Of a stretch of DNA of 64,000 nucleotides, positions 1 through 64,000 are shown in pieces (the stretch's first letter is position 1; the number at the start of each line of letters is the position of its first letter). Position numbers and translations under genes: made by a program. Below the pieces are notes generated by a model. That model ran no database searches. It had not been told where the DNA came from and was given only the letters and a program-made list of their open reading frames with translations. The DNA is from a virus, in the IMG/VR virus record IMGVR_UViG_3300022682_000016, positions 1-64,000 of that record. The stretch is one strand, 5' to 3'.

Positions 1-296
1 AAAACAAATCTGGCACATCCAAAAAGGGATATTAAGTAAATTTGTTGCTTAACAGTGGGATACAATTTTGCTCGTATTCCTTTTAATTGAGTATCATTCG
101 TACTCTAAATGTATAATTATACTTCATAAAGGTCAAATCTCTATAATAATCATTAAAATTCTATAAAATTAAGAACTGGTTATAACCCCGGATCTATATC
201 TAAAATGGAACTGACCTTATACGATCCAGCAACTTCTGCCGTGGAAGGATGTCGCTCTCCCAGATTTGGCTACGGCCCCATAATTTATTTTTGGTT

Positions 297-515
297 TTAT
301 AGTGCGATAATATTTCTTTTACGTCGAACAGTATTACCAGACCTAGTGGTACCTATCATAGAAGTACTGACTGAGGCATACACGCCGTCCTGCCCTTTTA
401 CTTCGTCACCTTCTCTGATAAGGTCTTTTTTATCAAGGTATCTGTATTTCTTAGTTGCTTGTTTCATTTCTTTTATGATCTCAAGCTGCCTAAGATACAT
501 TTTTCGTGTTGCCAT
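297..515 (-). CDS. Hypothetical 72-residue basic phage protein
   Basis: I do not recognise this protein. It is small, highly charged and Lys/Arg-rich, with a helical first half (residues 1-35) and a Gly/Ser/Thr-rich second half, and has no membrane segment or Cys motif. On the minus strand the ATG is preceded by GGAG at a spacing of about 5, a good ribosome site. That is why I prefer this frame to the overlapping plus-strand open frame at 205-534, which lacks one. It is the leftmost gene of a leftward-reading block that also holds the tRNA genes. Its function is unknown. That it is a real gene is moderately likely from the ribosome site and phage-like composition. Confidence 0.6.
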   Translation of the reverse strand: MATRKMYLRQLEIIKEMKQATKKYRYLDKKDLIREGDEVKGQDGVYASVSTSMIGTTRSGNTVRRKRNIIAL

Positions 516-651
516 CTTAACTCCAAAGTTGTAAGTTGTTTAAATAAAATATATTAAGATGTACTAAGGTATCAATATAGCTTATTTATAGTTGTGGAAA
601 ATGTGAAAATTCACCCCCCATATTTCCTTAACAGTATCTCAAATTTAAAAA

Positions 652-725
652 CAGGAGTGACCGGACTTGAACCGGCGACCTGATGCCTGACAAACAACTG
701 CTCTAGCCATCTGAGCTACACCCCT
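652..725 (-). tRNA. tRNA-Asp (GUC)
   Basis: The minus strand folds into a full cloverleaf. The acceptor AGGGGTG pairs with CACTCCT (one G-U), the D-stem is GCTC/GAGC, the anticodon loop is TTGTCAG giving GUC, and the T-loop is TTCAAGT with the GCCGG/CCGGT stem. The anticodon stem has one T-T mismatch at its second pair. No CCA is encoded. It is the most downstream of four leftward tRNA genes. Confidence 0.92.
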
Positions 726-801
726 ATTAATAACTTGTATACCGGTTTGGTCAGATAACCGGGAAGAGTTGCGTTTAACGTCTGTCACATAGACTAAATT
801 T

Positions 802-884
802 GTGCGCCAGGTTGGACTCGAACCAACCATATCCGAAGATAAGTGTTTTACAGACACCACCGGCACCCGGCCTGTTCTGACGCA
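802..884 (-). tRNA. tRNA-Tyr (GUA), long variable arm
   Basis: The acceptor TGCGTCA pairs with TGGCGCA. The anticodon loop CTGTAAA gives GUA on a GGTGT/ACACT stem. A variable arm with a TTCG tetraloop (ATC-TTCG-GAT) fits a type II bacterial tRNA-Tyr, and the T-arm is GTTGG-TTCGAGT-CCAAC. The D-arm is slightly irregular (ACAGG/CCGGT with an A-G mismatch). No CCA is encoded. The discriminator appears to be C rather than the usual A, so the exact 3' end is the least certain part. Confidence 0.88.
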
Positions 885-1004
885 TAATAAGTTTAAAAAG
901 GGGCAGTTTGTTAAGCTACTCCCTTGAAAAATAATTACTAAAAACATAATAAAGCTGTCAAAGACCATTTTTCCGCAGCCTAATGACTGTTACGGACAAT
1001 TTGG

Positions 1005-1077
1005 CGTCCCTGGGAAGATTTAAACTCCCGACACCCTGATCCGTAGTCAGGTGCTCTGTTCGCTGAGCTACAGGGAC
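1005..1077 (-). tRNA. tRNA-Arg (ACG)
   Basis: A 73-nt cloverleaf on the minus strand. The acceptor is GTCCCTG/CAGGGAC, the D-stem GCTC/GAGC, the anticodon stem CCTGA/TCAGG with loop CTACGGA (anticodon ACG), and the T-arm GGGAG-TTTAAAT-CTTCC. Decoding of CGU/CGC/CGA would need A34-to-inosine editing by the host TadA enzyme. No CCA is encoded. Confidence 0.93.
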
Positions 1078-1087
1078 ATTATTTTAA

Positions 1088-1160
1088 TGTTCCGAGAAAG
1101 ATTTGAACTTTCGACCCTCTGGGTGTAAACCAGATGCGCTTACCTCTGCGCTACCGGAAC
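1088..1160 (-). tRNA. tRNA-Val (UAC)
   Basis: A 73-nt cloverleaf on the minus strand. The acceptor is GTTCCGG with a matching 3' TCGGAAC, the D-stem GCGC/GCGC, the anticodon stem TCTGG/CCAGA with loop TTTACAC (anticodon UAC), and the T-arm GAAAG-TTCAAAT-CTTTC. It lies 10 nt upstream of tRNA-Arg in the same leftward cluster, so the two are probably processed from one transcript. No CCA is encoded. Confidence 0.94.
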
Positions 1161-1182
1161 AATTATAAATTTTAAAGAACAT

Positions 1183-1213
1183 AAAAAAAGCCCCGGAACT
1201 TTCCGAGGCTTCT
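1183..1213 (-). terminator. Rho-independent terminator, leftward
   Basis: On the minus strand an AAGCC-T-CGGAA stem with a short loop pairs with TTCCG-GGGCTT and runs into seven T residues. It lies between the small ORF at 1248-1403 and the tRNA-Val gene. It would therefore end the leftward transcript that starts near 1571, or attenuate transcription into the tRNA cluster. Confidence 0.85.
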
Positions 1214-1247
1214 TAATTCAAACAAAAACAATGACTTAAGAAACCCC

Positions 1248-1403
1248 TTACACACAACCTCCTTCACGGTTATCAGCAAAGAGATGTGATTTTAATACTG
1301 GTGTATATGCACACATAACAATGCTAATCCTCTGGACAGATTTGTCCAACGGTTGCCATGTTTGTCTGGATATAGTATTAAAATTCTTCTGTAAGGAAAA
1401 CAT
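1248..1403 (-). CDS. Possible 51-residue protein in a discrete leftward transcript
   Basis: An open frame of 51 codons on the minus strand begins with ATG after AGGA (spacing about 3) and ends with TAA 35 nt before the terminator. The product has no recognised domain. It has two Cys residues (C31, C50), one short hydrophobic stretch around residues 26-32, and a C-terminal NREGGCV. It is the only ORF of any size in a promoter-to-terminator unit of about 390 nt. The ORF could be fortuitous and the RNA itself the product. Conservation of the frame in relatives would settle this. Confidence 0.4.
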   Translation of the reverse strand: MFSLQKNFNTISRQTWQPLDKSVQRISIVMCAYTPVLKSHLFADNREGGCV

Positions 1404-1577
1404 AAGTCCTAACCTAATGTTAATTAAAATTCTTTGAAAAAGAGTGTTTATGACCGAAGAGCAGGGAATGAATAGGCTTAAAGCCTAGGTTGGTACGGAT
1501 ACTAAAACGGTTATCGGGTTTCTGAATCTTCAATCGAGCACTACTTCTCAAAGAACACGACCTAATGGTCAGGATTA

Positions 1578-1606
1578 AAGATAAGTTAAGAAAACAAAAT
1601 ATGCAA
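1578..1606 (-). promoter_or_regulatory. Sigma-70-like promoter, leftward
   Basis: On the minus strand TTGCAT (1606-1601) is followed after exactly 17 bp by TATCTT (1583-1578). The same TATCTT -10 box occurs in the promoter-like sequences at 16989-17018 and 41087-41115. A start near 1571 would give the short transcript described above. Confidence 0.6.
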
Positions 1607-1678
1607 GTACTTTTTTAAAGAATTTTTAAATGGTTATTACTGATAGCAAAAATAAATAAATAAATAAAAAAGTTTTTA

Positions 1679-1707
1679 TTGACTATACACAAGTGAAAAC
1701 TTATTTT
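1679..1707 (+). promoter_or_regulatory. Promoter-like sequence upstream of the acyl carrier protein gene
   Basis: TTGACT, 17 bp, then TATTTT. It faces right, back to back with the leftward promoter at 1606-1578, so this is a divergent start region between the tRNA block and the rightward genes. The expected transcript would begin near 1714 and read through the IS right-end relic into the acyl carrier protein gene. Confidence 0.5.
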
Positions 1708-1727
1708 TTATCGTAACCTATTAGGAG

Positions 1728-1778
1728 AAGGCTTTGAAAGGAAACTCTTCTAACTTTTTATAAGTTGGATAAACCAGG
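1728..1778 (+). repeat. Solo right end (relic) of the IS607-type element found at 7415-10224
   Basis: Positions 1729-1778 match 10175-10224, the last 25 coding bases of the second tnpB plus its right terminus, at 48 of 50 bases. The match stops on the right exactly at the GG that marks the element end, and on the left within the tnpB 3' coding sequence. No tnpA, left end or rest of tnpB is nearby. The AGGTG at the relic/flank junction lies 4-5 nt ahead of the acyl carrier protein ATG and may serve as its ribosome site. It is either a deletion remnant or an exapted right end. Confidence 0.9.
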
Positions 1779-1784
1779 TGTATA

Positions 1785-2042
1785 ATGAAAGATTTTAATG
1801 ATACCCAATTAGCAAAATTTATTAAGAAGTACTCTTTCAAAAACTCTGATGAGTTATCTCCTGCATCAGACTTAGAGTCTGACTTAGGACTAGATTCCTT
1901 AGATAAAATAGAGTTGCTAATGGACATTGAAAATCAATATAACATCGAAACTCTTTCAGATGATGATTTATATACTATCAAGAGCATTCAAGATATTATA
2001 GATTATTTAGAAAAGAACAATGTCTCCCATAATTATCTGTAG
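1785..2042 (+). CDS. acpP: Acyl carrier protein
   Basis: An 85-residue acidic protein with the acyl carrier signature DLGLDSLDKIE (residues 31-41). The Ser of DSLD (about residue 36) is the expected 4'-phosphopantetheine attachment site, and helices flank it as in the ACP fold. In bacteria ACP carries growing acyl chains in fatty-acid or lipid synthesis. Here it is a stand-alone cytoplasmic protein with no synthase gene beside it. The ATG is preceded by AGGTG that lies at the end of a transposon right-end relic. A role in host lipid metabolism or modification of a phage product is inference. Confidence 0.85.
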   Translation: MKDFNDTQLAKFIKKYSFKNSDELSPASDLESDLGLDSLDKIELLMDIENQYNIETLSDDDLYTIKSIQDIIDYLEKNNVSHNYL

Positions 2043-2070
2043 GATAAACTTTAATGCCTGAAAGAATGTT

Positions 2071-2337
2071 ATGAATCCTAATCACCAAATAACTCAAAGC
2101 AATCCTAAAGATCCTAAAATATTACAGGTGGAATGCACCTTACAACCTGATGGTAAGTGTACTTTTAGGCAGCATTATAGTAATTTAAATCCTGAACAGT
2201 TAGCAAAACTGGCACTGTATATGATTACCGAACTTGGAAAAATGGCGTTTGGTAGATTAGCGCCTCTAGTAGACGGTGTGGCATATACTAGCAAATTAAT
2301 AAATAAACAGTCACCAAATAATTTCTTTAACTCGTAA
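2071..2337 (+). CDS. Hypothetical 88-residue phage protein
   Basis: I do not recognise this protein. It is a soluble small protein with a beta-like first half (an ECTLQPDGKCTF segment containing two Cys) and a helical, mildly hydrophobic second half (residues 46-75). It follows the acyl carrier gene by 28 nt and precedes the next gene by 10 nt, so it is probably cotranscribed with both. The ribosome site before the ATG is weak (GAAAG). No function can be assigned. Confidence 0.55.
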   Translation: MNPNHQITQSNPKDPKILQVECTLQPDGKCTFRQHYSNLNPEQLAKLALYMITELGKMAFGRLAPLVDGVAYTSKLINKQSPNNFFNS

Positions 2338-2347
2338 GGAATATTGT

Positions 2348-2746
2348 ATGAACAGTAATGAACAAATTTCAATGGAAGCTATTAAGGGATACTTAAAAAA
2401 TGCTTCTTATGATAAACTTGAAACCAAAATCATTTCCCAGCTACTTAATGAACGAAATGAACTTGCTGACACCTTACTAGAAAGCTGTGTAATTCCTGTT
2501 GGGTCTAAGATAGTAACAGAAAGTGGCCACAACATACTGTTTAAAGACAGTGAAGAATACGATGCTGTCATTTCTATTGGGCACAATACCCTACTTGAAG
2601 GGGAGTTGGAAACTCATTACTTCTTAGACGGTAAATATAATGGTGTCGATCTTCCTGGACAGGACAGAAAATTCCCGAATAAAAAAACCCCTAGCGCTCC
2701 TTACCAAGCACCTAAAGGAGAAGTGGGTGATGGGGAACCGGCATAA
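2348..2746 (+). CDS. Hypothetical 132-residue phage protein
   Basis: I do not recognise the family. The first 45 residues are predicted helical and charged. Residues about 46-95 are beta-rich, and the last 30 are a low-complexity Pro/Gly/Lys tail that is probably disordered. AAGGA precedes the ATG at good spacing. The gene sits 8 nt before the helicase gene, suggesting a common operon. Its function is unknown. Confidence 0.6.
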   Translation: MNSNEQISMEAIKGYLKNASYDKLETKIISQLLNERNELADTLLESCVIPVGSKIVTESGHNILFKDSEEYDAVISIGHNTLLEGELETHYFLDGKYNGVDLPGQDRKFPNKKTPSAPYQAPKGEVGDGEPA

Positions 2747-2754
2747 TTTAAGAA

Positions 2755-4251
2755 ATGGTAACTTTCACCGTAAATAATATACTTACCCACGTAGATAATC
2801 CTAACCAAATATCCGCAGCTGTGGGTAAGTATTTATATATAAAAACAAACACTTTCTATAAAGGCATTGACCAACAAGTTTATGCATCTACTGGAAAAAC
2901 TGTACTCAAAACAAAATTTAAAGTAGACACACTCCAAGTATATAACCAAAGCACACAAATGTTCCCGACTGGCAGGCTTGGTTACTTAGTTGACTGGTGT
3001 AAAGAACGAGGAATACCGGTTAATGTAATTGACAATCGAATAATGCCAAAAAAGTTGTTTGATGCTAAGTATATTGGGCCACCGTCTGACGGAAGTGATG
3101 GTAAACCTCCTAGAAGTTATCAATTAAGAGCACCTGAACTTGTGAAGCAAAAAAGCAGGGGCATTTTATGGTATGCTACTGGCGCTGGAAAAACAATTAC
3201 CGGGGCTAGGATTATACAACGATTAGGAGTAAAAACATTATACATGGTACCCTCTTTAGATTTATTGGATCAAACGCATACAGCATTACAAGGACTATTA
3301 AAAAATGTATCTGTTGGTATAATTGGGGGAGGTTCTTGGGATCCTAAAGAAATTACAGTAGCTACCACAGCTACTTTATGGAGTCGCTACGAAACTAAAG
3401 AGTGCAAAGAATTATTATCCTCTATAGATCTACTAATTGTAGATGAGTGCCACCATACCCAAAGAAAAGGAAAAGGCCAGAAAACAAAAAATAAACGTGG
3501 AAAAACCTACGATGTTAATTCATGGTACATATTAGCACTACACTGTAATGCATATTACCGAATAGGGCTGACCGGAACTCCTGGAAAAGATATTGAGCAA
3601 AAACGTTCCTTATTAGAATGTGTATTAGGTCGAGTAATTGATCGAGTATCTGTAAAAGAACTTATTGACTTGGGAGTACTGACAGATGTTGAAGTACATA
3701 TTCACACAATAAAACATAACAGAGTAATTCCCGATTACCCCTCAGCACGTAGAGAAGGGGTACTATTAAATGAGGACTTCAATAGATATATTGTAAACGT
3801 AGCTATAACAGAATTAAAAGCAGGTAAATACGTCTTACTATTAACAGGATCTAAAGCACATCAAGGACCAGCTTTATCCAAGCTATTTAAAGAATACGGA
3901 TACGAGGTAGGGTTTGTGTCTGGAGACGATAAACGAAAAAAACGTGTTCAGATCAGAGAAGATTTTAGAGATGGAAAGATAAGATGTCTTATTGGAACAG
4001 TATATAAAGAAGGCGTAGATTTCCCAAAACTTGATGTTGGGATACTTTGTGATGGTGGTCAAGACGAAAAGGGTACTTGCCAATTCATGGGTCGTATTTT
4101 AAGGACTTCTGAGGGAAAAACAATTGCAAGGCTACATGATTTTATGCATAAAGACAAAAAACATCTACAAAGACACTCAAATGCCCGTCTAAACACCTAT
4201 GTAGAAGAAGAAATAGACACCATAATAACCCATGAGGGAATTATCCTATGA
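2755..4251 (+). CDS. Superfamily 2 DNA/RNA helicase (UvsW/type III Res-like)
   Basis: A 498-residue ATP-dependent helicase. Walker A ATGAGKT is at about residues 141-147, the DECH Walker B at 230-233, motif III-like LTGTPG follows, and the second RecA lobe has IGTVYKEGVDFPKLD and the arginine-finger motif QFMGRILRT. The N-terminal 120 residues resemble the accessory domain seen in T4 UvsW-type helicases. Proteins of this type remodel branched DNA, fork or R-loop intermediates during phage recombination. It overlaps the next gene by an ATGA junction. That it acts on phage recombination intermediates is inferred from the family. Confidence 0.85.
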   Translation: MVTFTVNNILTHVDNPNQISAAVGKYLYIKTNTFYKGIDQQVYASTGKTVLKTKFKVDTLQVYNQSTQMFPTGRLGYLVDWCKERGIPVNVIDNRIMPKKLFDAKYIGPPSDGSDGKPPRSYQLRAPELVKQKSRGILWYATGAGKTITGARIIQRLGVKTLYMVPSLDLLDQTHTALQGLLKNVSVGIIGGGSWDPKEITVATTATLWSRYETKECKELLSSIDLLIVDECHHTQRKGKGQKTKNKRGKTYDVNSWYILALHCNAYYRIGLTGTPGKDIEQKRSLLECVLGRVIDRVSVKELIDLGVLTDVEVHIHTIKHNRVIPDYPSARREGVLLNEDFNRYIVNVAITELKAGKYVLLLTGSKAHQGPALSKLFKEYGYEVGFVSGDDKRKKRVQIREDFRDGKIRCLIGTVYKEGVDFPKLDVGILCDGGQDEKGTCQFMGRILRTSEGKTIARLHDFMHKDKKHLQRHSNARLNTYVEEEIDTIITHEGIIL

Positions 4252-4436
4252 GCCGAGAAGATATTATTAACTTTGAGAAATATAACAAATCCAAAAATAA
4301 TAATATTGGAGAGGCTCTAAATCAATTTACAAGACTAAAACAAAAATATAAGGATAAACCTACAATGTCTAATTTAATCTTGCTAAAACAAAAACAAAAA
4401 GTCTTAAAAAATAAGGGCATTAAAGTATCTATATAA
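4248..4436 (+). CDS. Hypothetical 62-residue Lys/Asn-rich protein
   Basis: A short, very basic protein (Lys and Asn dominate), predicted largely helical, with no known motif. Its ATG overlaps the stop of the helicase gene as ATGA, so translation is likely coupled to the helicase. It could be a small partner of that enzyme, but nothing in the sequence shows this. Confidence 0.55.
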   Translation: MSREDIINFEKYNKSKNNNIGEALNQFTRLKQKYKDKPTMSNLILLKQKQKVLKNKGIKVSI

Positions 4437-4445
4437 ATACAAAAT

Positions 4446-4460
4446 ATGCACTAAGTGCAT
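4446..4460. promoter_or_regulatory. 15-bp palindrome, possible operator
   Basis: ATGCACT-A-AGTGCAT is a perfect inverted repeat with 7-bp arms and a single central base. It lies in the short gap before the interrupted small gene at 4507. It is not followed by a T-run, so an operator is more likely than a terminator. No matching repressor can be named. Confidence 0.3.
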
Positions 4461-4506
4461 CATTGATCAAGTTGTATGCAATAAAATTTTTTGAAAGGAT
4501 TATTAT

Positions 4507-4647
4507 ATGGCAAATCGGGTTAGTGTCGAAATACAGGTCAATCGTTGCAAGTATTGCGGAGGCGAATTTATCACAGTCGAAAATTATGGCCAGTGTCGAA
4601 AGGGTATAATTAACATCTTAAAAGTATTGCTTTTTATTAACAATTAA
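4507..4647 (+). pseudogene. Small zinc-ribbon-like gene interrupted by the first IS607-type element
   Basis: The frame starts with ATG after a GAAAGGA-type ribosome site (wide spacing) and reads a CKYCGG knuckle followed by a further Cys (YGQCRKG). It then changes to a hydrophobic Ile/Leu/Asn-rich tail exactly where the element begins at GG (4603-4604). Joining 4604 to 6422 across the inferred element gives a short open tail rich in Ser/Lys that ends in a His codon before a stop, i.e. a product of about 41 residues with C-x2-C, C and H. The original product is inferred. Confidence 0.45.
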
Positions 4648-4661
4648 TATACTTTATAGTT

Positions 4662-5228
4662 ATGAAATTATCTGAATATGCTAAAAAACACAGTATTACT
4701 TACAAAACTGCGTTTATTCATTGGCAAAAAGGTTTTATAAAGGGAAAGCAACTACCAACAGGAACGATAGTTGTTTTTGACGAGGAGTGTCTCGAAGTTA
4801 CTGATTATTGTATTTATTGCAGAGTATCTTCTCATGATCAAAAATCTGATCTACTTCGACAAGAGGGGCGATTAAAGGATTTTTGCAGTGCAAAAGGACT
4901 TAAGATAGCAGCTATCTACTCTGAAATAGCTTCAGGACTAAATGATAATAGACCTAAGTTTAATAAAGCTTTAAAAAGTAACCTCAATATCATAGCAGAA
5001 CACAAAGATAGGGTGACAAGATTTGGTTTTAATTACTTAAGTTCATTGCTGACAATGCAAAACAGAAAACTTGTTATAATAAATGATACCGAAAACAATG
5101 ATGACATTATCCAAGATTTTATATCTGTAATCACATCTTTCTGTGCAAGGATATACGGAAAAAGAAGGAGTAAAAGAAAAACAGAAAAACTTATTAAGGA
5201 ACTTAATGAAAATAACGAGAAGCGTTAA
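4662..5228 (+). CDS. tnpA: IS607-type serine recombinase TnpA
   Basis: A 188-residue recombinase. Residues 1-40 form a short MerR-like DNA-binding region. The resolvase catalytic domain begins with YCRVSS, where S56 is the likely nucleophile, and carries the family blocks IASGLNDNRPKF and EHKDRVTRFGF. It cuts and rejoins DNA through a phosphoserine link to move the element between GG dinucleotides. It ends within the start of tnpB (23-nt overlap), so both are probably made from one mRNA. All conserved motifs are intact, suggesting recent activity. Confidence 0.9.
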   Translation: MKLSEYAKKHSITYKTAFIHWQKGFIKGKQLPTGTIVVFDEECLEVTDYCIYCRVSSHDQKSDLLRQEGRLKDFCSAKGLKIAAIYSEIASGLNDNRPKFNKALKSNLNIIAEHKDRVTRFGFNYLSSLLTMQNRKLVIINDTENNDDIIQDFISVITSFCARIYGKRRSKRKTEKLIKELNENNEKR

Positions 5229-6300
5229 ATGTCATTATAGTTGGCTCACTAATAAAAAGAAATTAGAGTTAAGTTCTATTTTAAAAGAATACTCCGAGGT
5301 TGTTAATTGGTTTATTAAAGAATACGAATCTGTTATTCCAGAAAAAACTAAGTACGAGTTAATACTTAAAGAACATATTCATAAAGCAGATACTTGGTTA
5401 TCGGCACGGTTAGTTAAAAACGCTTTTCAAGAGGGTTACACTATTGTTCAAGGAACCAAAGAGTCCTGTAAAGCACTAAACAAATCCTATTCTTCTCCTA
5501 CGCATAAATTAAATACTATGACTGTTTCATGTACTATCGCTACTATTGATAAGAATCCCAGTACTAAAGCTTTTGATTTAAATGTTACTTTGGGTTCTAT
5601 TGGGAATAAAATGAAAATTCATATTCCATTAAAAAAACACAAACAATTTATAAAATGGGACTCATTAGGAAAACTAAATTCAACTGTAACTGTTACTGAT
5701 AAATATATTCAGTTCTCATTTGAAATAGATACTGGAAAAAAGAAAACAAGCGGTGATTTATTAGGTGTTGATATTGGTATGAATAAGTTGTTGGCAACTT
5801 CTGACAATAATATTTATGGAGATCGCACAAGATCTCTTATTGATAAATTAAGAAGAAAAAAGCGTTGTAGTAAGGCATATTATAGATGCAAAGAAGAGAT
5901 AAAAGAATACCTTTGTAAAGAAGTTAAAAATATCCCTTTTAATGAGTTAAGATTATTGGTTTGTGAAAATTTAAAAGGTCTTAAAAATAAGATGAAAGTC
6001 AAACGTCGATTGACCAAAAATATTCGACGAGTTCTCACTAATTGGAACTATAGATTTGTATTGGAAAGGATCAAAGCGTTATGTGAAGAAAACCGTGTTA
6101 GCTTTCGTAGCGTCTTACCATATTACACATCTGTAACATGTTCTAGTTGTGGTCACAGTGAGAAAAGAAATCGGTTAAATCAGGAATCATTTTACTGTGT
6201 GAGTTGTGGTTACTCAGACAACGCAGATTTAAATGCAAGCAAAGTGATACTGGATCGATTTCTTACCGGAAAATATGGTTCCGGTTTCCAAACTTGTTAA
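5206..6300 (+). CDS. tnpB: TnpB RNA-guided nuclease (IS607-associated)
   Basis: A 364-residue protein of the TnpB family, ancestor of Cas12. The RuvC triad is intact: D189 in GVDIGMNK, E254 in VCENLKG and D341 in DNADLNAS. A zinc ribbon with C312, C315, C331 and C334 lies between the last two. The ATG at 5206 is chosen because MKITRSVKC is a normal TnpB-like start. An upstream in-frame ATG at 5143 would only add residues read out of frame from tnpA. TnpB uses an omegaRNA made from the element's right end to cut the empty donor site and so keep the element. The adjacent 3' sequence is a candidate for that RNA. Confidence 0.9.
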   Translation: MKITRSVKCHYSWLTNKKKLELSSILKEYSEVVNWFIKEYESVIPEKTKYELILKEHIHKADTWLSARLVKNAFQEGYTIVQGTKESCKALNKSYSSPTHKLNTMTVSCTIATIDKNPSTKAFDLNVTLGSIGNKMKIHIPLKKHKQFIKWDSLGKLNSTVTVTDKYIQFSFEIDTGKKKTSGDLLGVDIGMNKLLATSDNNIYGDRTRSLIDKLRRKKRCSKAYYRCKEEIKEYLCKEVKNIPFNELRLLVCENLKGLKNKMKVKRRLTKNIRRVLTNWNYRFVLERIKALCEENRVSFRSVLPYYTSVTCSSCGHSEKRNRLNQESFYCVSCGYSDNADLNASKVILDRFLTGKYGSGFQTC

Positions 6301-6421
6301 AGGTACTAAAACTACCTATAATAAGTAACGGTACATTACGATTTCGCCATCGGTGTGCCTTGGCAGAGCTGTTGGCCCCAAGACAACAGTATCCGACTGC
6401 TTGGGACATCTTCTTGTAAGG
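6301..6421 (+). ncRNA. Candidate omegaRNA / right end of element 1
   Basis: The 120 nt after tnpB are noncoding, GC-richer than their surroundings, and fold locally: CTGTTG-GCCCCAAGA-CAACAG is a perfect 6-bp hairpin, with CTTGG/CCAAG as an alternative pairing. In TnpB systems the guide RNA scaffold comes from this position and its 3' extension past the element end is the guide. The boundary is the GG at 6420-6421. The RNA call is by position and structure only. Confidence 0.5.
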
Positions 6422-6431
6422 TTCTAAGAGT

Positions 6432-6461
6432 TTGACATTTTTGCATTAATACGACTATATT
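6432..6461 (+). promoter_or_regulatory. Promoter-like sequence downstream of element 1
   Basis: TTGACA, 18 bp, TATATT, starting 10 bp after the inferred element end. It would drive the small genes from 6565 onward, and originally the metallo-beta-lactamase-fold gene. Confidence 0.55.
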
Positions 6462-6564
6462 TAAAAAAATACAGGAAAGTGCTGAGACATGATAAAAATG
6501 ACCAATCCTTACAAATTAATAATAATAGCGTATAACAAATAATTAACCATAAAGGATATATACA

Positions 6565-6726
6565 ATGGCAGTACCTTTAAAACTCAACAATGCACAAAAA
6601 GATTTATTAATGAACGACCCTGTACATTACAACGTATCTCTAAGGTATATTTCTAAAGAGGATTATTGGGAATGCGAATGTGATGGGGCAACTGCCCGTA
6701 AAGTTAAAGAAATTGTAGATAATTAG
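6565..6726 (+). CDS. Hypothetical 53-residue protein
   Basis: A 53-codon frame opening with ATG after AAAGGA (spacing about 8). The product is soluble, with an acidic CEC pair (WECECDG) near the centre and a basic helix at its C terminus. It is followed after 8 nt by the next gene's ATG. The ribosome site and packing make it a credible small gene of unknown function. Confidence 0.55.
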   Translation: MAVPLKLNNAQKDLLMNDPVHYNVSLRYISKEDYWECECDGATARKVKEIVDN

Positions 6727-6734
6727 GAAAATAC

Positions 6735-6992
6735 ATGTCAGAAAATACTCAAAACCCATTAATGGTTATTATCGGACTTGATCCCGAAAAGCATAAAATA
6801 CCTCCTCTCCTGAATCATCACCTAAAAAAGATTGGTAAAGATATTCCTATAGTGTTCTGGTCAGAAGAAGATCTGAACAGTGACACTTGGGAAAGTATCA
6901 GAAAATATGCTAAAAAAATTGGGTTTAAGCCCACATTAAAAGACTCAATGTTACCTCCTAACAAACCTAATATAAAGATTGTGCAATCATGA
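6735..6992 (+). CDS. Hypothetical 85-residue protein
   Basis: I do not recognise this protein. It reads like a small alpha/beta protein: a hydrophobic strand (LMVIIGLD), a Lys-rich helix, another strand (IPIVFW), then a helix and a Pro/Lys tail. AGGAAAA lies ahead of the ATG. Its stop overlaps the next start as ATGA, so both are translationally coupled. Confidence 0.55.
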   Translation: MSENTQNPLMVIIGLDPEKHKIPPLLNHHLKKIGKDIPIVFWSEEDLNSDTWESIRKYAKKIGFKPTLKDSMLPPNKPNIKIVQS

Positions 6993-7186
6993 GTAGCGCT
7001 GGTAAAGGATCTGCGAGACGACCATTAAGTACCTCAGAAGAAGAATTTGATAAAAAATTCACAAATATTTTCAAAACAAAGTACTGTCTCAATTGTAGAA
7101 AAGTAACAAATGTAGAGATAGTGTCTGGAGAAGTTAGGTGTCAATCCTGTTTAAGAACTGTAAGCTTTGAAAAACCCAAAAAATAA
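6989..7186 (+). CDS. Small zinc-ribbon protein with an N-terminal GKGSARRP motif
   Basis: A 65-residue protein with a basic SSAGKGSARRP start and a zinc ribbon CLNC-x14-CQSC (about residues 33-54). Proteins with the GKGS-x-RRP start and a Cys pair recur in many phage genomes, without known function. It overlaps the upstream gene by 4 nt and ends 25 nt before the split metallo-beta-lactamase gene. Zinc binding is inferred from the paired CxxC. Confidence 0.65.
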   Translation: MSSAGKGSARRPLSTSEEEFDKKFTNIFKTKYCLNCRKVTNVEIVSGEVRCQSCLRTVSFEKPKK

Positions 7187-7211
7187 TAACGCATCAATAT
7201 CGGAGTGATTT

Positions 7212-7433
7212 ATGAAAATAATACCTATCGGAACTGGAAGTGCATTCTCACTTAATAATTTTCAAACAAACCTTATTATAGAAAATTCTACCGGTAAACG
7301 TTTACTCATAGATGCTGGAGGAGATGTTCGACACGCTTTGAAAAAATTGGATCTGTCATATAAAGACATTGATGCGGTATATTTATCACACCTTCATGGG
7401 GATCATGTGGGAGGTAGAAGCAGTTTAATATAA
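7212..7433 (+). pseudogene. Metallo-beta-lactamase-fold hydrolase, N-terminal part (split by element 2)
   Basis: After a GGAG ribosome site the frame gives an MBL-fold N terminus: a GTGSAF start like RNase Z, LLIDAGGD, and the metal-binding HLHGDH (H60, H62, D64, H65). Gene sequence stops at GG (7413-7414), where the IS607-type element enters, and only six foreign codons follow. Joining 7212-7414 to 10225-10834 restores one open frame of 270 residues running GDHVGG into VEYLAF. MBL phosphodiesterases of phages include RNase Z-like nucleases and the anti-Pycsar enzyme Apyc1. Which type this was cannot be told here. Confidence 0.85.
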
Positions 7434-7476
7434 AGTTATAAATACTTATAAAAACTTATTGATTTTGGAGGTTAAA

Positions 7477-7653
7477 TTGCGTATATTAAAGGTGTCAAAA
7501 TGTGAATTTGAATTAGATGACGGAAGTGTCTTTCCGATAGACCCTCCATTAGAAAAGGAAATGTCAGTTGAAGAATTTCAAAAACACTATGACTTCGCTT
7601 CTAAGACTATCGGAGGCTGCGGAAAAATTAGGGACAACAACTCAAACTCTTAG
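7477..7653 (+). CDS. Small leader ORF of IS607-type element 2
   Basis: A 58-residue acidic product with an FELDDG-S-VFPIDPPL segment and a VEEFQKHYD helix, resembling a small folded domain. A strong GGAGG at 7467-7471 stands 5 nt before the TTG at 7477, so I choose that start over an earlier in-frame TTG at 7459. It lies inside the element and overlaps the start of tnpA by about 65 nt in another frame, so the two could be translationally coupled. I recall similar short ORFs before tnpA in some IS607 elements but cannot verify that here. Confidence 0.5.
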   Translation: MRILKVSKCEFELDDGSVFPIDPPLEKEMSVEEFQKHYDFASKTIGGCGKIRDNNSNS

Positions 7654-8167
7654 GAATTGGGCTAACTCCGGAAGATTAAAAAGCGTTAGAACGCCGGGAA
7701 ATCAAAGAAGAATATCCTTGTCCGAGATAGAGAGGCTACAGGGTTCTCCAAAAAGAACAAAGTTATTAATCTATGCTAGAGTATCTACGCAAAAACAGAA
7801 AGATAATCTTGATAGGCAGGTTGGACGGCTTCTGGAACATGCAATTACTATTTCTAAAGATTTTGAGTTGTACACAGACATAGGAAGTGGTCTTAATGAT
7901 AATAGAAAATCATTTAAGAAGCTTCTCGTTAGGATATCAGATCCTGATGTAATGGGGATACTCATTGAATATAAAGACAGGATAAGTAGATATGGGTTTA
8001 CTACGCTTGAGACATACTGTAATAATCTTGGTGTTTCTGTGTATGTAATGAATAAATCTGAGTCTCTTGATTTTGAACAGGAATTTTCTAAAGATATAGT
8101 GTCTCTTATAGCATCCTATTCTGCCAGACTTTGCATTAAAAATAGGAGATGGCATGGCAAGGGTTAA
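7589..8167 (+). CDS. tnpA: IS607-type serine recombinase TnpA (element 2)
   Basis: A 192-residue recombinase. The N-terminal MerR-like helix-turn-helix (LLRLSEAAEKLG, residues 4-15, through about 45) is followed by the resolvase domain with YARVSTQ (S66 the likely nucleophile), GSGLNDNRKSF and EYKDRISRYGF. I choose the ATG at 7589 because the helix-turn-helix begins there. An in-frame upstream start at 7568 would add seven residues. It overlaps the endonuclease gene by 14 nt. It shares only family-level motifs with the element 1 recombinase. The motifs are intact, so it is probably active. Confidence 0.9.
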   Translation: MTSLLRLSEAAEKLGTTTQTLRNWANSGRLKSVRTPGNQRRISLSEIERLQGSPKRTKLLIYARVSTQKQKDNLDRQVGRLLEHAITISKDFELYTDIGSGLNDNRKSFKKLLVRISDPDVMGILIEYKDRISRYGFTTLETYCNNLGVSVYVMNKSESLDFEQEFSKDIVSLIASYSARLCIKNRRWHGKG

Positions 8168-8984
8168 ACGAATTTGTCAAAACTGCGGGGGTTCTTTTTA
8201 TATAGACCACTGGAGGCTGAAGGATATGAATCGAGGTAAGTTTTGTTCTAGGGAATGCAGTGGGCGTTCTTTGAAAGAGGTTAATAAAGATTTTTTCAAA
8301 GAACCTTCTGCTAATATGGCGTGGGTAATGGGGCTTATGTTTTCTGATGGGTGTTATTATAGAAATCAATTTTCTATAAAATCTATAGACCGACAACTCC
8401 TTGAAACAGTCAAGAGTGTGATGGAAAGCACCTATACTATACGGCAAACTGAAAAGACTTCAGCTGGGAGTCTTGTCTACGTTTTAGATGTTTGCGGTTC
8501 AAAGTTAGAAGTTACGCCAGAGTACTGGGGAATGCATAGTCATAAAACATTTACTATTAAGTACCCTGAAAATCTGCCGGATAAATATGCCCCTGATTTT
8601 ATCAGGGGGCTGTTCGATGGCGATGGCCATGTTCGTGTTGCTATAGATAAACGTAGGAAAAATAGTTATAGTCGTGAATGGCATTTGTTAGGGACAAAGA
8701 GTTTGTTAATAGAAGTACAATCTAAGCTGCCTGCTCCCTGTAGCTTTACTGATTATAAAAAGATAGCAAAAATTCGTTGTTACTCTATCAGATATTTGAC
8801 TACTCTGTATGAATATTTGTACTATAAAAAAGAGATACCTTGTCTCACTCGCAAACGTCTCAAGTTTGAAGATGCAATAAAAATGTCAGAGGATGTAGAG
8901 GTAAGTTCCTTTGAGAGAGTCAATAGTGTTTTACAAAGTGTCAATAAATATACTCGAAAAAGGTATTATGCATCTTTGTCTTAA
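8154..8984 (+). CDS. LAGLIDADG homing endonuclease with N-terminal zinc knuckle
   Basis: A 276-residue protein with two LAGLIDADG motifs, WVMGLMFSDG (residues 57-66) and FIRGLFDGDG (149-158), whose acidic residues D65 and D157 should bind the catalytic metals as a monomeric double-motif enzyme. Residues 8-35 form a putative zinc finger (CQNCGG followed by CSREC). Such enzymes cut a long site in uninterrupted alleles and spread their host element by repair. Its place between tnpA and tnpB, overlapping tnpA by 14 nt and ending 36 nt before tnpB, is unusual. It may have invaded the insertion element, or it may give the element a second spreading mechanism. The target is unknown. Confidence 0.87.
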   Translation: MARVKRICQNCGGSFYIDHWRLKDMNRGKFCSRECSGRSLKEVNKDFFKEPSANMAWVMGLMFSDGCYYRNQFSIKSIDRQLLETVKSVMESTYTIRQTEKTSAGSLVYVLDVCGSKLEVTPEYWGMHSHKTFTIKYPENLPDKYAPDFIRGLFDGDGHVRVAIDKRRKNSYSREWHLLGTKSLLIEVQSKLPAPCSFTDYKKIAKIRCYSIRYLTTLYEYLYYKKEIPCLTRKRLKFEDAIKMSEDVEVSSFERVNSVLQSVNKYTRKRYYASLS

Positions 8985-9020
8985 CTATGGCAGGAGAGGT
9001 GGAAAGGCTAAGAAAAAGAA

Positions 9021-10199
9021 ATGAATCGTTCTCATAAAATAAGGCTTAGTCCTAATAATAAGCAGATCACTTATTTTAAAAAGGCTTGTGGTTGTGCAAG
9101 GCTTGCTTATAATTGGGGCTTGTCTGAATGGAAGATTCAATACGAAAACAAAGAAAAGCCGTCATCTTATTCTATAAAGAAAAAGTTTAACTCTATAAAG
9201 AAGACTAATTTTCCTTTTGTATATGAAGTGACAAAGACGGCTTGCGAGTCAGCGTTTAGCAACTTAGATAAGGCGTTTAAAGGGTTTTTCAGAAGAGTTA
9301 AGATAAATAAGAAACCTGGATACCCTAAGTTTAAGAAAAAAGGAATCCATGATTCATTTACTATTGATAACTCAAAATTTTCAATTCAAGAAAACAAAAT
9401 AAAGATTCCAAAGCTCGGTTTTGTTAAGATGGCTGAGGGTCTTCGTTTTGATGGAAAGATACTTTCTGCCACTATTTCAAGAACATCTAATATGTGGTTT
9501 GTTTCTATATCTGTTGATATTCCAAATGAGGAGAGTAAAAACCAAGCCTTCTCAGCAGTAGGAATTGATCTTGGTATTAGTAAACTTGCTACATTATCAG
9601 ACGGAACGGTGTTTGAAAATATAAAGACTACCAAAAAATATGAAAGGAGATTAAGAAGAATAAACAAGTCTTTATCTCGAAAGATTGTCGGAAGCAACAA
9701 TAGGTTGAAATCAAAATTTAAATTATCAAGATTGCATTATAAGATAAAATGTGTGCGAAGCGATTTTATTCACAAGATGACACAGACGATATCTGATAAT
9801 TTTACGGATGTTTTTATTGAGGACTTGAATGTTTCTGGAATGGTTAAGAATATGAAGTTATCTAAAGCCATTTCTGATGCATCTTTTTATGAGATACGAA
9901 GGCAACTTGAATACAAGGTTAAAAATGTCCGTACTGTAAATAGATTCTTCCCAAGCACCAAATTATGTTTCGAGTGTGGTACGATACATGAAATGCCATT
10001 AAGTAAAAGAGTTTTTAAATGTGACTGTAATGGAGTCGAAATTGATAGAGATGTTCATGCGACACAAAATATACTACGGCAGGGTTTGTCGAAAGTAAAG
10101 CCTGCGAAGATGGAAGCTCTGGCTGTTAGAAATAACAGTGAAACTACCGTCACTGAAGCAGGAAATCCACGTAAAGGTTTTGAAAGGAAACCCTTCTAA
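9021..10199 (+). CDS. tnpB: TnpB RNA-guided nuclease (element 2)
   Basis: A 392-residue TnpB. The N-terminal OrfB helix-turn-helix region is at about residues 1-95. The RuvC triad is D183 (GIDLGISK), E267 (FIEDLN) and D344 (DRDVHAT). A zinc ribbon (C316, C319, C334, C336) has a shortened C-x-C second knuckle. The C terminus EAGNPRKG matches the common TnpB ending. All catalytic residues are present, so nuclease activity is likely. Only 25 nt separate the stop from the element end, so the omegaRNA must overlap the 3' end of this gene. It is clearly different in sequence from the element 1 TnpB. Confidence 0.92.
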   Translation: MNRSHKIRLSPNNKQITYFKKACGCARLAYNWGLSEWKIQYENKEKPSSYSIKKKFNSIKKTNFPFVYEVTKTACESAFSNLDKAFKGFFRRVKINKKPGYPKFKKKGIHDSFTIDNSKFSIQENKIKIPKLGFVKMAEGLRFDGKILSATISRTSNMWFVSISVDIPNEESKNQAFSAVGIDLGISKLATLSDGTVFENIKTTKKYERRLRRINKSLSRKIVGSNNRLKSKFKLSRLHYKIKCVRSDFIHKMTQTISDNFTDVFIEDLNVSGMVKNMKLSKAISDASFYEIRRQLEYKVKNVRTVNRFFPSTKLCFECGTIHEMPLSKRVFKCDCNGVEIDRDVHATQNILRQGLSKVKPAKMEALAVRNNSETTVTEAGNPRKGFERKPF

Positions 10200-10224
10200 C
10201 TTTTTATAAGTTGGATAAACCAGG
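10100..10224 (+). ncRNA. Candidate omegaRNA / right end of element 2 (overlaps tnpB 3' end)
   Basis: By analogy with TnpB systems the guide RNA should arise from the tnpB 3' end and right terminus, with the sequence after GG (10225 onward, i.e. the interrupted hydrolase gene) acting as guide. The last 50 bases recur at 1729-1778 with 2 changes, showing that this terminal segment has existed as a separate unit. The 5' boundary given is arbitrary. Confidence 0.4.
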
Positions 10225-10834
10225 TGTTGAATATTTAGCATTCTGCTCCTATTTCGACCCTTCCAAAGGACCTAAATCCATAAAACTTATAGGACATCAA
10301 CGAATATTGAGAGATGCTTGGGACAATGCTCTAAAGGCGGGATTACGATCTATCCAAGGAAAAGTTGTTGGGATGGAAGATTATTTCGATGTAAAGCCTT
10401 TGAGTGATAATAGTAGCTTCTACTGGGAAGATATCCAATTCAGTATTGTACAAAGTGTACATATTATGGATGGCTACTCTATCGTACCTTCCTACGGATT
10501 AATGATCAAAGACACGAACAACGATAAGAAGGTTTATATAACATCTGACAGTCAATTCAATCCTAATCAGATTAAAGATTTTTATGACCAAGCAGATATT
10601 ATTATTCAAGATTGCGAGACGGCCCCGTTTCAATCAGGTGTTCATGCCCACTACACCGAACTAGCCACACTCTCAGATAATATTCGGTCAAAAATGATTC
10701 TTATCCATTATCAAGACAACATTATAAATGAGTGGGATAGTTCACAGAAAAAAGCAAAAGGGGATGGATTTATTGGCTTCGCAAAACCAGGCATCGATGT
10801 CTTGACCCAAACAACTGACTCAGAAATAAAATAA
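10225..10834 (+). pseudogene. Metallo-beta-lactamase-fold hydrolase, C-terminal part
   Basis: This is the continuation of the gene broken at 7414. It contains later MBL metal-site candidates: H in SVHIMDG, D in YITSDSQFN, and HAHYTEL plus LIHYQDN near the C terminus. These match the order of metal ligands and the late His seen in RNase Z-like and cyclic-nucleotide phosphodiesterase MBL enzymes. No ribosome site lies ahead of it. An in-frame TTG at 10211 inside the element could at best give a fragment lacking the HxHxDH motif, so it should not be active alone. Confidence 0.85.
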
Positions 10835-10848
10835 AAAAGGAGTATACT

Positions 10849-11076
10849 GTGCAATTTTTAGTAGTAAATGCAAAGAAAAGGAAGACTGGGGATTTTATTA
10901 ACGACATACCCGTACTCATTGATGGGGTAGAAAATGGGGCCACTGGAAGTCTTATAAAAATGGATGGTGGAACTGTTGATTTATCAGTATCCGCAAATGG
11001 TGCTGAAGAAACAACTGTTGATGTGGAAGATACTACCCAAACAAACCCTTTACAAGTAAATATCTTAATTGATTAG
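10849..11076 (+). CDS. Hypothetical 75-residue beta-rich protein
   Basis: I do not recognise this protein. It starts with GTG after a strong AAAAAGGAG. The product alternates hydrophobic and Gly/Asp/Thr residues (IPVLIDGVENGATGS, TVDLSVSANGAEE), suggesting a small beta sandwich, with no signal peptide. It follows the split hydrolase gene by 14 nt and precedes the patatin-like gene by 11 nt. Its function is unknown. Confidence 0.6.
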   Translation: MQFLVVNAKKRKTGDFINDIPVLIDGVENGATGSLIKMDGGTVDLSVSANGAEETTVDVEDTTQTNPLQVNILID

Positions 11077-11087
11077 GACTCTTGTTT

Positions 11088-12458
11088 ATGAAACATAAAA
11101 AGAAAATACTATTGGCCTCCGCACTCTTAGCAGGTATACTCCTATGTCGATGCTGCGCCCCTAAATATAACCAACCACTATTATCTGTGGACAAGGAACC
11201 TGTAGCAACTATAGAATCAGTTGTACAGGATACTCAGATGCTATTCGCAACTACCTTCTCAGGAGGTGGGACTCGTGCCATGGCTATGGGATACTTTGTA
11301 TGCAAAGAACTCAATAAGGTTATCTATAAAGACTCCAGCACCCTTATGAAAGAGATTGATATAACATCTGGTGTTTCCGGAGGTTCCTTTGTATCCGCAG
11401 CTCTACCTATTTACCGTAACGATTGGGACTCATTCTACACCAAAGGAGTTATTAGAGATATTCAGGGAGATTTGGTAAAACGAATGCTACTTCCATGGAA
11501 CTGGCCAAAACTATTATCACCCTATTATACTAGAACAGATCTTGCTTCTGAATATTACCACAAACATATTTTCAAAAAACACACATTTGGATCAATATTG
11601 CCATATCCAATACTATACATAAACAGCACCCTCCTTGCGCAGGGAACACATTTTGTTTATAATGATGACTATTTTAGATATATAAATTCTAATATAAAAA
11701 GTTATCCTATTGGTTATGCTTGTGCAGCCTCTTCAGCATTTCCTGTCGGATTTCCAGCAATGACATTAAAAAATTATGGAAAAACCGCTACCCAAGACTC
11801 ATTACTAAAGGACAGGAAATACAAAAGAGCTTTTAGGAATAAAGAACGGGACATGGATCTTTTCGTTTATTGGAGACTTAGAAAGTTCTTAAATGATAAA
11901 AGTAATGAATGGATACATAATCAAGATGGAGGAATTGCGGGTAATACCGGTATAAAACGTATCTTGGATGAATGTAAAACAAACGGCATAATTAACAGGG
12001 CTATAAACAATGTTAAAAATCCTTTAAAAAGGATAGTCCTCTTAACTATGGATGCAGGTACACAAAAAGTTGACCAGAACGGCTCAAAACAGTCACCTCC
12101 TAACAGCTTGGATGTTGTTTTGTATACCACAACAACTTCTATGGATATATTATCTGGTGAACGTTTTGAAGAGGTTAAAGACTATTTAGGACAAATATGG
12201 CAAGTTGCTCAGCAAAGCCAATCAGGCATGGCTTTTGAAGATAGGGCATTGTCCAAACTAGAAAAACCGTACCTGATAGAAATAAATGCCCGTAATATTA
12301 AAGATCCCAAATTAGCAACTGATTTTAACAAATTACCAACATCTTTTCACCTAGACTCTGATCAGTTAATGGTTATAGAGTCTGCTGTAAACCATCTTTT
12401 AAACAACAACTCCGAATATCAAAGACTTTTAGAAAGTATATTAAATGACAACAATTAA
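11088..12458 (+). CDS. Patatin-like phospholipase, probable lipoprotein
   Basis: A 456-residue patatin-family acyl hydrolase. The oxyanion-hole motif GGGTRA is at about residues 59-64, the nucleophile elbow GVSGG has S97, and the catalytic Asp motif DGG is near D280, completing the Ser-Asp dyad. The N terminus (KHKKK, a hydrophobic stretch, then LLCRCC) looks like an export signal with a Cys-rich, imperfect lipobox. The ATG at 11088 is preferred over a TTG at 11082 because AGGA sits 9 nt ahead. An exported lipase in a phage could weaken membranes at lysis. The holin-like gene is 1.1 kb downstream. The role is inference. Confidence 0.85.
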   Translation: MKHKKKILLASALLAGILLCRCCAPKYNQPLLSVDKEPVATIESVVQDTQMLFATTFSGGGTRAMAMGYFVCKELNKVIYKDSSTLMKEIDITSGVSGGSFVSAALPIYRNDWDSFYTKGVIRDIQGDLVKRMLLPWNWPKLLSPYYTRTDLASEYYHKHIFKKHTFGSILPYPILYINSTLLAQGTHFVYNDDYFRYINSNIKSYPIGYACAASSAFPVGFPAMTLKNYGKTATQDSLLKDRKYKRAFRNKERDMDLFVYWRLRKFLNDKSNEWIHNQDGGIAGNTGIKRILDECKTNGIINRAINNVKNPLKRIVLLTMDAGTQKVDQNGSKQSPPNSLDVVLYTTTTSMDILSGERFEEVKDYLGQIWQVAQQSQSGMAFEDRALSKLEKPYLIEINARNIKDPKLATDFNKLPTSFHLDSDQLMVIESAVNHLLNNNSEYQRLLESILNDNN

Positions 12459-12534
12459 TATTTTGACAACAGTAACTGTGGCAGAGGCCATAATTATTCT
12501 ATTTTTATTATTTCGTTTAAGGAGAACAAACCGC

Positions 12535-12813
12535 ATGACAAACAACACAAAAAAACTTTTCGTAGGTAATCTTCCCTACTCAGTAACTAATTGGCAAGAA
12601 CTTAAAGATGATCTCTCCCGAGACGTAGGAACAGTTCTCCGAGTAAACATTATTCATGATCGGGAAACTGGTAAGTCTAAAGGATTTGCGTTTATTGTAG
12701 TGCCAGAAGACCAAGCAGAACTATTCTTATCCGGACCGGCAATTGAATATCGTGGCCGTGAGCTTAAAGTTCGTGAAGCTATTGAAAGAACAGCTCCAGC
12801 CAATGCAAAGTAA
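12535..12813 (+). CDS. RRM-type RNA-binding protein (possible membrane-anchored longer form)
   Basis: A 92-residue single RRM domain. RNP2 LFVGNL (residues 8-13) and RNP1 KGFAFIVV (49-56) are intact with aromatic residues for RNA stacking. AAGGAG precedes the ATG at 12535. The same frame is open upstream to an ATG at 12445 that overlaps the patatin stop. The added 30 residues form a hydrophobic segment (AEAIIILFLLF) followed by RLRRTNR, i.e. a membrane anchor. Two products, soluble and anchored, are therefore possible. The RRM should bind single-stranded RNA. Targets are unknown. Confidence 0.85.
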   Translation: MTNNTKKLFVGNLPYSVTNWQELKDDLSRDVGTVLRVNIIHDRETGKSKGFAFIVVPEDQAELFLSGPAIEYRGRELKVREAIERTAPANAK

Positions 12814-12844
12814 CATTTCTAACTCTAAATAAGGAACAATCATT

Positions 12845-13420
12845 ATGGGCGAATTTGATGACGCAACTTTAAAGTTGGTTACAAAAGTTGTTAAATCCAC
12901 AGTGCAGGAAGACAAAAAGTCTGAAGACTCTGTAGTAGAAACAGTGTTAGAATCCGAAGTCCAACCTGGAGCGTTTAGTGCTTATAGCAAAGATTTAGAA
13001 AACTTTGTATTCTCTAATCGATGCTGGGAAAGTTTCAAAACTGGAAAACAGGTAGGTATTTGGAGATTTAAATTATCTGACCCTGCTGACGGGTCATTAA
13101 TTGCAGAAATAGGTGAGTGTATTATAAAAAATATAGCAGTAAAAATTGGTAAAGAAGATGTTAAAGTCGTTACCATAACCATTACTCACCGATTCACAAA
13201 CTCCCAAAAAGCTTTGGAATGTGCAGTTTCTACACATGTCCTGACAACACTTACTAGAGATACTGAAATTTTCTCAAATATTGAAGATGAATCCGGAGAA
13301 GATGTCTCTGAAGATAATTTTACAGTAAAATATTCAAAAACTACTGCACAAGACTCTGAAAAAGATGGAAATGCCGTTATAGAAGAAGAACCTGTATTGG
13401 GGGAAGAAACAGTCCTGTAA
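12845..13420 (+). CDS. Hypothetical 191-residue acidic protein
   Basis: I do not recognise this protein. It has a charged helical start, a central beta-rich region (about residues 50-135, with VKVVTITITHRF strands) and a very acidic Glu/Asp/Ser tail that is probably disordered. AAGGA precedes the ATG. It is the last gene before a pair of hairpins (13426-13500) and so likely ends the transcript that begins upstream of the patatin-like gene. No function can be assigned. Confidence 0.6.
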   Translation: MGEFDDATLKLVTKVVKSTVQEDKKSEDSVVETVLESEVQPGAFSAYSKDLENFVFSNRCWESFKTGKQVGIWRFKLSDPADGSLIAEIGECIIKNIAVKIGKEDVKVVTITITHRFTNSQKALECAVSTHVLTTLTRDTEIFSNIEDESGEDVSEDNFTVKYSKTTAQDSEKDGNAVIEEEPVLGEETVL

Positions 13421-13425
13421 AAAAA

Positions 13426-13500
13426 GAACCCCCCAGTTTAGAAAGCTAGGGGGCAAGAAAAGCTGGGTGAGCCAATGGTTGCTGAGCATTTTTCACCCAC
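13426..13500 (+). terminator. Two strong hairpins after the acidic-protein gene
   Basis: The first pairs CCCCC-AG with CT-GGGGG across about 12 nt. The second pairs GGGTGA with TCACCC around a 23-nt loop. Neither is followed by a clear T-run, so they may be a weak or factor-assisted terminator, or a structured RNA element in the 166-nt gap before the holin-like gene. Confidence 0.45.
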
Positions 13501-13586
13501 AAAGATAGGACTTTGTTAGTAATAATCTAACTAATATAGTTTGTTGTGTCAACCATTTAGTAAAAAAAAAATTAAGGGGATTTATT

Positions 13587-13955
13587 ATGGAAAATTATTC
13601 AGAACTTTTAGCACTTATTATTGGTATCGTCATCTATCTTGGAAAGCAGTGGTTAGCTAAAAAGAATGCTGACCTGGATAAGAAAGCTGAAAAAGTTCAA
13701 AACGTCATTATAGATGCAATTGTCAAAGCCAAATCTATCCAAACAGAAGGAATCCCAAAAGATGAGCTTAAAAGGCAAGCTGTTCAACTAATAAGCAAAG
13801 AGATCGTTACCAACAAAAAAATATCAGAAGCTACTAAAAAACTTGGAATAGCTACAAATCCGGAAATGATTGAAGAATATGTCGAAACTGGGCTACACGC
13901 AGCCAAATTAGGATTGAAAAATGTCCTAAAAGAAAACTTCAAAAGATCTCTCTAA
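13587..13955 (+). CDS. Holin-like single-span membrane protein
   Basis: A 122-residue protein with an N-terminal hydrophobic segment (ELLALIIGIVIYLG, residues 6-19) followed by a long basic amphipathic helical region. This layout matches LLH-type (superfamily VI) phage holins, which permeabilise the inner membrane at lysis. AGGGG precedes the ATG. No endolysin is adjacent. An exported patatin-like lipase lies 1.1 kb upstream. A non-lytic membrane-anchored coiled coil would look similar, so the call rests on topology and length only. Confidence 0.5.
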   Translation: MENYSELLALIIGIVIYLGKQWLAKKNADLDKKAEKVQNVIIDAIVKAKSIQTEGIPKDELKRQAVQLISKEIVTNKKISEATKKLGIATNPEMIEEYVETGLHAAKLGLKNVLKENFKRSL

Positions 13956-13980
13956 TCAATATTAAGTAGATAGGTACGAA

Positions 13981-14006
13981 CACAACCACAATAAAACGTG
14001 GTTGTG
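13981..14006 (+). terminator. 9-bp perfect hairpin after the holin-like gene
   Basis: CACAACCAC-AATAAAAC-GTGGTTGTG is a perfect inverted repeat 26 nt after the stop. The downstream sequence ATTCTATT is only weakly T-rich, so termination may be partial. It overlaps the -35 region of the next promoter and could also be an operator. Confidence 0.5.
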
Positions 14007-14031
14007 ATTCTATTAAACGATTTGTTATATT
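14002..14031 (+). promoter_or_regulatory. Promoter positioned for a leaderless transcript
   Basis: TTGTGA, 18 bp, TATATT, with exactly 7 nt between the -10 box and the ATG at 14039. Normal initiation would then begin at the A of the start codon. The gene has no Shine-Dalgarno sequence, consistent with leaderless translation. The same geometry occurs at the IF-1 gene. Confidence 0.45.
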
Positions 14032-14038
14032 ATTTGCC

Positions 14039-16192
14039 ATGCTAGCTGAGCAACAATTTGGTTTACTCCTAGACTCAATACCTAAAAAATCTGGAAACGG
14101 ATACATATTAGTAGCATCCACAACGTATGGATCTACTATACGTCTACACACATATAGTGATTTCTCTCTAAAATTATCAAAAGAAATTGTTTATGAGTAC
14201 TCCTACATTGAAAAAGAAATTCCAGAAACTAATGGGGCAACATTTAACATACTGAAAAGTGTTCCGAAACGGGTAGCCACAATTACTGAAAGAGGTCTTA
14301 ATGGAAGGGAGCTTACTGAAAGACTCTATAAATGGTATGAAACTAGAGGACTAACCTCCTTACTAAAAAATGTTCAATACTCAACAGATCTTCTCGAAAA
14401 TGCTGGTACTAAATATTTAACAAATAATGACCGATTTAAAAAGTATGATGGTCAAGATGATGTTTGGGATAGAATAGATGTGTTAGCAACAGAACTGTCA
14501 CAGTACTATAAAGACTGCCCAGAAAGAGCTACTGAGTTCTTACCCACCTATAATGCTAAATACGATACTCAAGACCATATAAATGCTTATTCAGATAATA
14601 ATGATGAGCAATTTACTGACCATATGACTAGCTCTAATCGATATTACCAAACAAAACTGTCCCACATAACTGTAGGTGGTAAAGTAAAAGATTCAAGAAT
14701 AACTTCCCTAATTCGTAAAAAATCAGATGTTTTGGATGAAAATGGAAATCCTATAAATATTAACAATTTCCCAAAGAGTGGTATAAATAGTAATGTAGAT
14801 TCCGTATTTGCCTATACTTGTTATCGGGAAAGGCATATTTCTGAGTTCTACATATACTTTGCCTTAGCTACCTATTTAAAACGGTCAAGAAGATTTCCAA
14901 ATGGAAAATTTAACTACGTCTATGATTTCTTATCAAAATTTATGGGAAAGATACGCCTAAAGTGGGGTATTAAAGCAGTACTTATTCACATGTCCAGAAT
15001 AGGTATGATAAAAATTGAAGGAAATCCGAAAAAATCGAAAAATATTAAAAAAGATGCTATTATAAGCATCTTATCTCAATCCCATTATGTAAAAAAATGG
15101 GAAACTGTTTGGAATACAAAACAAATACGTTATGGACGTAATAAAGAGTTGAGAGTACGGTACCGGGGAAAATGGGTTGAAGGAAAATCTATACAGCTAT
15201 CTAATAAGTTAGGTACACCAATAGTTAATTTAGCAGCCAAATCTCCAAATGCAGCTAAAGTATTGTTGACTCATAGACCGTATACAGATCTCCATTTCCC
15301 AAAAACTGCTAAGTTGGATACTGGATTCATTAATTTGTTATTGGCAAAATCAGCTGACCAAAAAGCATTTCTTTATGAGATGATACTATCCTCCTGGAAC
15401 TATTCAGTTTCTCGTCAAAGGATCAGTAATAATCTTCATTTAGTTGAGAGTACTCAATATCAATATGAGAGGATGAATAAACATTTCTTAAAAAGGTATA
15501 ACCATACAGAAATACCAAAAGACATGTTTAATAAGTTTGACGAAGCTACAAAAGTTCTTATAGAAGAAGAAATTAGAAAAAAAGGTAAGTTTAAACGTTT
15601 ACCAAATGGAACGATTTTTAGACAGGAAGGAAATACTTACGCATCTTCAAGAATTACTTGGAGGTCTTCCCGAAAAGCGGCAAGGCTGAGATTGAGTCCC
15701 AAACAAATAAAGACCTGGTTGGCTACTCGACCATTCTTTACTAGCAGTATGTCAAATAATAACAAAACTATTAGCAAATCACCAAAATTTCTAACAGTTA
15801 ATGACGAACTGCTAACTAATGGACAATTTCAGCAGCTTACAAGCACATTTGTCACTACTAAGAAAGATGTCACTTCCCGTAAGTATTTCGCACTGTCTAA
15901 AAGAGGCATAAACGCTGTATCTACTAACCAAAACCACTGGGGATGGTTCCAACCATTAATGTCCTATGCAAGCAACGGAGACGTGCTCCTGCCAGGCGTG
16001 GTAGAACCTCTCAATCCTTGGACATTCAAAAAAGACTTCAATGTTCATGTTAGACGAAACTACTCTCCAAACACAGTTTCAGAAATTTCTAAAAAAGTTA
16101 CTTCTGAAGTTAGAAGAGTTAAAAAATCTATGGAAGAATACTACAAGTCTAATCAGTGTATTGGTACAGGTACAGGTCTTAAATTTCTCTGA
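14039..16192 (+). CDS. Large basic protein of unknown function, possible DNA-binding
   Basis: A 717-residue, Lys/Arg/Tyr/Asn-rich protein that I cannot place in a family. Residues about 285-345 (helices with ISEFYIYFALATYLK, KWGIKAVLIHMSRIGMIKI) resemble a winged-helix domain as found in phage and plasmid replication initiators. The C-terminal third is strongly basic. There is no signal peptide. No ribosome site precedes the ATG, but a promoter 7 nt upstream suggests a leaderless mRNA. Downstream lies a cluster of short direct and inverted repeats, so a replication or partition role is conceivable but unproven. Confidence 0.6.
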   Translation: MLAEQQFGLLLDSIPKKSGNGYILVASTTYGSTIRLHTYSDFSLKLSKEIVYEYSYIEKEIPETNGATFNILKSVPKRVATITERGLNGRELTERLYKWYETRGLTSLLKNVQYSTDLLENAGTKYLTNNDRFKKYDGQDDVWDRIDVLATELSQYYKDCPERATEFLPTYNAKYDTQDHINAYSDNNDEQFTDHMTSSNRYYQTKLSHITVGGKVKDSRITSLIRKKSDVLDENGNPININNFPKSGINSNVDSVFAYTCYRERHISEFYIYFALATYLKRSRRFPNGKFNYVYDFLSKFMGKIRLKWGIKAVLIHMSRIGMIKIEGNPKKSKNIKKDAIISILSQSHYVKKWETVWNTKQIRYGRNKELRVRYRGKWVEGKSIQLSNKLGTPIVNLAAKSPNAAKVLLTHRPYTDLHFPKTAKLDTGFINLLLAKSADQKAFLYEMILSSWNYSVSRQRISNNLHLVESTQYQYERMNKHFLKRYNHTEIPKDMFNKFDEATKVLIEEEIRKKGKFKRLPNGTIFRQEGNTYASSRITWRSSRKAARLRLSPKQIKTWLATRPFFTSSMSNNNKTISKSPKFLTVNDELLTNGQFQQLTSTFVTTKKDVTSRKYFALSKRGINAVSTNQNHWGWFQPLMSYASNGDVLLPGVVEPLNPWTFKKDFNVHVRRNYSPNTVSEISKKVTSEVRRVKKSMEEYYKSNQCIGTGTGLKFL

Positions 16193-16440
16193 GCGCAAGC
16201 GAAGAATATTATATAGTAAGAATGTTAATTCTTTTCTTTTTTATAAGAGAAGTTATGATAGGTTTATTTAAAAAGAATCATTAAGTATATTATTCTTAAG
16301 TAAGGTTTAAGTAATAACGTATAATTTAAGTAAGGTTACAATAGTAAATCAGATACTTCATCAGGACTTAAAAGCTGATTTTAGCTGATACTACTTGTCA
16401 GTATCTACTAAGCAGTGTCTACTAAGTTGTAAGTAGACAG
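16193..16440. repeat. Gene-free AT-rich region with iteron-like repeats
   Basis: No gene is seen here. TTAAGTAA occurs at 16296-16303, 16307-16314 and 16326-16333, the first and third inside a 12-mer ending AAGGTT. The 14-mers CAGTATCTACTAAG (16399-16412) and CAGTGTCTACTAAG (16413-16426) are in tandem. GTCTACT (16417-16423) forms an inverted repeat with AGTAGAC (16432-16438). By hand count the sequence is only about 23% GC at 16261-16380. Clustered short repeats in AT-rich DNA beside a possible DNA-binding protein suggest an origin or regulator-binding array. Confidence 0.4.
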
Positions 16441-16441
16441 G

Positions 16442-16894
16442 TGCTTTTCAAAGAATATCCGAACAGGATGTTTTTACGCGGTCGGTGGTGTACGTGGAAG
16501 TCTGGAATGGAATGACTTTTGCAATATGAGCCTTCCAGTCCCCTCCATCGAAAAGCAGCACGAAATTGTCCGGGAATACCAAACCATTGTTGACCGGATT
16601 AAGCTTAACGAGACACTCAATAAAAAGCTGGAAGAAACCGCCCAGGCGATTTATAAACATTGGTTCGTAGATTTCGAATTCCCCATCTCCAAAGAGTACG
16701 CCAACCAAATCGGCAAGCAGGAACTTGAAGGAAAGCCCTATAAATCCAATGGCGGTAAGATGGTTTGGAATGATGAGTTGGAACAGGATGTCCCGGAAGG
16801 GTGGATACAAAAGGCTCTATCTGGAATTGTAAACACCCAAAAGGCTTGTCTTTGGAGGCAAACCTCTGCGAAGCAGAAAAACACCTATTGGTAA
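16442..16894 (+). pseudogene. hsdS: Fragment of a type I restriction specificity subunit (HsdS)
   Basis: The frame reads GGVRGSLEWNDFCNM-SLPVPSIEKQHEIV, the block that ends a target-recognition domain and starts the conserved HsdS spacer helix. It continues with IYKHWFVDFEFP and ends at VPEGWI, the start of the next recognition domain. Roughly 130 codons remain of a protein normally near 400 residues. An ATG at 16526 could start an internal product of 122 residues, but no ribosome site supports it. By hand count GC is about 46% at 16441-16620 against about 23% just upstream, which suggests recent capture from a bacterial genome. It probably has no specificity function. Confidence 0.85.
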
Positions 16895-16988
16895 TATTTA
16901 TCAATAAAAGTTACAACGATATGCTAATACTTATCATCCTAGTATTGTCATTATGTAAACAACACTATATTTTGTAGGTAAAAATGAG

Positions 16989-17018
16989 TTGACTTTTTAA
17001 CACAAATTAACATATCTT
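16989..17018 (+). promoter_or_regulatory. Promoter for the replication region
   Basis: TTGACT, 18 bp, TATCTT, 28 bp before the first gene of the long rightward replication block. It lies just after the foreign hsdS fragment. Confidence 0.6.
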
Positions 17019-17045
17019 TAACATTAAGAAAAGCTAGGAGGACTT

Positions 17046-17306
17046 ATGGGTTTTATTTTTATTTTAGTCGGTGTCTTATCAATTATTTTTGGGTTCTTAT
17101 TAGGAACCTTACTACACCACCTAACCACTGCAAAATCTCTTAAAATAGTTTTAGAAGAGCAAAGAGATCTTATCAGTAAATATTCCAAACTTGAAAAAGA
17201 TGTTCGGAATACTTTAGAGAGTGATCCTCTCTACCAGTCAAAAAAGATCTTAGGTGATGTGTATCTAACTAACCAAACTGAAAAACCATCCACTATTTGT
17301 AACTAA
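17046..17306 (+). CDS. Small membrane-anchored coiled-coil protein
   Basis: An 86-residue protein with one N-terminal hydrophobic helix (residues 2-24, Phe/Ile/Leu/Gly) and a charged helical tail (residues 31-60) likely to be a short coiled coil in the cytoplasm. A strong TAGGAGG precedes the ATG. It leads the replication block after a good promoter. It could anchor a replication or nucleoid complex to the membrane, or be a spanin- or Rz-like protein. No specific function can be shown. Confidence 0.6.
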   Translation: MGFIFILVGVLSIIFGFLLGTLLHHLTTAKSLKIVLEEQRDLISKYSKLEKDVRNTLESDPLYQSKKILGDVYLTNQTEKPSTICN

Positions 17307-17313
17307 CAATTTA

Positions 17314-18102
17314 ATGACTTACAAAGAGTTAGATTATATTGTTAATAAATTTCCGTCTGTGGTACCCAATACCAAGGTAGGTGATCGGTACATCCCAGAC
17401 TCTGGAGCGCCTCATCCTTTGTGGGTGTGTCTCCATAAGAATATCCGTATGGGTAGACAGTGGTCTCAACTTAGTGGTGCTGAGAAAGGTCAGATAAGAC
17501 GGGCAGCTGATAAATTATCTGAGGTGCATATCCCATATACTTTTTATGCAAACTATCTTAGTCGCATGGGCAAAACATGGTTTATAAAAAACCCCTTAGC
17601 AGTTACTAAATACAATCCTAAAAAATCAGGGAGTCTAAGTATTCTTGGAGAGTACATCTCCTTAATCATATATCTAATAAAAGTTTTTAAAGAATGTCCA
17701 AATGCTATTCGACTAAATGATAAAGTATACAGTCTACTCCCCAATGCGTATTCTCAAGGACCGTTAAAGTATGTTCATACAGTTATGTTAATAAAAGAGT
17801 GTCTTTTAACTCACAGCATAAATGAGGTGTTAACATTTTTACAAAATAGTTCTGACATTACAGACTTCTGGAATAAGCTGGGATCTTCTGCTGAAAGTAC
17901 CCAAAAGAATCGAGATTTCCAAATAGATTTGTCTAGTGGAAAATGTCCAGAAAACAATATAAAAATTTTACAAAGAGAGCTTAGGATACGTTTAGGAAAA
18001 GAAGATGGGGTGACAAACTCCTCACTTGATAAGTATTTTAAAAGTAGTAATAGGCTGAACGCACAAGGATTAAAAGTAATTTCCGGTGAACGAAAACTCT
18101 AA
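17314..18102 (+). CDS. Hypothetical protein upstream of the helicase loader
   Basis: I do not recognise this 262-residue protein. It is basic and mostly helical, with aromatic clusters near residues 25-40 and 70-90. It ends inside the helicase-loader gene (17-nt overlap), so the two are probably translated together. In phages the gene just ahead of a DnaC-type loader is often an origin-binding or primosome protein. That is inference from position. No Shine-Dalgarno sequence is evident before its ATG, which stands 7 nt after the preceding stop. Confidence 0.6.
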   Translation: MTYKELDYIVNKFPSVVPNTKVGDRYIPDSGAPHPLWVCLHKNIRMGRQWSQLSGAEKGQIRRAADKLSEVHIPYTFYANYLSRMGKTWFIKNPLAVTKYNPKKSGSLSILGEYISLIIYLIKVFKECPNAIRLNDKVYSLLPNAYSQGPLKYVHTVMLIKECLLTHSINEVLTFLQNSSDITDFWNKLGSSAESTQKNRDFQIDLSSGKCPENNIKILQRELRIRLGKEDGVTNSSLDKYFKSSNRLNAQGLKVISGERKL

Positions 18103-18940
18103 TAACCAAAACAGCTTACTAGAATATTATTACAAAATACCCAATTTTATGAAATGGGTAAACCATAATCAATTCTCAGAAATCACTGAGAAGAATGTTG
18201 GTCGATACTATTCATTATTTCAACATGACCTTATCTGCACTAACAAAAAATGTGCTGATTGCGTAGGCACTGTCCCGTTATGGAAAAATGAATCTGATAT
18301 AGTAAATGGTAGAATACAGCAGATTAAATGTTCTTACAGAGAACAGCAGCTTAAAGAGTTGGCTGCTAAAAATACAGCCTCTAAAGCAAAAATACCCCCC
18401 TTGTTTAAAGACGCTACTTACAATAAACTTCCCGAACTTCACAAAGATTCTATAAACATACTAGATAACTATGTCAAACACTTTGATCATATACAGCCCA
18501 GAGGTTTGTATCTGTATTCCGAAAAACATGGTATTGGTAGAACTACTGTGTTATGGATACTTCTGCAAAATCTTTTACGTGAGGGTAAGCTTGTAAATGG
18601 TTTTATAATACATACAACGTCTGTATTTCTAGATCAGCTTCAAAAAGACATTTACACACCTAAGCATTTATTTACTGACCATGCCCTTAATTGTGGTATT
18701 CTTATGTTAGATGATTTTGGTCAGGAAAAATCAAATGTAGGTATTATGACAAAGGTGGCCGGTATTTTAGAAGAGCGTGCATGGAGCAATCTTCCAATAA
18801 TATTAACTTCAACAATTCCTATGGAAGAATATGTTTGGGAAAAACCGCATGAAAAAAGTTTATACTCAAAAATAAAGAAAGCCACACAAACAGTTTTATT
18901 GTATTCTGACGAACCTGATAATGAGGCAATAGAAGACTAG
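18086..18940 (+). CDS. DnaC-like AAA+ helicase loader with altered Walker A
   Basis: A 284-residue AAA+ protein of DnaC/DnaI type. An N-terminal region with Cys residues (C51, C56, C59, C82) may bind zinc. The ATPase core has a P-loop reading GIGRTT (residues 149-154) and the Walker B LMLDDFG (D209, D210). A sensor-1-like LTST follows. The invariant Walker A Lys is Arg (R152), so ATP hydrolysis may be reduced or lost. The start is taken as the GTG at 18086 overlapping the previous gene. A later ATG (18151) would remove the first helix. It sits directly before dnaB, the partner that it should load. Confidence 0.82.
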   Translation: MNENSNNQNSLLEYYYKIPNFMKWVNHNQFSEITEKNVGRYYSLFQHDLICTNKKCADCVGTVPLWKNESDIVNGRIQQIKCSYREQQLKELAAKNTASKAKIPPLFKDATYNKLPELHKDSINILDNYVKHFDHIQPRGLYLYSEKHGIGRTTVLWILLQNLLREGKLVNGFIIHTTSVFLDQLQKDIYTPKHLFTDHALNCGILMLDDFGQEKSNVGIMTKVAGILEERAWSNLPIILTSTIPMEEYVWEKPHEKSLYSKIKKATQTVLLYSDEPDNEAIED

Positions 18941-20311
18941 ATGGATAATAACATTATTGATCTGCAACAATATTCATACCCTCAAGGTGAAGAAGCGGTC
19001 CTAACTACACTGCTAAGAAATCAACATGTCGATTCTATCACTAACCAATGCCAAGAACATTTTTTCTTTAACAATCTTCATAAGCGAGCATTTATAAAAG
19101 CTAAAGAATATGCATATGATATTGGCAAAGGTTGTGTAAACTATTTAGCTGTTCGTAATATGTTACAGGCGGATGGGACTGGAACTAATGCTATTTCTTA
19201 TTTAGATAGTATTATGAATAAAGATTCTCAAGAGTTGCCTGCATTAGACTATTCATTAGAAAGACTAAAAACATTAAGTACTAGAAGAAACTTATTAAGT
19301 GCCTTACAAGAGAAAATGGTACAGGCTCAGGACATGTCTAAAGATATTACTGAATTAGTATCAGACACAGAAAACACCGTGGCAAGTATTGGTCTTGGTA
19401 CTAATAATCTTACAGTAATATCTGGAAAAGATTTAGTTACAAAAAGATATGAAGGAATACATGAAAGATACTATACAAAACCTGTATTTACCGGTTGGGA
19501 TGGGTTTGATGAATATTTATCAGTAGGTTTTGCTCCAGGTAAGCTATCTATCATTGCTGGTCGTACATCTATGGGCAAGAGTTTCTTCAAATCAAACCTA
19601 ATTATAAATATGTGTAATAATGGTGTGGGCGTTGTAAATGTCTGTCCAGAACAGGGGCTACTGTCTGAACACAACCGGATAGACGCCATTATGACCGGGG
19701 TACATTTAAAGAAAATTACCCGCATAAATGAATTAGAAATTGGTGACCCAACATTTGCAATGTTAAAGAAGAATGTGGAAAAAATTGCTCATACATGGAA
19801 CTATGCAGCTGTCCCTGATAGGGACATAAGTGTTGCTGGTATCCGAGCATCTATTAGACAAGCAAGAAGACTCGGAAAGAATCCACAAATTGTGTTTATA
19901 GATTTGTTTGACAGGTTATCAGATGTTAATGTAGGTAAGGATCGGGTAGCTAATATGTCCAGAAAGCTGGGTCAGATTGAACAAATAGCTGACCAAGAAA
20001 ATGTTCACATGTGTCTACTAGTACAAGTAAACAGAGGCCCAGAAAAAAGACCTGATAAAAGACCCTCCTTAAGTGAACTTAGAGAGTGTGGACACTTTGA
20101 ACAAGATGCAGATTTAGTATTCCTCCTATATCGTGAAGGCTATTATTCAAAAGATCCTGATGTTGTTGATAATACTTTAGATGTTCAAATTGCAAAACAA
20201 CGTGATGGCATAATGGGCATCATTTACCAATTCTTTATTTTAGACACTCACACACTACAAATAGCACCTTCAGGAGTCAGAGTGGAAACTCCAAATACTG
20301 GAAGTGATTAA
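18941..20311 (+). CDS. dnaB: Replicative DNA helicase DnaB
   Basis: A 456-residue hexameric 5'-3' helicase. The N-terminal DnaB domain (residues about 8-110) has the typical AVLTTLL start. The RecA-like motor carries Walker A GRTSMGKS (207-214), Walker B VFIDLFD, and the C-terminal LRECGHFEQDADLVFLLYR block. It unwinds the fork ahead of the phage polymerase and recruits primase. Its ATG follows the loader stop directly, without spacing, so the pair forms one unit. All motor motifs are intact. Confidence 0.95.
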   Translation: MDNNIIDLQQYSYPQGEEAVLTTLLRNQHVDSITNQCQEHFFFNNLHKRAFIKAKEYAYDIGKGCVNYLAVRNMLQADGTGTNAISYLDSIMNKDSQELPALDYSLERLKTLSTRRNLLSALQEKMVQAQDMSKDITELVSDTENTVASIGLGTNNLTVISGKDLVTKRYEGIHERYYTKPVFTGWDGFDEYLSVGFAPGKLSIIAGRTSMGKSFFKSNLIINMCNNGVGVVNVCPEQGLLSEHNRIDAIMTGVHLKKITRINELEIGDPTFAMLKKNVEKIAHTWNYAAVPDRDISVAGIRASIRQARRLGKNPQIVFIDLFDRLSDVNVGKDRVANMSRKLGQIEQIADQENVHMCLLVQVNRGPEKRPDKRPSLSELRECGHFEQDADLVFLLYREGYYSKDPDVVDNTLDVQIAKQRDGIMGIIYQFFILDTHTLQIAPSGVRVETPNTGSD

Positions 20312-20320
20312 GGAGAACTT

Positions 20321-20593
20321 ATGGCACTGTATAAGACAAAATTCTCAAACAAACTTTCCTTCGGACCTAAGAAAATGATGTTGGAGCTTGTACGTTGGAA
20401 ATTAAAAGAAGATGTAGAACCGGTCTATTCGGTAGATGAAAATTACGCTTCCAGAGACAATGGGGGTAAAAGAATTGTAACAGTTTCTTTGGGTGAAAAT
20501 GAAATAGCATCTGCACCTAATCAAGAAGAACTGTTCAAAAAAATACTATTATGGGTAGAGAATCCTATTCGTAAAAAGAGTATTATACGTTAA
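20321..20593 (+). CDS. Hypothetical 90-residue basic protein
   Basis: I do not recognise this protein. It is a small Lys-rich protein with a central beta-hairpin-like stretch (GGKRIVTVSLGENEI) and helical ends. AAGGAG precedes the ATG. It lies 9 nt after dnaB and is the last gene before a promoter, so it closes the loader-dnaB operon. Its function is unknown. Confidence 0.6.
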   Translation: MALYKTKFSNKLSFGPKKMMLELVRWKLKEDVEPVYSVDENYASRDNGGKRIVTVSLGENEIASAPNQEELFKKILLWVENPIRKKSIIR

Positions 20594-20616
20594 AATCATG
20601 TTTTTTTATTTTTTTA

Positions 20617-20645
20617 TTGCTTTTATGATAGACATAAGTTATAAT
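20617..20645 (+). promoter_or_regulatory. Promoter before the Ski2-like helicase
   Basis: TTGCTT, 17 bp, and a perfect TATAAT, followed 36 bp later by the ATG of the helicase gene. It lies in a T-rich gap of 88 bp. Confidence 0.65.
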
Positions 20646-20681
20646 TTAACACGAAAGTAAAACCCAACATTTGAGGCGCTT

Positions 20682-22910
20682 ATGAAGATTAGTGGAAATG
20701 TTCACACTCCTACTACAGAAATTTTAGATTTAGAAGATGGGCCTTTTGAAATAGTATCTGATTCCGAACTTAGAGCTTGTCGCACCCCAAACGTAAAATT
20801 AAAATATACAGAATTACCACCAAAATCCACCTTAGAAGAATGTGTAGAGACGTGTAAGTTTCCACACATGAAATTTCCCTTTAAGTATTTTAATCCTCTG
20901 CAATCAGCGTATTTTCCAGAATCTTGTAAGACTGATAATGTGGTTGTTTGCGGTGCTACTTCCGCTGGGAAAACAACTATTGCGGAAATGACAATTGCGC
21001 ATACACTGGAAGAGATGCGTAGAACAGAACCCAACGCTATTGCTGCTTATATATCCCCCTTAAAAGCATTGGCCTCTGAAAAAGAAACTGATTGGAAAGA
21101 TCCTGAGCACGCCTTTTATAAATACAACATTAGTATACTAACCGGTGATTATATATTAACAGATGCTCGGAAAAAGGAATTGGCAGAAGCGGATATTGTG
21201 TGTATGTCCTCAGAAATGATGGGTAGTCGTATTCGCAGAAACAAGACAGAAAAGAATGCTTGGATAAACAATATTCGGGCAATTATAATTGATGAAGCCC
21301 ACCTTCTTACAGTTGGTGACCGAGGCCCTAATTTAGAAGTGGCTATTATGAAATTTACCAAAGTTAATCCTAACTGTAGAGTAATTTTCTTATCAGCCAC
21401 TATGCCCAATGTTGATGATCTAGGTAATTGGTTAACAAAGCTTAATAACAAAAAAACTACTATTGTAAAAAGTGATTATAGACCAGTAAGTCTTGTATGG
21501 AATTTTCATCCGTTTGAATCTAGTTTCTCTTATACCAATACTGAGGAAAACAAAATAAAACTTGGGTTACAAATTATTAATTCATACTACAATGATAAAT
21601 TTATCGCATTTGTACATAGTAAAAATACTGGACGTAAACTATTAAAAATATGTAAAGATGCAGGTATTGCCGTAGAATTTTATAGTGCAGATGTTTCAAA
21701 AGATAAACGAGCAGCTTTAGAAAAATCATTTAAAAGTAAAGATCCTGGATCTATTAGAGTTCTAATATCCACATCCAGTTTGGCTTGGGGTATTAATATG
21801 CCCGCTAGACGAGTGCTTATAGTAGGGTTACATAGAGGGTTAAACCTAGTAGAGTCTTTAGATATTATCCAAATGGGTGGCCGGGCCGGTCGTGTTGGGC
21901 TAGATTCCGCAGGTGATGTCCACGTTTTAGTTAATGAAAACAAACTTATTCAAGAACGAAATTTTTGTAAGCAGATGAAACCTGTCACATCTCAAATAGC
22001 TACGGTACCTTCATTGGCGTTCCACATAGTATCTGAAATAGCTGAAGGGACTGTATATGATTATAAAACAGCTTACAATTGGTATCAACGTTCATTGGCC
22101 CACCATCAAAATTTGTTTTTAATATCTAAACTGGATTGGTCTAGTGCTGAAAACCTGATAGAAGACGTATTAAATCGGCTAGTGGGGTGCGGTGCTGTTA
22201 GAAAAGATTTAACTACTGGAGATCTTAAAGTATCAGCAATTGGAAGAGTAGCTTCATGGTTTTATTTCAATCCGTTTGATGTGTCTGATTGGGCAAATAA
22301 TTTTAAAAAGATTTTAGCATATAATAAACCAACTTTGGCTGATATTGCTTGGGCACTTGGAAATACCGCAACAGCAAAAGAGGACTACGGACTTAAGCGC
22401 CTACCAGATACTATAAAAAAGATTGAATATGATTTAACAGATAACCAGGTCTCTATGTCAGACTCTGTTCGTAAACATGTATTAAGTATTTATTATTTGC
22501 TTAGTGGAAAAGATGCAGAAATTGTTGAGCTTAGAAATACAATGTCTGTTTACCGTATGGATGGTGCTCGGATAGGGCAAGCCTTACCTTTATTAGGTAA
22601 TATTGGACGTTACTTTAAGGGACTCCCCTCTGAAGACTTGTTATTAGAAATACCTTACAGATTGCAGTACGGAATGGGTAATCGTGGTATGGAACTTTTA
22701 GTTCTTCCCGGAGTTGGTGTTAAAACTGCTAAACAGTTAATGTATAACCGAAAAATTTATAGCTGTAAAGAATTGGTAGCTGCTCAAGAAATGGGTCACA
22801 AAGTCTTTACTGATAATAAGTGGGAAAAACTTGCTCCAGTGGCTAAAGAGATTTCTAGAATTGGTCATATCCAATATTTAAAAAATCAGAGTAAATACAA
22901 GAAAGGTTAA
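20682..22910 (+). CDS. Ski2/Hel308-like superfamily 2 helicase
   Basis: A 742-residue helicase. Motif I GATSAGKT is at about residues 91-98, the DEAH box at 204-207, motif III FLSATMP, motif V WGINMPARRV and motif VI QMGGRAGRVG. The C terminus has a helix-hairpin-helix (LPGVGVKTAKQL, near residue 695). This set matches the Ski2/Hel308/Brr2 group, which unwinds stalled forks or structured RNA and is mostly known from archaea and eukaryotes. GAGG precedes the ATG. It is next to the primase, so a role at phage forks is likely. Confidence 0.88.
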   Translation: MKISGNVHTPTTEILDLEDGPFEIVSDSELRACRTPNVKLKYTELPPKSTLEECVETCKFPHMKFPFKYFNPLQSAYFPESCKTDNVVVCGATSAGKTTIAEMTIAHTLEEMRRTEPNAIAAYISPLKALASEKETDWKDPEHAFYKYNISILTGDYILTDARKKELAEADIVCMSSEMMGSRIRRNKTEKNAWINNIRAIIIDEAHLLTVGDRGPNLEVAIMKFTKVNPNCRVIFLSATMPNVDDLGNWLTKLNNKKTTIVKSDYRPVSLVWNFHPFESSFSYTNTEENKIKLGLQIINSYYNDKFIAFVHSKNTGRKLLKICKDAGIAVEFYSADVSKDKRAALEKSFKSKDPGSIRVLISTSSLAWGINMPARRVLIVGLHRGLNLVESLDIIQMGGRAGRVGLDSAGDVHVLVNENKLIQERNFCKQMKPVTSQIATVPSLAFHIVSEIAEGTVYDYKTAYNWYQRSLAHHQNLFLISKLDWSSAENLIEDVLNRLVGCGAVRKDLTTGDLKVSAIGRVASWFYFNPFDVSDWANNFKKILAYNKPTLADIAWALGNTATAKEDYGLKRLPDTIKKIEYDLTDNQVSMSDSVRKHVLSIYYLLSGKDAEIVELRNTMSVYRMDGARIGQALPLLGNIGRYFKGLPSEDLLLEIPYRLQYGMGNRGMELLVLPGVGVKTAKQLMYNRKIYSCKELVAAQEMGHKVFTDNKWEKLAPVAKEISRIGHIQYLKNQSKYKKG

Positions 22911-22922
22911 TTTTTGGAAGCC

Positions 22923-23903
22923 ATGAAGATTGGCCAAAACTTCCTAAAGGAAGACGATTCAGAATATAGGTATAGACACGACTATTTTTCGTTCTATAAT
23001 AATATTTTTAATGGTCGTCTTAAACCTAAGAAATATCCTAATTATATTGCATTTTGCCCATTTCATAAAGATACAAAAACACCTAATTTATTGATAAATA
23101 TTATATCCGGAAGATTTAAGTGTTATGCTTGCGGTGCTTTTGGAGATGCTTGGGATTTTATCATTGTTAAAAATTCTGACGGTTCTCGATCCTTTAATTT
23201 TCCTCAAGAGCTTACAGACCCCAAATCTATTCGTAAAATGGTGCATCATGAAGCTAAACAGGGGTTATCAGATCTGGATATGATGGTAGAGGAAAAGCGT
23301 GCAATTATGGCTCATGAGTATCTGTTTGAACAGCCATTAGCTTTACAGCATCTTCACAGAGACCGGGGGCTTACTGATACTACTATCCGAAAATACAAAA
23401 TAGGTTTCATGAGGGGAAGTACCACATTCCCAATTTATGATATTATGGGACATTTCGCATCTTTAAAATTTCATAAACAGTCCATAACGGAAGGAAGCGC
23501 TAATCAACTATTTCCTTGGGAGTCTGTTTGGAAGACGAAATCTCCTTATGTGATATTATCTGAGGGAGAGTTTGATACCCTAATATTACTACAAAACGGA
23601 TTTAATGCTGTTACTCAAACATGGGGAGCTAATTCATGGGATTCCTCATTTACACGATTCTTAAGAAACAAAATTGTCTATATAGCTTATGATAATGACT
23701 CAGCAGGTCGTAAAGGTGCGGAGGCCATAGGCAATAAGTTATGGGCTGAAGGTATTAGCGTACAATTTATACAATGGCCCATGTATATGGGGACTGGTGA
23801 AGATCATATAGACTTTTTTGTAAAACACAAAAAAACCGCAAAAGATTATGATCGCCTATTAAAGACCTCTAAAAGTATTTTGAGCTTTAAGGATCCTAAA
23901 TGA
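22923..23903 (+). CDS. DnaG-type DNA primase
   Basis: A primase of 326 residues with a CHC2 zinc domain (C45, H48, C67, C70) and a TOPRIM domain (SEGEFDTL near residue 210, then AYDNDSAG with the DxD metal site). It makes RNA primers for lagging-strand synthesis with DnaB. It lacks the long C-terminal helicase-binding domain of bacterial DnaG. I choose the ATG at 22923, with GGAAG just ahead, over a TTG at 22914. Its stop overlaps the next start (ATGA). Confidence 0.9.
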   Translation: MKIGQNFLKEDDSEYRYRHDYFSFYNNIFNGRLKPKKYPNYIAFCPFHKDTKTPNLLINIISGRFKCYACGAFGDAWDFIIVKNSDGSRSFNFPQELTDPKSIRKMVHHEAKQGLSDLDMMVEEKRAIMAHEYLFEQPLALQHLHRDRGLTDTTIRKYKIGFMRGSTTFPIYDIMGHFASLKFHKQSITEGSANQLFPWESVWKTKSPYVILSEGEFDTLILLQNGFNAVTQTWGANSWDSSFTRFLRNKIVYIAYDNDSAGRKGAEAIGNKLWAEGISVQFIQWPMYMGTGEDHIDFFVKHKKTAKDYDRLLKTSKSILSFKDPK

Positions 23904-24661
23904 ATATTGGAAATAACTATATACCTCCTAAAGATCGTACTCCCCAAAAAGTACACCTTAATGATCTAACCCCTAGTGAACGTAAAAATGCTATGAATAA
24001 CTTTGATAAAGAATGGCAATCTCATTGGCAAAATGAACAGATGACTGGTCAAGGGATAACTTTTCCAAAAATATCGTCTAAGTATGGTAATGGGGCCTTG
24101 TGCAAAAATGATGACAGTCCTGATCCAGAGCCGCCTGCTGAACTATTTAACTTTGATCTTATTCTAAATTCTAGGAAGTTTCGAGTTTTATGTGATACGT
24201 TGATAAGGATAAAGAAGGAAGAAGACTTAGCTGATTTTTCCGAAATACAGGTTCAGACAGCTTTAGAGTTATGCGCATCTTACCGACTAACCTGCTTTAC
24301 AGCTTATATAGCAGCTCACAGAGAACATAGAAAATGGAAAACGTATCACGAATTGTGGCTTGCCGAAAAGCGTTCAGAGGCTAGGACCCAATTAAGAGCT
24401 GAACGTATAGCTGATAAGGCAACTAAGTTAAGAAAAGACTTGGGCCAAATAACTATGCAGGAAATAGAAGATTACATAATCACTAAATATCAAGCAGAAT
24501 ATAAACGTAATTTAGAATTAATTGCTGAATGGAAAGATAATGAACAAGTATTTTTAGAACTTAGAGATACCCTCAAAGATAGGGGAATGCATCTTCAAAG
24601 TATCTTAAAAAGAGTAACTGATCATTTGGAACCGCCCAAGATGGGTGACGCTACTATATGA
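23900..24661 (+). CDS. Hypothetical helical protein after primase
   Basis: I do not recognise this 253-residue protein. The first 80 residues are Pro/Asn-rich and probably flexible. The remainder is strongly helical and charged (residues 90-245, with Ala/Arg/Glu repeats such as RTQLRAERIADKATKL). It is coupled to primase by an ATGA overlap, with AAGGA ahead. Position suggests a replisome accessory, but no motif supports it. Confidence 0.55.
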   Translation: MNIGNNYIPPKDRTPQKVHLNDLTPSERKNAMNNFDKEWQSHWQNEQMTGQGITFPKISSKYGNGALCKNDDSPDPEPPAELFNFDLILNSRKFRVLCDTLIRIKKEEDLADFSEIQVQTALELCASYRLTCFTAYIAAHREHRKWKTYHELWLAEKRSEARTQLRAERIADKATKLRKDLGQITMQEIEDYIITKYQAEYKRNLELIAEWKDNEQVFLELRDTLKDRGMHLQSILKRVTDHLEPPKMGDATI

Positions 24662-24670
24662 TATTTAAAC

Positions 24671-24710
24671 AATTATGTAAGGCTTTTAAAAGGCCGTAAA
24701 TAATTACATT
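24671..24710 (+). terminator. Weak hairpin before the SSB gene
   Basis: A nearly perfect GGC-TTTTAAAA-GGCC inverted repeat is nested in AATTA/TAATT and followed by ACATTTTATT. It could be a weak terminator for the primase operon. Confidence 0.35.
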
Positions 24711-24745
24711 TTATTCTTAATTTTAAACAAAAGGAGTGTCCTTTT

Positions 24746-25927
24746 ATGCAAGTAGGACAAAAACAAGTACCATCCGGATTCACCAACCAAAAAAGAATGC
24801 GTCCAAGCTCTATGAAATTTGGTGAAACTTTTGTATTTAGAGCTGTGGACGGTCCTGTACAACGCTCTTTTCACATGTGGCCAACAAAGATTGAGGACAA
24901 GGACACTGGGGTTATGAAAAACTCATGGAGATCTGTTCACGTCAATCGAGACGAAACAAACATCCTTGATAAACTATCCACTCTGGATCTTCGTCTTAAA
25001 AAGAACCACCTCGAAAAAAGGGGTTTGGATAAATCCAAGGCACGGTCAACAGTTTCTAAAAAGAACCGGTATGACTATGCTATTATCCCTCGTGGCCATG
25101 TAGAAGGCCCTCGTGAAATTTGGGTATTGGAAGCTAATTACACTATCTACAACGCCATTAAAGAAATCAGTAACAGTCTACATCCAACGATACCTGGGAT
25201 GCTTCAATATGGTCTTATGTATATGTACGACTTATGCATTAAAAAGACCAAAGAAGAGCAGACGGGTTATCCTAAGTATACTGTATCTGTGTTAAATTGT
25301 ACTACCGAAGGAAAAATATCTTCGGATTATTTGGATACTCAAAACCATCCAATTGAGAATCCTTTACAATTTTTCAGCCCTGAAGATGCAGACCTTATTG
25401 AAAACACTGACTGGGATCTCAGTAAGATCGATCTTCCTGTAACACCTGAAAAATTATCGGAAATACTTACAAAAGCCCCTATCGACTTTGGTAGAACAGA
25501 CAAAAATAATCCTAATATTTGTTTGTTCTTCAATGATAATGAAGATTTACAAACCATCCAGGAATACGCTAAAAATGAGGGTCTCCCCCACGCTATTCCA
25601 CAAGGGACTGCTAATACTGGTATGTCAAATCAGGGCGCTATCTCAGCACCTCAAAACCAGAATCAAAACGCTATTAGTGCTCCTGTAGACACTCAAGCAG
25701 AAGTGACAAATGTATCTGGCGGTCCAGTGGCTGAAGAAGTCCCTCCTACACGTCCAGACAATGTTCAAACATCTGTACAAACAACTCCTGCGGAGGTTCA
25801 TCCCAGACAACAGCCTGCTAACGGATCAGTTCCTAACCAGAATCCGCCCCAACAGGGAAATACGGGTACATCTCAGAACAACAATGCCTCTGGTGGAACA
25901 GAGCTTAAAGAAGCCAATCTTTGGTAA
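24746..25927 (+). CDS. Probable single-stranded DNA-binding protein
   Basis: A 393-residue protein. Residues 1-250 form a folded domain rich in basic and aromatic residues (KFGETFVFRAVDG, FHMWPTKIED), and residues 270-385 are a Gln/Asn/Pro/Thr-rich disordered tail ending in an acidic ELKEANLW. A folded nucleic-acid-binding core plus a flexible tail with an acidic tip is the layout of gp32-like SSBs. It is expressed with a very strong AAAGGAG, has its own terminator, and sits beside the RecA-like gene, as SSBs often do. I cannot see an unambiguous OB-fold signature. Confidence 0.6.
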   Translation: MQVGQKQVPSGFTNQKRMRPSSMKFGETFVFRAVDGPVQRSFHMWPTKIEDKDTGVMKNSWRSVHVNRDETNILDKLSTLDLRLKKNHLEKRGLDKSKARSTVSKKNRYDYAIIPRGHVEGPREIWVLEANYTIYNAIKEISNSLHPTIPGMLQYGLMYMYDLCIKKTKEEQTGYPKYTVSVLNCTTEGKISSDYLDTQNHPIENPLQFFSPEDADLIENTDWDLSKIDLPVTPEKLSEILTKAPIDFGRTDKNNPNICLFFNDNEDLQTIQEYAKNEGLPHAIPQGTANTGMSNQGAISAPQNQNQNAISAPVDTQAEVTNVSGGPVAEEVPPTRPDNVQTSVQTTPAEVHPRQQPANGSVPNQNPPQQGNTGTSQNNNASGGTELKEANLW

Positions 25928-25949
25928 AACACGCACACTCCTTTATATT

Positions 25950-25983
25950 GGGATTGGGGAGTTAATCTCCCCATCCCTTTTTT
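25950..25983 (+). terminator. Strong Rho-independent terminator
   Basis: GGGAT-GGGGAG pairs with CTCCCC-ATCCC over a TTAAT loop and is followed by six T residues. It ends the highly expressed SSB-like gene just before the recombinase gene. Confidence 0.92.
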
Positions 25984-25998
25984 AGAAAGGTCTCTGTA

Positions 25999-27120
25999 AT
26001 GGCTGAGAAAAAGAAAAATACAAAAAAGACTTCCAATACTAAAAAACCAGAAGAGTTATTACTGGCTAAGAAATTGGCTGCACAAGCCGGTATTATGAAA
26101 AAGTATGGTAGTTCAGAAATGTGTCCTGAAGGAGGTAGAGTAGCCTCCCAATTAAAAGCTATTGAGTCATATCCAACAGGACTGAGCATATTTGATAACG
26201 AAGTTCTGGGTATTGGCGGACTTCCTAAAGGACGTATCATAGAAGTGTATGGTATCAAAAGTTCAGGTAAGTCAGCACTAACCATGCATCTTGGTGCTGG
26301 AGTCCAGAGACAAGATCTGTCAGCAATTGTTAAACTTTATGACTTAGAAGACGCATGGACAGATACTTGGGGTGCTTCTATGGGTTTGGATTTGTATAGG
26401 ACGTTCCTTCCAGAGACTAAAGGTGCTGAAAATATGGCTGAACAAATACATGCTGATTTAGCCAGCGAGTTTCCTCCAGATGTTATAATCATAGATTCTA
26501 TAGCAGTTACACAGCCCACAAAGGTTCAGGAAAAAGAAATTAAAGACAGATCCATGAAAGACAATCTTGGCCGGTCAGACTTCCTAACAAAATTCTTTGA
26601 CGGATTGGTAGATGGATTCTATTATCCAAGCGCTGGAAAAGACGGTAAGCTTCCAAAAGGTTCTAAGTTTATGAAGCTTAAATATACACCTACTACAATA
26701 CTATGTGTTAATCATGCAAAACAACGGACAAAAGTAGCTGGTGGACGCACAATTACTGAATGGTATTCTGTAGGTGGAGTATCTTTAGATTTCCACGCAT
26801 CTATCCAGTTAATGGTTAGGAGAGCTGGTTTTGAAAAGACCGGTACAGTTATTACACATCAAAAAGTCAGTGTTTCTGCTGATAAAAATAAAGTAGCTCC
26901 CCCAAAAAAAAGTTGTGAGGTGCTGTTGTCCTTTAAAGGCGGTATGGAACAGGTAGGTATTATAAACTACTACGCTATGGCTGAGGATAAGGGTTTAGCC
27001 ACAAAGAACGGTGCTTGGATATCTTCTCACCTATTACCGGATGGGAAAATACAAGGTATTGAAAACTTTAATAAGTTTGTAGAAGAAAACGAAGATCTAA
27101 AAGATATCTTCACAAAATAG
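25999..27120 (+). CDS. RecA/UvsX-type recombinase
   Basis: A 373-residue strand-exchange ATPase. A Lys-rich N-terminal tail is followed by the RecA core with Walker A GIKSSGKS (residues 85-92), YDLEDAW, and Walker B VIIIDSIAV near residue 160. Loop regions that bind DNA are present (about 180-235). It forms filaments on ssDNA for recombination-dependent replication and repair, working with the neighbouring SSB and the SbcCD pair downstream. AAAGG precedes the ATG. Length is intermediate between RecA and T4 UvsX (about 390). Confidence 0.9.
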   Translation: MAEKKKNTKKTSNTKKPEELLLAKKLAAQAGIMKKYGSSEMCPEGGRVASQLKAIESYPTGLSIFDNEVLGIGGLPKGRIIEVYGIKSSGKSALTMHLGAGVQRQDLSAIVKLYDLEDAWTDTWGASMGLDLYRTFLPETKGAENMAEQIHADLASEFPPDVIIIDSIAVTQPTKVQEKEIKDRSMKDNLGRSDFLTKFFDGLVDGFYYPSAGKDGKLPKGSKFMKLKYTPTTILCVNHAKQRTKVAGGRTITEWYSVGGVSLDFHASIQLMVRRAGFEKTGTVITHQKVSVSADKNKVAPPKKSCEVLLSFKGGMEQVGIINYYAMAEDKGLATKNGAWISSHLLPDGKIQGIENFNKFVEENEDLKDIFTK

Positions 27121-27129
27121 GTAATTTAT

Positions 27130-28560
27130 ATGAACCAAAGTATTACTAAAAAATTCAGACCTAAAAAGTTTTCTCAAGTAGTTGGTCAACGAGCAAGCAC
27201 GTCTCGTATCGTAGCAGCAATTGAGAAAGGTGTACTCCCTCCAGCATATCTATTCCCAGGTGTTCGTGGCTGCGGTAAGACAACCACTGCTCGCCTAGTA
27301 GCCATGTCTTTGAATTGTTCTAATAGAGAGGGTGTAGAGCCTTGCGGAACCTGTGTGGATTGTCAGGATATTATTAATGATCGATCCAATTATCTAATAG
27401 AATTGGATGGGGCCAGTAAAGGTGGAATTGATAATGTCCGATCACTGCAAGACTCTTTACGATATATAGTTCCTGACGGCCACTATAAGATCGTTGTTAT
27501 TGATGAGGCTCATGGGTTATCTACTCAAGCTTGGAACGCTACCTTAAAGATAATTGAGGAACCGCCTAAAAATGTGTTATTTATATTCTGCACCACAGAA
27601 ATTCAAAAAGTCATTGGTACTGTAAAAAGCAGATGTGTGTCTATCCAATTTCCCGGTGTAAACGACGATGTTATAAAAAATAATATTAAGGAAATATGTG
27701 CTTCAGAAAATGTGGATATAGAAGACAAAGCTATTGATCTTATTGCTAAAGAAGCTTTTGGAAGCATTCGTGATGCCCAGTCTATTTTAGAAGGCTTTAT
27801 CAGAATGGGCAGTATTACTGCTGAAACTGTAAAGACTGTCTACCAAACAATTGACCCCACAACTGTTATAACATACTTTAATAACATCTTGTCTAAGGAT
27901 ATTAAACAAGCATCGAACATGGCTAAGGGTTGGATGAGAATGGGAGTAGGTCCAGAGAATATTATTACAGCTTTATTGGAACATGTTAGAAACATGATAA
28001 TGGATTTTAAAGTAGAAGATAAAACTGTAAAAGGACTCTTAAAATCACAAAGGCAAAAGATTGGGGATGCCCAAGTAGTCTCTTGGATAAGCTTTTTCTA
28101 CGACCAACTTAAGTTTGTTAGAGAATATCCTATGGAGTACAGCTTAGTTTTGGATCTAATCACTATTAGACTTATAGATTCCTTAAGTAAAAAGAGTACA
28201 ACAAAAAGTACTCGTACAAGCTCTAAAAATGAATCTCCCAAAACCGAACTGAAAGAATCAGAAACTCCAAATTCCCCAAATATCCCAAGTCATGAAGAAG
28301 TTTCTGTAGAAGTTATTAATGATATCCCATTAGATAAAGAAAAGGTATTTAGCCTACAACGTGCCTGTGAAGGCATCATTATAGAAACATTACCCAATTT
28401 TAAACGCATGACTCTTAGGAACGGTAAAGGAACTGTGTTTGATATTGTATCAACTCCAGATTATGTTAAGAGTAACTATTATATTCTAGGATCTGATTTA
28501 GACAATGTTATAAATAATTACCCTGAAGGAATGAACACTTTTATAAAAATAAACACTTAA
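27130..28560 (+). CDS. dnaX: Clamp loader subunit DnaX (gamma/tau)
   Basis: A 476-residue AAA+ clamp loader. The opening KFRPKKFSQVVGQ is typical of DnaX. Walker A PGVRGCGKTT is at about residues 43-52, a zinc site (C64, C73, C76, C79) follows, Walker B is VIDEAH near 121, and the arginine-finger SRC motif is near residue 170. The C-terminal third after residue 360 is a Ser/Thr/Lys linker plus a small domain. It loads the sliding clamp encoded directly downstream. A phage-owned DnaX with its own clamp suggests a polymerase holoenzyme independent of the host. Confidence 0.93.
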   Translation: MNQSITKKFRPKKFSQVVGQRASTSRIVAAIEKGVLPPAYLFPGVRGCGKTTTARLVAMSLNCSNREGVEPCGTCVDCQDIINDRSNYLIELDGASKGGIDNVRSLQDSLRYIVPDGHYKIVVIDEAHGLSTQAWNATLKIIEEPPKNVLFIFCTTEIQKVIGTVKSRCVSIQFPGVNDDVIKNNIKEICASENVDIEDKAIDLIAKEAFGSIRDAQSILEGFIRMGSITAETVKTVYQTIDPTTVITYFNNILSKDIKQASNMAKGWMRMGVGPENIITALLEHVRNMIMDFKVEDKTVKGLLKSQRQKIGDAQVVSWISFFYDQLKFVREYPMEYSLVLDLITIRLIDSLSKKSTTKSTRTSSKNESPKTELKESETPNSPNIPSHEEVSVEVINDIPLDKEKVFSLQRACEGIIIETLPNFKRMTLRNGKGTVFDIVSTPDYVKSNYYILGSDLDNVINNYPEGMNTFIKINT

Positions 28561-28573
28561 GGAGAATTTAACC

Positions 28574-29737
28574 ATGGTCCGGATAAACGTACAAAAATCT
28601 GACTTGTCAGAAGCAGCTGTACTACTTTCTCAAGTAGCAAACCTAAAGTCTCTAGGCGCCCCTCCTTCAGAAAGTTCTAGTGTGTATCTAACACCAACTA
28701 CAATGATGTTGATGAATAACAATGAGGCTAACAGCATTGTTATTGAAAACATCCCTATTGAAGTTGTAGACGGTGATATTAACAACCATATTGACACTGC
28801 ATACATGATTAATACAAAAAAGTTTGCAAGTATTATCAAAGGCTCCAAATCAATAATTAATATCTTAGTTACTGAAGATAAAATTGCTATTGGAGAAGGT
28901 AGTCGAAGATTTGATTTATCTATCTTCTGCACAGCCAGAAAAGAACTTCCTGAAATTCAGTTCTTTGATTATTCAGTAGACATTTCTAAAGTAGTTAAAA
29001 ACCTTTCAGATGCAGACACGATCACGGCAAAATCATCCAACATTACAGAGTTGTCAGGAACATTGTTTACCGGAAACCATATGTATGCCAGTGATCGTAT
29101 CTCAGCACTTTTTGTTGAGAATGGGGGGCTATTTGAAGGTGCTCCAGAAGATCTTACCGATTTAGTAATATCTACAGATCTTTTCAGTACCTGTTTATCT
29201 AAAACTAAGGAAAAAGAAGCTTTGGTAGGTTTCACAAATGATCAGGAAAGAGTAGTTCTCCAATTCGGTAACGTCACAATTGCAAAGCGGTTAATAGCCT
29301 CAAAGTTTCCTAAAGAACAGATGGAAGTCGCAGTTAAAAATGTTAAAAAGGGTATAGAGAGTAATTCCTTATCAGCCACAATAAACATAAAAGACTTTAT
29401 GAATAAACTTAAAGAGATTCGGGAAATTGTGGAATCTGATGAATATTTTATTAAGATTCATAAAGAAAATTATATTGCTATTGAGAATAGTAATATAAAA
29501 AGTGGGGCGGATGGGCAAGTCATTATAGATGCCCAAGTAGTAATGGGTAATGAATTTGGGGAATTTATTGGTGGAAAGTTTGCGTTTGATCATTTAGATC
29601 TCTTTAGCAAATTGTTCTCATCAGAAAAAGAGGTTGTCTTATTCTCAGCACCTGGAAAAGTTGGTGGGGATATTATTCCACAATATTTAGCTGCTGAAGC
29701 AGGTGGAAAAATATTTTTCTGTACTCCTAGATCATAA
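28574..29737 (+). CDS. Probable DNA polymerase sliding clamp (DnaN-like)
   Basis: A 387-residue protein, the length of bacterial beta clamps (about 370). It has repeating strand-rich blocks such as IEVVDG, KKFASIIKGSK and IAIGEGSRRFDLSIF, similar to the KF-x-IVK...GRS-x-F pattern of DnaN domains. The third domain is near residues 255-387 (GKFAFDHLDLFSKL). It starts after AAGGAG, 13 nt downstream of dnaX, and ends with a strong terminator. The fold call rests on length, pattern and its place between the loader and the polymerase. Confidence 0.75.
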   Translation: MVRINVQKSDLSEAAVLLSQVANLKSLGAPPSESSSVYLTPTTMMLMNNNEANSIVIENIPIEVVDGDINNHIDTAYMINTKKFASIIKGSKSIINILVTEDKIAIGEGSRRFDLSIFCTARKELPEIQFFDYSVDISKVVKNLSDADTITAKSSNITELSGTLFTGNHMYASDRISALFVENGGLFEGAPEDLTDLVISTDLFSTCLSKTKEKEALVGFTNDQERVVLQFGNVTIAKRLIASKFPKEQMEVAVKNVKKGIESNSLSATINIKDFMNKLKEIREIVESDEYFIKIHKENYIAIENSNIKSGADGQVIIDAQVVMGNEFGEFIGGKFAFDHLDLFSKLFSSEKEVVLFSAPGKVGGDIIPQYLAAEAGGKIFFCTPRS

Positions 29738-29772
29738 TTGATTAAGAAAGCTCTTTAATTTTATATAAAGGG

Positions 29773-29834
29773 TTGGGCAGATCAGTACTTAAGATATGTT
29801 GGGTTTCTTAATACATCTGCCCAATTCCTTTTTC
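29773..29834 (+). terminator. Rho-independent terminator after the clamp gene
   Basis: TTGGGCAGAT (29773-29782) pairs perfectly with ATCTGCCCAA (29815-29824) across a 32-nt loop and is followed by TTCCTTTTT. It separates the dnaX-clamp operon from the polymerase gene. Confidence 0.85.
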
Positions 29835-29867
29835 AACTCACATTAATATACCCCACAGGAGAATTTA

Positions 29868-32405
29868 ATGGGTCATAATAACAAGCCTTTAGTAAATCCT
29901 AAAGGATGCACTTTATGTTCATTAAGAGACCGGCAACCAAATACTAAAATTGTTCCTGGGTATGGTAATCACAATGCGGATATAATGTTTGTATGCGAGG
30001 CTCCTGGAAGTTTAGAGGCCCAAATGGGTCTCCCCTTCGTAGGAAGATCTGGTGAAGTCTTAGACGAACTTTTAAATAATGTAGGCCTATCCAGAGAAAA
30101 TGTTTACATATCAAATGTTTGTAAATGTTGGCCTTGGGCAATATCAGTCAATAAACGTACAGGTGCGGAATCTTTTACTAACAGAACGCCCACAAATGAT
30201 GAGCTAAAGATTTGTTCCAGATACTTAAAGGAAGAGATAGCCCTTGTTAAACCAAAGATTATTATACCTTTGGGAAGTTCTGCCTTAACAGCTTTGGAAG
30301 GTAAAAAATCTAAAATATCTAATAGAGCCGGAATACCATCTATTTATAGCACTGGTGGGGAAAAAGTTACTAATCTTTATAAAAACAGTCTAAGAACCTA
30401 TATGATTCCTACCTACCATCCCTCATTCATTCTTCGTAATGGAGGTGTAAAATCTAGTGTTAGTAGTGAGATAACAGTAATAGCTTCCGAAGTAATTAGA
30501 CACCTTAAAAAAGCAAAAGAGTTATCTGAAAATAAGGAACTATTTGTTGAACACCAATACCGAGTAGTAGATACTAGAGAAAAGTTGGAAAAAGTTATAA
30601 GTATTATAAAATCCAGAAAAGTCATGTCCTTTGATATTGAAACTACTGGCTTAGAAATCAATGCTAAAATACTTGGTATTGGTATCGGTTTAGGTGTTGG
30701 AATCGCTTGTTATGTGCCTTTTCTAGTGCGGCCATTTATGGGAGATAGTTTAGTGTCTTTTTGGGATGATAAGGGTATCACAAAGGATGAAGTAGTAGAA
30801 CGCCTAAAAGATTTGTTTGGCGATACATCTATCCAAATGTCGGCTCATAATGCCAAATTTGATATGAGAGGTTTAGAAAAAGACTTGGGCATAGTCGTTA
30901 AGGGTCTTTTTTGGGATTCTATGTGCAGTGCTTATCTTATAAATGAAAATTCACCAAATGCTTTAGATATTCTTAAGAATCAATACATTGATTTATTAGG
31001 GTATTCAGATGCTTTTAAACGAGAAACGGATAATGGTAAGAATGCTTCAAAAGCATCTTTAAAAACTATTTCCAATTACTGTTGTGGAGACTGTGACGCA
31101 ACTTATAGATTAACAAAAGAGCATATTGAATTATTTAAAACAAAACCGAACTTAATGAATCTCATGATAAATTTCTATGTACCCATAATGGAGTTTATTA
31201 AAGATTTTGAATATGTAGGTGTCGAGTATAATGTAGAAAAAGCTAAAAGTATGCGGGAAGAGTATGAAAAAAAGTCTCAAAAGATGCTTGAAGATATTTA
31301 TAAACATGTTGGATGTAGGTTTAATCCCAGCTCTAATGATGAGTTACCAAAAGTACTGTTTAATATCTTAGGCTTAAAACATAGTAAGAAAACTGAATCG
31401 GGCAAACAGTCCACAGACTCTGCAGTACTTGAGGATTTATCTAAAGAGCATATTGTACCCAAATTGATTATAGATTATAGGCATTTTGAAAAGATGCGCT
31501 CAACATATATGGACAGCTTTATAAGAGTTGCTGACGAAAATAACCGACTGCATCTAGCTACAAGTCCTATTGGAACTATTACTGGAAGGCCTTCGAGTAA
31601 GGGTTTAATGAACATACCAAAAGAGTTAAAGATTAAGAGTCTGTTTCAACCAAGAAAAGGGTGCGCATTTGTTCAAGGCGATTTATCCCAAGCAGAGGTT
31701 AGGTGTTTTGCCCATTATGCAAATGAGGAGATACTGAGAGATGCGTATGAAAAAGGTACGGTAGATGTTCACTGCTTATTAGCTTCTGAAGCTAACAATA
31801 TCCCCTATGAAGAATTTATTCAAAGATACAATAATGGGGATAAAGACGTTGCTTTTATGAGGCAGGCAGCCAAATCGTTAGTTTTTGGAATCCTTTACGG
31901 AAGAGGTGCAAAATCTATCGCACTTCAGCTAGGAATAGAGGTCAATGAAGCAGAAGCATTTATGAAAAAGTTTTTTGACCGGTTTACTAATTGTGACGCT
32001 TGGATAAAGAATACTCATGAACTGGTACACAAAACTGGAGAAGTTATGAATATTTTCGGGCGTGTTCGACACATCCCCGGAATATTCTCCAACGACTCTA
32101 ACATAGTGGCCCGATCTGAAAGGCAGTCTGTAAACTCTATTATTCAGTCTACTGCTTCTGATATTACAATGTATTCACTTATAGAAATGCATGAATTCCT
32201 TAAAAAAGAGGACTTTGATGCCAATATCGTATTAACTGTTTATGACAGTATTATTGTTGAAACACCTCATGAACATGTAGATTTTATAAGTAATAAGCTT
32301 GTAGAAGTTATGGAAAGAAAGCGTCACCCAGATTTTAGTATCCGTATGAAGGCAGATGTTGATTTATACTCTGCTTGGGGTGTTCCATACAAAAACTCCG
32401 CTTAG
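29868..32405 (+). CDS. Uracil-DNA glycosylase (family 4-like) fused to family A DNA polymerase
   Basis: An 845-residue fusion. Residues 1-215 are a family 4/5-type UDG with a likely Fe-S cluster (C14, C17, C85 or C87, C116), an EAPGSLEAQMGLPFVG pocket motif and YHPSFILR. Residues 250-420 are the 3'-5' exonuclease with DIE (D256, E258), HNAKFD (D332) and the third motif (Y404, D408), so proofreading is intact. The polymerase has motif A GDLSQAE (D605), motif B RQAAKSLVFGILYG (R665 to G678) and motif C VYDS (D793). Motif C has Tyr and Ser where cellular PolA has His and Glu. The fusion would couple uracil removal to synthesis. Confidence 0.93.
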   Translation: MGHNNKPLVNPKGCTLCSLRDRQPNTKIVPGYGNHNADIMFVCEAPGSLEAQMGLPFVGRSGEVLDELLNNVGLSRENVYISNVCKCWPWAISVNKRTGAESFTNRTPTNDELKICSRYLKEEIALVKPKIIIPLGSSALTALEGKKSKISNRAGIPSIYSTGGEKVTNLYKNSLRTYMIPTYHPSFILRNGGVKSSVSSEITVIASEVIRHLKKAKELSENKELFVEHQYRVVDTREKLEKVISIIKSRKVMSFDIETTGLEINAKILGIGIGLGVGIACYVPFLVRPFMGDSLVSFWDDKGITKDEVVERLKDLFGDTSIQMSAHNAKFDMRGLEKDLGIVVKGLFWDSMCSAYLINENSPNALDILKNQYIDLLGYSDAFKRETDNGKNASKASLKTISNYCCGDCDATYRLTKEHIELFKTKPNLMNLMINFYVPIMEFIKDFEYVGVEYNVEKAKSMREEYEKKSQKMLEDIYKHVGCRFNPSSNDELPKVLFNILGLKHSKKTESGKQSTDSAVLEDLSKEHIVPKLIIDYRHFEKMRSTYMDSFIRVADENNRLHLATSPIGTITGRPSSKGLMNIPKELKIKSLFQPRKGCAFVQGDLSQAEVRCFAHYANEEILRDAYEKGTVDVHCLLASEANNIPYEEFIQRYNNGDKDVAFMRQAAKSLVFGILYGRGAKSIALQLGIEVNEAEAFMKKFFDRFTNCDAWIKNTHELVHKTGEVMNIFGRVRHIPGIFSNDSNIVARSERQSVNSIIQSTASDITMYSLIEMHEFLKKEDFDANIVLTVYDSIIVETPHEHVDFISNKLVEVMERKRHPDFSIRMKADVDLYSAWGVPYKNSA

Positions 32406-32415
32406 GAATGTTATA

Positions 32416-32445
32416 TTGACAAGAATGTTTTTATTTTTTTATTTT
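32416..32445 (+). promoter_or_regulatory. Promoter positioned for a leaderless IF-1 transcript
   Basis: TTGACA, 18 bp, TATTTT, then 7 nt to the ATG of the IF-1 gene. The space is T-rich and has no Shine-Dalgarno sequence. The box and the two next bases read TATTTTTG, which also fits the Bacteroidota TAnnTTTG -7 element. Confidence 0.5.
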
Positions 32446-32452
32446 TGTTTAC

Positions 32453-32665
32453 ATGGCTAAAGAAGATCTCATTAAACTAGAAGGTAAGGTTATTGAAACC
32501 AAACCAAACATGTTTGTTATCGAATTAGATAACGGGCATAAAGTCTTAGGAACGCTGTCTGGAAAGATGCGCATGAACTTTATAAAAATAGTTCCTGGCG
32601 ATACGGTTTGTGTAGAAGTGTCTCCATATGATCTTACCCGTGGTCGCATAACTTACCGAAAATAA
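32453..32665 (+). CDS. infA: Translation initiation factor IF-1
   Basis: A 70-residue OB-fold protein of exactly the size of bacterial IF-1 and starting [13 protein letters not shown]. It carries the conserved ELDNGH, SGKMRMN(F/Y)I, PGD and [10 protein letters not shown] blocks. IF-1 binds the ribosomal A site on the 30S subunit and helps initiator tRNA selection. It is rare among phage genes. Here it lies between the DNA polymerase and sbcD genes behind its own promoter. No ribosome site precedes the ATG, so a leaderless message is likely. A plausible role is to favour phage mRNA translation, which is inference. Confidence 0.95.
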
Positions 32666-32690
32666 TTCTTCAACAAAGGATGAACTGACA

Positions 32691-33830
32691 ATGGCTGAAG
32701 AATCCAAAAAAGCACTGGTGGCTAGACTAGTTGCTATAGGAGACCCGCATCTGCGCAGAACTGACCCATTAGGGGTTGTGGGTCCGGATGGTCGTAATAC
32801 CCGTCTTAAAGACAAATTGTCCGCATTAAAAGGTATCATAGATTATTCCATAGCTAATAACGCTACTCACATAATCTTTTTAGGTGATATTTTCGATTCT
32901 ATTAACCCCCCGGACTGGTTAAAGAGATTGTTTTGGGAAACAGTTCTACCAGCCTACAAAAAGGGAATAAAGATACGAATAATTATCGGTAACCATGACC
33001 GAACAGAAAGTGATAATTACAACTTTGCTTCTGACAATGTTATCTTACCTGAGAATATCCTTATCATACCTCATGAATCAATGGTTGAAAATATTCCTTT
33101 ATCTGATAGAGACCAGCCTTTTACAATAAAATATATTCCATATAAGAATAAAGGCGAAATAGAAGAAGATCTTAAATCACCTACAGATGCTACATTCGGA
33201 CACTTTGAAATAGCCGGTGCGCAATTGGCACCAGACAATACAAAGATTCGTCACGGTATCGATGCTAAGGCTGTTCAGAGTAGACTTACTTGGTTAGGTC
33301 ACATTCATAAATTTCAAGAGTTTAGACCGGGATTCGCATTTATAGGTTCAACAGTTAAATGTGATTTTGGAGAAGTAAATAATCAAAAAGTTTTTGGGAA
33401 GTTGGATGTATTTTCTAATGGACAGATGAAACTCCAATATAATGAAATACCTCAAAGACCTATGTATCAATACGAAATCCATGAAGATGATCCAGATAAT
33501 CTTTATATATCTGAACGAATACCTAAAGAGCTTACAGAAGAAGGTATTCTAATAAAATTTATATTTGTTGGGTCTCCTCAATGGATAAAATCTATAAACA
33601 AGGCAAAGTTTACTAAGCGGTTTAAAAACGCTGTACGAGTAGTCACCAGTGACCGTAGATTAGATGTTGATCGGGTTGATACTGGTTTGGAGCACTCCTC
33701 AACAAAGATGGAAGACCGAGTACATATGTATGTTAAAGAGAAGAAAAAAGGAAAAGAATACCTTACCTCTGGTCTTGAAATTGTTAAAATTGCCCAAGAA
33801 TTAGCTGAGGAGTCCGAAAATGAGGCTTAA
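32691..33830 (+). CDS. sbcD: SbcD/Mre11-like nuclease subunit (T4 gp47-like)
   Basis: A 379-residue metallophosphoesterase. The two-metal motifs are present: GDPH (D18, H20), LGDIFD (D66), GNHD (N101, H102, D103), FGHFEI and LGHIHK. With SbcC it forms the end-processing complex that opens hairpins and resects DNA breaks for recombination. AAAGGA precedes the ATG and the gene overlaps sbcC by 11 nt, consistent with a 1:1 complex. All metal ligands are intact. Confidence 0.93.
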   Translation: MAEESKKALVARLVAIGDPHLRRTDPLGVVGPDGRNTRLKDKLSALKGIIDYSIANNATHIIFLGDIFDSINPPDWLKRLFWETVLPAYKKGIKIRIIIGNHDRTESDNYNFASDNVILPENILIIPHESMVENIPLSDRDQPFTIKYIPYKNKGEIEEDLKSPTDATFGHFEIAGAQLAPDNTKIRHGIDAKAVQSRLTWLGHIHKFQEFRPGFAFIGSTVKCDFGEVNNQKVFGKLDVFSNGQMKLQYNEIPQRPMYQYEIHEDDPDNLYISERIPKELTEEGILIKFIFVGSPQWIKSINKAKFTKRFKNAVRVVTSDRRLDVDRVDTGLEHSSTKMEDRVHMYVKEKKKGKEYLTSGLEIVKIAQELAEESENEA

Positions 33831-36003
33831 AAATTTAGTCATAAATAACTTATACAGTTTTGGGGAAGGGGTTCTCTTCACATTTGTTTATAATGAAGAA
33901 AACTCAAAGACTCTTATTGTTGGTCAAAACAATGACGAATCAGGTGCAGACAGTAATGGTGCTGGAAAATCAAACACACTTAACGTTATTTTCTGGACCA
34001 TAATTGGGGAAGTTTTCCAAAAAGAAAATGCTGATGACATTATACGTCGAGGAAAAAAGTCAGGGTCTGCAAAGTTAACCCTATTGGATGATAATGGTAA
34101 GGAATTGGTCATTGAGCGTGGACGTGGGAAAGGTACTAAAAAATTTCTGAAGTTGTCCTATAATGGAGATAACAGAACATGTGATACAGACACCGCAACT
34201 CAGGCAGAACTTTTTAAACTTCTAAACATATCCCCAACATTAAAGGTATCTGAAGTCATCAACGACTTTGTAAATACTTGTTATTTCAGTTCCGACACTG
34301 TGAAAGGATTCATGGCTAAGGAAGTAAAATCTAAGCAAAGATTTGAAATTATTGAGCGGTACCTTGGTCTGAAAAGATACTCCTATGCTTCTGAAGATGC
34401 TAAGAAAAAAAAGTCAGAAATACTTGCTAAGATAAATCCAATATTGGAAGATATTGCCCATAAACAAGAGTTCCTGACTAACAATCCTACAGCTGACTTG
34501 GAACAGCAAATTATTGAAAAAGAGTCAGAAAAATCTAAACTAACCTCTGAGCTTGATTCGGTAACTAAGATGTTGGACAGTGTTCGGCAAAGGACGGAAC
34601 TTGAAACATTACTAGCTTCTAAGAACACCTTATTAGATACTACACGTTCCGGATTTGTCAGCCAGCTTCAAAATATGAAGAATGAAGTGGCCACATACGA
34701 TGCTAATATTCAACAAGCTAATGAAGCTGTCGAAACGTACAATAAAGAAAAAGAGGTTCTGGATAAAGCCGTAATAGCTATTACAGATGTAAAAATCAAT
34801 CAGCAAGCAATAAATACTGAAATTTCTAATATAAACTCTGAAGTTATGAAGCTCAATTCCACTATTGGTGGATTAAATAACAATATACATAACATTAAAG
34901 GACAGCTTGCCAATCATTATACCTGTCCAAAATGTAAATCAGCATTAATGTTAACTAACGATAAATTAGAAAATGTGGATGTTGATGCGTTGGCAAAGCA
35001 GTTAGTGGATTTAGAGAATAAAAGACTACAAATTTCAAACACTATTAAAGAACATCAGGAAAAGGTCCAGAACCTTACCCAACAGTCTAATGATCTTAAT
35101 AACCAAATACAAAAAGTTTCTCACCAAGAAGCCGCATTTAAAAATTTACCCACACCTGACCAGTTAAAAACTGTTATTGATAATAACAATTTTAATAAAG
35201 ACGAGGCTGTTACGAAGTATAACAATACAGTAACCCATGCAGAAACTACAGTTGGTGCCTTAAAAAAGGAAATTGAGGATCTCACTGTAAAAGTAGATGC
35301 TTTAGGTAAGTCTGAAATGGGTGTCCCGGCAGTGACTGCCCAATCAGAAAAATTAAAGGGGGATATAAATACTATTCTTACAGATACTGGAAGGCTTACT
35401 GAACGTATTACCCACATTAATAAAACCTCTGAGGAGATTGAAAAGCTACAAAAGAACGTCTCCAAAAATAAAGCACTTGCAGACATGTATGGTTTCTGGG
35501 AAATTGGCTTTAGACAGATAAAGATGAATATCATAGATGAGTTCTTACCAGATTTTGAAGCTAAGGTGAATGACTATTTAGAACGTCTCAAAGTTAATAT
35601 GAGTGTAGAGTTCGGAACACAGAAACGAAAAGCAAATGTCAGCAAAAAGGACATTGCTGAGGGCCGAGAGTTTAAAGAGGAATTTAATGTCACTGTTTAT
35701 CGTGGAGAAGAACTGCTGCCCTTCGGACTGTTATCTAAGGGACAACGTAGTCGAGTAGGATCTTGTGTAGGTATGGCACTTAGAGAAATGACAAAGGAAC
35801 GAGGAAACAATCTATTCGACTTTTTCTTCTTAGATGAAATTGCAGATGCTTTAGATGAGAGTGGTCTTAGAGAATTGGTATCACTACTTGATGAAGTTCC
35901 TGGACAGAAATTGGTTATAAGTCATAATGAAGGGCTTAAAAACCTTATAGAAGATACTCTGACTGTCGAAATGACTAACGGTATCTCTACTGTTCAAAAC
36001 TAA
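33820..36003 (+). CDS. sbcC: SbcC/Rad50-like SMC ATPase (T4 gp46-like)
   Basis: A 727-residue SMC-type ATPase. Walker A SNGAGKSN is at residues 45-52, long coiled coils follow, a zinc hook CPKC lies at C369-C372 in the middle, the signature motif LLSKGQRSRVG sits near residue 637, and Walker B FFFLDEI has D672 and E673. Two subunits join through the hook and clamp DNA while SbcD cuts. It is shorter than E. coli SbcC (about 1050), the size typical of phage versions. GGAG precedes its ATG inside sbcD. Confidence 0.94.
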   Translation: MRLKNLVINNLYSFGEGVLFTFVYNEENSKTLIVGQNNDESGADSNGAGKSNTLNVIFWTIIGEVFQKENADDIIRRGKKSGSAKLTLLDDNGKELVIERGRGKGTKKFLKLSYNGDNRTCDTDTATQAELFKLLNISPTLKVSEVINDFVNTCYFSSDTVKGFMAKEVKSKQRFEIIERYLGLKRYSYASEDAKKKKSEILAKINPILEDIAHKQEFLTNNPTADLEQQIIEKESEKSKLTSELDSVTKMLDSVRQRTELETLLASKNTLLDTTRSGFVSQLQNMKNEVATYDANIQQANEAVETYNKEKEVLDKAVIAITDVKINQQAINTEISNINSEVMKLNSTIGGLNNNIHNIKGQLANHYTCPKCKSALMLTNDKLENVDVDALAKQLVDLENKRLQISNTIKEHQEKVQNLTQQSNDLNNQIQKVSHQEAAFKNLPTPDQLKTVIDNNNFNKDEAVTKYNNTVTHAETTVGALKKEIEDLTVKVDALGKSEMGVPAVTAQSEKLKGDINTILTDTGRLTERITHINKTSEEIEKLQKNVSKNKALADMYGFWEIGFRQIKMNIIDEFLPDFEAKVNDYLERLKVNMSVEFGTQKRKANVSKKDIAEGREFKEEFNVTVYRGEELLPFGLLSKGQRSRVGSCVGMALREMTKERGNNLFDFFFLDEIADALDESGLRELVSLLDEVPGQKLVISHNEGLKNLIEDTLTVEMTNGISTVQN

Positions 36004-36023
36004 GCTATTTTTGGGATTAAAAA

Positions 36024-36377
36024 ATGACCAATACCCGTTTAAGTACTCAGCAAATAACCGATATACTTATGTTGGTCAGTTCCCAAAATGGTGATGAAGT
36101 GATATCTTATATTAATAAAATACTAAGCAAGGCCAGTACCGGTTTAGACACCTGCGCCAGACCATTAGCTATTCGTAGTAAAGATGATCAAAAACATGAG
36201 TGTTTTGCTGTAGGCTATTTAGAAAAGATACACGAATTTATCTGTGAAACCGATAAACGCTGTTCAAAAGAAGACACTATTAAAAAAACTATTGAATATA
36301 TAAATAAGCTGATCATTGAGATAGGCGCTTTCTTTACGGTACTTAAAGGCGGGTTTAGTGAACATTCACGAAGATAA
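36024..36377 (+). CDS. Hypothetical 117-residue helical protein
   Basis: I do not recognise this protein. It is predicted all-helical, with four Cys residues (in DTCARP, HECFAV, FICETDKRC) that could bind a metal or be incidental. It starts 21 nt after sbcC behind GGGA and overlaps the next gene by 20 nt. Its function is unknown. Confidence 0.55.
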   Translation: MTNTRLSTQQITDILMLVSSQNGDEVISYINKILSKASTGLDTCARPLAIRSKDDQKHECFAVGYLEKIHEFICETDKRCSKEDTIKKTIEYINKLIIEIGAFFTVLKGGFSEHSRR

Positions 36378-36690
36378 AAACGCTACTAGGTACACAATCC
36401 TCTTTGATAAGAAGTTGTATACAGCTATCAGGTCACAAGCTACTATTGAAAATCTAAAAGGGTACCAATATATAAATAAGGTATTAGCAGAAGCTTTGGG
36501 CAGGGATGTTCCAGAGTATATGATGCCCAAACATAATCGTAATAAAAAAGAAACCAAAACAAAGATCCATGATAAAGAACCTGTACAAAAGACAGATGAA
36601 AAGACGGATGATCGGAAAGAAGCAGAAATAGACCAAAATGAAAGATTACAAAAGAACTATTTAGTACTTGGTGAAGAACAAATATTATGA
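36358..36690 (+). CDS. Putative ribbon-helix-helix DNA-binding protein
   Basis: A 110-residue protein starting with GTG. Residues 10-48 (TRYTILFDKKLYTAI then a helix-turn-helix to KVLAEALG) match the pattern of ribbon-helix-helix (Arc/MetJ-like) regulators: a short basic beta strand followed by two helices. The rest is a Lys/Asp/Glu-rich disordered tail. It overlaps both neighbours, so it is cotranscribed with the sbcCD group. A repressor role is inferred. A similar fold occurs in the gene at 38822. Confidence 0.5.
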   Translation: MNIHEDKNATRYTILFDKKLYTAIRSQATIENLKGYQYINKVLAEALGRDVPEYMMPKHNRNKKETKTKIHDKEPVQKTDEKTDDRKEAEIDQNERLQKNYLVLGEEQIL

Positions 36691-37346
36691 AAACATTAAA
36701 AACATTTTTACAAGAGTCTGTTAGTCAACCGGGAGTATACCCTTGGTACCTGAAAGACATTACCCCAGATAAAGCATATAATTCAGTATCAACTCAATTA
36801 TTATCTAATTACAACAACTATTTAACCACATTAGAAACGCAATTCAAAAAAACAAAAGATGAGTCCTTAGCCGAGTTAGAAAAAACAAAAAATATTATCC
36901 AAAAAATACAGAGCTATAATCTAAAAGAATTGAAAGAAGAGTTATCAATTGATGTAAAGACTAACAAGAATATCTTAAAAAACATTATTAAAGAAAATTC
37001 AGAATATATTAATTACATTAAAACCCTGTTACAAACCACAAAGCTAACAGAATCAAAAAACACTTTCATAACAGAACTAAATATTTATTACAAAAACTCT
37101 GTACCAAACATAATTTCTACATATAATCAAAGTTTAAAACTATACAAAAAACAATATGCAGCATTAATAGATCCTGAAAATCTCCCAGAACCGGTTATAA
37201 AAGAACGGGTAGGTGCTAAATTAAATCTTCTTAAAAGACGCTTAGGGGAACTGGAAGAATCTATTGAGTATAGCAACGAAATGCTTATCAAAATAAATAC
37301 GCAACGTGATAATATCCTAGAAGCTACTAAAATTTTATCCAAATAG
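36687..37346 (+). CDS. Hypothetical coiled-coil protein
   Basis: A 219-residue protein, nearly all helical, with long heptad-like stretches (residues 40-110 and 170-215) rich in Lys, Leu, Glu and Asn, and one Pro-containing break near residue 163. It could form a homodimeric coiled coil. It overlaps the previous gene as ATGA. There are no catalytic motifs or membrane segments. A scaffold-like or structural role is possible, but nothing proves it. Confidence 0.55.
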   Translation: MKTLKTFLQESVSQPGVYPWYLKDITPDKAYNSVSTQLLSNYNNYLTTLETQFKKTKDESLAELEKTKNIIQKIQSYNLKELKEELSIDVKTNKNILKNIIKENSEYINYIKTLLQTTKLTESKNTFITELNIYYKNSVPNIISTYNQSLKLYKKQYAALIDPENLPEPVIKERVGAKLNLLKRRLGELEESIEYSNEMLIKINTQRDNILEATKILSK

Positions 37347-37399
37347 TGGTTTCTAGGATTTATATCTAATTTAAAAAAATTCTTAAAAACAATATATTA

Positions 37400-37428
37400 T
37401 TGATTTTTTAGTGTTTTTTTGTTATTTT
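37400..37428 (+). promoter_or_regulatory. Promoter before the NusG-like/sigma-like pair
   Basis: TTGATT, 17 bp, TATTTT, in a T-rich 105-bp gap. A Shine-Dalgarno GAGGG follows ahead of the ATG at 37452. Confidence 0.5.
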
Positions 37429-37451
37429 GAATAAATAGAGGGTGATAACGC

Positions 37452-38018
37452 ATGGCATCAGACATAAAAATACATCATGATCTAAACTTTAGTAATGCCA
37501 GAAATCTTATATGGTATACAGGAGTATATCTATGCCTACCTCGTATTTTTATGAGTATTGTCAGGAAAAAACTTGTGCATCACCCATTAGTTGAGTCTGT
37601 TTTAATCCCCTTGCAAGTCGTAACAGACCCGGTATCTAAAAGATCTATAAATATAAATATTACTGATCGGTACTTTTTTATAGGAACAAAAAAAGAACTA
37701 AATTCAGAAACGGACATTGGGTTAGGTGGGTACGCACATTCAATTACATTACTAAGAAATAGGGAAAAATCGGACACCCCTTCAAAAATAAATATTGAGT
37801 CAATTCAACATGTGATAAACACTCATATTCGGCAGCGGTATTCTAATATCCAAGAAGATGTGACTGTGCATATAACAGGAGGAACGTTTAAGGATTGGTA
37901 TGGAGTTGTAGAAAAGAAAATTATATCTAATCCAGATACTGTTCATGTACGTTTTAATAGTGATGAGTATAGTTACAGCACTGATATGCCAACAGCCCTC
38001 TGCAAGACAACCTACTGA
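37452..38018 (+). CDS. KOW-domain protein, NusG-like candidate transcription factor
   Basis: A 188-residue protein. Residues 130-175 (VTVHITGGTFKDWYGVVEKK then VHVRFN) match the KOW motif pattern of NusG/Spt5 C-terminal domains. The N-terminal half (IWYTGVYLCLPR, later LIPLQVV and DRYFFIG) resembles the order of strands in an NGN domain, although weakly. If correct it would bind RNA polymerase as a processivity or antitermination factor. It overlaps the sigma-like gene by one nucleotide (TGATG), which supports a joint transcription role. The KOW call is moderate and the NGN call tentative. Confidence 0.5.
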   Translation: MASDIKIHHDLNFSNARNLIWYTGVYLCLPRIFMSIVRKKLVHHPLVESVLIPLQVVTDPVSKRSININITDRYFFIGTKKELNSETDIGLGGYAHSITLLRNREKSDTPSKINIESIQHVINTHIRQRYSNIQEDVTVHITGGTFKDWYGVVEKKIISNPDTVHVRFNSDEYSYSTDMPTALCKTTY

Positions 38019-38695
38019 TGGAAATAGAGAACTCCCAATATCAGTATGTAGTTACAAATACTACAGACATCGAATTTAATGAAAAACTGATAGATGACTG
38101 TGACCATAATTCAATATTGCACAATATTTATAATGATCAGCTTGGTCAACGTATCCCCGATATTGAAAATGTTCGTCGTAATATCGAAACTCACCTCACT
38201 AAAGAAGAGCTTTTAGATTTCTCATTGTTTAGACAAACAAAACCAACCCAAAATCAAGGTAGTTCTCAGGGTAAAAGAAGACACAGTAATGAAATACATA
38301 AAGTATTTTTATACAATAATTTTGGTAAGGCTGTAAGTTCAGGGGCAATCACTAAGAAACGAAAACGCTTATTAAAAGTATTGGCCTGTGTAGGTGAGCT
38401 GTTACGATTCAAGCGCCAATATAACATGGACCAGACACTGAAAGATATACTCACTAAAAAACAATATATAGTTCTTATGATGTATGAACGTAGAATACTT
38501 CTCAAAGATATTGTTGAACGTTTAAAACTGGCCAAATGGAAAGAAGGTAGGCCGACTAATAGAACTGTCACTGTTAGGTTCTACTCAGCTTTAGATAAAT
38601 TAAAGAAGTCAAATAATCCAAACATAGCTAAATATCTGGTCTTATTAAAAGCTGTTCTCAAATTCTCAAGAAAATACCCCAAATCTAAACATTAA
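38018..38695 (+). CDS. Sigma-region-4-like helix-turn-helix protein
   Basis: A 225-residue basic protein. Residues about 145-200 (LTKKQYIVLMMYERRILLKDIVERLKL, then TVTVRFYSALDKLKK) follow the sigma region 4 pattern: a first helix ending in a hydrophobic core, a helix-turn-helix, and RxxxALxKLKK at the end. The N-terminal part has no clear region 2. It could be a divergent phage sigma factor or a transcriptional activator for late genes. No late-promoter consensus is visible to pair with it. The call rests on the C-terminal pattern and on its coupling to the KOW gene. Confidence 0.5.
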   Translation: MEIENSQYQYVVTNTTDIEFNEKLIDDCDHNSILHNIYNDQLGQRIPDIENVRRNIETHLTKEELLDFSLFRQTKPTQNQGSSQGKRRHSNEIHKVFLYNNFGKAVSSGAITKKRKRLLKVLACVGELLRFKRQYNMDQTLKDILTKKQYIVLMMYERRILLKDIVERLKLAKWKEGRPTNRTVTVRFYSALDKLKKSNNPNIAKYLVLLKAVLKFSRKYPKSKH

Positions 38696-38712
38696 ATTTT
38701 TTTATTTTTTTG

Positions 38713-38742
38713 TTGATTAACACATTAGTAATTATTTATTTA
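38713..38742 (+). promoter_or_regulatory. Promoter-like sequence
   Basis: TTGATT, 18 bp, TATTTA, about 80 bp before the ATG of the next gene, in an AT-rich gap of 126 bp. The -10 box is poor. Confidence 0.35.
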
Positions 38743-38821
38743 ATAGTGTAAAAGTTTTTTTATAGAAAGCATACCCCAACCTCTGTGCTTATATTTAGTG
38801 ACAACTTAACTAAGGACTATT

Positions 38822-39118
38822 ATGGCACGCAAGGATGGAACACCTCCAAATGTTAAAAGATTTACGGTTCAATTAGATGAGACTATGTATCGAGCAATTA
38901 AAAGTGTCTCTAATTATATTATACGAACTGACACGGGTATAAATTGTAAAACTTATGAATTAATTAATAAAATTCTAATTGTTGGGCTTGATAATTGGAC
39001 TAAAGATAAAAATCTTTTAGAAGCTATCAAAGGTACAGAGGCTAATATTCAAGTGACTAAAAATCTGAAAATGTCTAAATTCAAGCACGCTAAAGCAATG
39101 GCAGCATTAATTCCATAG
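38822..39118 (+). CDS. Putative ribbon-helix-helix protein
   Basis: A 98-residue basic protein. KRFTVQLDETMYRAI (residues 12-26) followed by helices to IVGLDNW (about residue 60) fits a ribbon-helix-helix DNA-binding domain, with an insertion between the strand and the second helix. The C-terminal tail is Lys-rich. AAGGA precedes the ATG. It could be an autoregulator of its own operon. It has the same layout as the protein at 36358 but little sequence identity. Confidence 0.55.
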   Translation: MARKDGTPPNVKRFTVQLDETMYRAIKSVSNYIIRTDTGINCKTYELINKILIVGLDNWTKDKNLLEAIKGTEANIQVTKNLKMSKFKHAKAMAALIP

Positions 39119-39273
39119 TGACACAAAACACAAATGATTTAAATCTTCTTGAACTTTACTGTACCTGTGAGGCTTATTTAGGAATAGTCTCTGCTGGTTA
39201 TGTAAAAGCTGTCCAATGCTATTGTGGTGAAGTAAATACAATAACACCGCCTTATCCGACTAATACAGATTAG
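39118..39273 (+). CDS. Small Cys-rich protein
   Basis: A 51-codon frame starting with GTG that overlaps the previous stop by one base. It encodes two C-x-C pairs (YCTCEAY and QCYCGEV) 22 residues apart, a layout that could bind one zinc. The end is a Pro/Thr tail. There is no separate ribosome site, so it would depend on translational coupling. Plausible but small. Confidence 0.45.
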   Translation: MTQNTNDLNLLELYCTCEAYLGIVSAGYVKAVQCYCGEVNTITPPYPTNTD

Positions 39274-39282
39274 GGCTAAAAC

Positions 39283-40164
39283 ATGTTTTTTAGTAACTTA
39301 TTAAAATTATCAGGGACTAGGGATGAATTAGTATCCAAATTATCTGATCAAATTAACAATATAAAATCACTGAATAGTGACTTAGAAAAGCAGCTGATAG
39401 AAGAACTTAAAAATAGTTATCTTAAAAATAAGGCGCATACAATACAATTTGAATTGGCTCAGTATATACGTCTTAGAAGAAAACTTAACTTGATCAACAT
39501 GCTTCCCCCAGAATTAGGGTTATACTCAGAAGCTTTGGAAAACGCAGTTAAAGCTAAGTTATTAAAAGTTGGACGACTAAAAACCGATTCGGTAAAAGAT
39601 ATTGAAGCTGAGTACTACACTATTTTAGAGACTAAATGCCCAAAAAATGACCTCGCAGATATAAAATTAACTAACAATATGTTAGCCAATATTGGACACA
39701 TCCTAACAACATCGGAAACTGTTATAGAAATATCCAATAAATGGGTAGACTACGTGTATAAAAAAATATTTGTAGGACTACCTCATTACGACTTTATTGT
39801 AAAATGGTATCGGAAAACTTTTCGTAAAGATGCTTGGAATTTGGAAGTAGCTACCTACGTTAAATATTTAGCTCGCATAATGAAAGAGTCTGATCAGTTT
39901 TATGAGATAGTTAAAAAACCTATTAAGAGAGCCTGTAAGAGATACCGGGAAATTATTGGGGAGGTTCCTGGAATTGTAATTACAGACGTTGTCCCCAATA
40001 ATGTGGATATATTTGATTTTATGTCCAGCATTTGGTTACTGGAAAATTACCATCCCAAAGACAACTTATTAATAACCAAAATAAAGAACACGTTATCCCA
40101 TAATAAAGAAGATATCAGAAAACGAGAAGATGAAATAACTAGACTGGAACGGATCGAGGAATAA
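39283..40164 (+). CDS. Hypothetical 293-residue protein
   Basis: I do not recognise this protein. It is predicted mainly helical, with a coiled-coil-like first 60 residues, a Trp/Tyr-rich centre (residues 150-200, WVDYVYKK, VKWYRKTFRKDAWN) and a charged helical end. AGGG precedes the ATG. It overlaps the 5'-exonuclease gene by one nucleotide. A replication or recombination accessory role is possible by position only. Confidence 0.55.
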   Translation: MFFSNLLKLSGTRDELVSKLSDQINNIKSLNSDLEKQLIEELKNSYLKNKAHTIQFELAQYIRLRRKLNLINMLPPELGLYSEALENAVKAKLLKVGRLKTDSVKDIEAEYYTILETKCPKNDLADIKLTNNMLANIGHILTTSETVIEISNKWVDYVYKKIFVGLPHYDFIVKWYRKTFRKDAWNLEVATYVKYLARIMKESDQFYEIVKKPIKRACKRYREIIGEVPGIVITDVVPNNVDIFDFMSSIWLLENYHPKDNLLITKIKNTLSHNKEDIRKREDEITRLERIEE

Positions 40165-41060
40165 TGGCTAATCAGCTTTACCTATTAGATGGTCATGCAA
40201 TTATCTATAAATATTTCCATGGTTTTATTGATAACCCTCTTATTACAAGTAAGGGTTTAAATACCAGTGCTACTTGGGGAATGGCAAAAATAGTCACCAC
40301 AATTCTTAAAAACTACCCAGTAACACATATTGCAGTTATTTTTGATCCCCCCTACAAAAACTGGAGAAAACAGTATTATTCCGAATATAAAGCTAATCGA
40401 GAGCATAAAGACGATGTTTCCCCACAATTGGACATGGCTTATCACATGCTAAAAACATGGGGCATCTTCACAGCTGCCTATAAACCTTTGGAAGCAGATG
40501 ATGTTATCGGAATATTAGCTAAGAAGGGCTATGAGGCCGGATATGACGTTGTAATTGTCTCAAAAGACAAAGACATGGCTCAAATGGTTAAAGATGGTCA
40601 GAACGGCTCTATTCGACTCCTAGACCTTGGTAAAACTGTAGGTAAGGATACAGCTACCTTTATTGATTCTGAAGGTGTAAAAGAAAAGTTTGGTGTGTAT
40701 CCTGATAAAATACCTGAATTTTTGGCCATTCAAGGAGATAAATCTGATAATGTACCTGGAGTACCGGGAATCGGACCAAAAATAGCTGCTAAATACTTAT
40801 CAGAATATGGCTCTATTGGTAATATTTACCAAAATCTGGATAAGCTGACAAAATCTAAAAAATCCAATTTTGAAAGTGCTAGAGAGACTATAAAAAGAGA
40901 TTTAAAATTAGTCACCTTAGCATTAAAATACCAAATACCAGTCACACTGGACCAACTCAAAAAGCCTGCAACTGTCAATGGAGCCTTATTAGATCTCCTT
41001 GAAGAAGAGTACGAGTTCTACTCAATTATCAAGGAATTGGCTGCACCTGACACGATATAA
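40164..41060 (+). CDS. 5'-3' exonuclease / flap endonuclease (PolA N-domain type)
   Basis: A 298-residue FEN-family nuclease. Metal ligands are D9 (LLDGH), D61 (IFDPP), E110/D112/D113 (EADDVIG), D135/D137 (SKDKDM) and D192/D195 (QGDKSDNVPG). The helix-hairpin-helix GVPGIGPKIAAK is at residues 199-210. It removes RNA primers and flaps. It supplies the 5'-nuclease missing from the phage polymerase, whose N terminus is a glycosylase instead. GAGGA precedes the ATG. Confidence 0.93.
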   Translation: MANQLYLLDGHAIIYKYFHGFIDNPLITSKGLNTSATWGMAKIVTTILKNYPVTHIAVIFDPPYKNWRKQYYSEYKANREHKDDVSPQLDMAYHMLKTWGIFTAAYKPLEADDVIGILAKKGYEAGYDVVIVSKDKDMAQMVKDGQNGSIRLLDLGKTVGKDTATFIDSEGVKEKFGVYPDKIPEFLAIQGDKSDNVPGVPGIGPKIAAKYLSEYGSIGNIYQNLDKLTKSKKSNFESARETIKRDLKLVTLALKYQIPVTLDQLKKPATVNGALLDLLEEEYEFYSIIKELAAPDTI

Positions 41061-41086
41061 AAAGTTTACATTTATCTAATTATTAG

Positions 41087-41115
41087 TTGACATTTCACAA
41101 AAATTAAGTTATCTT
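41087..41115 (+). promoter_or_regulatory. Promoter of the secreted-protein genes
   Basis: TTGACA, 17 bp, TATCTT, 39 bp before the ATG of the sorting-signal protein. This is the best -35 box in the window. Confidence 0.7.
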
Positions 41116-41154
41116 TATATATAGATACAAACATAATCCCTTTAGGAGGTTTTT

Positions 41155-42264
41155 ATGAATAAGTCAGCTGTTTTTGTCATCGTCCTGTTAAACATTCTTA
41201 ATGTCTGTGCCTTAGACATTAACATCTTTGGAGAACCGGAAAACCCGTGGGTACAGTGGTGTGGTGATTGGTCTTGGCGTACCAGCTTCCTTGGGCCAGA
41301 CTCTTTTGCAGATTCATTATCTGAAGATTTGAGTATCTATGCTAATAAAAGAGATGCTTACAGAACAGATGGTTATTCCGGAAACACATTTTCTACTCAG
41401 GTTTGGTTTAAATTAATGCCAGATATAGCTGACACTATGACAGCTAAAAACTACCCTATTTATAAAGAGATTTATTACACAAATACGTCTCCTATCGAAC
41501 TTTGGCTTACAGACAGTGCTACTAAATTAAAATTATCAACTGTTAGTATACATACTAAAACTTCTGAATCATTTGAATCCTTAATAGATGATGAATGGCA
41601 TTATGTCTCGGTTAATTCCTATGCAGGTGATCCTGAAATTGCTGAGGTTTTTCAAGGTCCGTGGGGTCCAGAAACAAGCTATTATAGCTATGACACAACA
41701 AAATTCTACGTTGATGGTCAGTTCATAAGTTCAAGTACTATCTGGAGGAGTGTAGAAAACTTATACCATTCACATACCTATCTATTAGGTGTTGGATGTA
41801 GTGATACAACTGATAAAATTTTAAAGCCGGATTCTGCTTGGAATCCTGATAAAGGTTGGGTCGATGCTAGTCATTACTTCCCACGTTCAGAGTTTCCTGG
41901 TCGTATAGGTGCTTTGGAACTTGCCAGTGATGCTCGTTCTGAGCAATACATTATTAACCATTGGAACACCTACAAACCAACATCCTCAACTATGAAAACC
42001 ACTGTAGCTATGCCTTCGGTAAATGCTCCTTTACTGTCAGTGTTCCCAAACCCTGCTATCAGTAATCCTACTTTTAGAGTAGACACAAATATTCCTAATG
42101 CTAAGGTAAATATTTACAACATCTCAGGTAAGCTGATAGAATCATTAACGGTAAATAGCGGAAAACCTATCATATGGAGAAAGAACGTCTCATCAGGAAC
42201 CTATTTCTGTCAGATGCTTAGTAGTTCTAAGTCGTCTACGGTTAAACTTCTTATCCAACGGTAA
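41155..42264 (+). CDS. Secreted LamG-like protein with a type IX secretion C-terminal sorting domain
   Basis: A 369-residue protein. Residues 1-20 are a signal peptide (hydrophobic, ending near CALD). Residues about 80-275 look like a LamG/concanavalin-type beta sandwich (TQVWFKL, EWHYVSV, KFYVDGQFISS). Residues about 293-369 match a Por/type IX sorting domain: SVFPNPA, VNIYNISGKLIESL, NVSSGTYF and a final KLLIQR. In Bacteroidota and Fibrobacterota such domains send proteins across the outer membrane and anchor them to the cell surface. AGGAGG precedes the ATG. A role in surface change or exclusion of other phages is inference. Confidence 0.85.
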   Translation: MNKSAVFVIVLLNILNVCALDINIFGEPENPWVQWCGDWSWRTSFLGPDSFADSLSEDLSIYANKRDAYRTDGYSGNTFSTQVWFKLMPDIADTMTAKNYPIYKEIYYTNTSPIELWLTDSATKLKLSTVSIHTKTSESFESLIDDEWHYVSVNSYAGDPEIAEVFQGPWGPETSYYSYDTTKFYVDGQFISSSTIWRSVENLYHSHTYLLGVGCSDTTDKILKPDSAWNPDKGWVDASHYFPRSEFPGRIGALELASDARSEQYIINHWNTYKPTSSTMKTTVAMPSVNAPLLSVFPNPAISNPTFRVDTNIPNAKVNIYNISGKLIESLTVNSGKPIIWRKNVSSGTYFCQMLSSSKSSTVKLLIQR

Positions 42265-42306
42265 TAGTCAATTTTTACCACCCTATATTTTTTAAAGGAG
42301 AATTTT

Positions 42307-42801
42307 ATGAAGCGTACAATTATCTCACTGGTCTTGTTTATGTTCTCAATTCCAATGGCTGCTAAGATTACTGGGACAGGTGGATTTTGGTTAGGGATGT
42401 CAAAAAAACAAGTCGAAAATGTTAGTATAAGATACGATAACCCTGAACGGAAAGAAAACAGCTATGTTATAGAAAATGTTACTATGCCCGGTGTAGCGTT
42501 ACCTACAACAATTTATATAAATTTTAATGAGTATATGAAAGTAAATAACATTAAAGTTGCACTTTTTGGTACCATGAATCAAATGTCATATACACTTGAA
42601 TCTAAATATGGAGAATATACTGGTAGTTATAAAAAATTGGTAATGTTTTGTGGTGCAACAACTGTTAGATATTGGCATATTAATGGGCGAATATTAAAAC
42701 TTTCAGATAGCGGAGGAAATAATATTTATATTGAATATTTAGATCATAAAGAGGCTAACCGGTTATTAAGAGAACTTAACAAACATAAAAGTGCTTTTTA
42801 A
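42307..42801 (+). CDS. Exported 164-residue protein
   Basis: It has an N-terminal signal peptide (MKRTIISLVLFMFSIPMAA, with a likely cut after Ala-Ala) and a mature domain of about 145 residues with alternating strands and a FWLGMSKKQVE segment like the starts of small bacterial envelope domains. AAAGGAG precedes the ATG. It lies 42 nt after the sorting-signal gene and probably shares its transcript. The product should be periplasmic. Its function is unknown. Its stop lies 12 nt from the convergent tail gene. Confidence 0.6.
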   Translation: MKRTIISLVLFMFSIPMAAKITGTGGFWLGMSKKQVENVSIRYDNPERKENSYVIENVTMPGVALPTTIYINFNEYMKVNNIKVALFGTMNQMSYTLESKYGEYTGSYKKLVMFCGATTVRYWHINGRILKLSDSGGNNIYIEYLDHKEANRLLRELNKHKSAF

Positions 42802-42813
42802 ATAATAAACTAT

Positions 42814-43422
42814 TTAAGGTGTATTAAATCCTGTCAAAGCAAAGAAAGAACCGTCTTTAACAGCCATTAATGGTGATCTGAATGGATCCATAATCGGTTT
42901 CTTATCCTCATCTAGTGGAGGTGTATATAAACACCCTAAAACAACTCCCTCAATGATTCCATTAGAATCCAGTGGCGGGTAATATGCATAACCATTATTA
43001 AGATTCACCTTAACAATTGCTGAGCTTAGGTAAAATTCCACCTCCACCCGTCTTTTTGTTGGTCTGGGTAGACATATATGTGGATGGTCTTGATAGTCCA
43101 ATAATGCCGGTTCTGAGCGTCTTCTAAGGCACAGATAACCAAATGCACCGACTGTTGAGAAGTCCAACTTTACCCATGTTCGGTCATCAACTGCTAATCG
43201 ATTACCATACCCATCATAAGCAACTCCTGAATTGACCAAGACATATCCATTATTAGTTTGTCCAAGAATCTCAAAATTCCCATCTGTTACAGAATTTTTA
43301 GGTGCTGTAAATCCATTATAGGAACTGCTGCAAGAAGAACTTGAAAAGCTACTACTACTACAAGAAGAGCTTGAACAACTGGAAAATGATGAGCTTGATG
43401 AACTACTGCTACTTGAAGACAT
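42814..43422 (-). CDS. Tail-fibre-associated protein with a Ser/Cys-rich N terminus
   Basis: A 202-residue protein. Residues 1-34 are almost only Ser with Cys and Phe (SSFSSCSSSS pattern), the same kind of linker found in the giant neighbour. The rest is a beta-rich domain (GVAYDGYGNRLAVDD, FGYLCLRRR) that resembles the domain in the protein at 51119-51676. AAGGAAA precedes the start. It is the last gene of the leftward tail block. It is probably a distal fibre or adhesin subunit. No lectin motif is recognised. Confidence 0.6.
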   Translation of the reverse strand: MSSSSSSSSSSSFSSCSSSSCSSSSFSSSSCSSSYNGFTAPKNSVTDGNFEILGQTNNGYVLVNSGVAYDGYGNRLAVDDRTWVKLDFSTVGAFGYLCLRRRSEPALLDYQDHPHICLPRPTKRRVEVEFYLSSAIVKVNLNNGYAYYPPLDSNGIIEGVVLGCLYTPPLDEDKKPIMDPFRSPLMAVKDGSFFALTGFNTP

Positions 43423-43441
43423 TGTTTATTTCCTTAACTAT

Positions 43442-46400
43442 TTATCGTCTATCTACAATTCCGGGATATTTCATAAGACCTGTAAAGTGATTCCCAATAG
43501 CATTACGAGTAAGCTCCTCATAAGCTGTCATATCGTCCTGAGATAAAGCATATCCTCTATTAAATACAAATCTAGGAACACCTTTAAAAGGATCGTGTAA
43601 GAAGTCTTCTATCTTTGAATCTGGTATGAATACCACACCTTCTTCAACAGCTGCCTCTGTAACAGTTCTTTCAAGAGCTGTAAAACTTGACCCAGAGACT
43701 GAGGAAGAAGAGCAGCTTGAAAAGCTGGAGGATGATGAGCTTAAAGAAGATGAACAACTACTACTAGATGATGGAGATTCACTAGAAGAACAACTACTGC
43801 TTGAGCAACTGGATTCACTCATTGATGAGCTGGAACAGCTACTAAATGAGGAGGAACTTGATTCACTTGAGGATGAGCTGGAACAACTTAAACCACTACT
43901 TTCAGAAGATGATGATTCACTGCTTGAAGAAGAACTGCTTGAGGAAGATGGGAAAATCCAGTTAGTGTTGCTCCCACCATCAACACTTGTTCCGTCTGAA
44001 GCATCAACTGCGCTACCAAAAGAAGCGTTACTGTTAGAAACATCCACATAGGTTACCGATGGACTTGATTCATCAATATCTAAATTCCAAGAACCTGATC
44101 CTAATGTTTGTAGAGTTAATAAGTTTCCTGAAGCACCATCCCAAGAAATAACATTAAAATTGAATGTTCCCGAGTTTGAAAAGGATACTGTATCACCTTC
44201 TCTAAGAGTCATTAATCCAAAGGTAGAGAATGCAGATGTGAATGATATCGATAATTCTCCACCAGTTAAGGATTGTATATTTGGAAACACCGAGTTATCA
44301 AAATCGTAACTACCATTAGCTGCAATTATAAATGTACCTGTAATACCTACAGACACAGTATCAAATGTAGCACCGCCTCTAAAGTAAACATTTGAACCGG
44401 CTGTTAAGGTACAGTTGTCGAGATCCCAATTAGTAGCGTCTAAATATGCATTGGCCGTTGAGGTGATATTAGCAGTAGATGATAAGGTAGTTGCTTTTAA
44501 ACCACCATTAGAAACATCCTCATCAACATTGAAGGTATATGAACTTCCTCCTGTTATTGATACAACACCTAAATTAGTATCTCTATCAGCTTTTATAGTA
44601 ATGCTTGAAGTTAATGGGAATCTCCAAGTACCTCCAGTAGTTACAGTCGTTGGTCGTATTGTAGAACTTTCCTTAATAACTATTGTACCGGAAGATATAT
44701 TTACAGAACCTCCAACAATACTTGAAGCATCCTCCACAGTAAGGGTTCGACCATTAATGTTAAGTGTTTGAGAATAACTCGAAAATGTTATAGAGTTACA
44801 ATTAGCATCTGAGTGTATTGGGCAATCTCTAGTAGAATTACTATCAAAAATTACATCGTCAGATATTGTAGGAACACCTGCACCCCCAGAACCGCCAGAA
44901 ACTACTGACCAATTAAGTGGATCATTCCATGTTGGGTATGTTCCATCAGAAACGTAATACAAAGCACCAGTTGGACTCTGTGATGAAGATGATGAGGAAC
45001 TTGGACTAGTAGATGTACTACTACTTGAACAAGAACTGTTACTTTCTGATGAGGATGAACTGCTTGAACTCACACTTTCAGAAGATGATGAACTACTGGA
45101 TGAATTACTACTTGAACTTGAACAAGAACTTGAACTAAAAGAACTGCTAGATGAACAAGAACTGGTGCTTTCAGAAGATGATGAACTACTGGATGAATTA
45201 CTACTACTACTTGAACAAGAACCCACACTTTCAGAAGATGATGAACTACTGGATGAACTTATTGACGATATACTAGAAGAAGATGATGAGGATGAAGAAG
45301 ATCCTACGAAATCCCAGTTAGTGTTACCAGTACCATCAACGTTTGTTCCATCGGATGCATCCACCTCATTTGTAGCAGTAGAATCTTGTACTGCTACATA
45401 AGATACAGTCATACCGGCAGGGTTATCATAAAACCATTCAGACCCTGGTGTCGTGCTATTTAGAGTTACTAAATTGCCTGAGGTACCATCAATGTCACCA
45501 GCTGTGTAAGCATCAATCTGAACAGTCTCTCCAGCAGTCACGTCTATAGCTTTTCCAGGTTCAATTAACCATCTATTGAAATGGGCAGTGTCAGCTATTA
45601 CAGCTGTTCCTGTATGATTGAAAATTACGTCATAAAGAGTATTTCCTGCTGATGTTAATGTAGGGGCTGAACCTGTAAACGTTATTTGAGATGTGCCTGG
45701 ATCTACGGTAGTTGTCCCAGTGTTAACCATGGTAAAAGCAGTAGAAATATTCCATATAGATGTCTGAAAGTTAATATTAGCTGTACCATTATTTAGTTGA
45801 ATATATCTAGATGTAGTTATTGTAGAACTTCCATAATTAGAAGTCTTTGTTGACAATGCTTGTCCTGCATAATCATTAATAGAATATCCAGTAGTAATAT
45901 TATAATTACCAGTATTGAATTCAGTAACACAGGATGCATTGTTTATCTGATTATTAATGGTTAAATACCATATTGGAGCTGTGCCCTCACCAATATCATC
46001 AACTAAGGTATATGTTACTGTACCAGCTATTGCTGAACCCACATATATAATAACCCCAGTAGTAGTATTTGGAACATCAATATTTACAGATCCTGCTGAA
46101 GTTGTATAAAAATTAATTGTTTTATATCCAGTGTGACTTAATAATCCATTATTACTAACAAATGGGGTTCCCGTACCAGTAAGAATTAATGTCGTGGCAT
46201 TACCTGCCATATTTAATTCACCCGTAGCAGATGCAATTGTACAAACACCACCTATGTACAATGATGCAGTGCCTGTTACGGTTGTAGTTTTTCCTGCATA
46301 ACCACAAGTTACATTATTAAACTTATTGGAATTATTAGTAGCTTTATCTATATCTAAATTACCAGTACCTTGAAGATCCAAGTTACAACCAGTAACTGCT

Positions 46401-49400
46401 AATGAACTTATTGTATTACCAATATGAAAGTCTCCATCGCCCGTCATCGTGATGGATCCGTCTAACGTTATTATGTCAGTTCCATCGATTGTTATATCGC
46501 TTACCGTTGTAATTATTTGTCCGTTTTGGTCAAAGTCACCTGAATCTACTTCTAAAGTGTTTGCTGAAAATGCGTCTTGTAAGGTTATTCCTCCACCAGT
46601 ATTATTTACTAAAGCAGTGTATAGAGATTGACCGAACATTGTTATGTCTTGATTAGTGGTTCCATCAAAAGTAACTGACGATGATCCAGAAGTAAGCGTG
46701 GTGATAGAACCTATTGTCAAATCTCCTTCTACAGTCCATGTCGATGTCTGAAGGTTTATATCTAACGCAGTACCTGTCGATGCACCTAAAGTAGCAACAA
46801 CAGTATCAACGGTAGAGGAGCCAAAGTTCACTTCTAATTCACCGCCAGCACCTTCGTTGTATATATCTATTTCTGAGGATGCTGTTAGGTTATAATTGTT
46901 TGTATTTACAGTAACTTTATGGCTATAGGCTGATATTCTAATATCAGGAGCTGTGATATTACCTGCTAGACTGTATGTGGGACCTCCTGACCCAAACCAT
47001 TGTCTTAGATACAGCCCATTAGTAGATGTCCCAGAAAATGTACATGCAGGTACACTTATTGTATCCCCACCTGACCCAAAATAACTAAGTATTAATCTTT
47101 TACCCCCATTAATAGTGGCCGAAGGATCAATAGTCACTGTCGTAGTAGAGATAGTCCTTACAATTAGATCCGTAGTTATTGTAAGTGTTCCAGATCCTAC
47201 CGTAAGATCAACAGACACCCCCAAATTGTTACTTCCAGTATTTGTGGTAGTCTTTCCAGAGGCAGAACAGGTTATAGAGGCAAACCGTAAGCCAGCATCG
47301 TCTATGTCAAGATTTCCAGTTCCTTGTAAATCAAGATCACAAGCTGTTAAATCAGAAGCTGCATCTGTTCCCGTTCCTATATGGAAATCACCATCAGCAT
47401 CTAAAGTTAGAGCCGCATCTAGTGTAAGAACTCCTGTACCGTCATAGCTAAAGGAACCGGATACGTCTAATGTCTGGCCATTCTGATCAAAAGCTCCAGA
47501 ATAGTTTGCGTCTGCTGTTAGTGATAAACAAACAGCTGATGTCGATAAGGTGCAATTTTCTGCACCACTATTAGTATCGAAATATACTGAGTCAGATGCT
47601 GTTGGGACACCTGCACCACCAGAACCCCCAGAAGTAGTTGCCCAATTGTTAGCATTGTCCCAATCGTTATCAGTATCATCATTTACCCAGTATCTTTCTA
47701 ATGTATCAGAAGATGAGGATGATGAGAAAGAAGATGTAGATTCACTAGAACTTGAACAAGAACTAAAACTGGAGCTAGAACTAGAACTTGAACAAGAACT
47801 AAAACTGGAGCTACTACTAGAGCTAGAACTAGAAGAGGCTCCGGGACCAAAATCCCAATTAAGGTTTGACCCCGAATTAGTACTAGTTCCGTCTGTAGCA
47901 TCAATGGTAACACCACCAAATGCATCTGATAACTGAACATCTACATATGAAACCGCCATATCACCACCCCCACCTGGGGAGTTGGTGACTATAAGATTCC
48001 AATGAGTAGCTCCCGAAGCTCTAAGAACTATTATATCACTAGAAGCACCTATCCAATCCAATACATCTGCTTCTACAGTAATACCAGATGTAAATGTCAC
48101 AGTAGCGAAAGGTCTAATATAAAAAGTATCACTAATCACAACATCACCAGTAATGTTCATATCCGGAGTGCTATCGTCACCGAGACTAAGCTTATATATT
48201 GTCTCACCATTAAAATCAATGTCACATGTGGTAGCAGTATCAAATAACCAAGTAACAACCGAATCAGAAATAGAAGCACCTGTCACAGTAAAATCATTTC
48301 TAATTGTTATTGTACCTCCATTAGCTGTTGTAAATGTGCCACTAGACAATGTAGACGCACCTGACAATCTGAGATCTGCACCTGATAGGCTAAAAGCCGC
48401 TCCTGAAAGATTAAGTGTATCCTCAAATGCAACAAATTCCTCCATAAAAAATGTACCGCCATTAAGTACGGCAGCCCCACTAACATATAATGGAGCATTA
48501 CGATTAGAAAAAGTTCCTGAAGTAAGTGTTAAATTATCGCATCTATAATTAGTTGCGGAAGAATATCCATATACGGTAGAGCTACCTGCATCTATTTCTA
48601 TATTACCTATACTAACAATAAATCCATCAGGGAGATCAAATACTTGAATTCCGGATACAGGACCAAATACTATTAAACCAGAAGCATTCTTTGTAAAGTA
48701 TGCGCCTGCTATTGTAAAGGCTGAGTCAGCACCTATGAAATTTATTGTTTGGGCACCTTGAACAAATGACCCGCCATCAAAATCAACATCACCTTTACAA
48801 GTAATTGTGCCTGTACCTCCAGTAAAAGTACCTCCTGTAATGCGAAAACCTTCTGATGTCTTACCGTCAAAAATCCATGCTGCATTTCCTTGAGTTACAG
48901 ATCCACCAGAAAGTAGAAATTTATATGTACTACCCCAAGTTATTGTAGAAGTTCCCCCAGTTCCTGATGAAGAGTTAAAAGATCCATTTGAACCTAACTC
49001 ACTATATTGTGTATCATGAGTAGTTGTAAAGTCGTATCCGTCCGTAACCCATGCTATGGTAGACCCAGAAGGTCCACATGTTAACGAGTCAAGTGTTACA
49101 TTTTCACTTTGTGTAAGAGTAAATGTACCTGTACCACTGGCTGAATTTGACATTCTAACATGATTAGATAAACCAGAAACAAACCCTAAAATAGTGCCAC
49201 TACCAGCTGCTGAGTTTTGAATTACTACATCCAAAGAACTATTTGTAATGTCCGAACCTGTTACAAAGTCTATTATGGTACCTTTAGATCCGGATCCTAC
49301 AAAAGTAAGATTAACAATGTTAGTGTTATTAAAAGTACCACCATTAAGTACAAATGAATTAGAGAAATTAGTATTTGTAAACACTTCACAAGTGTAGCCA

Positions 49401-51106
49401 GAGTCTGCTATTTTAATGTCATAAAATGTACCACTAACAGAAAGTAGTGCTGAACGTTTAGCATATAAAGTTCCTGTTTCAGGAGTTACTGTACAACTAA
49501 TATCCAAAGCACTTCCTGCGCTGGTATTGTTTCCAGTAAGAGTACCGCTACCCATAATAAGAGTAAAACCAGCTTCTGATAAAGTAATATCACTCTCAAC
49601 TGTCAAATTATTATCATTAAGGTCCAGACTATTAGATGCACCAGCAGTATCATTTAAAGTATTACATACTCCATTAGAACTTAACGTACATGCTGGTGAA
49701 TTATCGTCAAAATACACATCGTTACTAGTTGTAGGAACACCTGCTCCTCCAGGACCGCCACTGTATGTTGACCAGTTATCCGATGTATTCCAGTCACTAT
49801 CTGTATCACCTACAAAATATCGATCATTAGGATCTGGAGAAGCAGAACTCGATGAAGAACATGAACTACTAAAACTTGAACTAGAAGAACATGAACTACT
49901 AAAACTTGAACTAGAAGAACATGAACTGAAGGAACTTGAACTATTACTACTACTAGAGGATGAGGAAGTTATAAATGTCCAGTTAGTATTATTTAGACTA
50001 TTTGTACCATTAATATCAGTAATATCATCACCAGAACTTGCGTCACTATCTTTAACGTCAACATAATACACATTGGTAGAACCAACACCATCACCTACAT
50101 CTAAACTCCATTGATCTCCATCAGAATCTGATCTCAATGTTATTGGATTCCCATCGACACCTACCCAAGAAATGGCGTCAAATGTGAACGTATCTGTATT
50201 ATTAAATTTACAAGAATTTCCAGGATTTAATGTAAACGTACCATCTACTCTAAACGATTCGTTAAACGTGACATCGCCCGTAGAGTCAGATGCTAATTCG
50301 AGGTCAAATATTACCTCCCCATCACCAAAATCAATAGTAGTCGCATTTGAACCGTTATCTATAATCCACGTTTCATTTGTGTGGGTAATTGTTGAATCAC
50401 TACTATTATCTATAGTCCTAGCTGTTATAGAACCATTACCTCCCTGAAAGGTTAGGGTAGTAGATGCTCCCATAGTAAATGTATACACTACACTTAAATT
50501 GTATGTAAATGAATTATTAAACTGAAATTCGCCAGAAACTATTGTAAAATAGTTACATAAAATATCACTACCAATATTGTATGGATCACTACCTCCCGAT
50601 CGGTTAACATCTATATTACCTAAGTTAGTACCACTAGCATCTGATATAGAATAAGCCCCATTAACTGAGTCTAATATTAATTTTCCAGATCCGCTAGTAA
50701 AAGTTGCATTTTCACCAATAGATACATTTCCCTTACATGTTGCTTGAGCGTTTCCCTGTATATACGTGACATCTACGCTATTACCAATACTTAGTAGAGA
50801 GTTATATGTTATTGTTGAAGTACCTCCAGTTCCCGAATTAGAATCAAATGTACCTGCTGTTTGGGCAAAGAAACCTGCTAATGTCAAATTATAGCCATCA
50901 GTAGATATTGTGGCAGATGCATTTTGTATATACAGGGCATTAACAGACACATCCACATCAAAGGTACAATCGTTTGTTTGATCGAAGTAAACATTGTCGC
51001 TAACACCCGGTATACTGGCACCTCCACTACCTCCTGAAGATGTGGACCAATTACCAGTATCGTTCCATGTATTATCAACAGCACCTATAAAATATCTATC
51101 AGCCAT
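43442..51106 (-). CDS. Giant modular tail-fibre/adhesin-like protein (2554 residues)
   Basis: Four beta-rich units (encoded at roughly 51106-49970, 49850-47840, 47700-45305 and 44975-43950) are separated and followed by Ser/Cys-rich linkers. Each unit opens with a related N-W-[S/A]-x-x-SGG-x-GGAG-[V/I]-P block and closes with a DGT...N-x-NW-x-F block. Inside, repeated G-x-(F/L)-T/V patterns suggest beta-helices. Unit 3 has an internal duplication (DGDFHIG...DLQGTGNLDID twice). The final 80 residues are unrelated and acidic. There is no signal peptide. AGGAG precedes the ATG. The position among tail genes suggests a virion fibre. Host binding is inferred. Confidence 0.75.
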   Translation of the reverse strand: MADRYFIGAVDNTWNDTGNWSTSSGGSGGASIPGVSDNVYFDQTNDCTFDVDVSVNALYIQNASATISTDGYNLTLAGFFAQTAGTFDSNSGTGGTSTITYNSLLSIGNSVDVTYIQGNAQATCKGNVSIGENATFTSGSGKLILDSVNGAYSISDASGTNLGNIDVNRSGGSDPYNIGSDILCNYFTIVSGEFQFNNSFTYNLSVVYTFTMGASTTLTFQGGNGSITARTIDNSSDSTITHTNETWIIDNGSNATTIDFGDGEVIFDLELASDSTGDVTFNESFRVDGTFTLNPGNSCKFNNTDTFTFDAISWVGVDGNPITLRSDSDGDQWSLDVGDGVGSTNVYYVDVKDSDASSGDDITDINGTNSLNNTNWTFITSSSSSSSNSSSSFSSCSSSSSFSSSCSSSSSFSSSCSSSSSASPDPNDRYFVGDTDSDWNTSDNWSTYSGGPGGAGVPTTSNDVYFDDNSPACTLSSNGVCNTLNDTAGASNSLDLNDNNLTVESDITLSEAGFTLIMGSGTLTGNNTSAGSALDISCTVTPETGTLYAKRSALLSVSGTFYDIKIADSGYTCEVFTNTNFSNSFVLNGGTFNNTNIVNLTFVGSGSKGTIIDFVTGSDITNSSLDVVIQNSAAGSGTILGFVSGLSNHVRMSNSASGTGTFTLTQSENVTLDSLTCGPSGSTIAWVTDGYDFTTTHDTQYSELGSNGSFNSSSGTGGTSTITWGSTYKFLLSGGSVTQGNAAWIFDGKTSEGFRITGGTFTGGTGTITCKGDVDFDGGSFVQGAQTINFIGADSAFTIAGAYFTKNASGLIVFGPVSGIQVFDLPDGFIVSIGNIEIDAGSSTVYGYSSATNYRCDNLTLTSGTFSNRNAPLYVSGAAVLNGGTFFMEEFVAFEDTLNLSGAAFSLSGADLRLSGASTLSSGTFTTANGGTITIRNDFTVTGASISDSVVTWLFDTATTCDIDFNGETIYKLSLGDDSTPDMNITGDVVISDTFYIRPFATVTFTSGITVEADVLDWIGASSDIIVLRASGATHWNLIVTNSPGGGGDMAVSYVDVQLSDAFGGVTIDATDGTSTNSGSNLNWDFGPGASSSSSSSSSSSFSSCSSSSSSSSFSSCSSSSESTSSFSSSSSSDTLERYWVNDDTDNDWDNANNWATTSGGSGGAGVPTASDSVYFDTNSGAENCTLSTSAVCLSLTADANYSGAFDQNGQTLDVSGSFSYDGTGVLTLDAALTLDADGDFHIGTGTDAASDLTACDLDLQGTGNLDIDDAGLRFASITCSASGKTTTNTGSNNLGVSVDLTVGSGTLTITTDLIVRTISTTTVTIDPSATINGGKRLILSYFGSGGDTISVPACTFSGTSTNGLYLRQWFGSGGPTYSLAGNITAPDIRISAYSHKVTVNTNNYNLTASSEIDIYNEGAGGELEVNFGSSTVDTVVATLGASTGTALDINLQTSTWTVEGDLTIGSITTLTSGSSSVTFDGTTNQDITMFGQSLYTALVNNTGGGITLQDAFSANTLEVDSGDFDQNGQIITTVSDITIDGTDIITLDGSITMTGDGDFHIGNTISSLAVTGCNLDLQGTGNLDIDKATNNSNKFNNVTCGYAGKTTTVTGTASLYIGGVCTIASATGELNMAGNATTLILTGTGTPFVSNNGLLSHTGYKTINFYTTSAGSVNIDVPNTTTGVIIYVGSAIAGTVTYTLVDDIGEGTAPIWYLTINNQINNASCVTEFNTGNYNITTGYSINDYAGQALSTKTSNYGSSTITTSRYIQLNNGTANINFQTSIWNISTAFTMVNTGTTTVDPGTSQITFTGSAPTLTSAGNTLYDVIFNHTGTAVIADTAHFNRWLIEPGKAIDVTAGETVQIDAYTAGDIDGTSGNLVTLNSTTPGSEWFYDNPAGMTVSYVAVQDSTATNEVDASDGTNVDGTGNTNWDFVGSSSSSSSSSSISSISSSSSSSSSESVGSCSSSSSNSSSSSSSSESTSSCSSSSSFSSSSCSSSSSNSSSSSSSSESVSSSSSSSSESNSSCSSSSTSTSPSSSSSSSQSPTGALYYVSDGTYPTWNDPLNWSVVSGGSGGAGVPTISDDVIFDSNSTRDCPIHSDANCNSITFSSYSQTLNINGRTLTVEDASSIVGGSVNISSGTIVIKESSTIRPTTVTTGGTWRFPLTSSITIKADRDTNLGVVSITGGSSYTFNVDEDVSNGGLKATTLSSTANITSTANAYLDATNWDLDNCTLTAGSNVYFRGGATFDTVSVGITGTFIIAANGSYDFDNSVFPNIQSLTGGELSISFTSAFSTFGLMTLREGDTVSFSNSGTFNFNVISWDGASGNLLTLQTLGSGSWNLDIDESSPSVTYVDVSNSNASFGSAVDASDGTSVDGGSNTNWIFPSSSSSSSSSSESSSSESSGLSCSSSSSSESSSSSFSSCSSSSMSESSCSSSSCSSSESPSSSSSCSSSLSSSSSSFSSCSSSSVSGSSFTALERTVTEAAVEEGVVFIPDSKIEDFLHDPFKGVPRFVFNRGYALSQDDMTAYEELTRNAIGNHFTGLMKYPGIVDRR
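45075..45258 (-). repeat. Minisatellite in linker 3 of the giant fibre gene
   Basis: The same 30-bp segment (plus strand CTTTCAGAAGATGATGAACT and ten more bases) occurs at 45075, 45168 and 45228. The offsets of 93 and 60 bp are multiples of three, so each copy adds whole codons of the Ser-rich linker. Confidence 0.85.
47745..47813 (-). repeat. Minisatellite in linker 2 of the giant fibre gene
   Basis: A 33-bp sequence is repeated at 47745-47777 and 47781-47813, a 36-bp (12-codon) period, in the DNA for the Ser/Cys/Phe-rich linker. The copies are identical by eye. Confidence 0.85.
49854..49943 (-). repeat. Tandem 30-bp minisatellite in linker 1 of the giant fibre gene
   Basis: Three head-to-tail 30-bp units at 49854, 49884 and 49914. 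The first two are identical and the third has a few changes. Each encodes ten residues of the pattern SSSSFSSCSS, so unit number sets linker length without changing frame. Confidence 0.88.
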
Positions 51107-51118
51107 AATTTACTACTC

Positions 51119-51676
51119 CTAAGAACCGTCTCTCATTTTTAGGTACGGTGAACGATTCTCTGTTTGATCAACTTCGTAACTAACACCCGATATTGTTAAT
51201 TTAGCAATAACTAATCCATCCCCACCACTGGGGTATATCTTCCCAGCAGAGTTTGTAGATATTGAAAGGTCTACAAAAAACTCAAGTCCAATAGCAGTTT
51301 CTACAGCTAAACGCTCACCTGTATAAGGATGTATCCTGTAATCAATATTTTTAGGATAAGCCTTAACACATAAGTATCCTGAAGTATAACCTGTACCAGA
51401 AGCGGGGAATGATAATTTATATGCAGAAGATGCTGGATGATACAACCTCCTCCCCTGCTGATCAAAACCAACACCTTGAGATATTGTTATAGACTGACCA
51501 GTAATGTTACCGACAACCATGCCAAAAGCAAACCCCGGATTCTCTATAAAATCTTTTGTCCTGTCAGCAAGTTCGGTATTAAAGTACTGTGCTAAAGCAT
51601 TTAGCATATCCGCAGTAACATCATAACCATGATGAAAATTTATTGTTGATATTTGTCTAGTATTTTCTAAAACCAT
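51119..51676 (-). CDS. Tail-fibre-associated protein
   Basis: A 185-residue protein with a helical N-terminal segment (residues 15-45, DMLNALAQYFNTELADRT) and a beta-rich C-terminal domain with GVGFDQQGRRLYHP and SGYLCVKAYPKN blocks. These resemble GVAYDGYGNRLAVD and FGYLCLRRR in the protein at 42814-43422, so the two are probably paralogous domains. AAAGGG precedes the ATG. It ends 12 nt before the giant fibre gene. It may link the fibre to the baseplate. That is inference. Confidence 0.6.
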   Translation of the reverse strand: MVLENTRQISTINFHHGYDVTADMLNALAQYFNTELADRTKDFIENPGFAFGMVVGNITGQSITISQGVGFDQQGRRLYHPASSAYKLSFPASGTGYTSGYLCVKAYPKNIDYRIHPYTGERLAVETAIGLEFFVDLSISTNSAGKIYPSGGDGLVIAKLTISGVSYEVDQTENRSPYLKMRDGS

Positions 51677-51678
51677 AA

Positions 51679-54600
51679 TTACACCCTTTTGAGAAATTTA
51701 TGGTATAAATGTCCAAATCTATACGGCTTGTCTTCTGGTTGATATTTAAAGACGTCTACCAAACCATTATACCTTCTAATATTCTTTATAGCATCACTCA
51801 AAACACCTAAGTTGAAATCAGAGTATTCATCCTGTGTTGAATCTCCAGAAATATCAACAAAATTACCGGTAGAAGCCATTGGCAACATGACTTCAGTCTT
51901 ATATAAGTAGTCATTCTCTATTTGTGAAAACAGTCCGTTACCTATACGATTACAGCCTTCTAAATCATAAACACTGTCACTGTCACTAACAGCCCTCCCT
52001 AACAATATGTAATCATATTGATATTGGTAAGTAACAATAACGTCTCCTATTGTAGATACACTGTCAGAAGCATTAAGGTTTATAATATCTAATGAATTAG
52101 TATCCCGTTCAGCAAAATTATTAAGAGTTCCAGATGCTGTAGACACAAATTTAGGGGCAATACCATCCGAGTCTTCATCCTCAGTCATATAGGATGGGTA
52201 TTCAGAAGGTGCTGTGGCAGGCGTTGTCTGAACACCTGTGTGATAAACTCTTATAATAGATCCTGATGTAGGAACTCTTGAAAGTTTTACATATTTATCC
52301 CCAGAATAACTTATAGAGGATATGGTGGCTGTCACAGTCTCATCAGACAATAATCTAATAGTTTCTCCAACAGAAAAACTTTTAAGCTGCATAGAAACAT
52401 TTAAAGTTTTATTAGTTACAGATGATAGTTCACCAACAGCTTTTGAAGTTTCACCATATAACTTAACACCAAATGTAAATTCAGCTGGCGGTGCAGAAGA
52501 TAGTATTAATGAAACATTTGATGAGTACTTAATGTCCTCTTGATAAATTCGCTCATGAACTGTTTTTATATAACTGATAGGTTCTTGAGAAGACTCTTTT
52601 ACTAACAATCTCCCATATCGAGTAGTACCATCAATGTAGTAGTATTTTATAGAGTCTGGGCTAACAGTATGAAAACCTTGAGCATGTTTCTCCCAACTAA
52701 TTTTAGGTTTTAGAGTAGAGTTTGTATGCCCCTTAATACTTATAAGAGATCTATTACTATAACTTTCAGCAGTTAGCATGAAGCCGGTCTCTAATATGTT
52801 CTCAGGATCTTCTCCCATATTAAGTCTGGAAACTTCATACTTATAAATATCTTGAATAATGTCTGTAACATCAATAGAAGCCCAAGCAGGTGAATCTATA
52901 CTTATTTTAGGAATATAAAACTCTTTCAAAAATACAGCATCTGAAGAAGTTTTAGCACCGTCCGTACCCCAATCTTTAGTAACCCAATCTTCTGGTATGT
53001 TGGTATATTCTTCAGTTAAGGCATCCCAAGAATATCCTCCAGAGATACTTTCCTGATCCCTATAGTTCCAACAAACTTTGGAAGTATCATACTTCTTTCT
53101 TATTCGGTATAACCGAAGATAACCAGCTTCTGAAGAATGGTTAATAAATATCTTTAAAACTGCTCTCTTTGTCCACTCCATCTTAGAAGTGGTAAGATTT
53201 ATTTTAAATAATATTCTCTTTTCACCAGATAATGAGATCTCAGTAGCGGCCCCATCGTAGTAACTTACCCCTTCCGAAGAATCATCTCTAGCAATTATAA
53301 GGTCATCACTCTCCATATCGTCCCAAGCATCTTTTTGTGTAGCACTGCTCGGAACAGTTCCTCCAGAAGGTGGGAAAGTTACGGTAGGGTCAATTGCAGA
53401 GATAGTGGCACTGAAATTGGCATTGTCTGTACCTGTAATTTCGTAACTGGCAGCGTCTTTAAGCTGGAAAGATTTTGAGTACATCTTTACTAAAGAGTCT
53501 TCCCAACCAATCCATGGACTGTGCATACGAAGAAGAATTCCATCATGTCCACTAATATATGGGATTAGACCTGTTCCCGGACTTCCTCCAGAGTTGTTTA
53601 CAGTAACAATAGAGTTTGCTACAGAGTTCCAACTAAACAAATCAATAACATTATTAGCTGTAGTAGCTCCTCCAGAACCTAATCGAACATTGAATAGATA
53701 GGAATACGGATTTTCAGGAGAACTTCCTAAAACTTGTAAATCTCCACTAGCGTATGGGCTGTTTGAGGTATACCAGATAGTTGCCCAAAATCTATCATCA
53801 TTAAGTAAGAACTCTAAACCATTATCTGGAGTAGCTAAAGAACTACTTGGATTAACATATCCTGCATAAGGGTCGCCTGTGGATGGCATGACATACAACT
53901 TATGCTCTCTATCAGACTTAAACCAATGTTGTTTATAGTACTCTAAAATAGTTTGAGTAGTAATACCCAAAGTGTTTTGACATGCTTGAGTAATTCCAGC
54001 CATCTTACCAACATTATCCTGATTAGTAAAACTGCTTTTTAGCATGTCTTTATATTTAACAAATCCCTGACTAGTTTCCTGAGCCTTTAAAGGCTGTAGT
54101 CCTAAAAGATTTCCGAAGGAATACCAAAGATCTGCCAAAGATATATCTTTTTGGTCAGACACTACCGGTTTAAAACCTTTTGTATAGATTTGAGAATAAT
54201 CTATAAACTTATCAGCAACTACTTGAAAGTATTTTTCATAAAGAGTTAAAAACTGACTGGCATATGCCATTAGAAAAGTATGGATAAGGTAGGCGTTTAC
54301 ATGAACAGTATCTCCAGTAGCACCAGTACTTTCTTGTATAGATGTTAGTTTGGAATGTTTTTTATCCATTAAGAAACTGATTTCTCGTTTAGAATAAAGT
54401 GCTGACGAGTCCGCAGGTTCTGTGTGAGCTACGGACCCATCAACAAAAACATTAAAACCGTCTAACATTCGACAAGTTGTTTGCCATAAATGCTCAACAT
54501 TTGAGGAAAAATGTGCAGCTTCTGTGCGATCATAAATACGAGTACCTGGAAGACCTGAGAGTAGGAACTGAAAAAACTTATTTGAATAAGTATCTCTAGG

Positions 54601-54999
54601 CTCAAAACCTAATGAAGTCACCACCTTTGCAGCTAAAGGTACTGTATAGTTTGAAGTGTTTGTAACAACACCTAAAGCATCTAATCTAACAAACCTTATT
54701 CTGTAATAGTACACTGATGAAACGTCTACATCGCTATCTGTGTACTCATCCGTAGTGGCCCATTTTTGGGAAGCTACCAAGGTCCAAGTATCCAAATCAG
54801 TACTTCTATAAACCTGAGCATACAGGTCAGATGCACTGTCACTAGTATTTCTATGTTTTGCCCAATGAATATATACCTGACCATCACTGGTAGGCACAAC
54901 TGTAAAACTTTGAGGCACTATTATAGAAACTACTAAATCTGCCTCGAATAGGTAGTCTGGAAGATTTGGAGTAGCTGTTTCATATGTAAAATGAGCCAT
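51679..54999 (-). CDS. Large tail protein with fibronectin III-like and DNRLRE-like domains
   Basis: An 1106-residue virion protein. Residues about 30-125 look like a fibronectin type III domain (VYIHWAKHR, YYYRIRFVRLD). A long helical and aromatic region follows (130-330, LPGTRIYDRTEAAHF). Residues about 590-760 have DNRLRE-type features (LRLYRIRKK, KVCWNYRD, ASIDVTDIIQDIY). The C-terminal part is beta-rich. It is probably a baseplate or fibre-attachment protein. AAGGA precedes the ATG and only 9 nt separate it from the upstream gene's stop. Confidence 0.65.
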   Translation of the reverse strand: MAHFTYETATPNLPDYLFEADLVVSIIVPQSFTVVPTSDGQVYIHWAKHRNTSDSASDLYAQVYRSTDLDTWTLVASQKWATTDEYTDSDVDVSSVYYYRIRFVRLDALGVVTNTSNYTVPLAAKVVTSLGFEPRDTYSNKFFQFLLSGLPGTRIYDRTEAAHFSSNVEHLWQTTCRMLDGFNVFVDGSVAHTEPADSSALYSKREISFLMDKKHSKLTSIQESTGATGDTVHVNAYLIHTFLMAYASQFLTLYEKYFQVVADKFIDYSQIYTKGFKPVVSDQKDISLADLWYSFGNLLGLQPLKAQETSQGFVKYKDMLKSSFTNQDNVGKMAGITQACQNTLGITTQTILEYYKQHWFKSDREHKLYVMPSTGDPYAGYVNPSSSLATPDNGLEFLLNDDRFWATIWYTSNSPYASGDLQVLGSSPENPYSYLFNVRLGSGGATTANNVIDLFSWNSVANSIVTVNNSGGSPGTGLIPYISGHDGILLRMHSPWIGWEDSLVKMYSKSFQLKDAASYEITGTDNANFSATISAIDPTVTFPPSGGTVPSSATQKDAWDDMESDDLIIARDDSSEGVSYYDGAATEISLSGEKRILFKINLTTSKMEWTKRAVLKIFINHSSEAGYLRLYRIRKKYDTSKVCWNYRDQESISGGYSWDALTEEYTNIPEDWVTKDWGTDGAKTSSDAVFLKEFYIPKISIDSPAWASIDVTDIIQDIYKYEVSRLNMGEDPENILETGFMLTAESYSNRSLISIKGHTNSTLKPKISWEKHAQGFHTVSPDSIKYYYIDGTTRYGRLLVKESSQEPISYIKTVHERIYQEDIKYSSNVSLILSSAPPAEFTFGVKLYGETSKAVGELSSVTNKTLNVSMQLKSFSVGETIRLLSDETVTATISSISYSGDKYVKLSRVPTSGSIIRVYHTGVQTTPATAPSEYPSYMTEDEDSDGIAPKFVSTASGTLNNFAERDTNSLDIINLNASDSVSTIGDVIVTYQYQYDYILLGRAVSDSDSVYDLEGCNRIGNGLFSQIENDYLYKTEVMLPMASTGNFVDISGDSTQDEYSDFNLGVLSDAIKNIRRYNGLVDVFKYQPEDKPYRFGHLYHKFLKRV

Positions 55000-55008
55000 T
55001 ATGATTCC

Positions 55009-55326
55009 TTATACAAAATAAGCTGTCAAAATAGACCGCATACGATTTTTTTCGTCTTCCGATAAATCACTCTTATTAGCCATCTCAACCAAAACATCTT
55101 TAACCATTTTAAGAACGGCAACACGTCTATGAACAGTTAACTCTTCAGTTGTAATAGCTGCATCAATAAGAGTAGCAATATGTTCTCCAGAGCCACCCTT
55201 TCTAAATGCGTTAAAAGCATTTAATAAGAAATTATCATGGATATTAAAATCTTTAGGGTTTATAGAACTATTGTCATTAGACGAGATAATCTTGTCCAGA
55301 CACTTCTTTATGTCACCAGCTTTCAT
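55009..55326 (-). CDS. Hypothetical 105-residue helical protein
   Basis: I do not recognise this protein. It is an all-helical small protein with Lys/Asp/Asn-rich ends and no Cys or membrane motifs. AAAGGA precedes the ATG. It lies between tail genes with gaps of 9 and 16 nt, so it belongs to the tail operon. It may be a chaperone or a minor tail component. That is inference from position. Confidence 0.55.
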   Translation of the reverse strand: MKAGDIKKCLDKIISSNDNSSINPKDFNIHDNFLLNAFNAFRKGGSGEHIATLIDAAITTEELTVHRRVAVLKMVKDVLVEMANKSDLSEDEKNRMRSILTAYFV

Positions 55327-55342
55327 ATTATTCCTTTAATGT

Positions 55343-55687
55343 TTATTCCTTATTAGGAATTGTTTCGGCCTCTTTAACTTTTTCATATAGCTTCATAAGC
55401 AATCGCCCATAGGTGACAGTTGCTAATCCAGCAGAGCTATCCAAACAAGACATACAAATAGCATGCTCGCTTTCTTTAAGAATAAGTTCCGTATCAGAAA
55501 ATGTAATAGACTCTCCAGGACCTTGTGGAGTATCAACAATCGATTTAGTAGCATTCTCCTCTAATTTATCCATAATAGGAGATCGCTCCCGAACATCCTG
55601 CATTGTAAGCCCTCTTTGTGGGTTACCTTGGTTAAGAGTATCGTAAAGGTTTTTAACCTCATCCTTTGTCAGTTTCACTTTTTTCAT
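55343..55687 (-). CDS. Hypothetical 114-residue protein
   Basis: I do not recognise this protein. It has a charged helical N terminus (KLTKDEVKNLYDTL), a Gly/Pro turn near residue 55, and a central ESEHAICMSCLDSS with a CxxC pair. AAAAAGGA precedes the ATG. It stands between the long fibre protein and another small gene in the leftward tail operon. A zinc or redox role for the two Cys cannot be shown. Confidence 0.55.
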   Translation of the reverse strand: MKKVKLTKDEVKNLYDTLNQGNPQRGLTMQDVRERSPIMDKLEENATKSIVDTPQGPGESITFSDTELILKESEHAICMSCLDSSAGLATVTYGRLLMKLYEKVKEAETIPNKE

Positions 55688-55732
55688 AGTTCATCCTTTT
55701 TGTTAAGTAATGTATTAGTTATAGGATTTACA

Positions 55733-58018
55733 TTATGTCATAGCATTCCAAAGTGTAGATCCATCTTGATTTATATATAAGTATCCATTAGAGGGGCACC
55801 ACACCATTGCACCTATGGGAGCAGCTGTTGTTGGTGGTGATGATACCACAGGTATCTTCCAATAGGAATCAGAATTAGAGTTAAACGTACCAAAAACACA
55901 CGTTCTGTTTGCACTAGTAAAGCCCACATTAGAAGTAGCGAAATCGTGTGCAAACACTACATAATCATTATGGATAAGTGCTACTCTATCCCCTGTTAAA
56001 TCAATTCTTTCGTTAATATTATCGTTTACATATGCATATATATGAGTATCTTTACATACAACTCTACCAATAGTAGCACCAGCTGGATTTTTAGTGTATA
56101 AATCTATTTGTCTATCTACCATATTAAAATAAGTGTCAGAACTGACACTAATGTTTGAAGAGGTATTAGTAAGTGATAACGTCTGGAATCCATTAATATA
56201 TCCCCGTAACTCATTAGCGTACACCCCAAAAAAATTATTTATATCTTTGTATATTACAGTAAATAAGGAAGATACTCTAAATCTTAAATGGCCACTTAAA
56301 TATGCGGATATATATGAAGTTGTGGATTCTACGTAATTTCCTGAAGTACTTATGTCATACCCAACTTTAACATAACTACTTTTCATGTCAATAGCTAACT
56401 TTGAGTCAGTATAAGCACTTAGTTGATTATCAGCATTAGTAGCTTCCCAATACGTATTTGCGGAAGTATGTGTTCGTATATATGAGGACGTAGCTAATAT
56501 TCTTGGATAAGTAGAGGAATCAAAAGCTAAATAGGTACCACTTGTTAAAGCATAGAGTTTTAATTTTGAATCTACCACAACAAAAGTACTTAGAGAGTTA
56601 GATCCAAAATAAGTAGTGTCAATGTCATAACCTATACGTTGGTCAGTACTATTTACTTTAAATCTTTGTAAAGTTGACGCGGATCCTGTTTTAGAATACA
56701 TTGAAATTTCGTCACCAGTATTAATGGTTAAAAATGTGTATGCAGAGGTTAATAATTGAATAGTGGCAGAAGTTGTTTTTATATAAGGATAAGTTGACGT
56801 ATCAACACCTATATAAACATTGGCATTCGTTAAATTAATTCTAGTTTTACCAGCAAGAGATACTGTTGTTGAAATACCTAAATTCATATCTATGGCATGT
56901 TTAGTACCCGAATTAAGAATATCGGGGCCAATAGCAGCTTGTGATGCTGAAGATAATACAGTTGTATTTGATCCTACTTGAATCCTAGCACCTACAGAAC
57001 CTTTAACATCTAAATTATATGATGGCGTATTAGCTGCACTTGAATATGTCCAATTACCAATACCTGCAATTCTATTACCACTACCATCTACAAAACCATG
57101 AATAACAGTTTTCTCTTTTATAGAATTGGCAGCTGGAATAGTGGTTCCTGGGACATTATCAAAACTTCTTACATGTATATTGTCTGTGTCATAATTAACA
57201 GCAATCTTAAACTCTGTCCAAACCCCATTAAGAGCTATCTCACCACCATCAGATCCAAAGTCGTTAGATCTGGATATATTATAAGCATCGTCAGTAAGTT
57301 TTATAACCCAAGAATTATCGGATGTTTTATAAGCCGGTACTTTATTCCAAACAATGTATTCTGAACCATCAGCACTTGAGTAAAAAACATTAAACCTAGC
57401 TACAAGTTTAAGGTTTTGACCAGAGTCTGCATACGCAGGAACAACTGAAACTTCTTCCACAAGTTCTGATATAGTATCTGGAAGACTTGTTAATTTTAAA
57501 TACATTGTTGATTCATCGGAAGAACCGCCAAACTCTTCTGAAAGAACAGTGCCACCTGCAAATGCTAAGTTATCTGAAATAGACTCAGTACTACCCAAAG
57601 AAGCTTTAACCAATTGTTTTAAGTTTGGATCACTGATGTCCGTTCTATCAACAATAACAGCTGCTCTTTGAAAACTTCCCAAAGAACTGTCAGATGATGG
57701 TCTTGCTACAACACTATATAAAGTAGTTCCTAAATTACCAGAAGTTGTGCCATCTAAATTAAGACGTTCAAAATCGTATTCGCCCGGTCTTAGAGTAGCA
57801 TCTGCAATAGTTGCTGACACTTGAGCACCGTCTTCATCAACTACCCGTGTAGCTTTCGTAACAGTACCATATTGAAAAACAGCATTATCACCACCAGCAG
57901 TAGGGTCTGGTTTTATCTCAATACGACCTTCATATAGCAGAAGTTCTAAATCATTCTTAGGTAGATAGTTATCCGAATCTTGGACAACTACTGTATAATT
58001 TCTGTATAGGGTAGGCAT
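55733..58018 (-). CDS. Tail fibre protein (761 residues)
   Basis: It has an N-terminal domain of about 120 residues (MPTLYRNYTVVV, LLLYEGRIEIKPDP) followed by a long run of Ser/Thr/Tyr-rich beta repeats (residues 350-690) with recurring Y-P-x-I-x-(T/A)-(T/S)-S spacing, as in trimeric fibre shafts. The C terminus ends in a small cap (GAMVWCPSNGYLYINQDG) similar to ends of phage fibres. AAGGAG precedes the ATG. It lies 16 nt after the baseplate J-like gene, the usual location for a fibre. Host-receptor binding is inferred. Confidence 0.7.
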   Translation of the reverse strand: MPTLYRNYTVVVQDSDNYLPKNDLELLLYEGRIEIKPDPTAGGDNAVFQYGTVTKATRVVDEDGAQVSATIADATLRPGEYDFERLNLDGTTSGNLGTTLYSVVARPSSDSSLGSFQRAAVIVDRTDISDPNLKQLVKASLGSTESISDNLAFAGGTVLSEEFGGSSDESTMYLKLTSLPDTISELVEEVSVVPAYADSGQNLKLVARFNVFYSSADGSEYIVWNKVPAYKTSDNSWVIKLTDDAYNISRSNDFGSDGGEIALNGVWTEFKIAVNYDTDNIHVRSFDNVPGTTIPAANSIKEKTVIHGFVDGSGNRIAGIGNWTYSSAANTPSYNLDVKGSVGARIQVGSNTTVLSSASQAAIGPDILNSGTKHAIDMNLGISTTVSLAGKTRINLTNANVYIGVDTSTYPYIKTTSATIQLLTSAYTFLTINTGDEISMYSKTGSASTLQRFKVNSTDQRIGYDIDTTYFGSNSLSTFVVVDSKLKLYALTSGTYLAFDSSTYPRILATSSYIRTHTSANTYWEATNADNQLSAYTDSKLAIDMKSSYVKVGYDISTSGNYVESTTSYISAYLSGHLRFRVSSLFTVIYKDINNFFGVYANELRGYINGFQTLSLTNTSSNISVSSDTYFNMVDRQIDLYTKNPAGATIGRVVCKDTHIYAYVNDNINERIDLTGDRVALIHNDYVVFAHDFATSNVGFTSANRTCVFGTFNSNSDSYWKIPVVSSPPTTAAPIGAMVWCPSNGYLYINQDGSTLWNAMT

Positions 58019-58034
58019 AGCAACTACTCCTTAA

Positions 58035-59630
58035 TTAAATTCCGCCAGAAGAGGCTGTAAAGTTTGAAAGATTGGCTGCGCTGTATTCAAATAAAACATC
58101 ATATAACGAAGCGTATTGATTACTTAGAATAGTGGAGGGGTCACTTAAGTCTCCAGTAACAGTATTTACAACAAAAAAGGTATCTCTATCATAAGAAATT
58201 ACACCGTCTGTGCGTAGAATTATCTCAGCAATGTCAGAATGAGTAATATCCTCACCAATCTGTTTTCTAGCATATTGACGACCAAATGTTGTGGTACCTC
58301 CATTAAAATATGTAGATATGTTTTCAGAAACATTTTCTTGAACATCTGAAGCTGCGTATCCAAAAGCTGTTTGAATCTCGACAATAACTCTAATAGGAAT
58401 ATCTGCGGCTTTTCTAACAAGAACTGAAGGACCGATCATCTTTTCTTCAGTATCATCAAAAACACTTTGAAGCTTATATGGATTCCTATCATAGTTATAA
58501 AGAACTTTTAATTTACGCTGATAACTTGAAGTGTTTAAAGCCATCTTTATCCTAATCTTATCATTGGCTTTAGGAGATCCAGAAAATGTATTAGTATCCT
58601 GAACAATTGATACAACTGTATTGGTTCCATCAGGAACTACTTGTTCTTCAGTGCCTCCAAGTGTGTATATAAATATTGTCGGAGTTATTGTTGAAATCAT
58701 AGGTTGGTTCTTAGGTATGAAATCAAACTGTTCCTCATCAGCATTATTAGCCTCTCCGGGCCAATACATAGTCTCTTCTATAAGCTCTGTATCATTTGAT
58801 GAAAATTGTGTAAAGACGTCACACACCGATCCGATATAAACTGATTCATCATCAATATCCTCATCCAAAGCTATAGAATCATCTACATAAGATTCAGCTT
58901 CAGCAATTCTCTCAAAAGCAGCTTTGGATCCATTCACTCTTTGTGTCCACACATCCTGAGCACGGTTTATTAAATCTAAATCAGATTCTATGTCTGTACC
59001 TCCATTAATGGCTTGTTGATTAGAACAATATGAAAAGTTTGTTGGTTTAGGGGTAACAGTTGTTATTGATCCGGCAACTGCATTGGTACTGTATCCTGTG
59101 GACCCTGCTTGGATAGGTATTTTTACATAATACAGACCCAAACTTGAATTAAATGTTGGGACGACATCAGATACCGAACTTGTTGGGTAATAGCTAAGTC
59201 CAGATTTACTGATAAATTCTGTGCCGTTATTCCAAGATACCGGAGCGGCATCTGTTAAGAATACGGTAACATTTCCGGAAGAGGCAGTTCCTGAATTTCT
59301 AGTAATTCCCCAATCACTAACATAAGCGTCTAATCGAGCAGATAGTAAATCATCAACATCATCAATAGAATAGGGTGTCCCATCCTGTTTGAACCCTAAA
59401 ATAGATGCTAAAGAAGTCTTAAATGCTGTATCATTAATTACTGATATAAATTTTGTAAGGTTACGGGTACGGTCTTCTAACTCCAATAACACTTCATAAC
59501 GATAAAACTCATTTGAAGGAGCATCTACAACAACGTCATACTCTGTATCACCGGCAACTAACCTGACATCTGATCTAAGATCCAGAATGGAGTCTACTAT
59601 TTCTTGTTTTATACTGGCTAGGCTTCTCAT
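58035..59630 (-). CDS. Baseplate J-like protein
   Basis: A 531-residue protein with the layout of baseplate wedge J/gp47 proteins: an N-terminal helical part (SIKQEIVDSILDLRSDVRL), a beta domain with GTEFISKSGLSYYPT and YVKIPIQAGSTGYSTNAVAGSI, then INGGTDIESDLDLINRA. The G-x(3-4)-E-x-D-x-x-(L/Y) segment is characteristic of the family. GGAG precedes the ATG. It forms part of the wedge that triggers tail contraction, which supports a myovirus-like virion. Confidence 0.85.
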   Translation of the reverse strand: MRSLASIKQEIVDSILDLRSDVRLVAGDTEYDVVVDAPSNEFYRYEVLLELEDRTRNLTKFISVINDTAFKTSLASILGFKQDGTPYSIDDVDDLLSARLDAYVSDWGITRNSGTASSGNVTVFLTDAAPVSWNNGTEFISKSGLSYYPTSSVSDVVPTFNSSLGLYYVKIPIQAGSTGYSTNAVAGSITTVTPKPTNFSYCSNQQAINGGTDIESDLDLINRAQDVWTQRVNGSKAAFERIAEAESYVDDSIALDEDIDDESVYIGSVCDVFTQFSSNDTELIEETMYWPGEANNADEEQFDFIPKNQPMISTITPTIFIYTLGGTEEQVVPDGTNTVVSIVQDTNTFSGSPKANDKIRIKMALNTSSYQRKLKVLYNYDRNPYKLQSVFDDTEEKMIGPSVLVRKAADIPIRVIVEIQTAFGYAASDVQENVSENISTYFNGGTTTFGRQYARKQIGEDITHSDIAEIILRTDGVISYDRDTFFVVNTVTGDLSDPSTILSNQYASLYDVLFEYSAANLSNFTASSGGI

Positions 59631-59641
59631 TTAAAAATCTC

Positions 59642-60121
59642 CTACACTACCGAGATTGGGACATCGGTAGTAGACTGTGTTCGTATAGACATTTGAACCT
59701 TACTCTTGGTTGGATCACTAGGATCTTCTGTAACAACTAATTTACCCATAGTATTTATTAAGTCGTTACCTTCAAGATTCTGTTTTTCAGCCTGTTCATC
59801 TATTAGTAGTTTTTTTGCTAATATGGCCATACTAATATCCATAAATAAACTACCTCGTCGTACTAATATATCCTTCTCCCCAATTAAAGAGTATATATTA
59901 GTACCTAGTCCATTCGGTTGTTTTTCCGTAAATACATTCTTAAGTGTTGTCTGAACCACAGCATCTTGATCCCTAATAACTTTTAATTTACCATTACCAT
60001 CTAGATCCCAATCACAATAACGCCAATCTTCTGGATTAGATGTAGAATCCCCAAAAAGTATTTCTAAAGGATTCTGTCCTTCGTAGTTTACTAACTGAAA
60101 ATATTTTTTAGGTGATGCCAT
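59642..60121 (-). CDS. Probable baseplate wedge protein (gp25/W-like position)
   Basis: A 159-residue protein. It lies just before the J-like gene, where contractile phages often encode a gp25/W homologue or a related small wedge protein. Segments such as RDQDAVVQTTLKNVFTEKQPNGLG and YSLIGEKDILVRRGSL (residues about 50-95) fit a compact alpha/beta domain, but I do not see a decisive gp25 signature. AAGG precedes the ATG. The call is by synteny. Confidence 0.45.
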   Translation of the reverse strand: MASPKKYFQLVNYEGQNPLEILFGDSTSNPEDWRYCDWDLDGNGKLKVIRDQDAVVQTTLKNVFTEKQPNGLGTNIYSLIGEKDILVRRGSLFMDISMAILAKKLLIDEQAEKQNLEGNDLINTMGKLVVTEDPSDPTKSKVQMSIRTQSTTDVPISVV

Positions 60122-60130
60122 GTCTATGCC

Positions 60131-60748
60131 TTAGTTATAATTAATTGTTCCAGCAGCTGATCCAGTAAATGATGCTGTACCAACAACACCGGCAGCGGCG
60201 GGTACTGTAATAGTTCCAGATAAACCTGTTACAATATAAGGTTCCAAAATAGACCAAGAATCTTCAAAGCTGGTCGGTTTTGTATTTAACATATCTGTCT
60301 GACATAACGGACCTTGAGCAGCCATTGCCGGAAAAGTAACTACACCAGCACCACTTAAGGTTCCTATAGATGATGGATCCCATCCCGTTATGGTTGCTAC
60401 CGGTGCAGCTAACCATGTAGCTAACACTGAAAAGAAAAGTGGTATCCCGGCACCGGGTACTGTAGATCCTGTAGAAATAGAACTCAATAAAGAAGTTTTT
60501 AACACAGATGCGCTAAGGTATGTAATATCAACCGTACAGGATCCAGAATATGGTGAAGGAGGTGTTGGAGGTGTGATAACACCAGTAACTGTGCAGACTA
60601 TAGTCGCATTAGTATCTGTATCAGAAACATAGCTATAAATACTATTAGCCACAGCCTCATAGGCTGAGTCCTGCCATTGAGACGTTCCTAAAGAAGCCCA
60701 ATCAATGCTAGATAGTTCATTAACTATAGAATCTTTTAAATTACCCAT
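60131..60748 (-). CDS. Hypothetical baseplate-region protein
   Basis: I do not recognise this 205-residue protein. It is rich in Ser, Thr, Ala and Gly, with a helical first 45 residues, a Pro-rich joint (TPPTPPSPY, about residue 60) and a hydrophobic Ala/Gly C-terminal part. It has no signal peptide and no clear Shine-Dalgarno sequence. Its place between the spike and the wedge genes suggests a minor baseplate component. Confidence 0.5.
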   Translation of the reverse strand: MGNLKDSIVNELSSIDWASLGTSQWQDSAYEAVANSIYSYVSDTDTNATIVCTVTGVITPPTPPSPYSGSCTVDITYLSASVLKTSLLSSISTGSTVPGAGIPLFFSVLATWLAAPVATITGWDPSSIGTLSGAGVVTFPAMAAQGPLCQTDMLNTKPTSFEDSWSILEPYIVTGLSGTITVPAAAGVVGTASFTGSAAGTINYN

Positions 60749-60759
60749 TATTTGTTATA

Positions 60760-62316
60760 CTAACATCTCACTTTTGTGTTACCAACAGCCAAGGGCGCTC
60801 CGGTAAATAAACAATTAGGTAAATTTGCACATAATTGTTTATTGGGATTATCTCCTAATTCAACAGAAGCCCCAGATATAGACACTGTCCCACCTGCGGT
60901 CACATTAGCATCTCCATCAACTATAACATTAATATTACCAGTAAGTTTAAGATCTAAATTAGATTTAGAATCTAATTCTACAGAACCTTCCGGAGAAACT
61001 TTTAATTTAAAATTGTAATCAGAACTTGAACCTCCACCAGCTTTTATATACGTCTCAACAGTACCATCTGGAGAAACTTTATTGTCATAAGTAGCTGTTC
61101 CTGCAGAGGTGTCCTCATTTATTCTGAGTCTTGCAGTTCCGTCTGATAAATATTCTCTATGTACCCAGTTTTTAGTATTTACAGAACCGTCTGAAAGAAG
61201 CATCGTGGTCTTTATCTTAAAGTCATCGTTACCACCAACAAATGTAAGATTGTCTCCCACAATACGTCTATTAACGTGTCTGGGTATGAATTCTTTTAAA
61301 TCACCAGAATCAGTAATAGTATTTACATATCCATAAGTAGTTTCTGTTGGGCCTATAATTGTTTGGGCACGATCCTGCTTTACAGAGTAAGTTGTTCCAG
61401 ACTCTGTCTGCCCATCTGAATTTTCTGAATATTTACGAATAACTACTGGTACAAATTTCCATTTGTCAAATCTTGGGAGTAATCCCCTACTAACAGTTCT
61501 GTTAGGATCTTTATCTCCTGCAATTTTAAATTGCTTTACCCGCTGTTGGTATTGAACAAGATTTAATGCTTGGGGAGCAAACGGTTCTTCCTGGTTAGCT
61601 AAATTTGACTCGTCACTTTGGACATCATCATAATAAGAGTCCTGTTCAGAAATAGTTGTGAGGTCTGATACATCATTTTGACCACTATCTATACGACCCA
61701 TAGTTGTTAAAAATTCATGTTCCGGATTTCGTGATAATGATACTATTCGACCAAACTTATCAAAAAAGGTTTCTCCACCGGGGTACTGAATAATCCTACC
61801 CGTGTCTTCATTTAATGTACTTTCAGATTGTGAAGATTTATCATATTGATTATCTGCAAAGGGGTAGTCACCTAATGCTCCTGGTGAGTTTGCCATTGCA
61901 CTTCTTATAATACGTTCACCGCTATCTAACAAGTGAGATTTACTAAACAACTGCTTATTATATGTGTCAATAGTACACCCATCCAATATAACTGGGATTT
62001 GAACATTTAATCTATTCATCCAAGCAATAACTACTCTATCACCCCAATTTAGGCATCGTTGACTCTGAGCAGCAAAACCAAAATCTGTTATATGATATAC
62101 CGAATCTAAACCAATACCTCGATCAAGTTCTACAGTGTATGTACCATCCCAAATATTTTGCCCCTTATTGCCTTCAGGACCATTAACTTCAGCTGCACCT
62201 AAATCTTCTGTTAGTCCATCTACAGCAATAAAGTTCCTACCTCTAATAGTGCCTTCTTCTAAAGTTATGTTATTAGGCATTATAACATTGCTAAAAGCTT
62301 CTGAAGCACTAAACAT
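60760..62316 (-). CDS. Baseplate central spike-like protein (VgrG/gp5-like)
   Basis: A 518-residue protein. An N-terminal region with an OB-like barrel (VYHITDFGF, WGDRVVIAWMN, VILDGCTID) is followed by linkers and a C-terminal beta-helix with VIVDGDANVTAGG and SISGASVELGD repeats, as in tail spikes of contractile phages. I choose the ATG at 62316 because GAGGAGG lies 9 nt ahead. A TTG start 18 nt upstream would place that site inside the gene. The start overlaps the upstream gene by 8 nt. It should sit at the tip of the tail tube and pierce the outer membrane. Confidence 0.7.
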   Translation of the reverse strand: MFSASEAFSNVIMPNNITLEEGTIRGRNFIAVDGLTEDLGAAEVNGPEGNKGQNIWDGTYTVELDRGIGLDSVYHITDFGFAAQSQRCLNWGDRVVIAWMNRLNVQIPVILDGCTIDTYNKQLFSKSHLLDSGERIIRSAMANSPGALGDYPFADNQYDKSSQSESTLNEDTGRIIQYPGGETFFDKFGRIVSLSRNPEHEFLTTMGRIDSGQNDVSDLTTISEQDSYYDDVQSDESNLANQEEPFAPQALNLVQYQQRVKQFKIAGDKDPNRTVSRGLLPRFDKWKFVPVVIRKYSENSDGQTESGTTYSVKQDRAQTIIGPTETTYGYVNTITDSGDLKEFIPRHVNRRIVGDNLTFVGGNDDFKIKTTMLLSDGSVNTKNWVHREYLSDGTARLRINEDTSAGTATYDNKVSPDGTVETYIKAGGGSSSDYNFKLKVSPEGSVELDSKSNLDLKLTGNINVIVDGDANVTAGGTVSISGASVELGDNPNKQLCANLPNCLFTGAPLAVGNTKVRC

Positions 62317-64000
62317 TTGGAGAAGCCTCCTCAAGAATATCGTTGCTTTTTATCTCACCCTGACTATTTACAGGATTTATGGTATTAAAAGAAGCAATCC
62401 CATTTTCAAACCCGAAAGCACTTGGTTCTGCAAATATGGCTGTCCATGGCATTTCTAATGTTTTATGCATCGGATGCCCATAGGAAAGATTTAATGTAGT
62501 GCTATGAATACTTCCCTGTGACCATGAATTAGTAATACCCATAATCATGTAGGACTTCATTCGTAACGGATTTATAAATGTGCGGCCAACTTGTAGTTCA
62601 GGTCTGTGATTTAGTTGAATTGTCCCACTGTCTGCTTGAGAATTTACACGTTCCCTAACAGCTGCTGACTGATAAGATAATACCCTAGCTCCAACTACAT
62701 TATTAGGCCACCGCACATTATAGATGTTTTGGGTTTGGTATCTTCTAACACCTAATTTTGCCAATGTATCAAAATCTGCCACAGATACGCCGTGCATAGC
62801 TGCTGTTGAGAATAAGAGATTATCACTAGATTTTTCTAAATATGGAAATACAGCATCTGTAGCAGTTATAGTTACTAACGGAGCCTCATCAATAGAAGTA
62901 TTAAAACTTATAAAATCATCATGCGTTAATATATAATTTTTACCATGAAATAGTACCGTATTCCAAACATAATCCGGTCCATCAGATAATGAATCAAGGT
63001 TAATAACTTCTTTCGGTTCTACAGTAGCATTTTTAAAATCTTTTAAAGGATCTATTGACGAGTTTATGGTTTCTTTACCAACAATAACTTCAGCACCAGG
63101 TATTAGATGATAGGTGTTTCTTCCATTTCTAGTAACAGGTTTAAATACTGCTGTATTATTTGGATAGTTATTTAATTTTTTTAATTCTTCCACACTCGTT
63201 TTTCTAACACCATTATTATTGGCAAATCCATACAAAGTTGGAATTGGGGGACCACTTACAAAAGCAGTTATGTTTCTAGGGGGTGTTTTATCATTCTTTG
63301 GCGGTTGCCTATGTCGTATAGCTGTAGCAGTACTCCTACCACCATATTTTTCTAAGTTAGGGAAAGCGTTGTATTTTGGAAGTTCTATGATCATATTTCC
63401 ATTAGCATCGAAATATTTATAAGCAAACATCTTTGCTACTATATCTGAAATAATCTCATCTGCTGATTTTAGAGAATCCTTATAAAGGGATAGTCCCTTT
63501 GATAAAAGTTTATGTATAAAAATATTATCAAATTCCCTTATAAGAGGATCTACAAAAATCTTCTTTTGCCCTCTGTCAGACTTTGTTGAAGATTTGTCAT
63601 ACATATAACTTCTAGTCTCTAACCCATATGGTTTAATAAAGTTTTCGGGATTCATATTTTCTACAGAGTCTATATACTGAAACGAATCTATGTCAAAGTC
63701 TCCACCAGCATATTGAGTAGATCCCCTTCTGCTTGAAATACCGTTATAGGTGTACACTTTAGAAGTATCAAATCTAAAAGCCTCGACACCTACAGTATCT
63801 CCAAATTTTTCTAATGTCCAAAGTTCTTGTGCAGTCCTTACTATCTCAAGTATTATATCCACTACACTTTTAAATTTTTCAGCACCAAATATATTTTGAA
63901 ATGCAGCATTTTTTGCAGATTGTAAGTTAGCCTCAGTTGAATACACAAATTCTCTTAGAGGAGATGCTGCCTCTTGACTAGAAAATCTATTCCAACCACT
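62309..64000 (-). CDS. Probable baseplate hub protein (partial, runs off the right edge)
   Basis: At least 563 codons are open from the right edge of the window to 62309. The frame stays open upstream of the first GTG (63946), so the true start lies outside. The protein is alpha/beta, with a C-terminal beta domain (RPELQVGRTFINP, SYMIMGITNSW) of the type seen in gp27/D-like hub proteins: basic strands and a final Gly/Ser-rich part. It ends inside the spike gene (8-nt overlap), as expected for hub and spike partners. The call rests mostly on its place and size. Confidence 0.5.
   Translation of the reverse strand, partial: SGWNRFSSQEAASPLREFVYSTEANLQSAKNAAFQNIFGAEKFKSVVDIILEIVRTAQELWTLEKFGDTVGVEAFRFDTSKVYTYNGISSRRGSTQYAGGDFDIDSFQYIDSVENMNPENFIKPYGLETRSYMYDKSSTKSDRGQKKIFVDPLIREFDNIFIHKLLSKGLSLYKDSLKSADEIISDIVAKMFAYKYFDANGNMIIELPKYNAFPNLEKYGGRSTATAIRHRQPPKNDKTPPRNITAFVSGPPIPTLYGFANNNGVRKTSVEELKKLNNYPNNTAVFKPVTRNGRNTYHLIPGAEVIVGKETINSSIDPLKDFKNATVEPKEVINLDSLSDGPDYVWNTVLFHGKNYILTHDDFISFNTSIDEAPLVTITATDAVFPYLEKSSDNLLFSTAAMHGVSVADFDTLAKLGVRRYQTQNIYNVRWPNNVVGARVLSYQSAAVRERVNSQADSGTIQLNHRPELQVGRTFINPLRMKSYMIMGITNSWSQGSIHSTTLNLSYGHPMHKTLEMPWTAIFAEPSAFGFENGIASFNTINPVNSQGEIKSNDILEEASPNV

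What the first reader, a model, noticed from the sequence alone, without database searches (positions are those of the whole stretch)
7415..10224. An insertion element carrying three different DNA-cutting enzymes: serine recombinase, LAGLIDADG endonuclease and TnpB
Seen: tnpA, a two-motif LAGLIDADG gene and tnpB lie in one element with 14-nt overlap and 36-nt spacing, and all catalytic motifs look intact. Known: TnpB keeps elements at the donor site, and homing endonucleases spread elements into empty sites. Inference: the endonuclease may cut uninterrupted alleles of the target and add a homing pathway to a TnpB element, or it may be a parasite of the element.
Basis: partly seen in the sequence, partly recalled or inferred. 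Interest (0 to 1): 0.85.

Follow-up and report, generated by a model that had tools for sequence, protein, structure and literature searches.

The report
Homing endonuclease inside transposase gene
In a phage's jumping gene, a second selfish gene, one encoding a sequence-specific DNA-cutting enzyme, has inserted into the last part of the transposase gene, and four relatives of it sit at the same spot in unrelated jumping genes, so it looks like a parasite that specialises in transposons.

Summary
The three genes are real: an IS607-family element (7415-10224) splits an Apyc1-like hydrolase gene in a tailed-phage contig and carries tnpA, a two-motif LAGLIDADG gene and tnpB. The "36-nt spacer" after it is the displaced tnpA C-terminus (YGRRGGKAKKK, ending in an ATGA overlap with tnpB). 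Four relatives of this endonuclease, all in IMG/VR contigs, also lie in tnpA at or within a few codons of the same conserved point, SAR(L/Y)^YG. One of them has close empty alleles that show a clean insertion. The five endonucleases form one clade (100/99.6) although their host tnpAs are diverged: window and L334 endonucleases are 56% identical, their tnpAs 38%. The many other relatives found are not in tnpA. Best explanation: a freestanding homing endonuclease lineage whose target is the tnpA gene of IS607 elements, a hyperparasite of transposons. It is unlikely to target the hydrolase gene. Cleavage and homing are inferred, not shown. I found no published precedent for a homing endonuclease in the transposase gene of a TnpB-type element.

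The parts
7415..10224 (+). IS607-family element (2810 bp) inserted at a GG core in an Apyc1-like metallo-hydrolase gene
   Evidence: GG at 7413-7414 and 10223-10224; joined flanks restore one hydrolase frame, 97.8 bits to PF23023 vs 41.5/44.9 for halves
7444..7459 (+). left-end subterminal repeat ACTTATAAAAACTTAT, a likely TnpA-binding site
   Evidence: read from sequence; function by analogy
7459..7653 (+). small ORF (64 aa) overlapping the tnpA start; conserved upstream of tnpA in many phage IS607 elements; function unknown
   Evidence: no convincing family match in Pfam/PHROGs/NCBIfam
7589..8167 (+). tnpA, IS607 serine recombinase (N-terminal MerR-type HTH + resolvase domain), C-terminal tail replaced after SARL by CIKNRRWHGKG*
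8132..8985 (+). 854-bp insertion in tnpA at SARL^YG (boundary uncertain by about 1 nt): 22 nt with a ribosome-binding site, the endonuclease ORF, 1 nt
   Evidence: same point in L334, L315, L090, L086
8154..8984 (+). LAGLIDADG homing-endonuclease-like gene, 276 aa, N-terminal four-Cys zinc-finger-like segment plus two LAGLIDADG repeats
8986..9022 (+). displaced 3' end of tnpA (YGRRGGKAKKK...), ATGA overlap with tnpB; no longer joined to tnpA
9021..10199 (+). tnpB, RNA-guided nuclease (392 aa), RuvC-type D/E/D and zinc ribbon present
10198..10224 (+). right end with AACTTTTTATAAGTT (complementary to the left-end repeat) and GG core; probable 3' end of the guide RNA region
   Evidence: read from sequence; the 165 nt ending here fold with z = -2.3
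7212..7414 (+). 5' part of interrupted Apyc1-like hydrolase gene
10225..10834 (+). 3' part of interrupted Apyc1-like hydrolase gene

Best explanation
An intron-less, freestanding LAGLIDADG homing endonuclease gene (HEG) has inserted into tnpA of an IS607 element, between the codons for SARL and YG, just before the turn that splits helix E of the transposase. Shown: insertion point, displaced C-terminus, and four related HEGs at the same tnpA site in divergent elements. Inferred: the enzyme binds the DNA encoding SAR(L)YG in tnpA alleles that lack it and cuts them with a staggered break; repair from the HEG-bearing copy then copies the HEG into the broken tnpA. Its real host is the transposon: IS607 carries the HEG between replicons, and the HEG converts other tnpA copies it meets. 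TnpA keeps its catalytic domain and the first half of helix E and gets a short substitute tail, so transposition may survive. TnpB acts separately, on the insertion site.
For: (1) The tnpA C-terminus is found intact downstream of the HEG; joining it to tnpA scores 228.9 bits in a profile made without the window, against 209.5 as is and at most 218.4 for 281 control joins. (2) The insert is 854 bp with only 23 non-ORF nt, so no intron (Rfam finds none). (3) Four relatives in tnpA: L334 (SARLY^G), L315 (SARL^), L090 (SARY^YG), L086 (right border next to YG; about 75 bp of tnpA lost). (4) L090 against empty relative L255: 94.5% and 97.5% identity up to both borders, about 881 bp inserted, nothing lost. 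(5) The five HEGs are one clade, 100/99.6; the four nearest viral hits (E <= 3e-52) are all in tnpA, the next hit is at 2e-22, and no other member of the scans lies in tnpA. (6) HEG identity window-L334 is 56% over 274 aa, tnpA identity 38%: the HEG moved between elements. (7) L086's tnpA is nested in a 100%-supported clade of tnpAs otherwise without HEG. (8) L314, a HEG-less relative of L315, lacks 4 bp exactly at the site, the overhang length of LAGLIDADG enzymes (established knowledge). (9) Fold and motif residues are those of an active monomeric LAGLIDADG enzyme.
Against: No cleavage or homing was tested. The window tnpA has no close empty relative, so its junction rests on motif and frame. 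Only five cases are known. L086 and L315 show loss of tnpA sequence at a border, so not all insertions are clean. Target DNA is only moderately conserved (77th percentile of tnpA windows), so recognition of many tnpAs would need tolerance. The 4-bp deletion is a single case. Pattern-based scans miss relatives.
Confidence: 0.8

Rival explanations
1. Element mutualism by target homing: the endonuclease cuts empty alleles of the phage hydrolase gene and so spreads the whole IS607 element.
For: The element does interrupt a hydrolase gene, and homing endonucleases can spread flanking DNA.
Against: Relatives of the enzyme are tied to one tnpA site. The HEG interrupts tnpA, not the hydrolase. IS607 inserts with little target specificity, so a fixed-target enzyme would be of little use to it.
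Confidence: 0.04
2. Passenger gene: the endonuclease is one of several cargo genes picked up by phage IS607 elements and its position is incidental.
For: Other phage IS607 elements carry genes between tnpA and tnpB, such as DNA methylases in L011, L018, L025 and a different LAGLIDADG protein in L054.
Against: Those genes lie after a complete tnpA; this HEG lineage lies at one point inside tnpA in five elements and forms a clade.
Confidence: 0.08
3. Useful module: the insertion replaces the second half of helix E of TnpA and the endonuclease removes competing IS607 copies, so the element gains from it.
For: The insertion point is the helix E turn (GRRG/GMRS in PMC6188088), helix E acts in cooperative end binding, and the catalytic part is intact. 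In L315 the endonuclease has a TnpA-like MerR HTH fused to it.
Against: In L086 tnpA is truncated; most IS607 elements lack the gene; nothing measured.
Confidence: 0.15
4. Dead relic: a past insertion whose enzyme no longer cuts.
For: HEGs commonly decay after fixation (established knowledge).
Against: Open frame, ribosome-binding site, catalytic residues and a high-confidence fold are kept at 34-56% identity between relatives.
Confidence: 0.1

Closest known systems
Freestanding phage homing endonucleases inserted in coding genes (mobE in nrdA of phage Aeh1, mobA in T4 gene 60; PMC2988022)
   Same: Intron-less endonuclease gene inserted in a conserved coding site; start codon may overlap the upstream gene; the interrupted gene may stay functional
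   Different: Those are HNH enzymes in phage housekeeping genes; here a LAGLIDADG lineage sits in a transposase gene and recurs in unrelated transposons
IStrons (group I intron + IS200/IS605 or IS607 element; PMC4227781)
   Same: A second selfish element combined with a TnpB-type insertion sequence
   Different: No ribozyme here; the extra element is a DNA endonuclease gene in tnpA with 23 non-ORF nt
KolobokP transposons with a His-Me finger homing endonuclease (PMC9587614)
   Same: Transposon that also encodes a homing-type endonuclease
   Different: Eukaryotic DDD/E composite element, other enzyme family; read only as title and start of abstract
I-AniI, I-Tsp061I and other LAGLIDADG enzymes
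   Same: Fold, two motif helices
   Different: 13-17% identity; those are intron-encoded; this one has an N-terminal four-Cys segment and no intron
IS607 family (IS1535, ISC1926, ISC1904)
   Same: tnpA with N-terminal HTH, tnpB, GG core, no terminal inverted repeats
   Different: tnpA interrupted by a third gene

Membership tests
IS607-family element | serine recombinase TnpA with N-terminal MerR-like HTH | tested here: met
   NF033518 168 bits vs 110 cut-off; Resolvase + HTH_17
IS607-family element | GG dinucleotide at both junctions, no target duplication | tested here: met
   7413-7414 and 10223-10224; joined hydrolase frame restored
IS607-family element | transposition by TnpA | not testable with these tools
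   catalytic motifs present; tail altered
TnpB (OMEGA) nuclease | RuvC-type D/E/D and zinc ribbon | tested here: met
   GIDLGI, IEDLN, DRDVHA motifs; PF01385 and PF07282 above cut-off
TnpB (OMEGA) nuclease | guide RNA from the right end | tested here: inconclusive
   no Rfam hit; fold z -2.3
LAGLIDADG homing endonuclease | two LAGLIDADG helices with acidic residues and the alpha-beta-beta-alpha-beta-beta-alpha fold twice | tested here: met
LAGLIDADG homing endonuclease | gene sits in a defined site of which empty alleles exist | tested here: met
   met for relatives: L090/L255, L086/L018, L315/L385, L334/L408; for the window itself inferred from the tnpA motif
LAGLIDADG homing endonuclease | site-specific cleavage and homing | not testable with these tools
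   4-bp deletion at the site in L314 is only suggestive
IStron / intron-encoded HEG | self-splicing intron around the ORF | tested here: not met
   23 non-ORF nt; no Rfam intron in the window
Intein | in-frame insertion spliced from one protein | tested here: not met
   tnpA stop at 8165-8167, HEG in another frame with its own start

The most novel reading that the evidence does not exclude
A lineage of homing endonucleases has specialised on transposons: it recognises the SARLYG-coding site of IS607 tnpA, spreads horizontally among unrelated IS607 elements, and uses the transposons as vehicles between phage genomes. This is three-level parasitism (phage, TnpB transposon, homing gene), with two independent nuclease drives in one element.
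Probability: 0.7. Interest if true: 0.8.

Novelty: new variant of a known kind. Interest (0 to 1): 0.75.

Why it matters
Homing endonucleases are known as parasites of introns, inteins and conserved phage genes; here a clade of them appears to use a transposase gene as its home. That puts a protein-guided drive and an RNA-guided drive (TnpB) in one small element, with different targets, and makes the question of selfish elements preying on selfish elements directly testable. Each claim (cleavage at SARL^YG, transposition with the substitute tail, conversion of empty tnpA copies) can be tested with small DNA substrates and laboratory E. coli.

Tried and rejected
Intron (group I/II) around the ORF: rejected, only 23 non-ORF nt and no Rfam match. 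Intein or frameshifted TnpA-endonuclease fusion: the HEG has its own start and ribosome-binding site and is in the +1 frame with no standard slip site (from sequence). Homing into the hydrolase gene: no support. Single-sequence scans of viral contigs with the HEG or tnpA found nothing; alignment-based scans were needed. phmmer against PDB found nothing real. L054, a HEG directly after an intact tnpA, is a different HEG lineage in the tree and was not counted. L269, L300 and L301 tnpA breaks lie 30 or more nt upstream of the site and have no HEG. Cellular genomes: one scan gave 11 HEGs, mostly in Patescibacteria, none next to tnpA. Named phage and plasmid records have only partial relatives, at most about 36% identity.

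Full report
WHAT IS THERE. The window is part of a 90,312-bp virus record with phage DNA polymerase, clamp loader, SbcCD-like and baseplate genes, so a tailed phage; its host is unknown. At 7415-10224 an IS607-family element interrupts a metallo-hydrolase gene. The flanks joined at GG give one frame that matches the anti-Pycsar protein Apyc1 with 97.8 bits, against 41.5 and 44.9 for the separate halves.

THE MISSED POINT. Downstream of the LAGLIDADG gene, 8986-9022 reads TAT GGC AGG AGA GGT GGA AAG GCT AAG AAA AAG AAA TGA, that is YGRRGGKAKKKK*, with an ATGA overlap into tnpB. IS607 TnpA proteins normally end SARLYGxRSxK.... The window tnpA ends ...SYSARL and then runs into CIKNRRWHGKG*. So 854 bp (8132-8985, about 1 nt uncertain) have been inserted in tnpA. 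With a profile built from 70 intact tnpAs without the window, the joined protein scores 228.9 bits, the protein as it stands 209.5, and the best of 281 control joins 218.4. The insert is the ORF plus 23 nt, so it is neither an intron nor an intein.

RELATIVES AT THE SAME SITE. Scans of IMG/VR with alignments of tnpA or of the endonuclease found four relatives of this enzyme inside tnpA. L334: tnpA ...SFSARLY, endonuclease 56% identical to the window's over 274 aa, then the displaced tnpA end and the start of a tnpB-like gene cut by the contig end. L315...CFSARL, endonuclease with a MerR-type HTH fused at its N-terminus and a C-terminus made of the displaced tnpA tail seen intact in L385. L090...CYSARY, endonuclease ending in YGARGGRKKK..., the displaced tnpA tail. 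L086: endonuclease ending in HRSSQNRKKK..., again the tnpA tail, with about 75 bp of tnpA lost on the left.

EMPTY ALLELES. L090 has about 55 relatives whose tnpA is not interrupted by a HEG. Against L255, identity is 94.5% over the 550 bp up to the left border and 97.5% from the right border, with nothing missing: a clean insertion of about 881 bp. L086's tnpA is 95% identical to that of L018, which is uninterrupted. L408 and L385 are empty relatives of L334 and L315. L314, a HEG-less relative of L315, lacks exactly four base pairs at the site (CGGCTG/GCAAGC, where L385 has CTCTACGGTCG) and is frameshifted by it. LAGLIDADG enzymes leave 4-nt overhangs (established knowledge), so this may be a repair scar; it is one case.

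PHYLOGENY. The five tnpA-resident endonucleases form one clade, support 100/99.6, among 50 rows. The four best hits of the last endonuclease scan (E <= 3e-52) are these four; the next is at 2e-22, and none of the other viral or cellular relatives lies in an IS607 tnpA. L054 is the only other endonuclease next to tnpA; it belongs to another branch and follows an intact tnpA. Host tnpAs of window and L334 are 38% identical while their endonucleases are 56% identical, and L086's tnpA is nested among HEG-less ones. The endonuclease has therefore moved between elements and landed at the same site.

SURVEY. Of 136 distinct tnpA tails in the loci fetched, 115 keep the motif by a simple pattern test and several more are intact on inspection; five carry the HEG and one has the 4-bp deletion. 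The DNA at the site is conserved only moderately better than average (77th percentile of 20-nt windows), so a broad host range would need tolerance at wobble positions. That is inference.

MECHANISM. Shown: insertion site, displaced tail, shared site in five divergent elements, intact fold and motif residues. Inferred: cleavage of empty tnpA alleles and copying by repair; transport between genomes by the IS607 element. The insertion lies at the four-residue turn (GRRG in IS1535, GMRS in ISC1926) that splits helix E of TnpA; deleting helix E weakens cooperative binding of the ends (PMC6188088). The window TnpA keeps everything before the turn, so it may be active; this is untested. TnpB acts on the insertion site through its guide RNA and is independent of the endonuclease.

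KNOWN THINGS. Freestanding endonucleases splitting phage genes are known: mobE in nrdA of Aeh1, mobA in T4 gene 60 (PMC2988022). IStrons join group I introns to IS605/IS607 elements (PMC4227781). KolobokP joins a transposase and a homing endonuclease in animals (PMC9587614). Searches of the open-access library found no homing endonuclease in a tnpA of a TnpB-type element; subscription papers and most preprints are not covered.

LIMITS. Nothing was tested at the bench. All five cases come from viral contigs. The window tnpA has no close empty allele. The scans are pattern-based and incomplete, and host organisms are unknown.

Noticed in passing
window 7459-7653; also L018:3820-3996, L012:3562-3774, L061, L318 and dozens more loci: A small ORF (about 55-70 aa, EFExxDGxxxPI...VEEFQxxYD) is conserved upstream of, and often overlaps, tnpA in many phage IS607 elements. 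No convincing match in Pfam, PHROGs or NCBIfam. It may be an undescribed accessory or regulatory protein of these elements.
   Followed up: partly
L011, L018, L025, L052, L054, L089 (region after tnpA): Phage IS607 elements often carry extra genes between tnpA and tnpB: DNA methylases, a 320-aa protein of unassigned function, a 663-aa LAGLIDADG protein.
   Followed up: partly
window 4662-6300: A second, diverged IS607 element in the same phage (tnpA 4662-5228 with SFCARIYGKRRSK near its end, tnpB 5143-6300), without the endonuclease.
   Followed up: no
window 7212-7414 and 10225-10834: The gene broken by the element is an Apyc1-like (anti-Pycsar) hydrolase, so this phage copy has probably lost an anti-defence gene.
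   Followed up: no
L315:4123-5178: The endonuclease is fused to an N-terminal MerR-type HTH that resembles the TnpA DNA-binding domain (Pfam MerR 35.8 bits).
   Followed up: no
L314:4035-4062: 4-bp deletion exactly at the endonuclease insertion site in an otherwise intact tnpA, a possible cleavage scar.
   Followed up: partly
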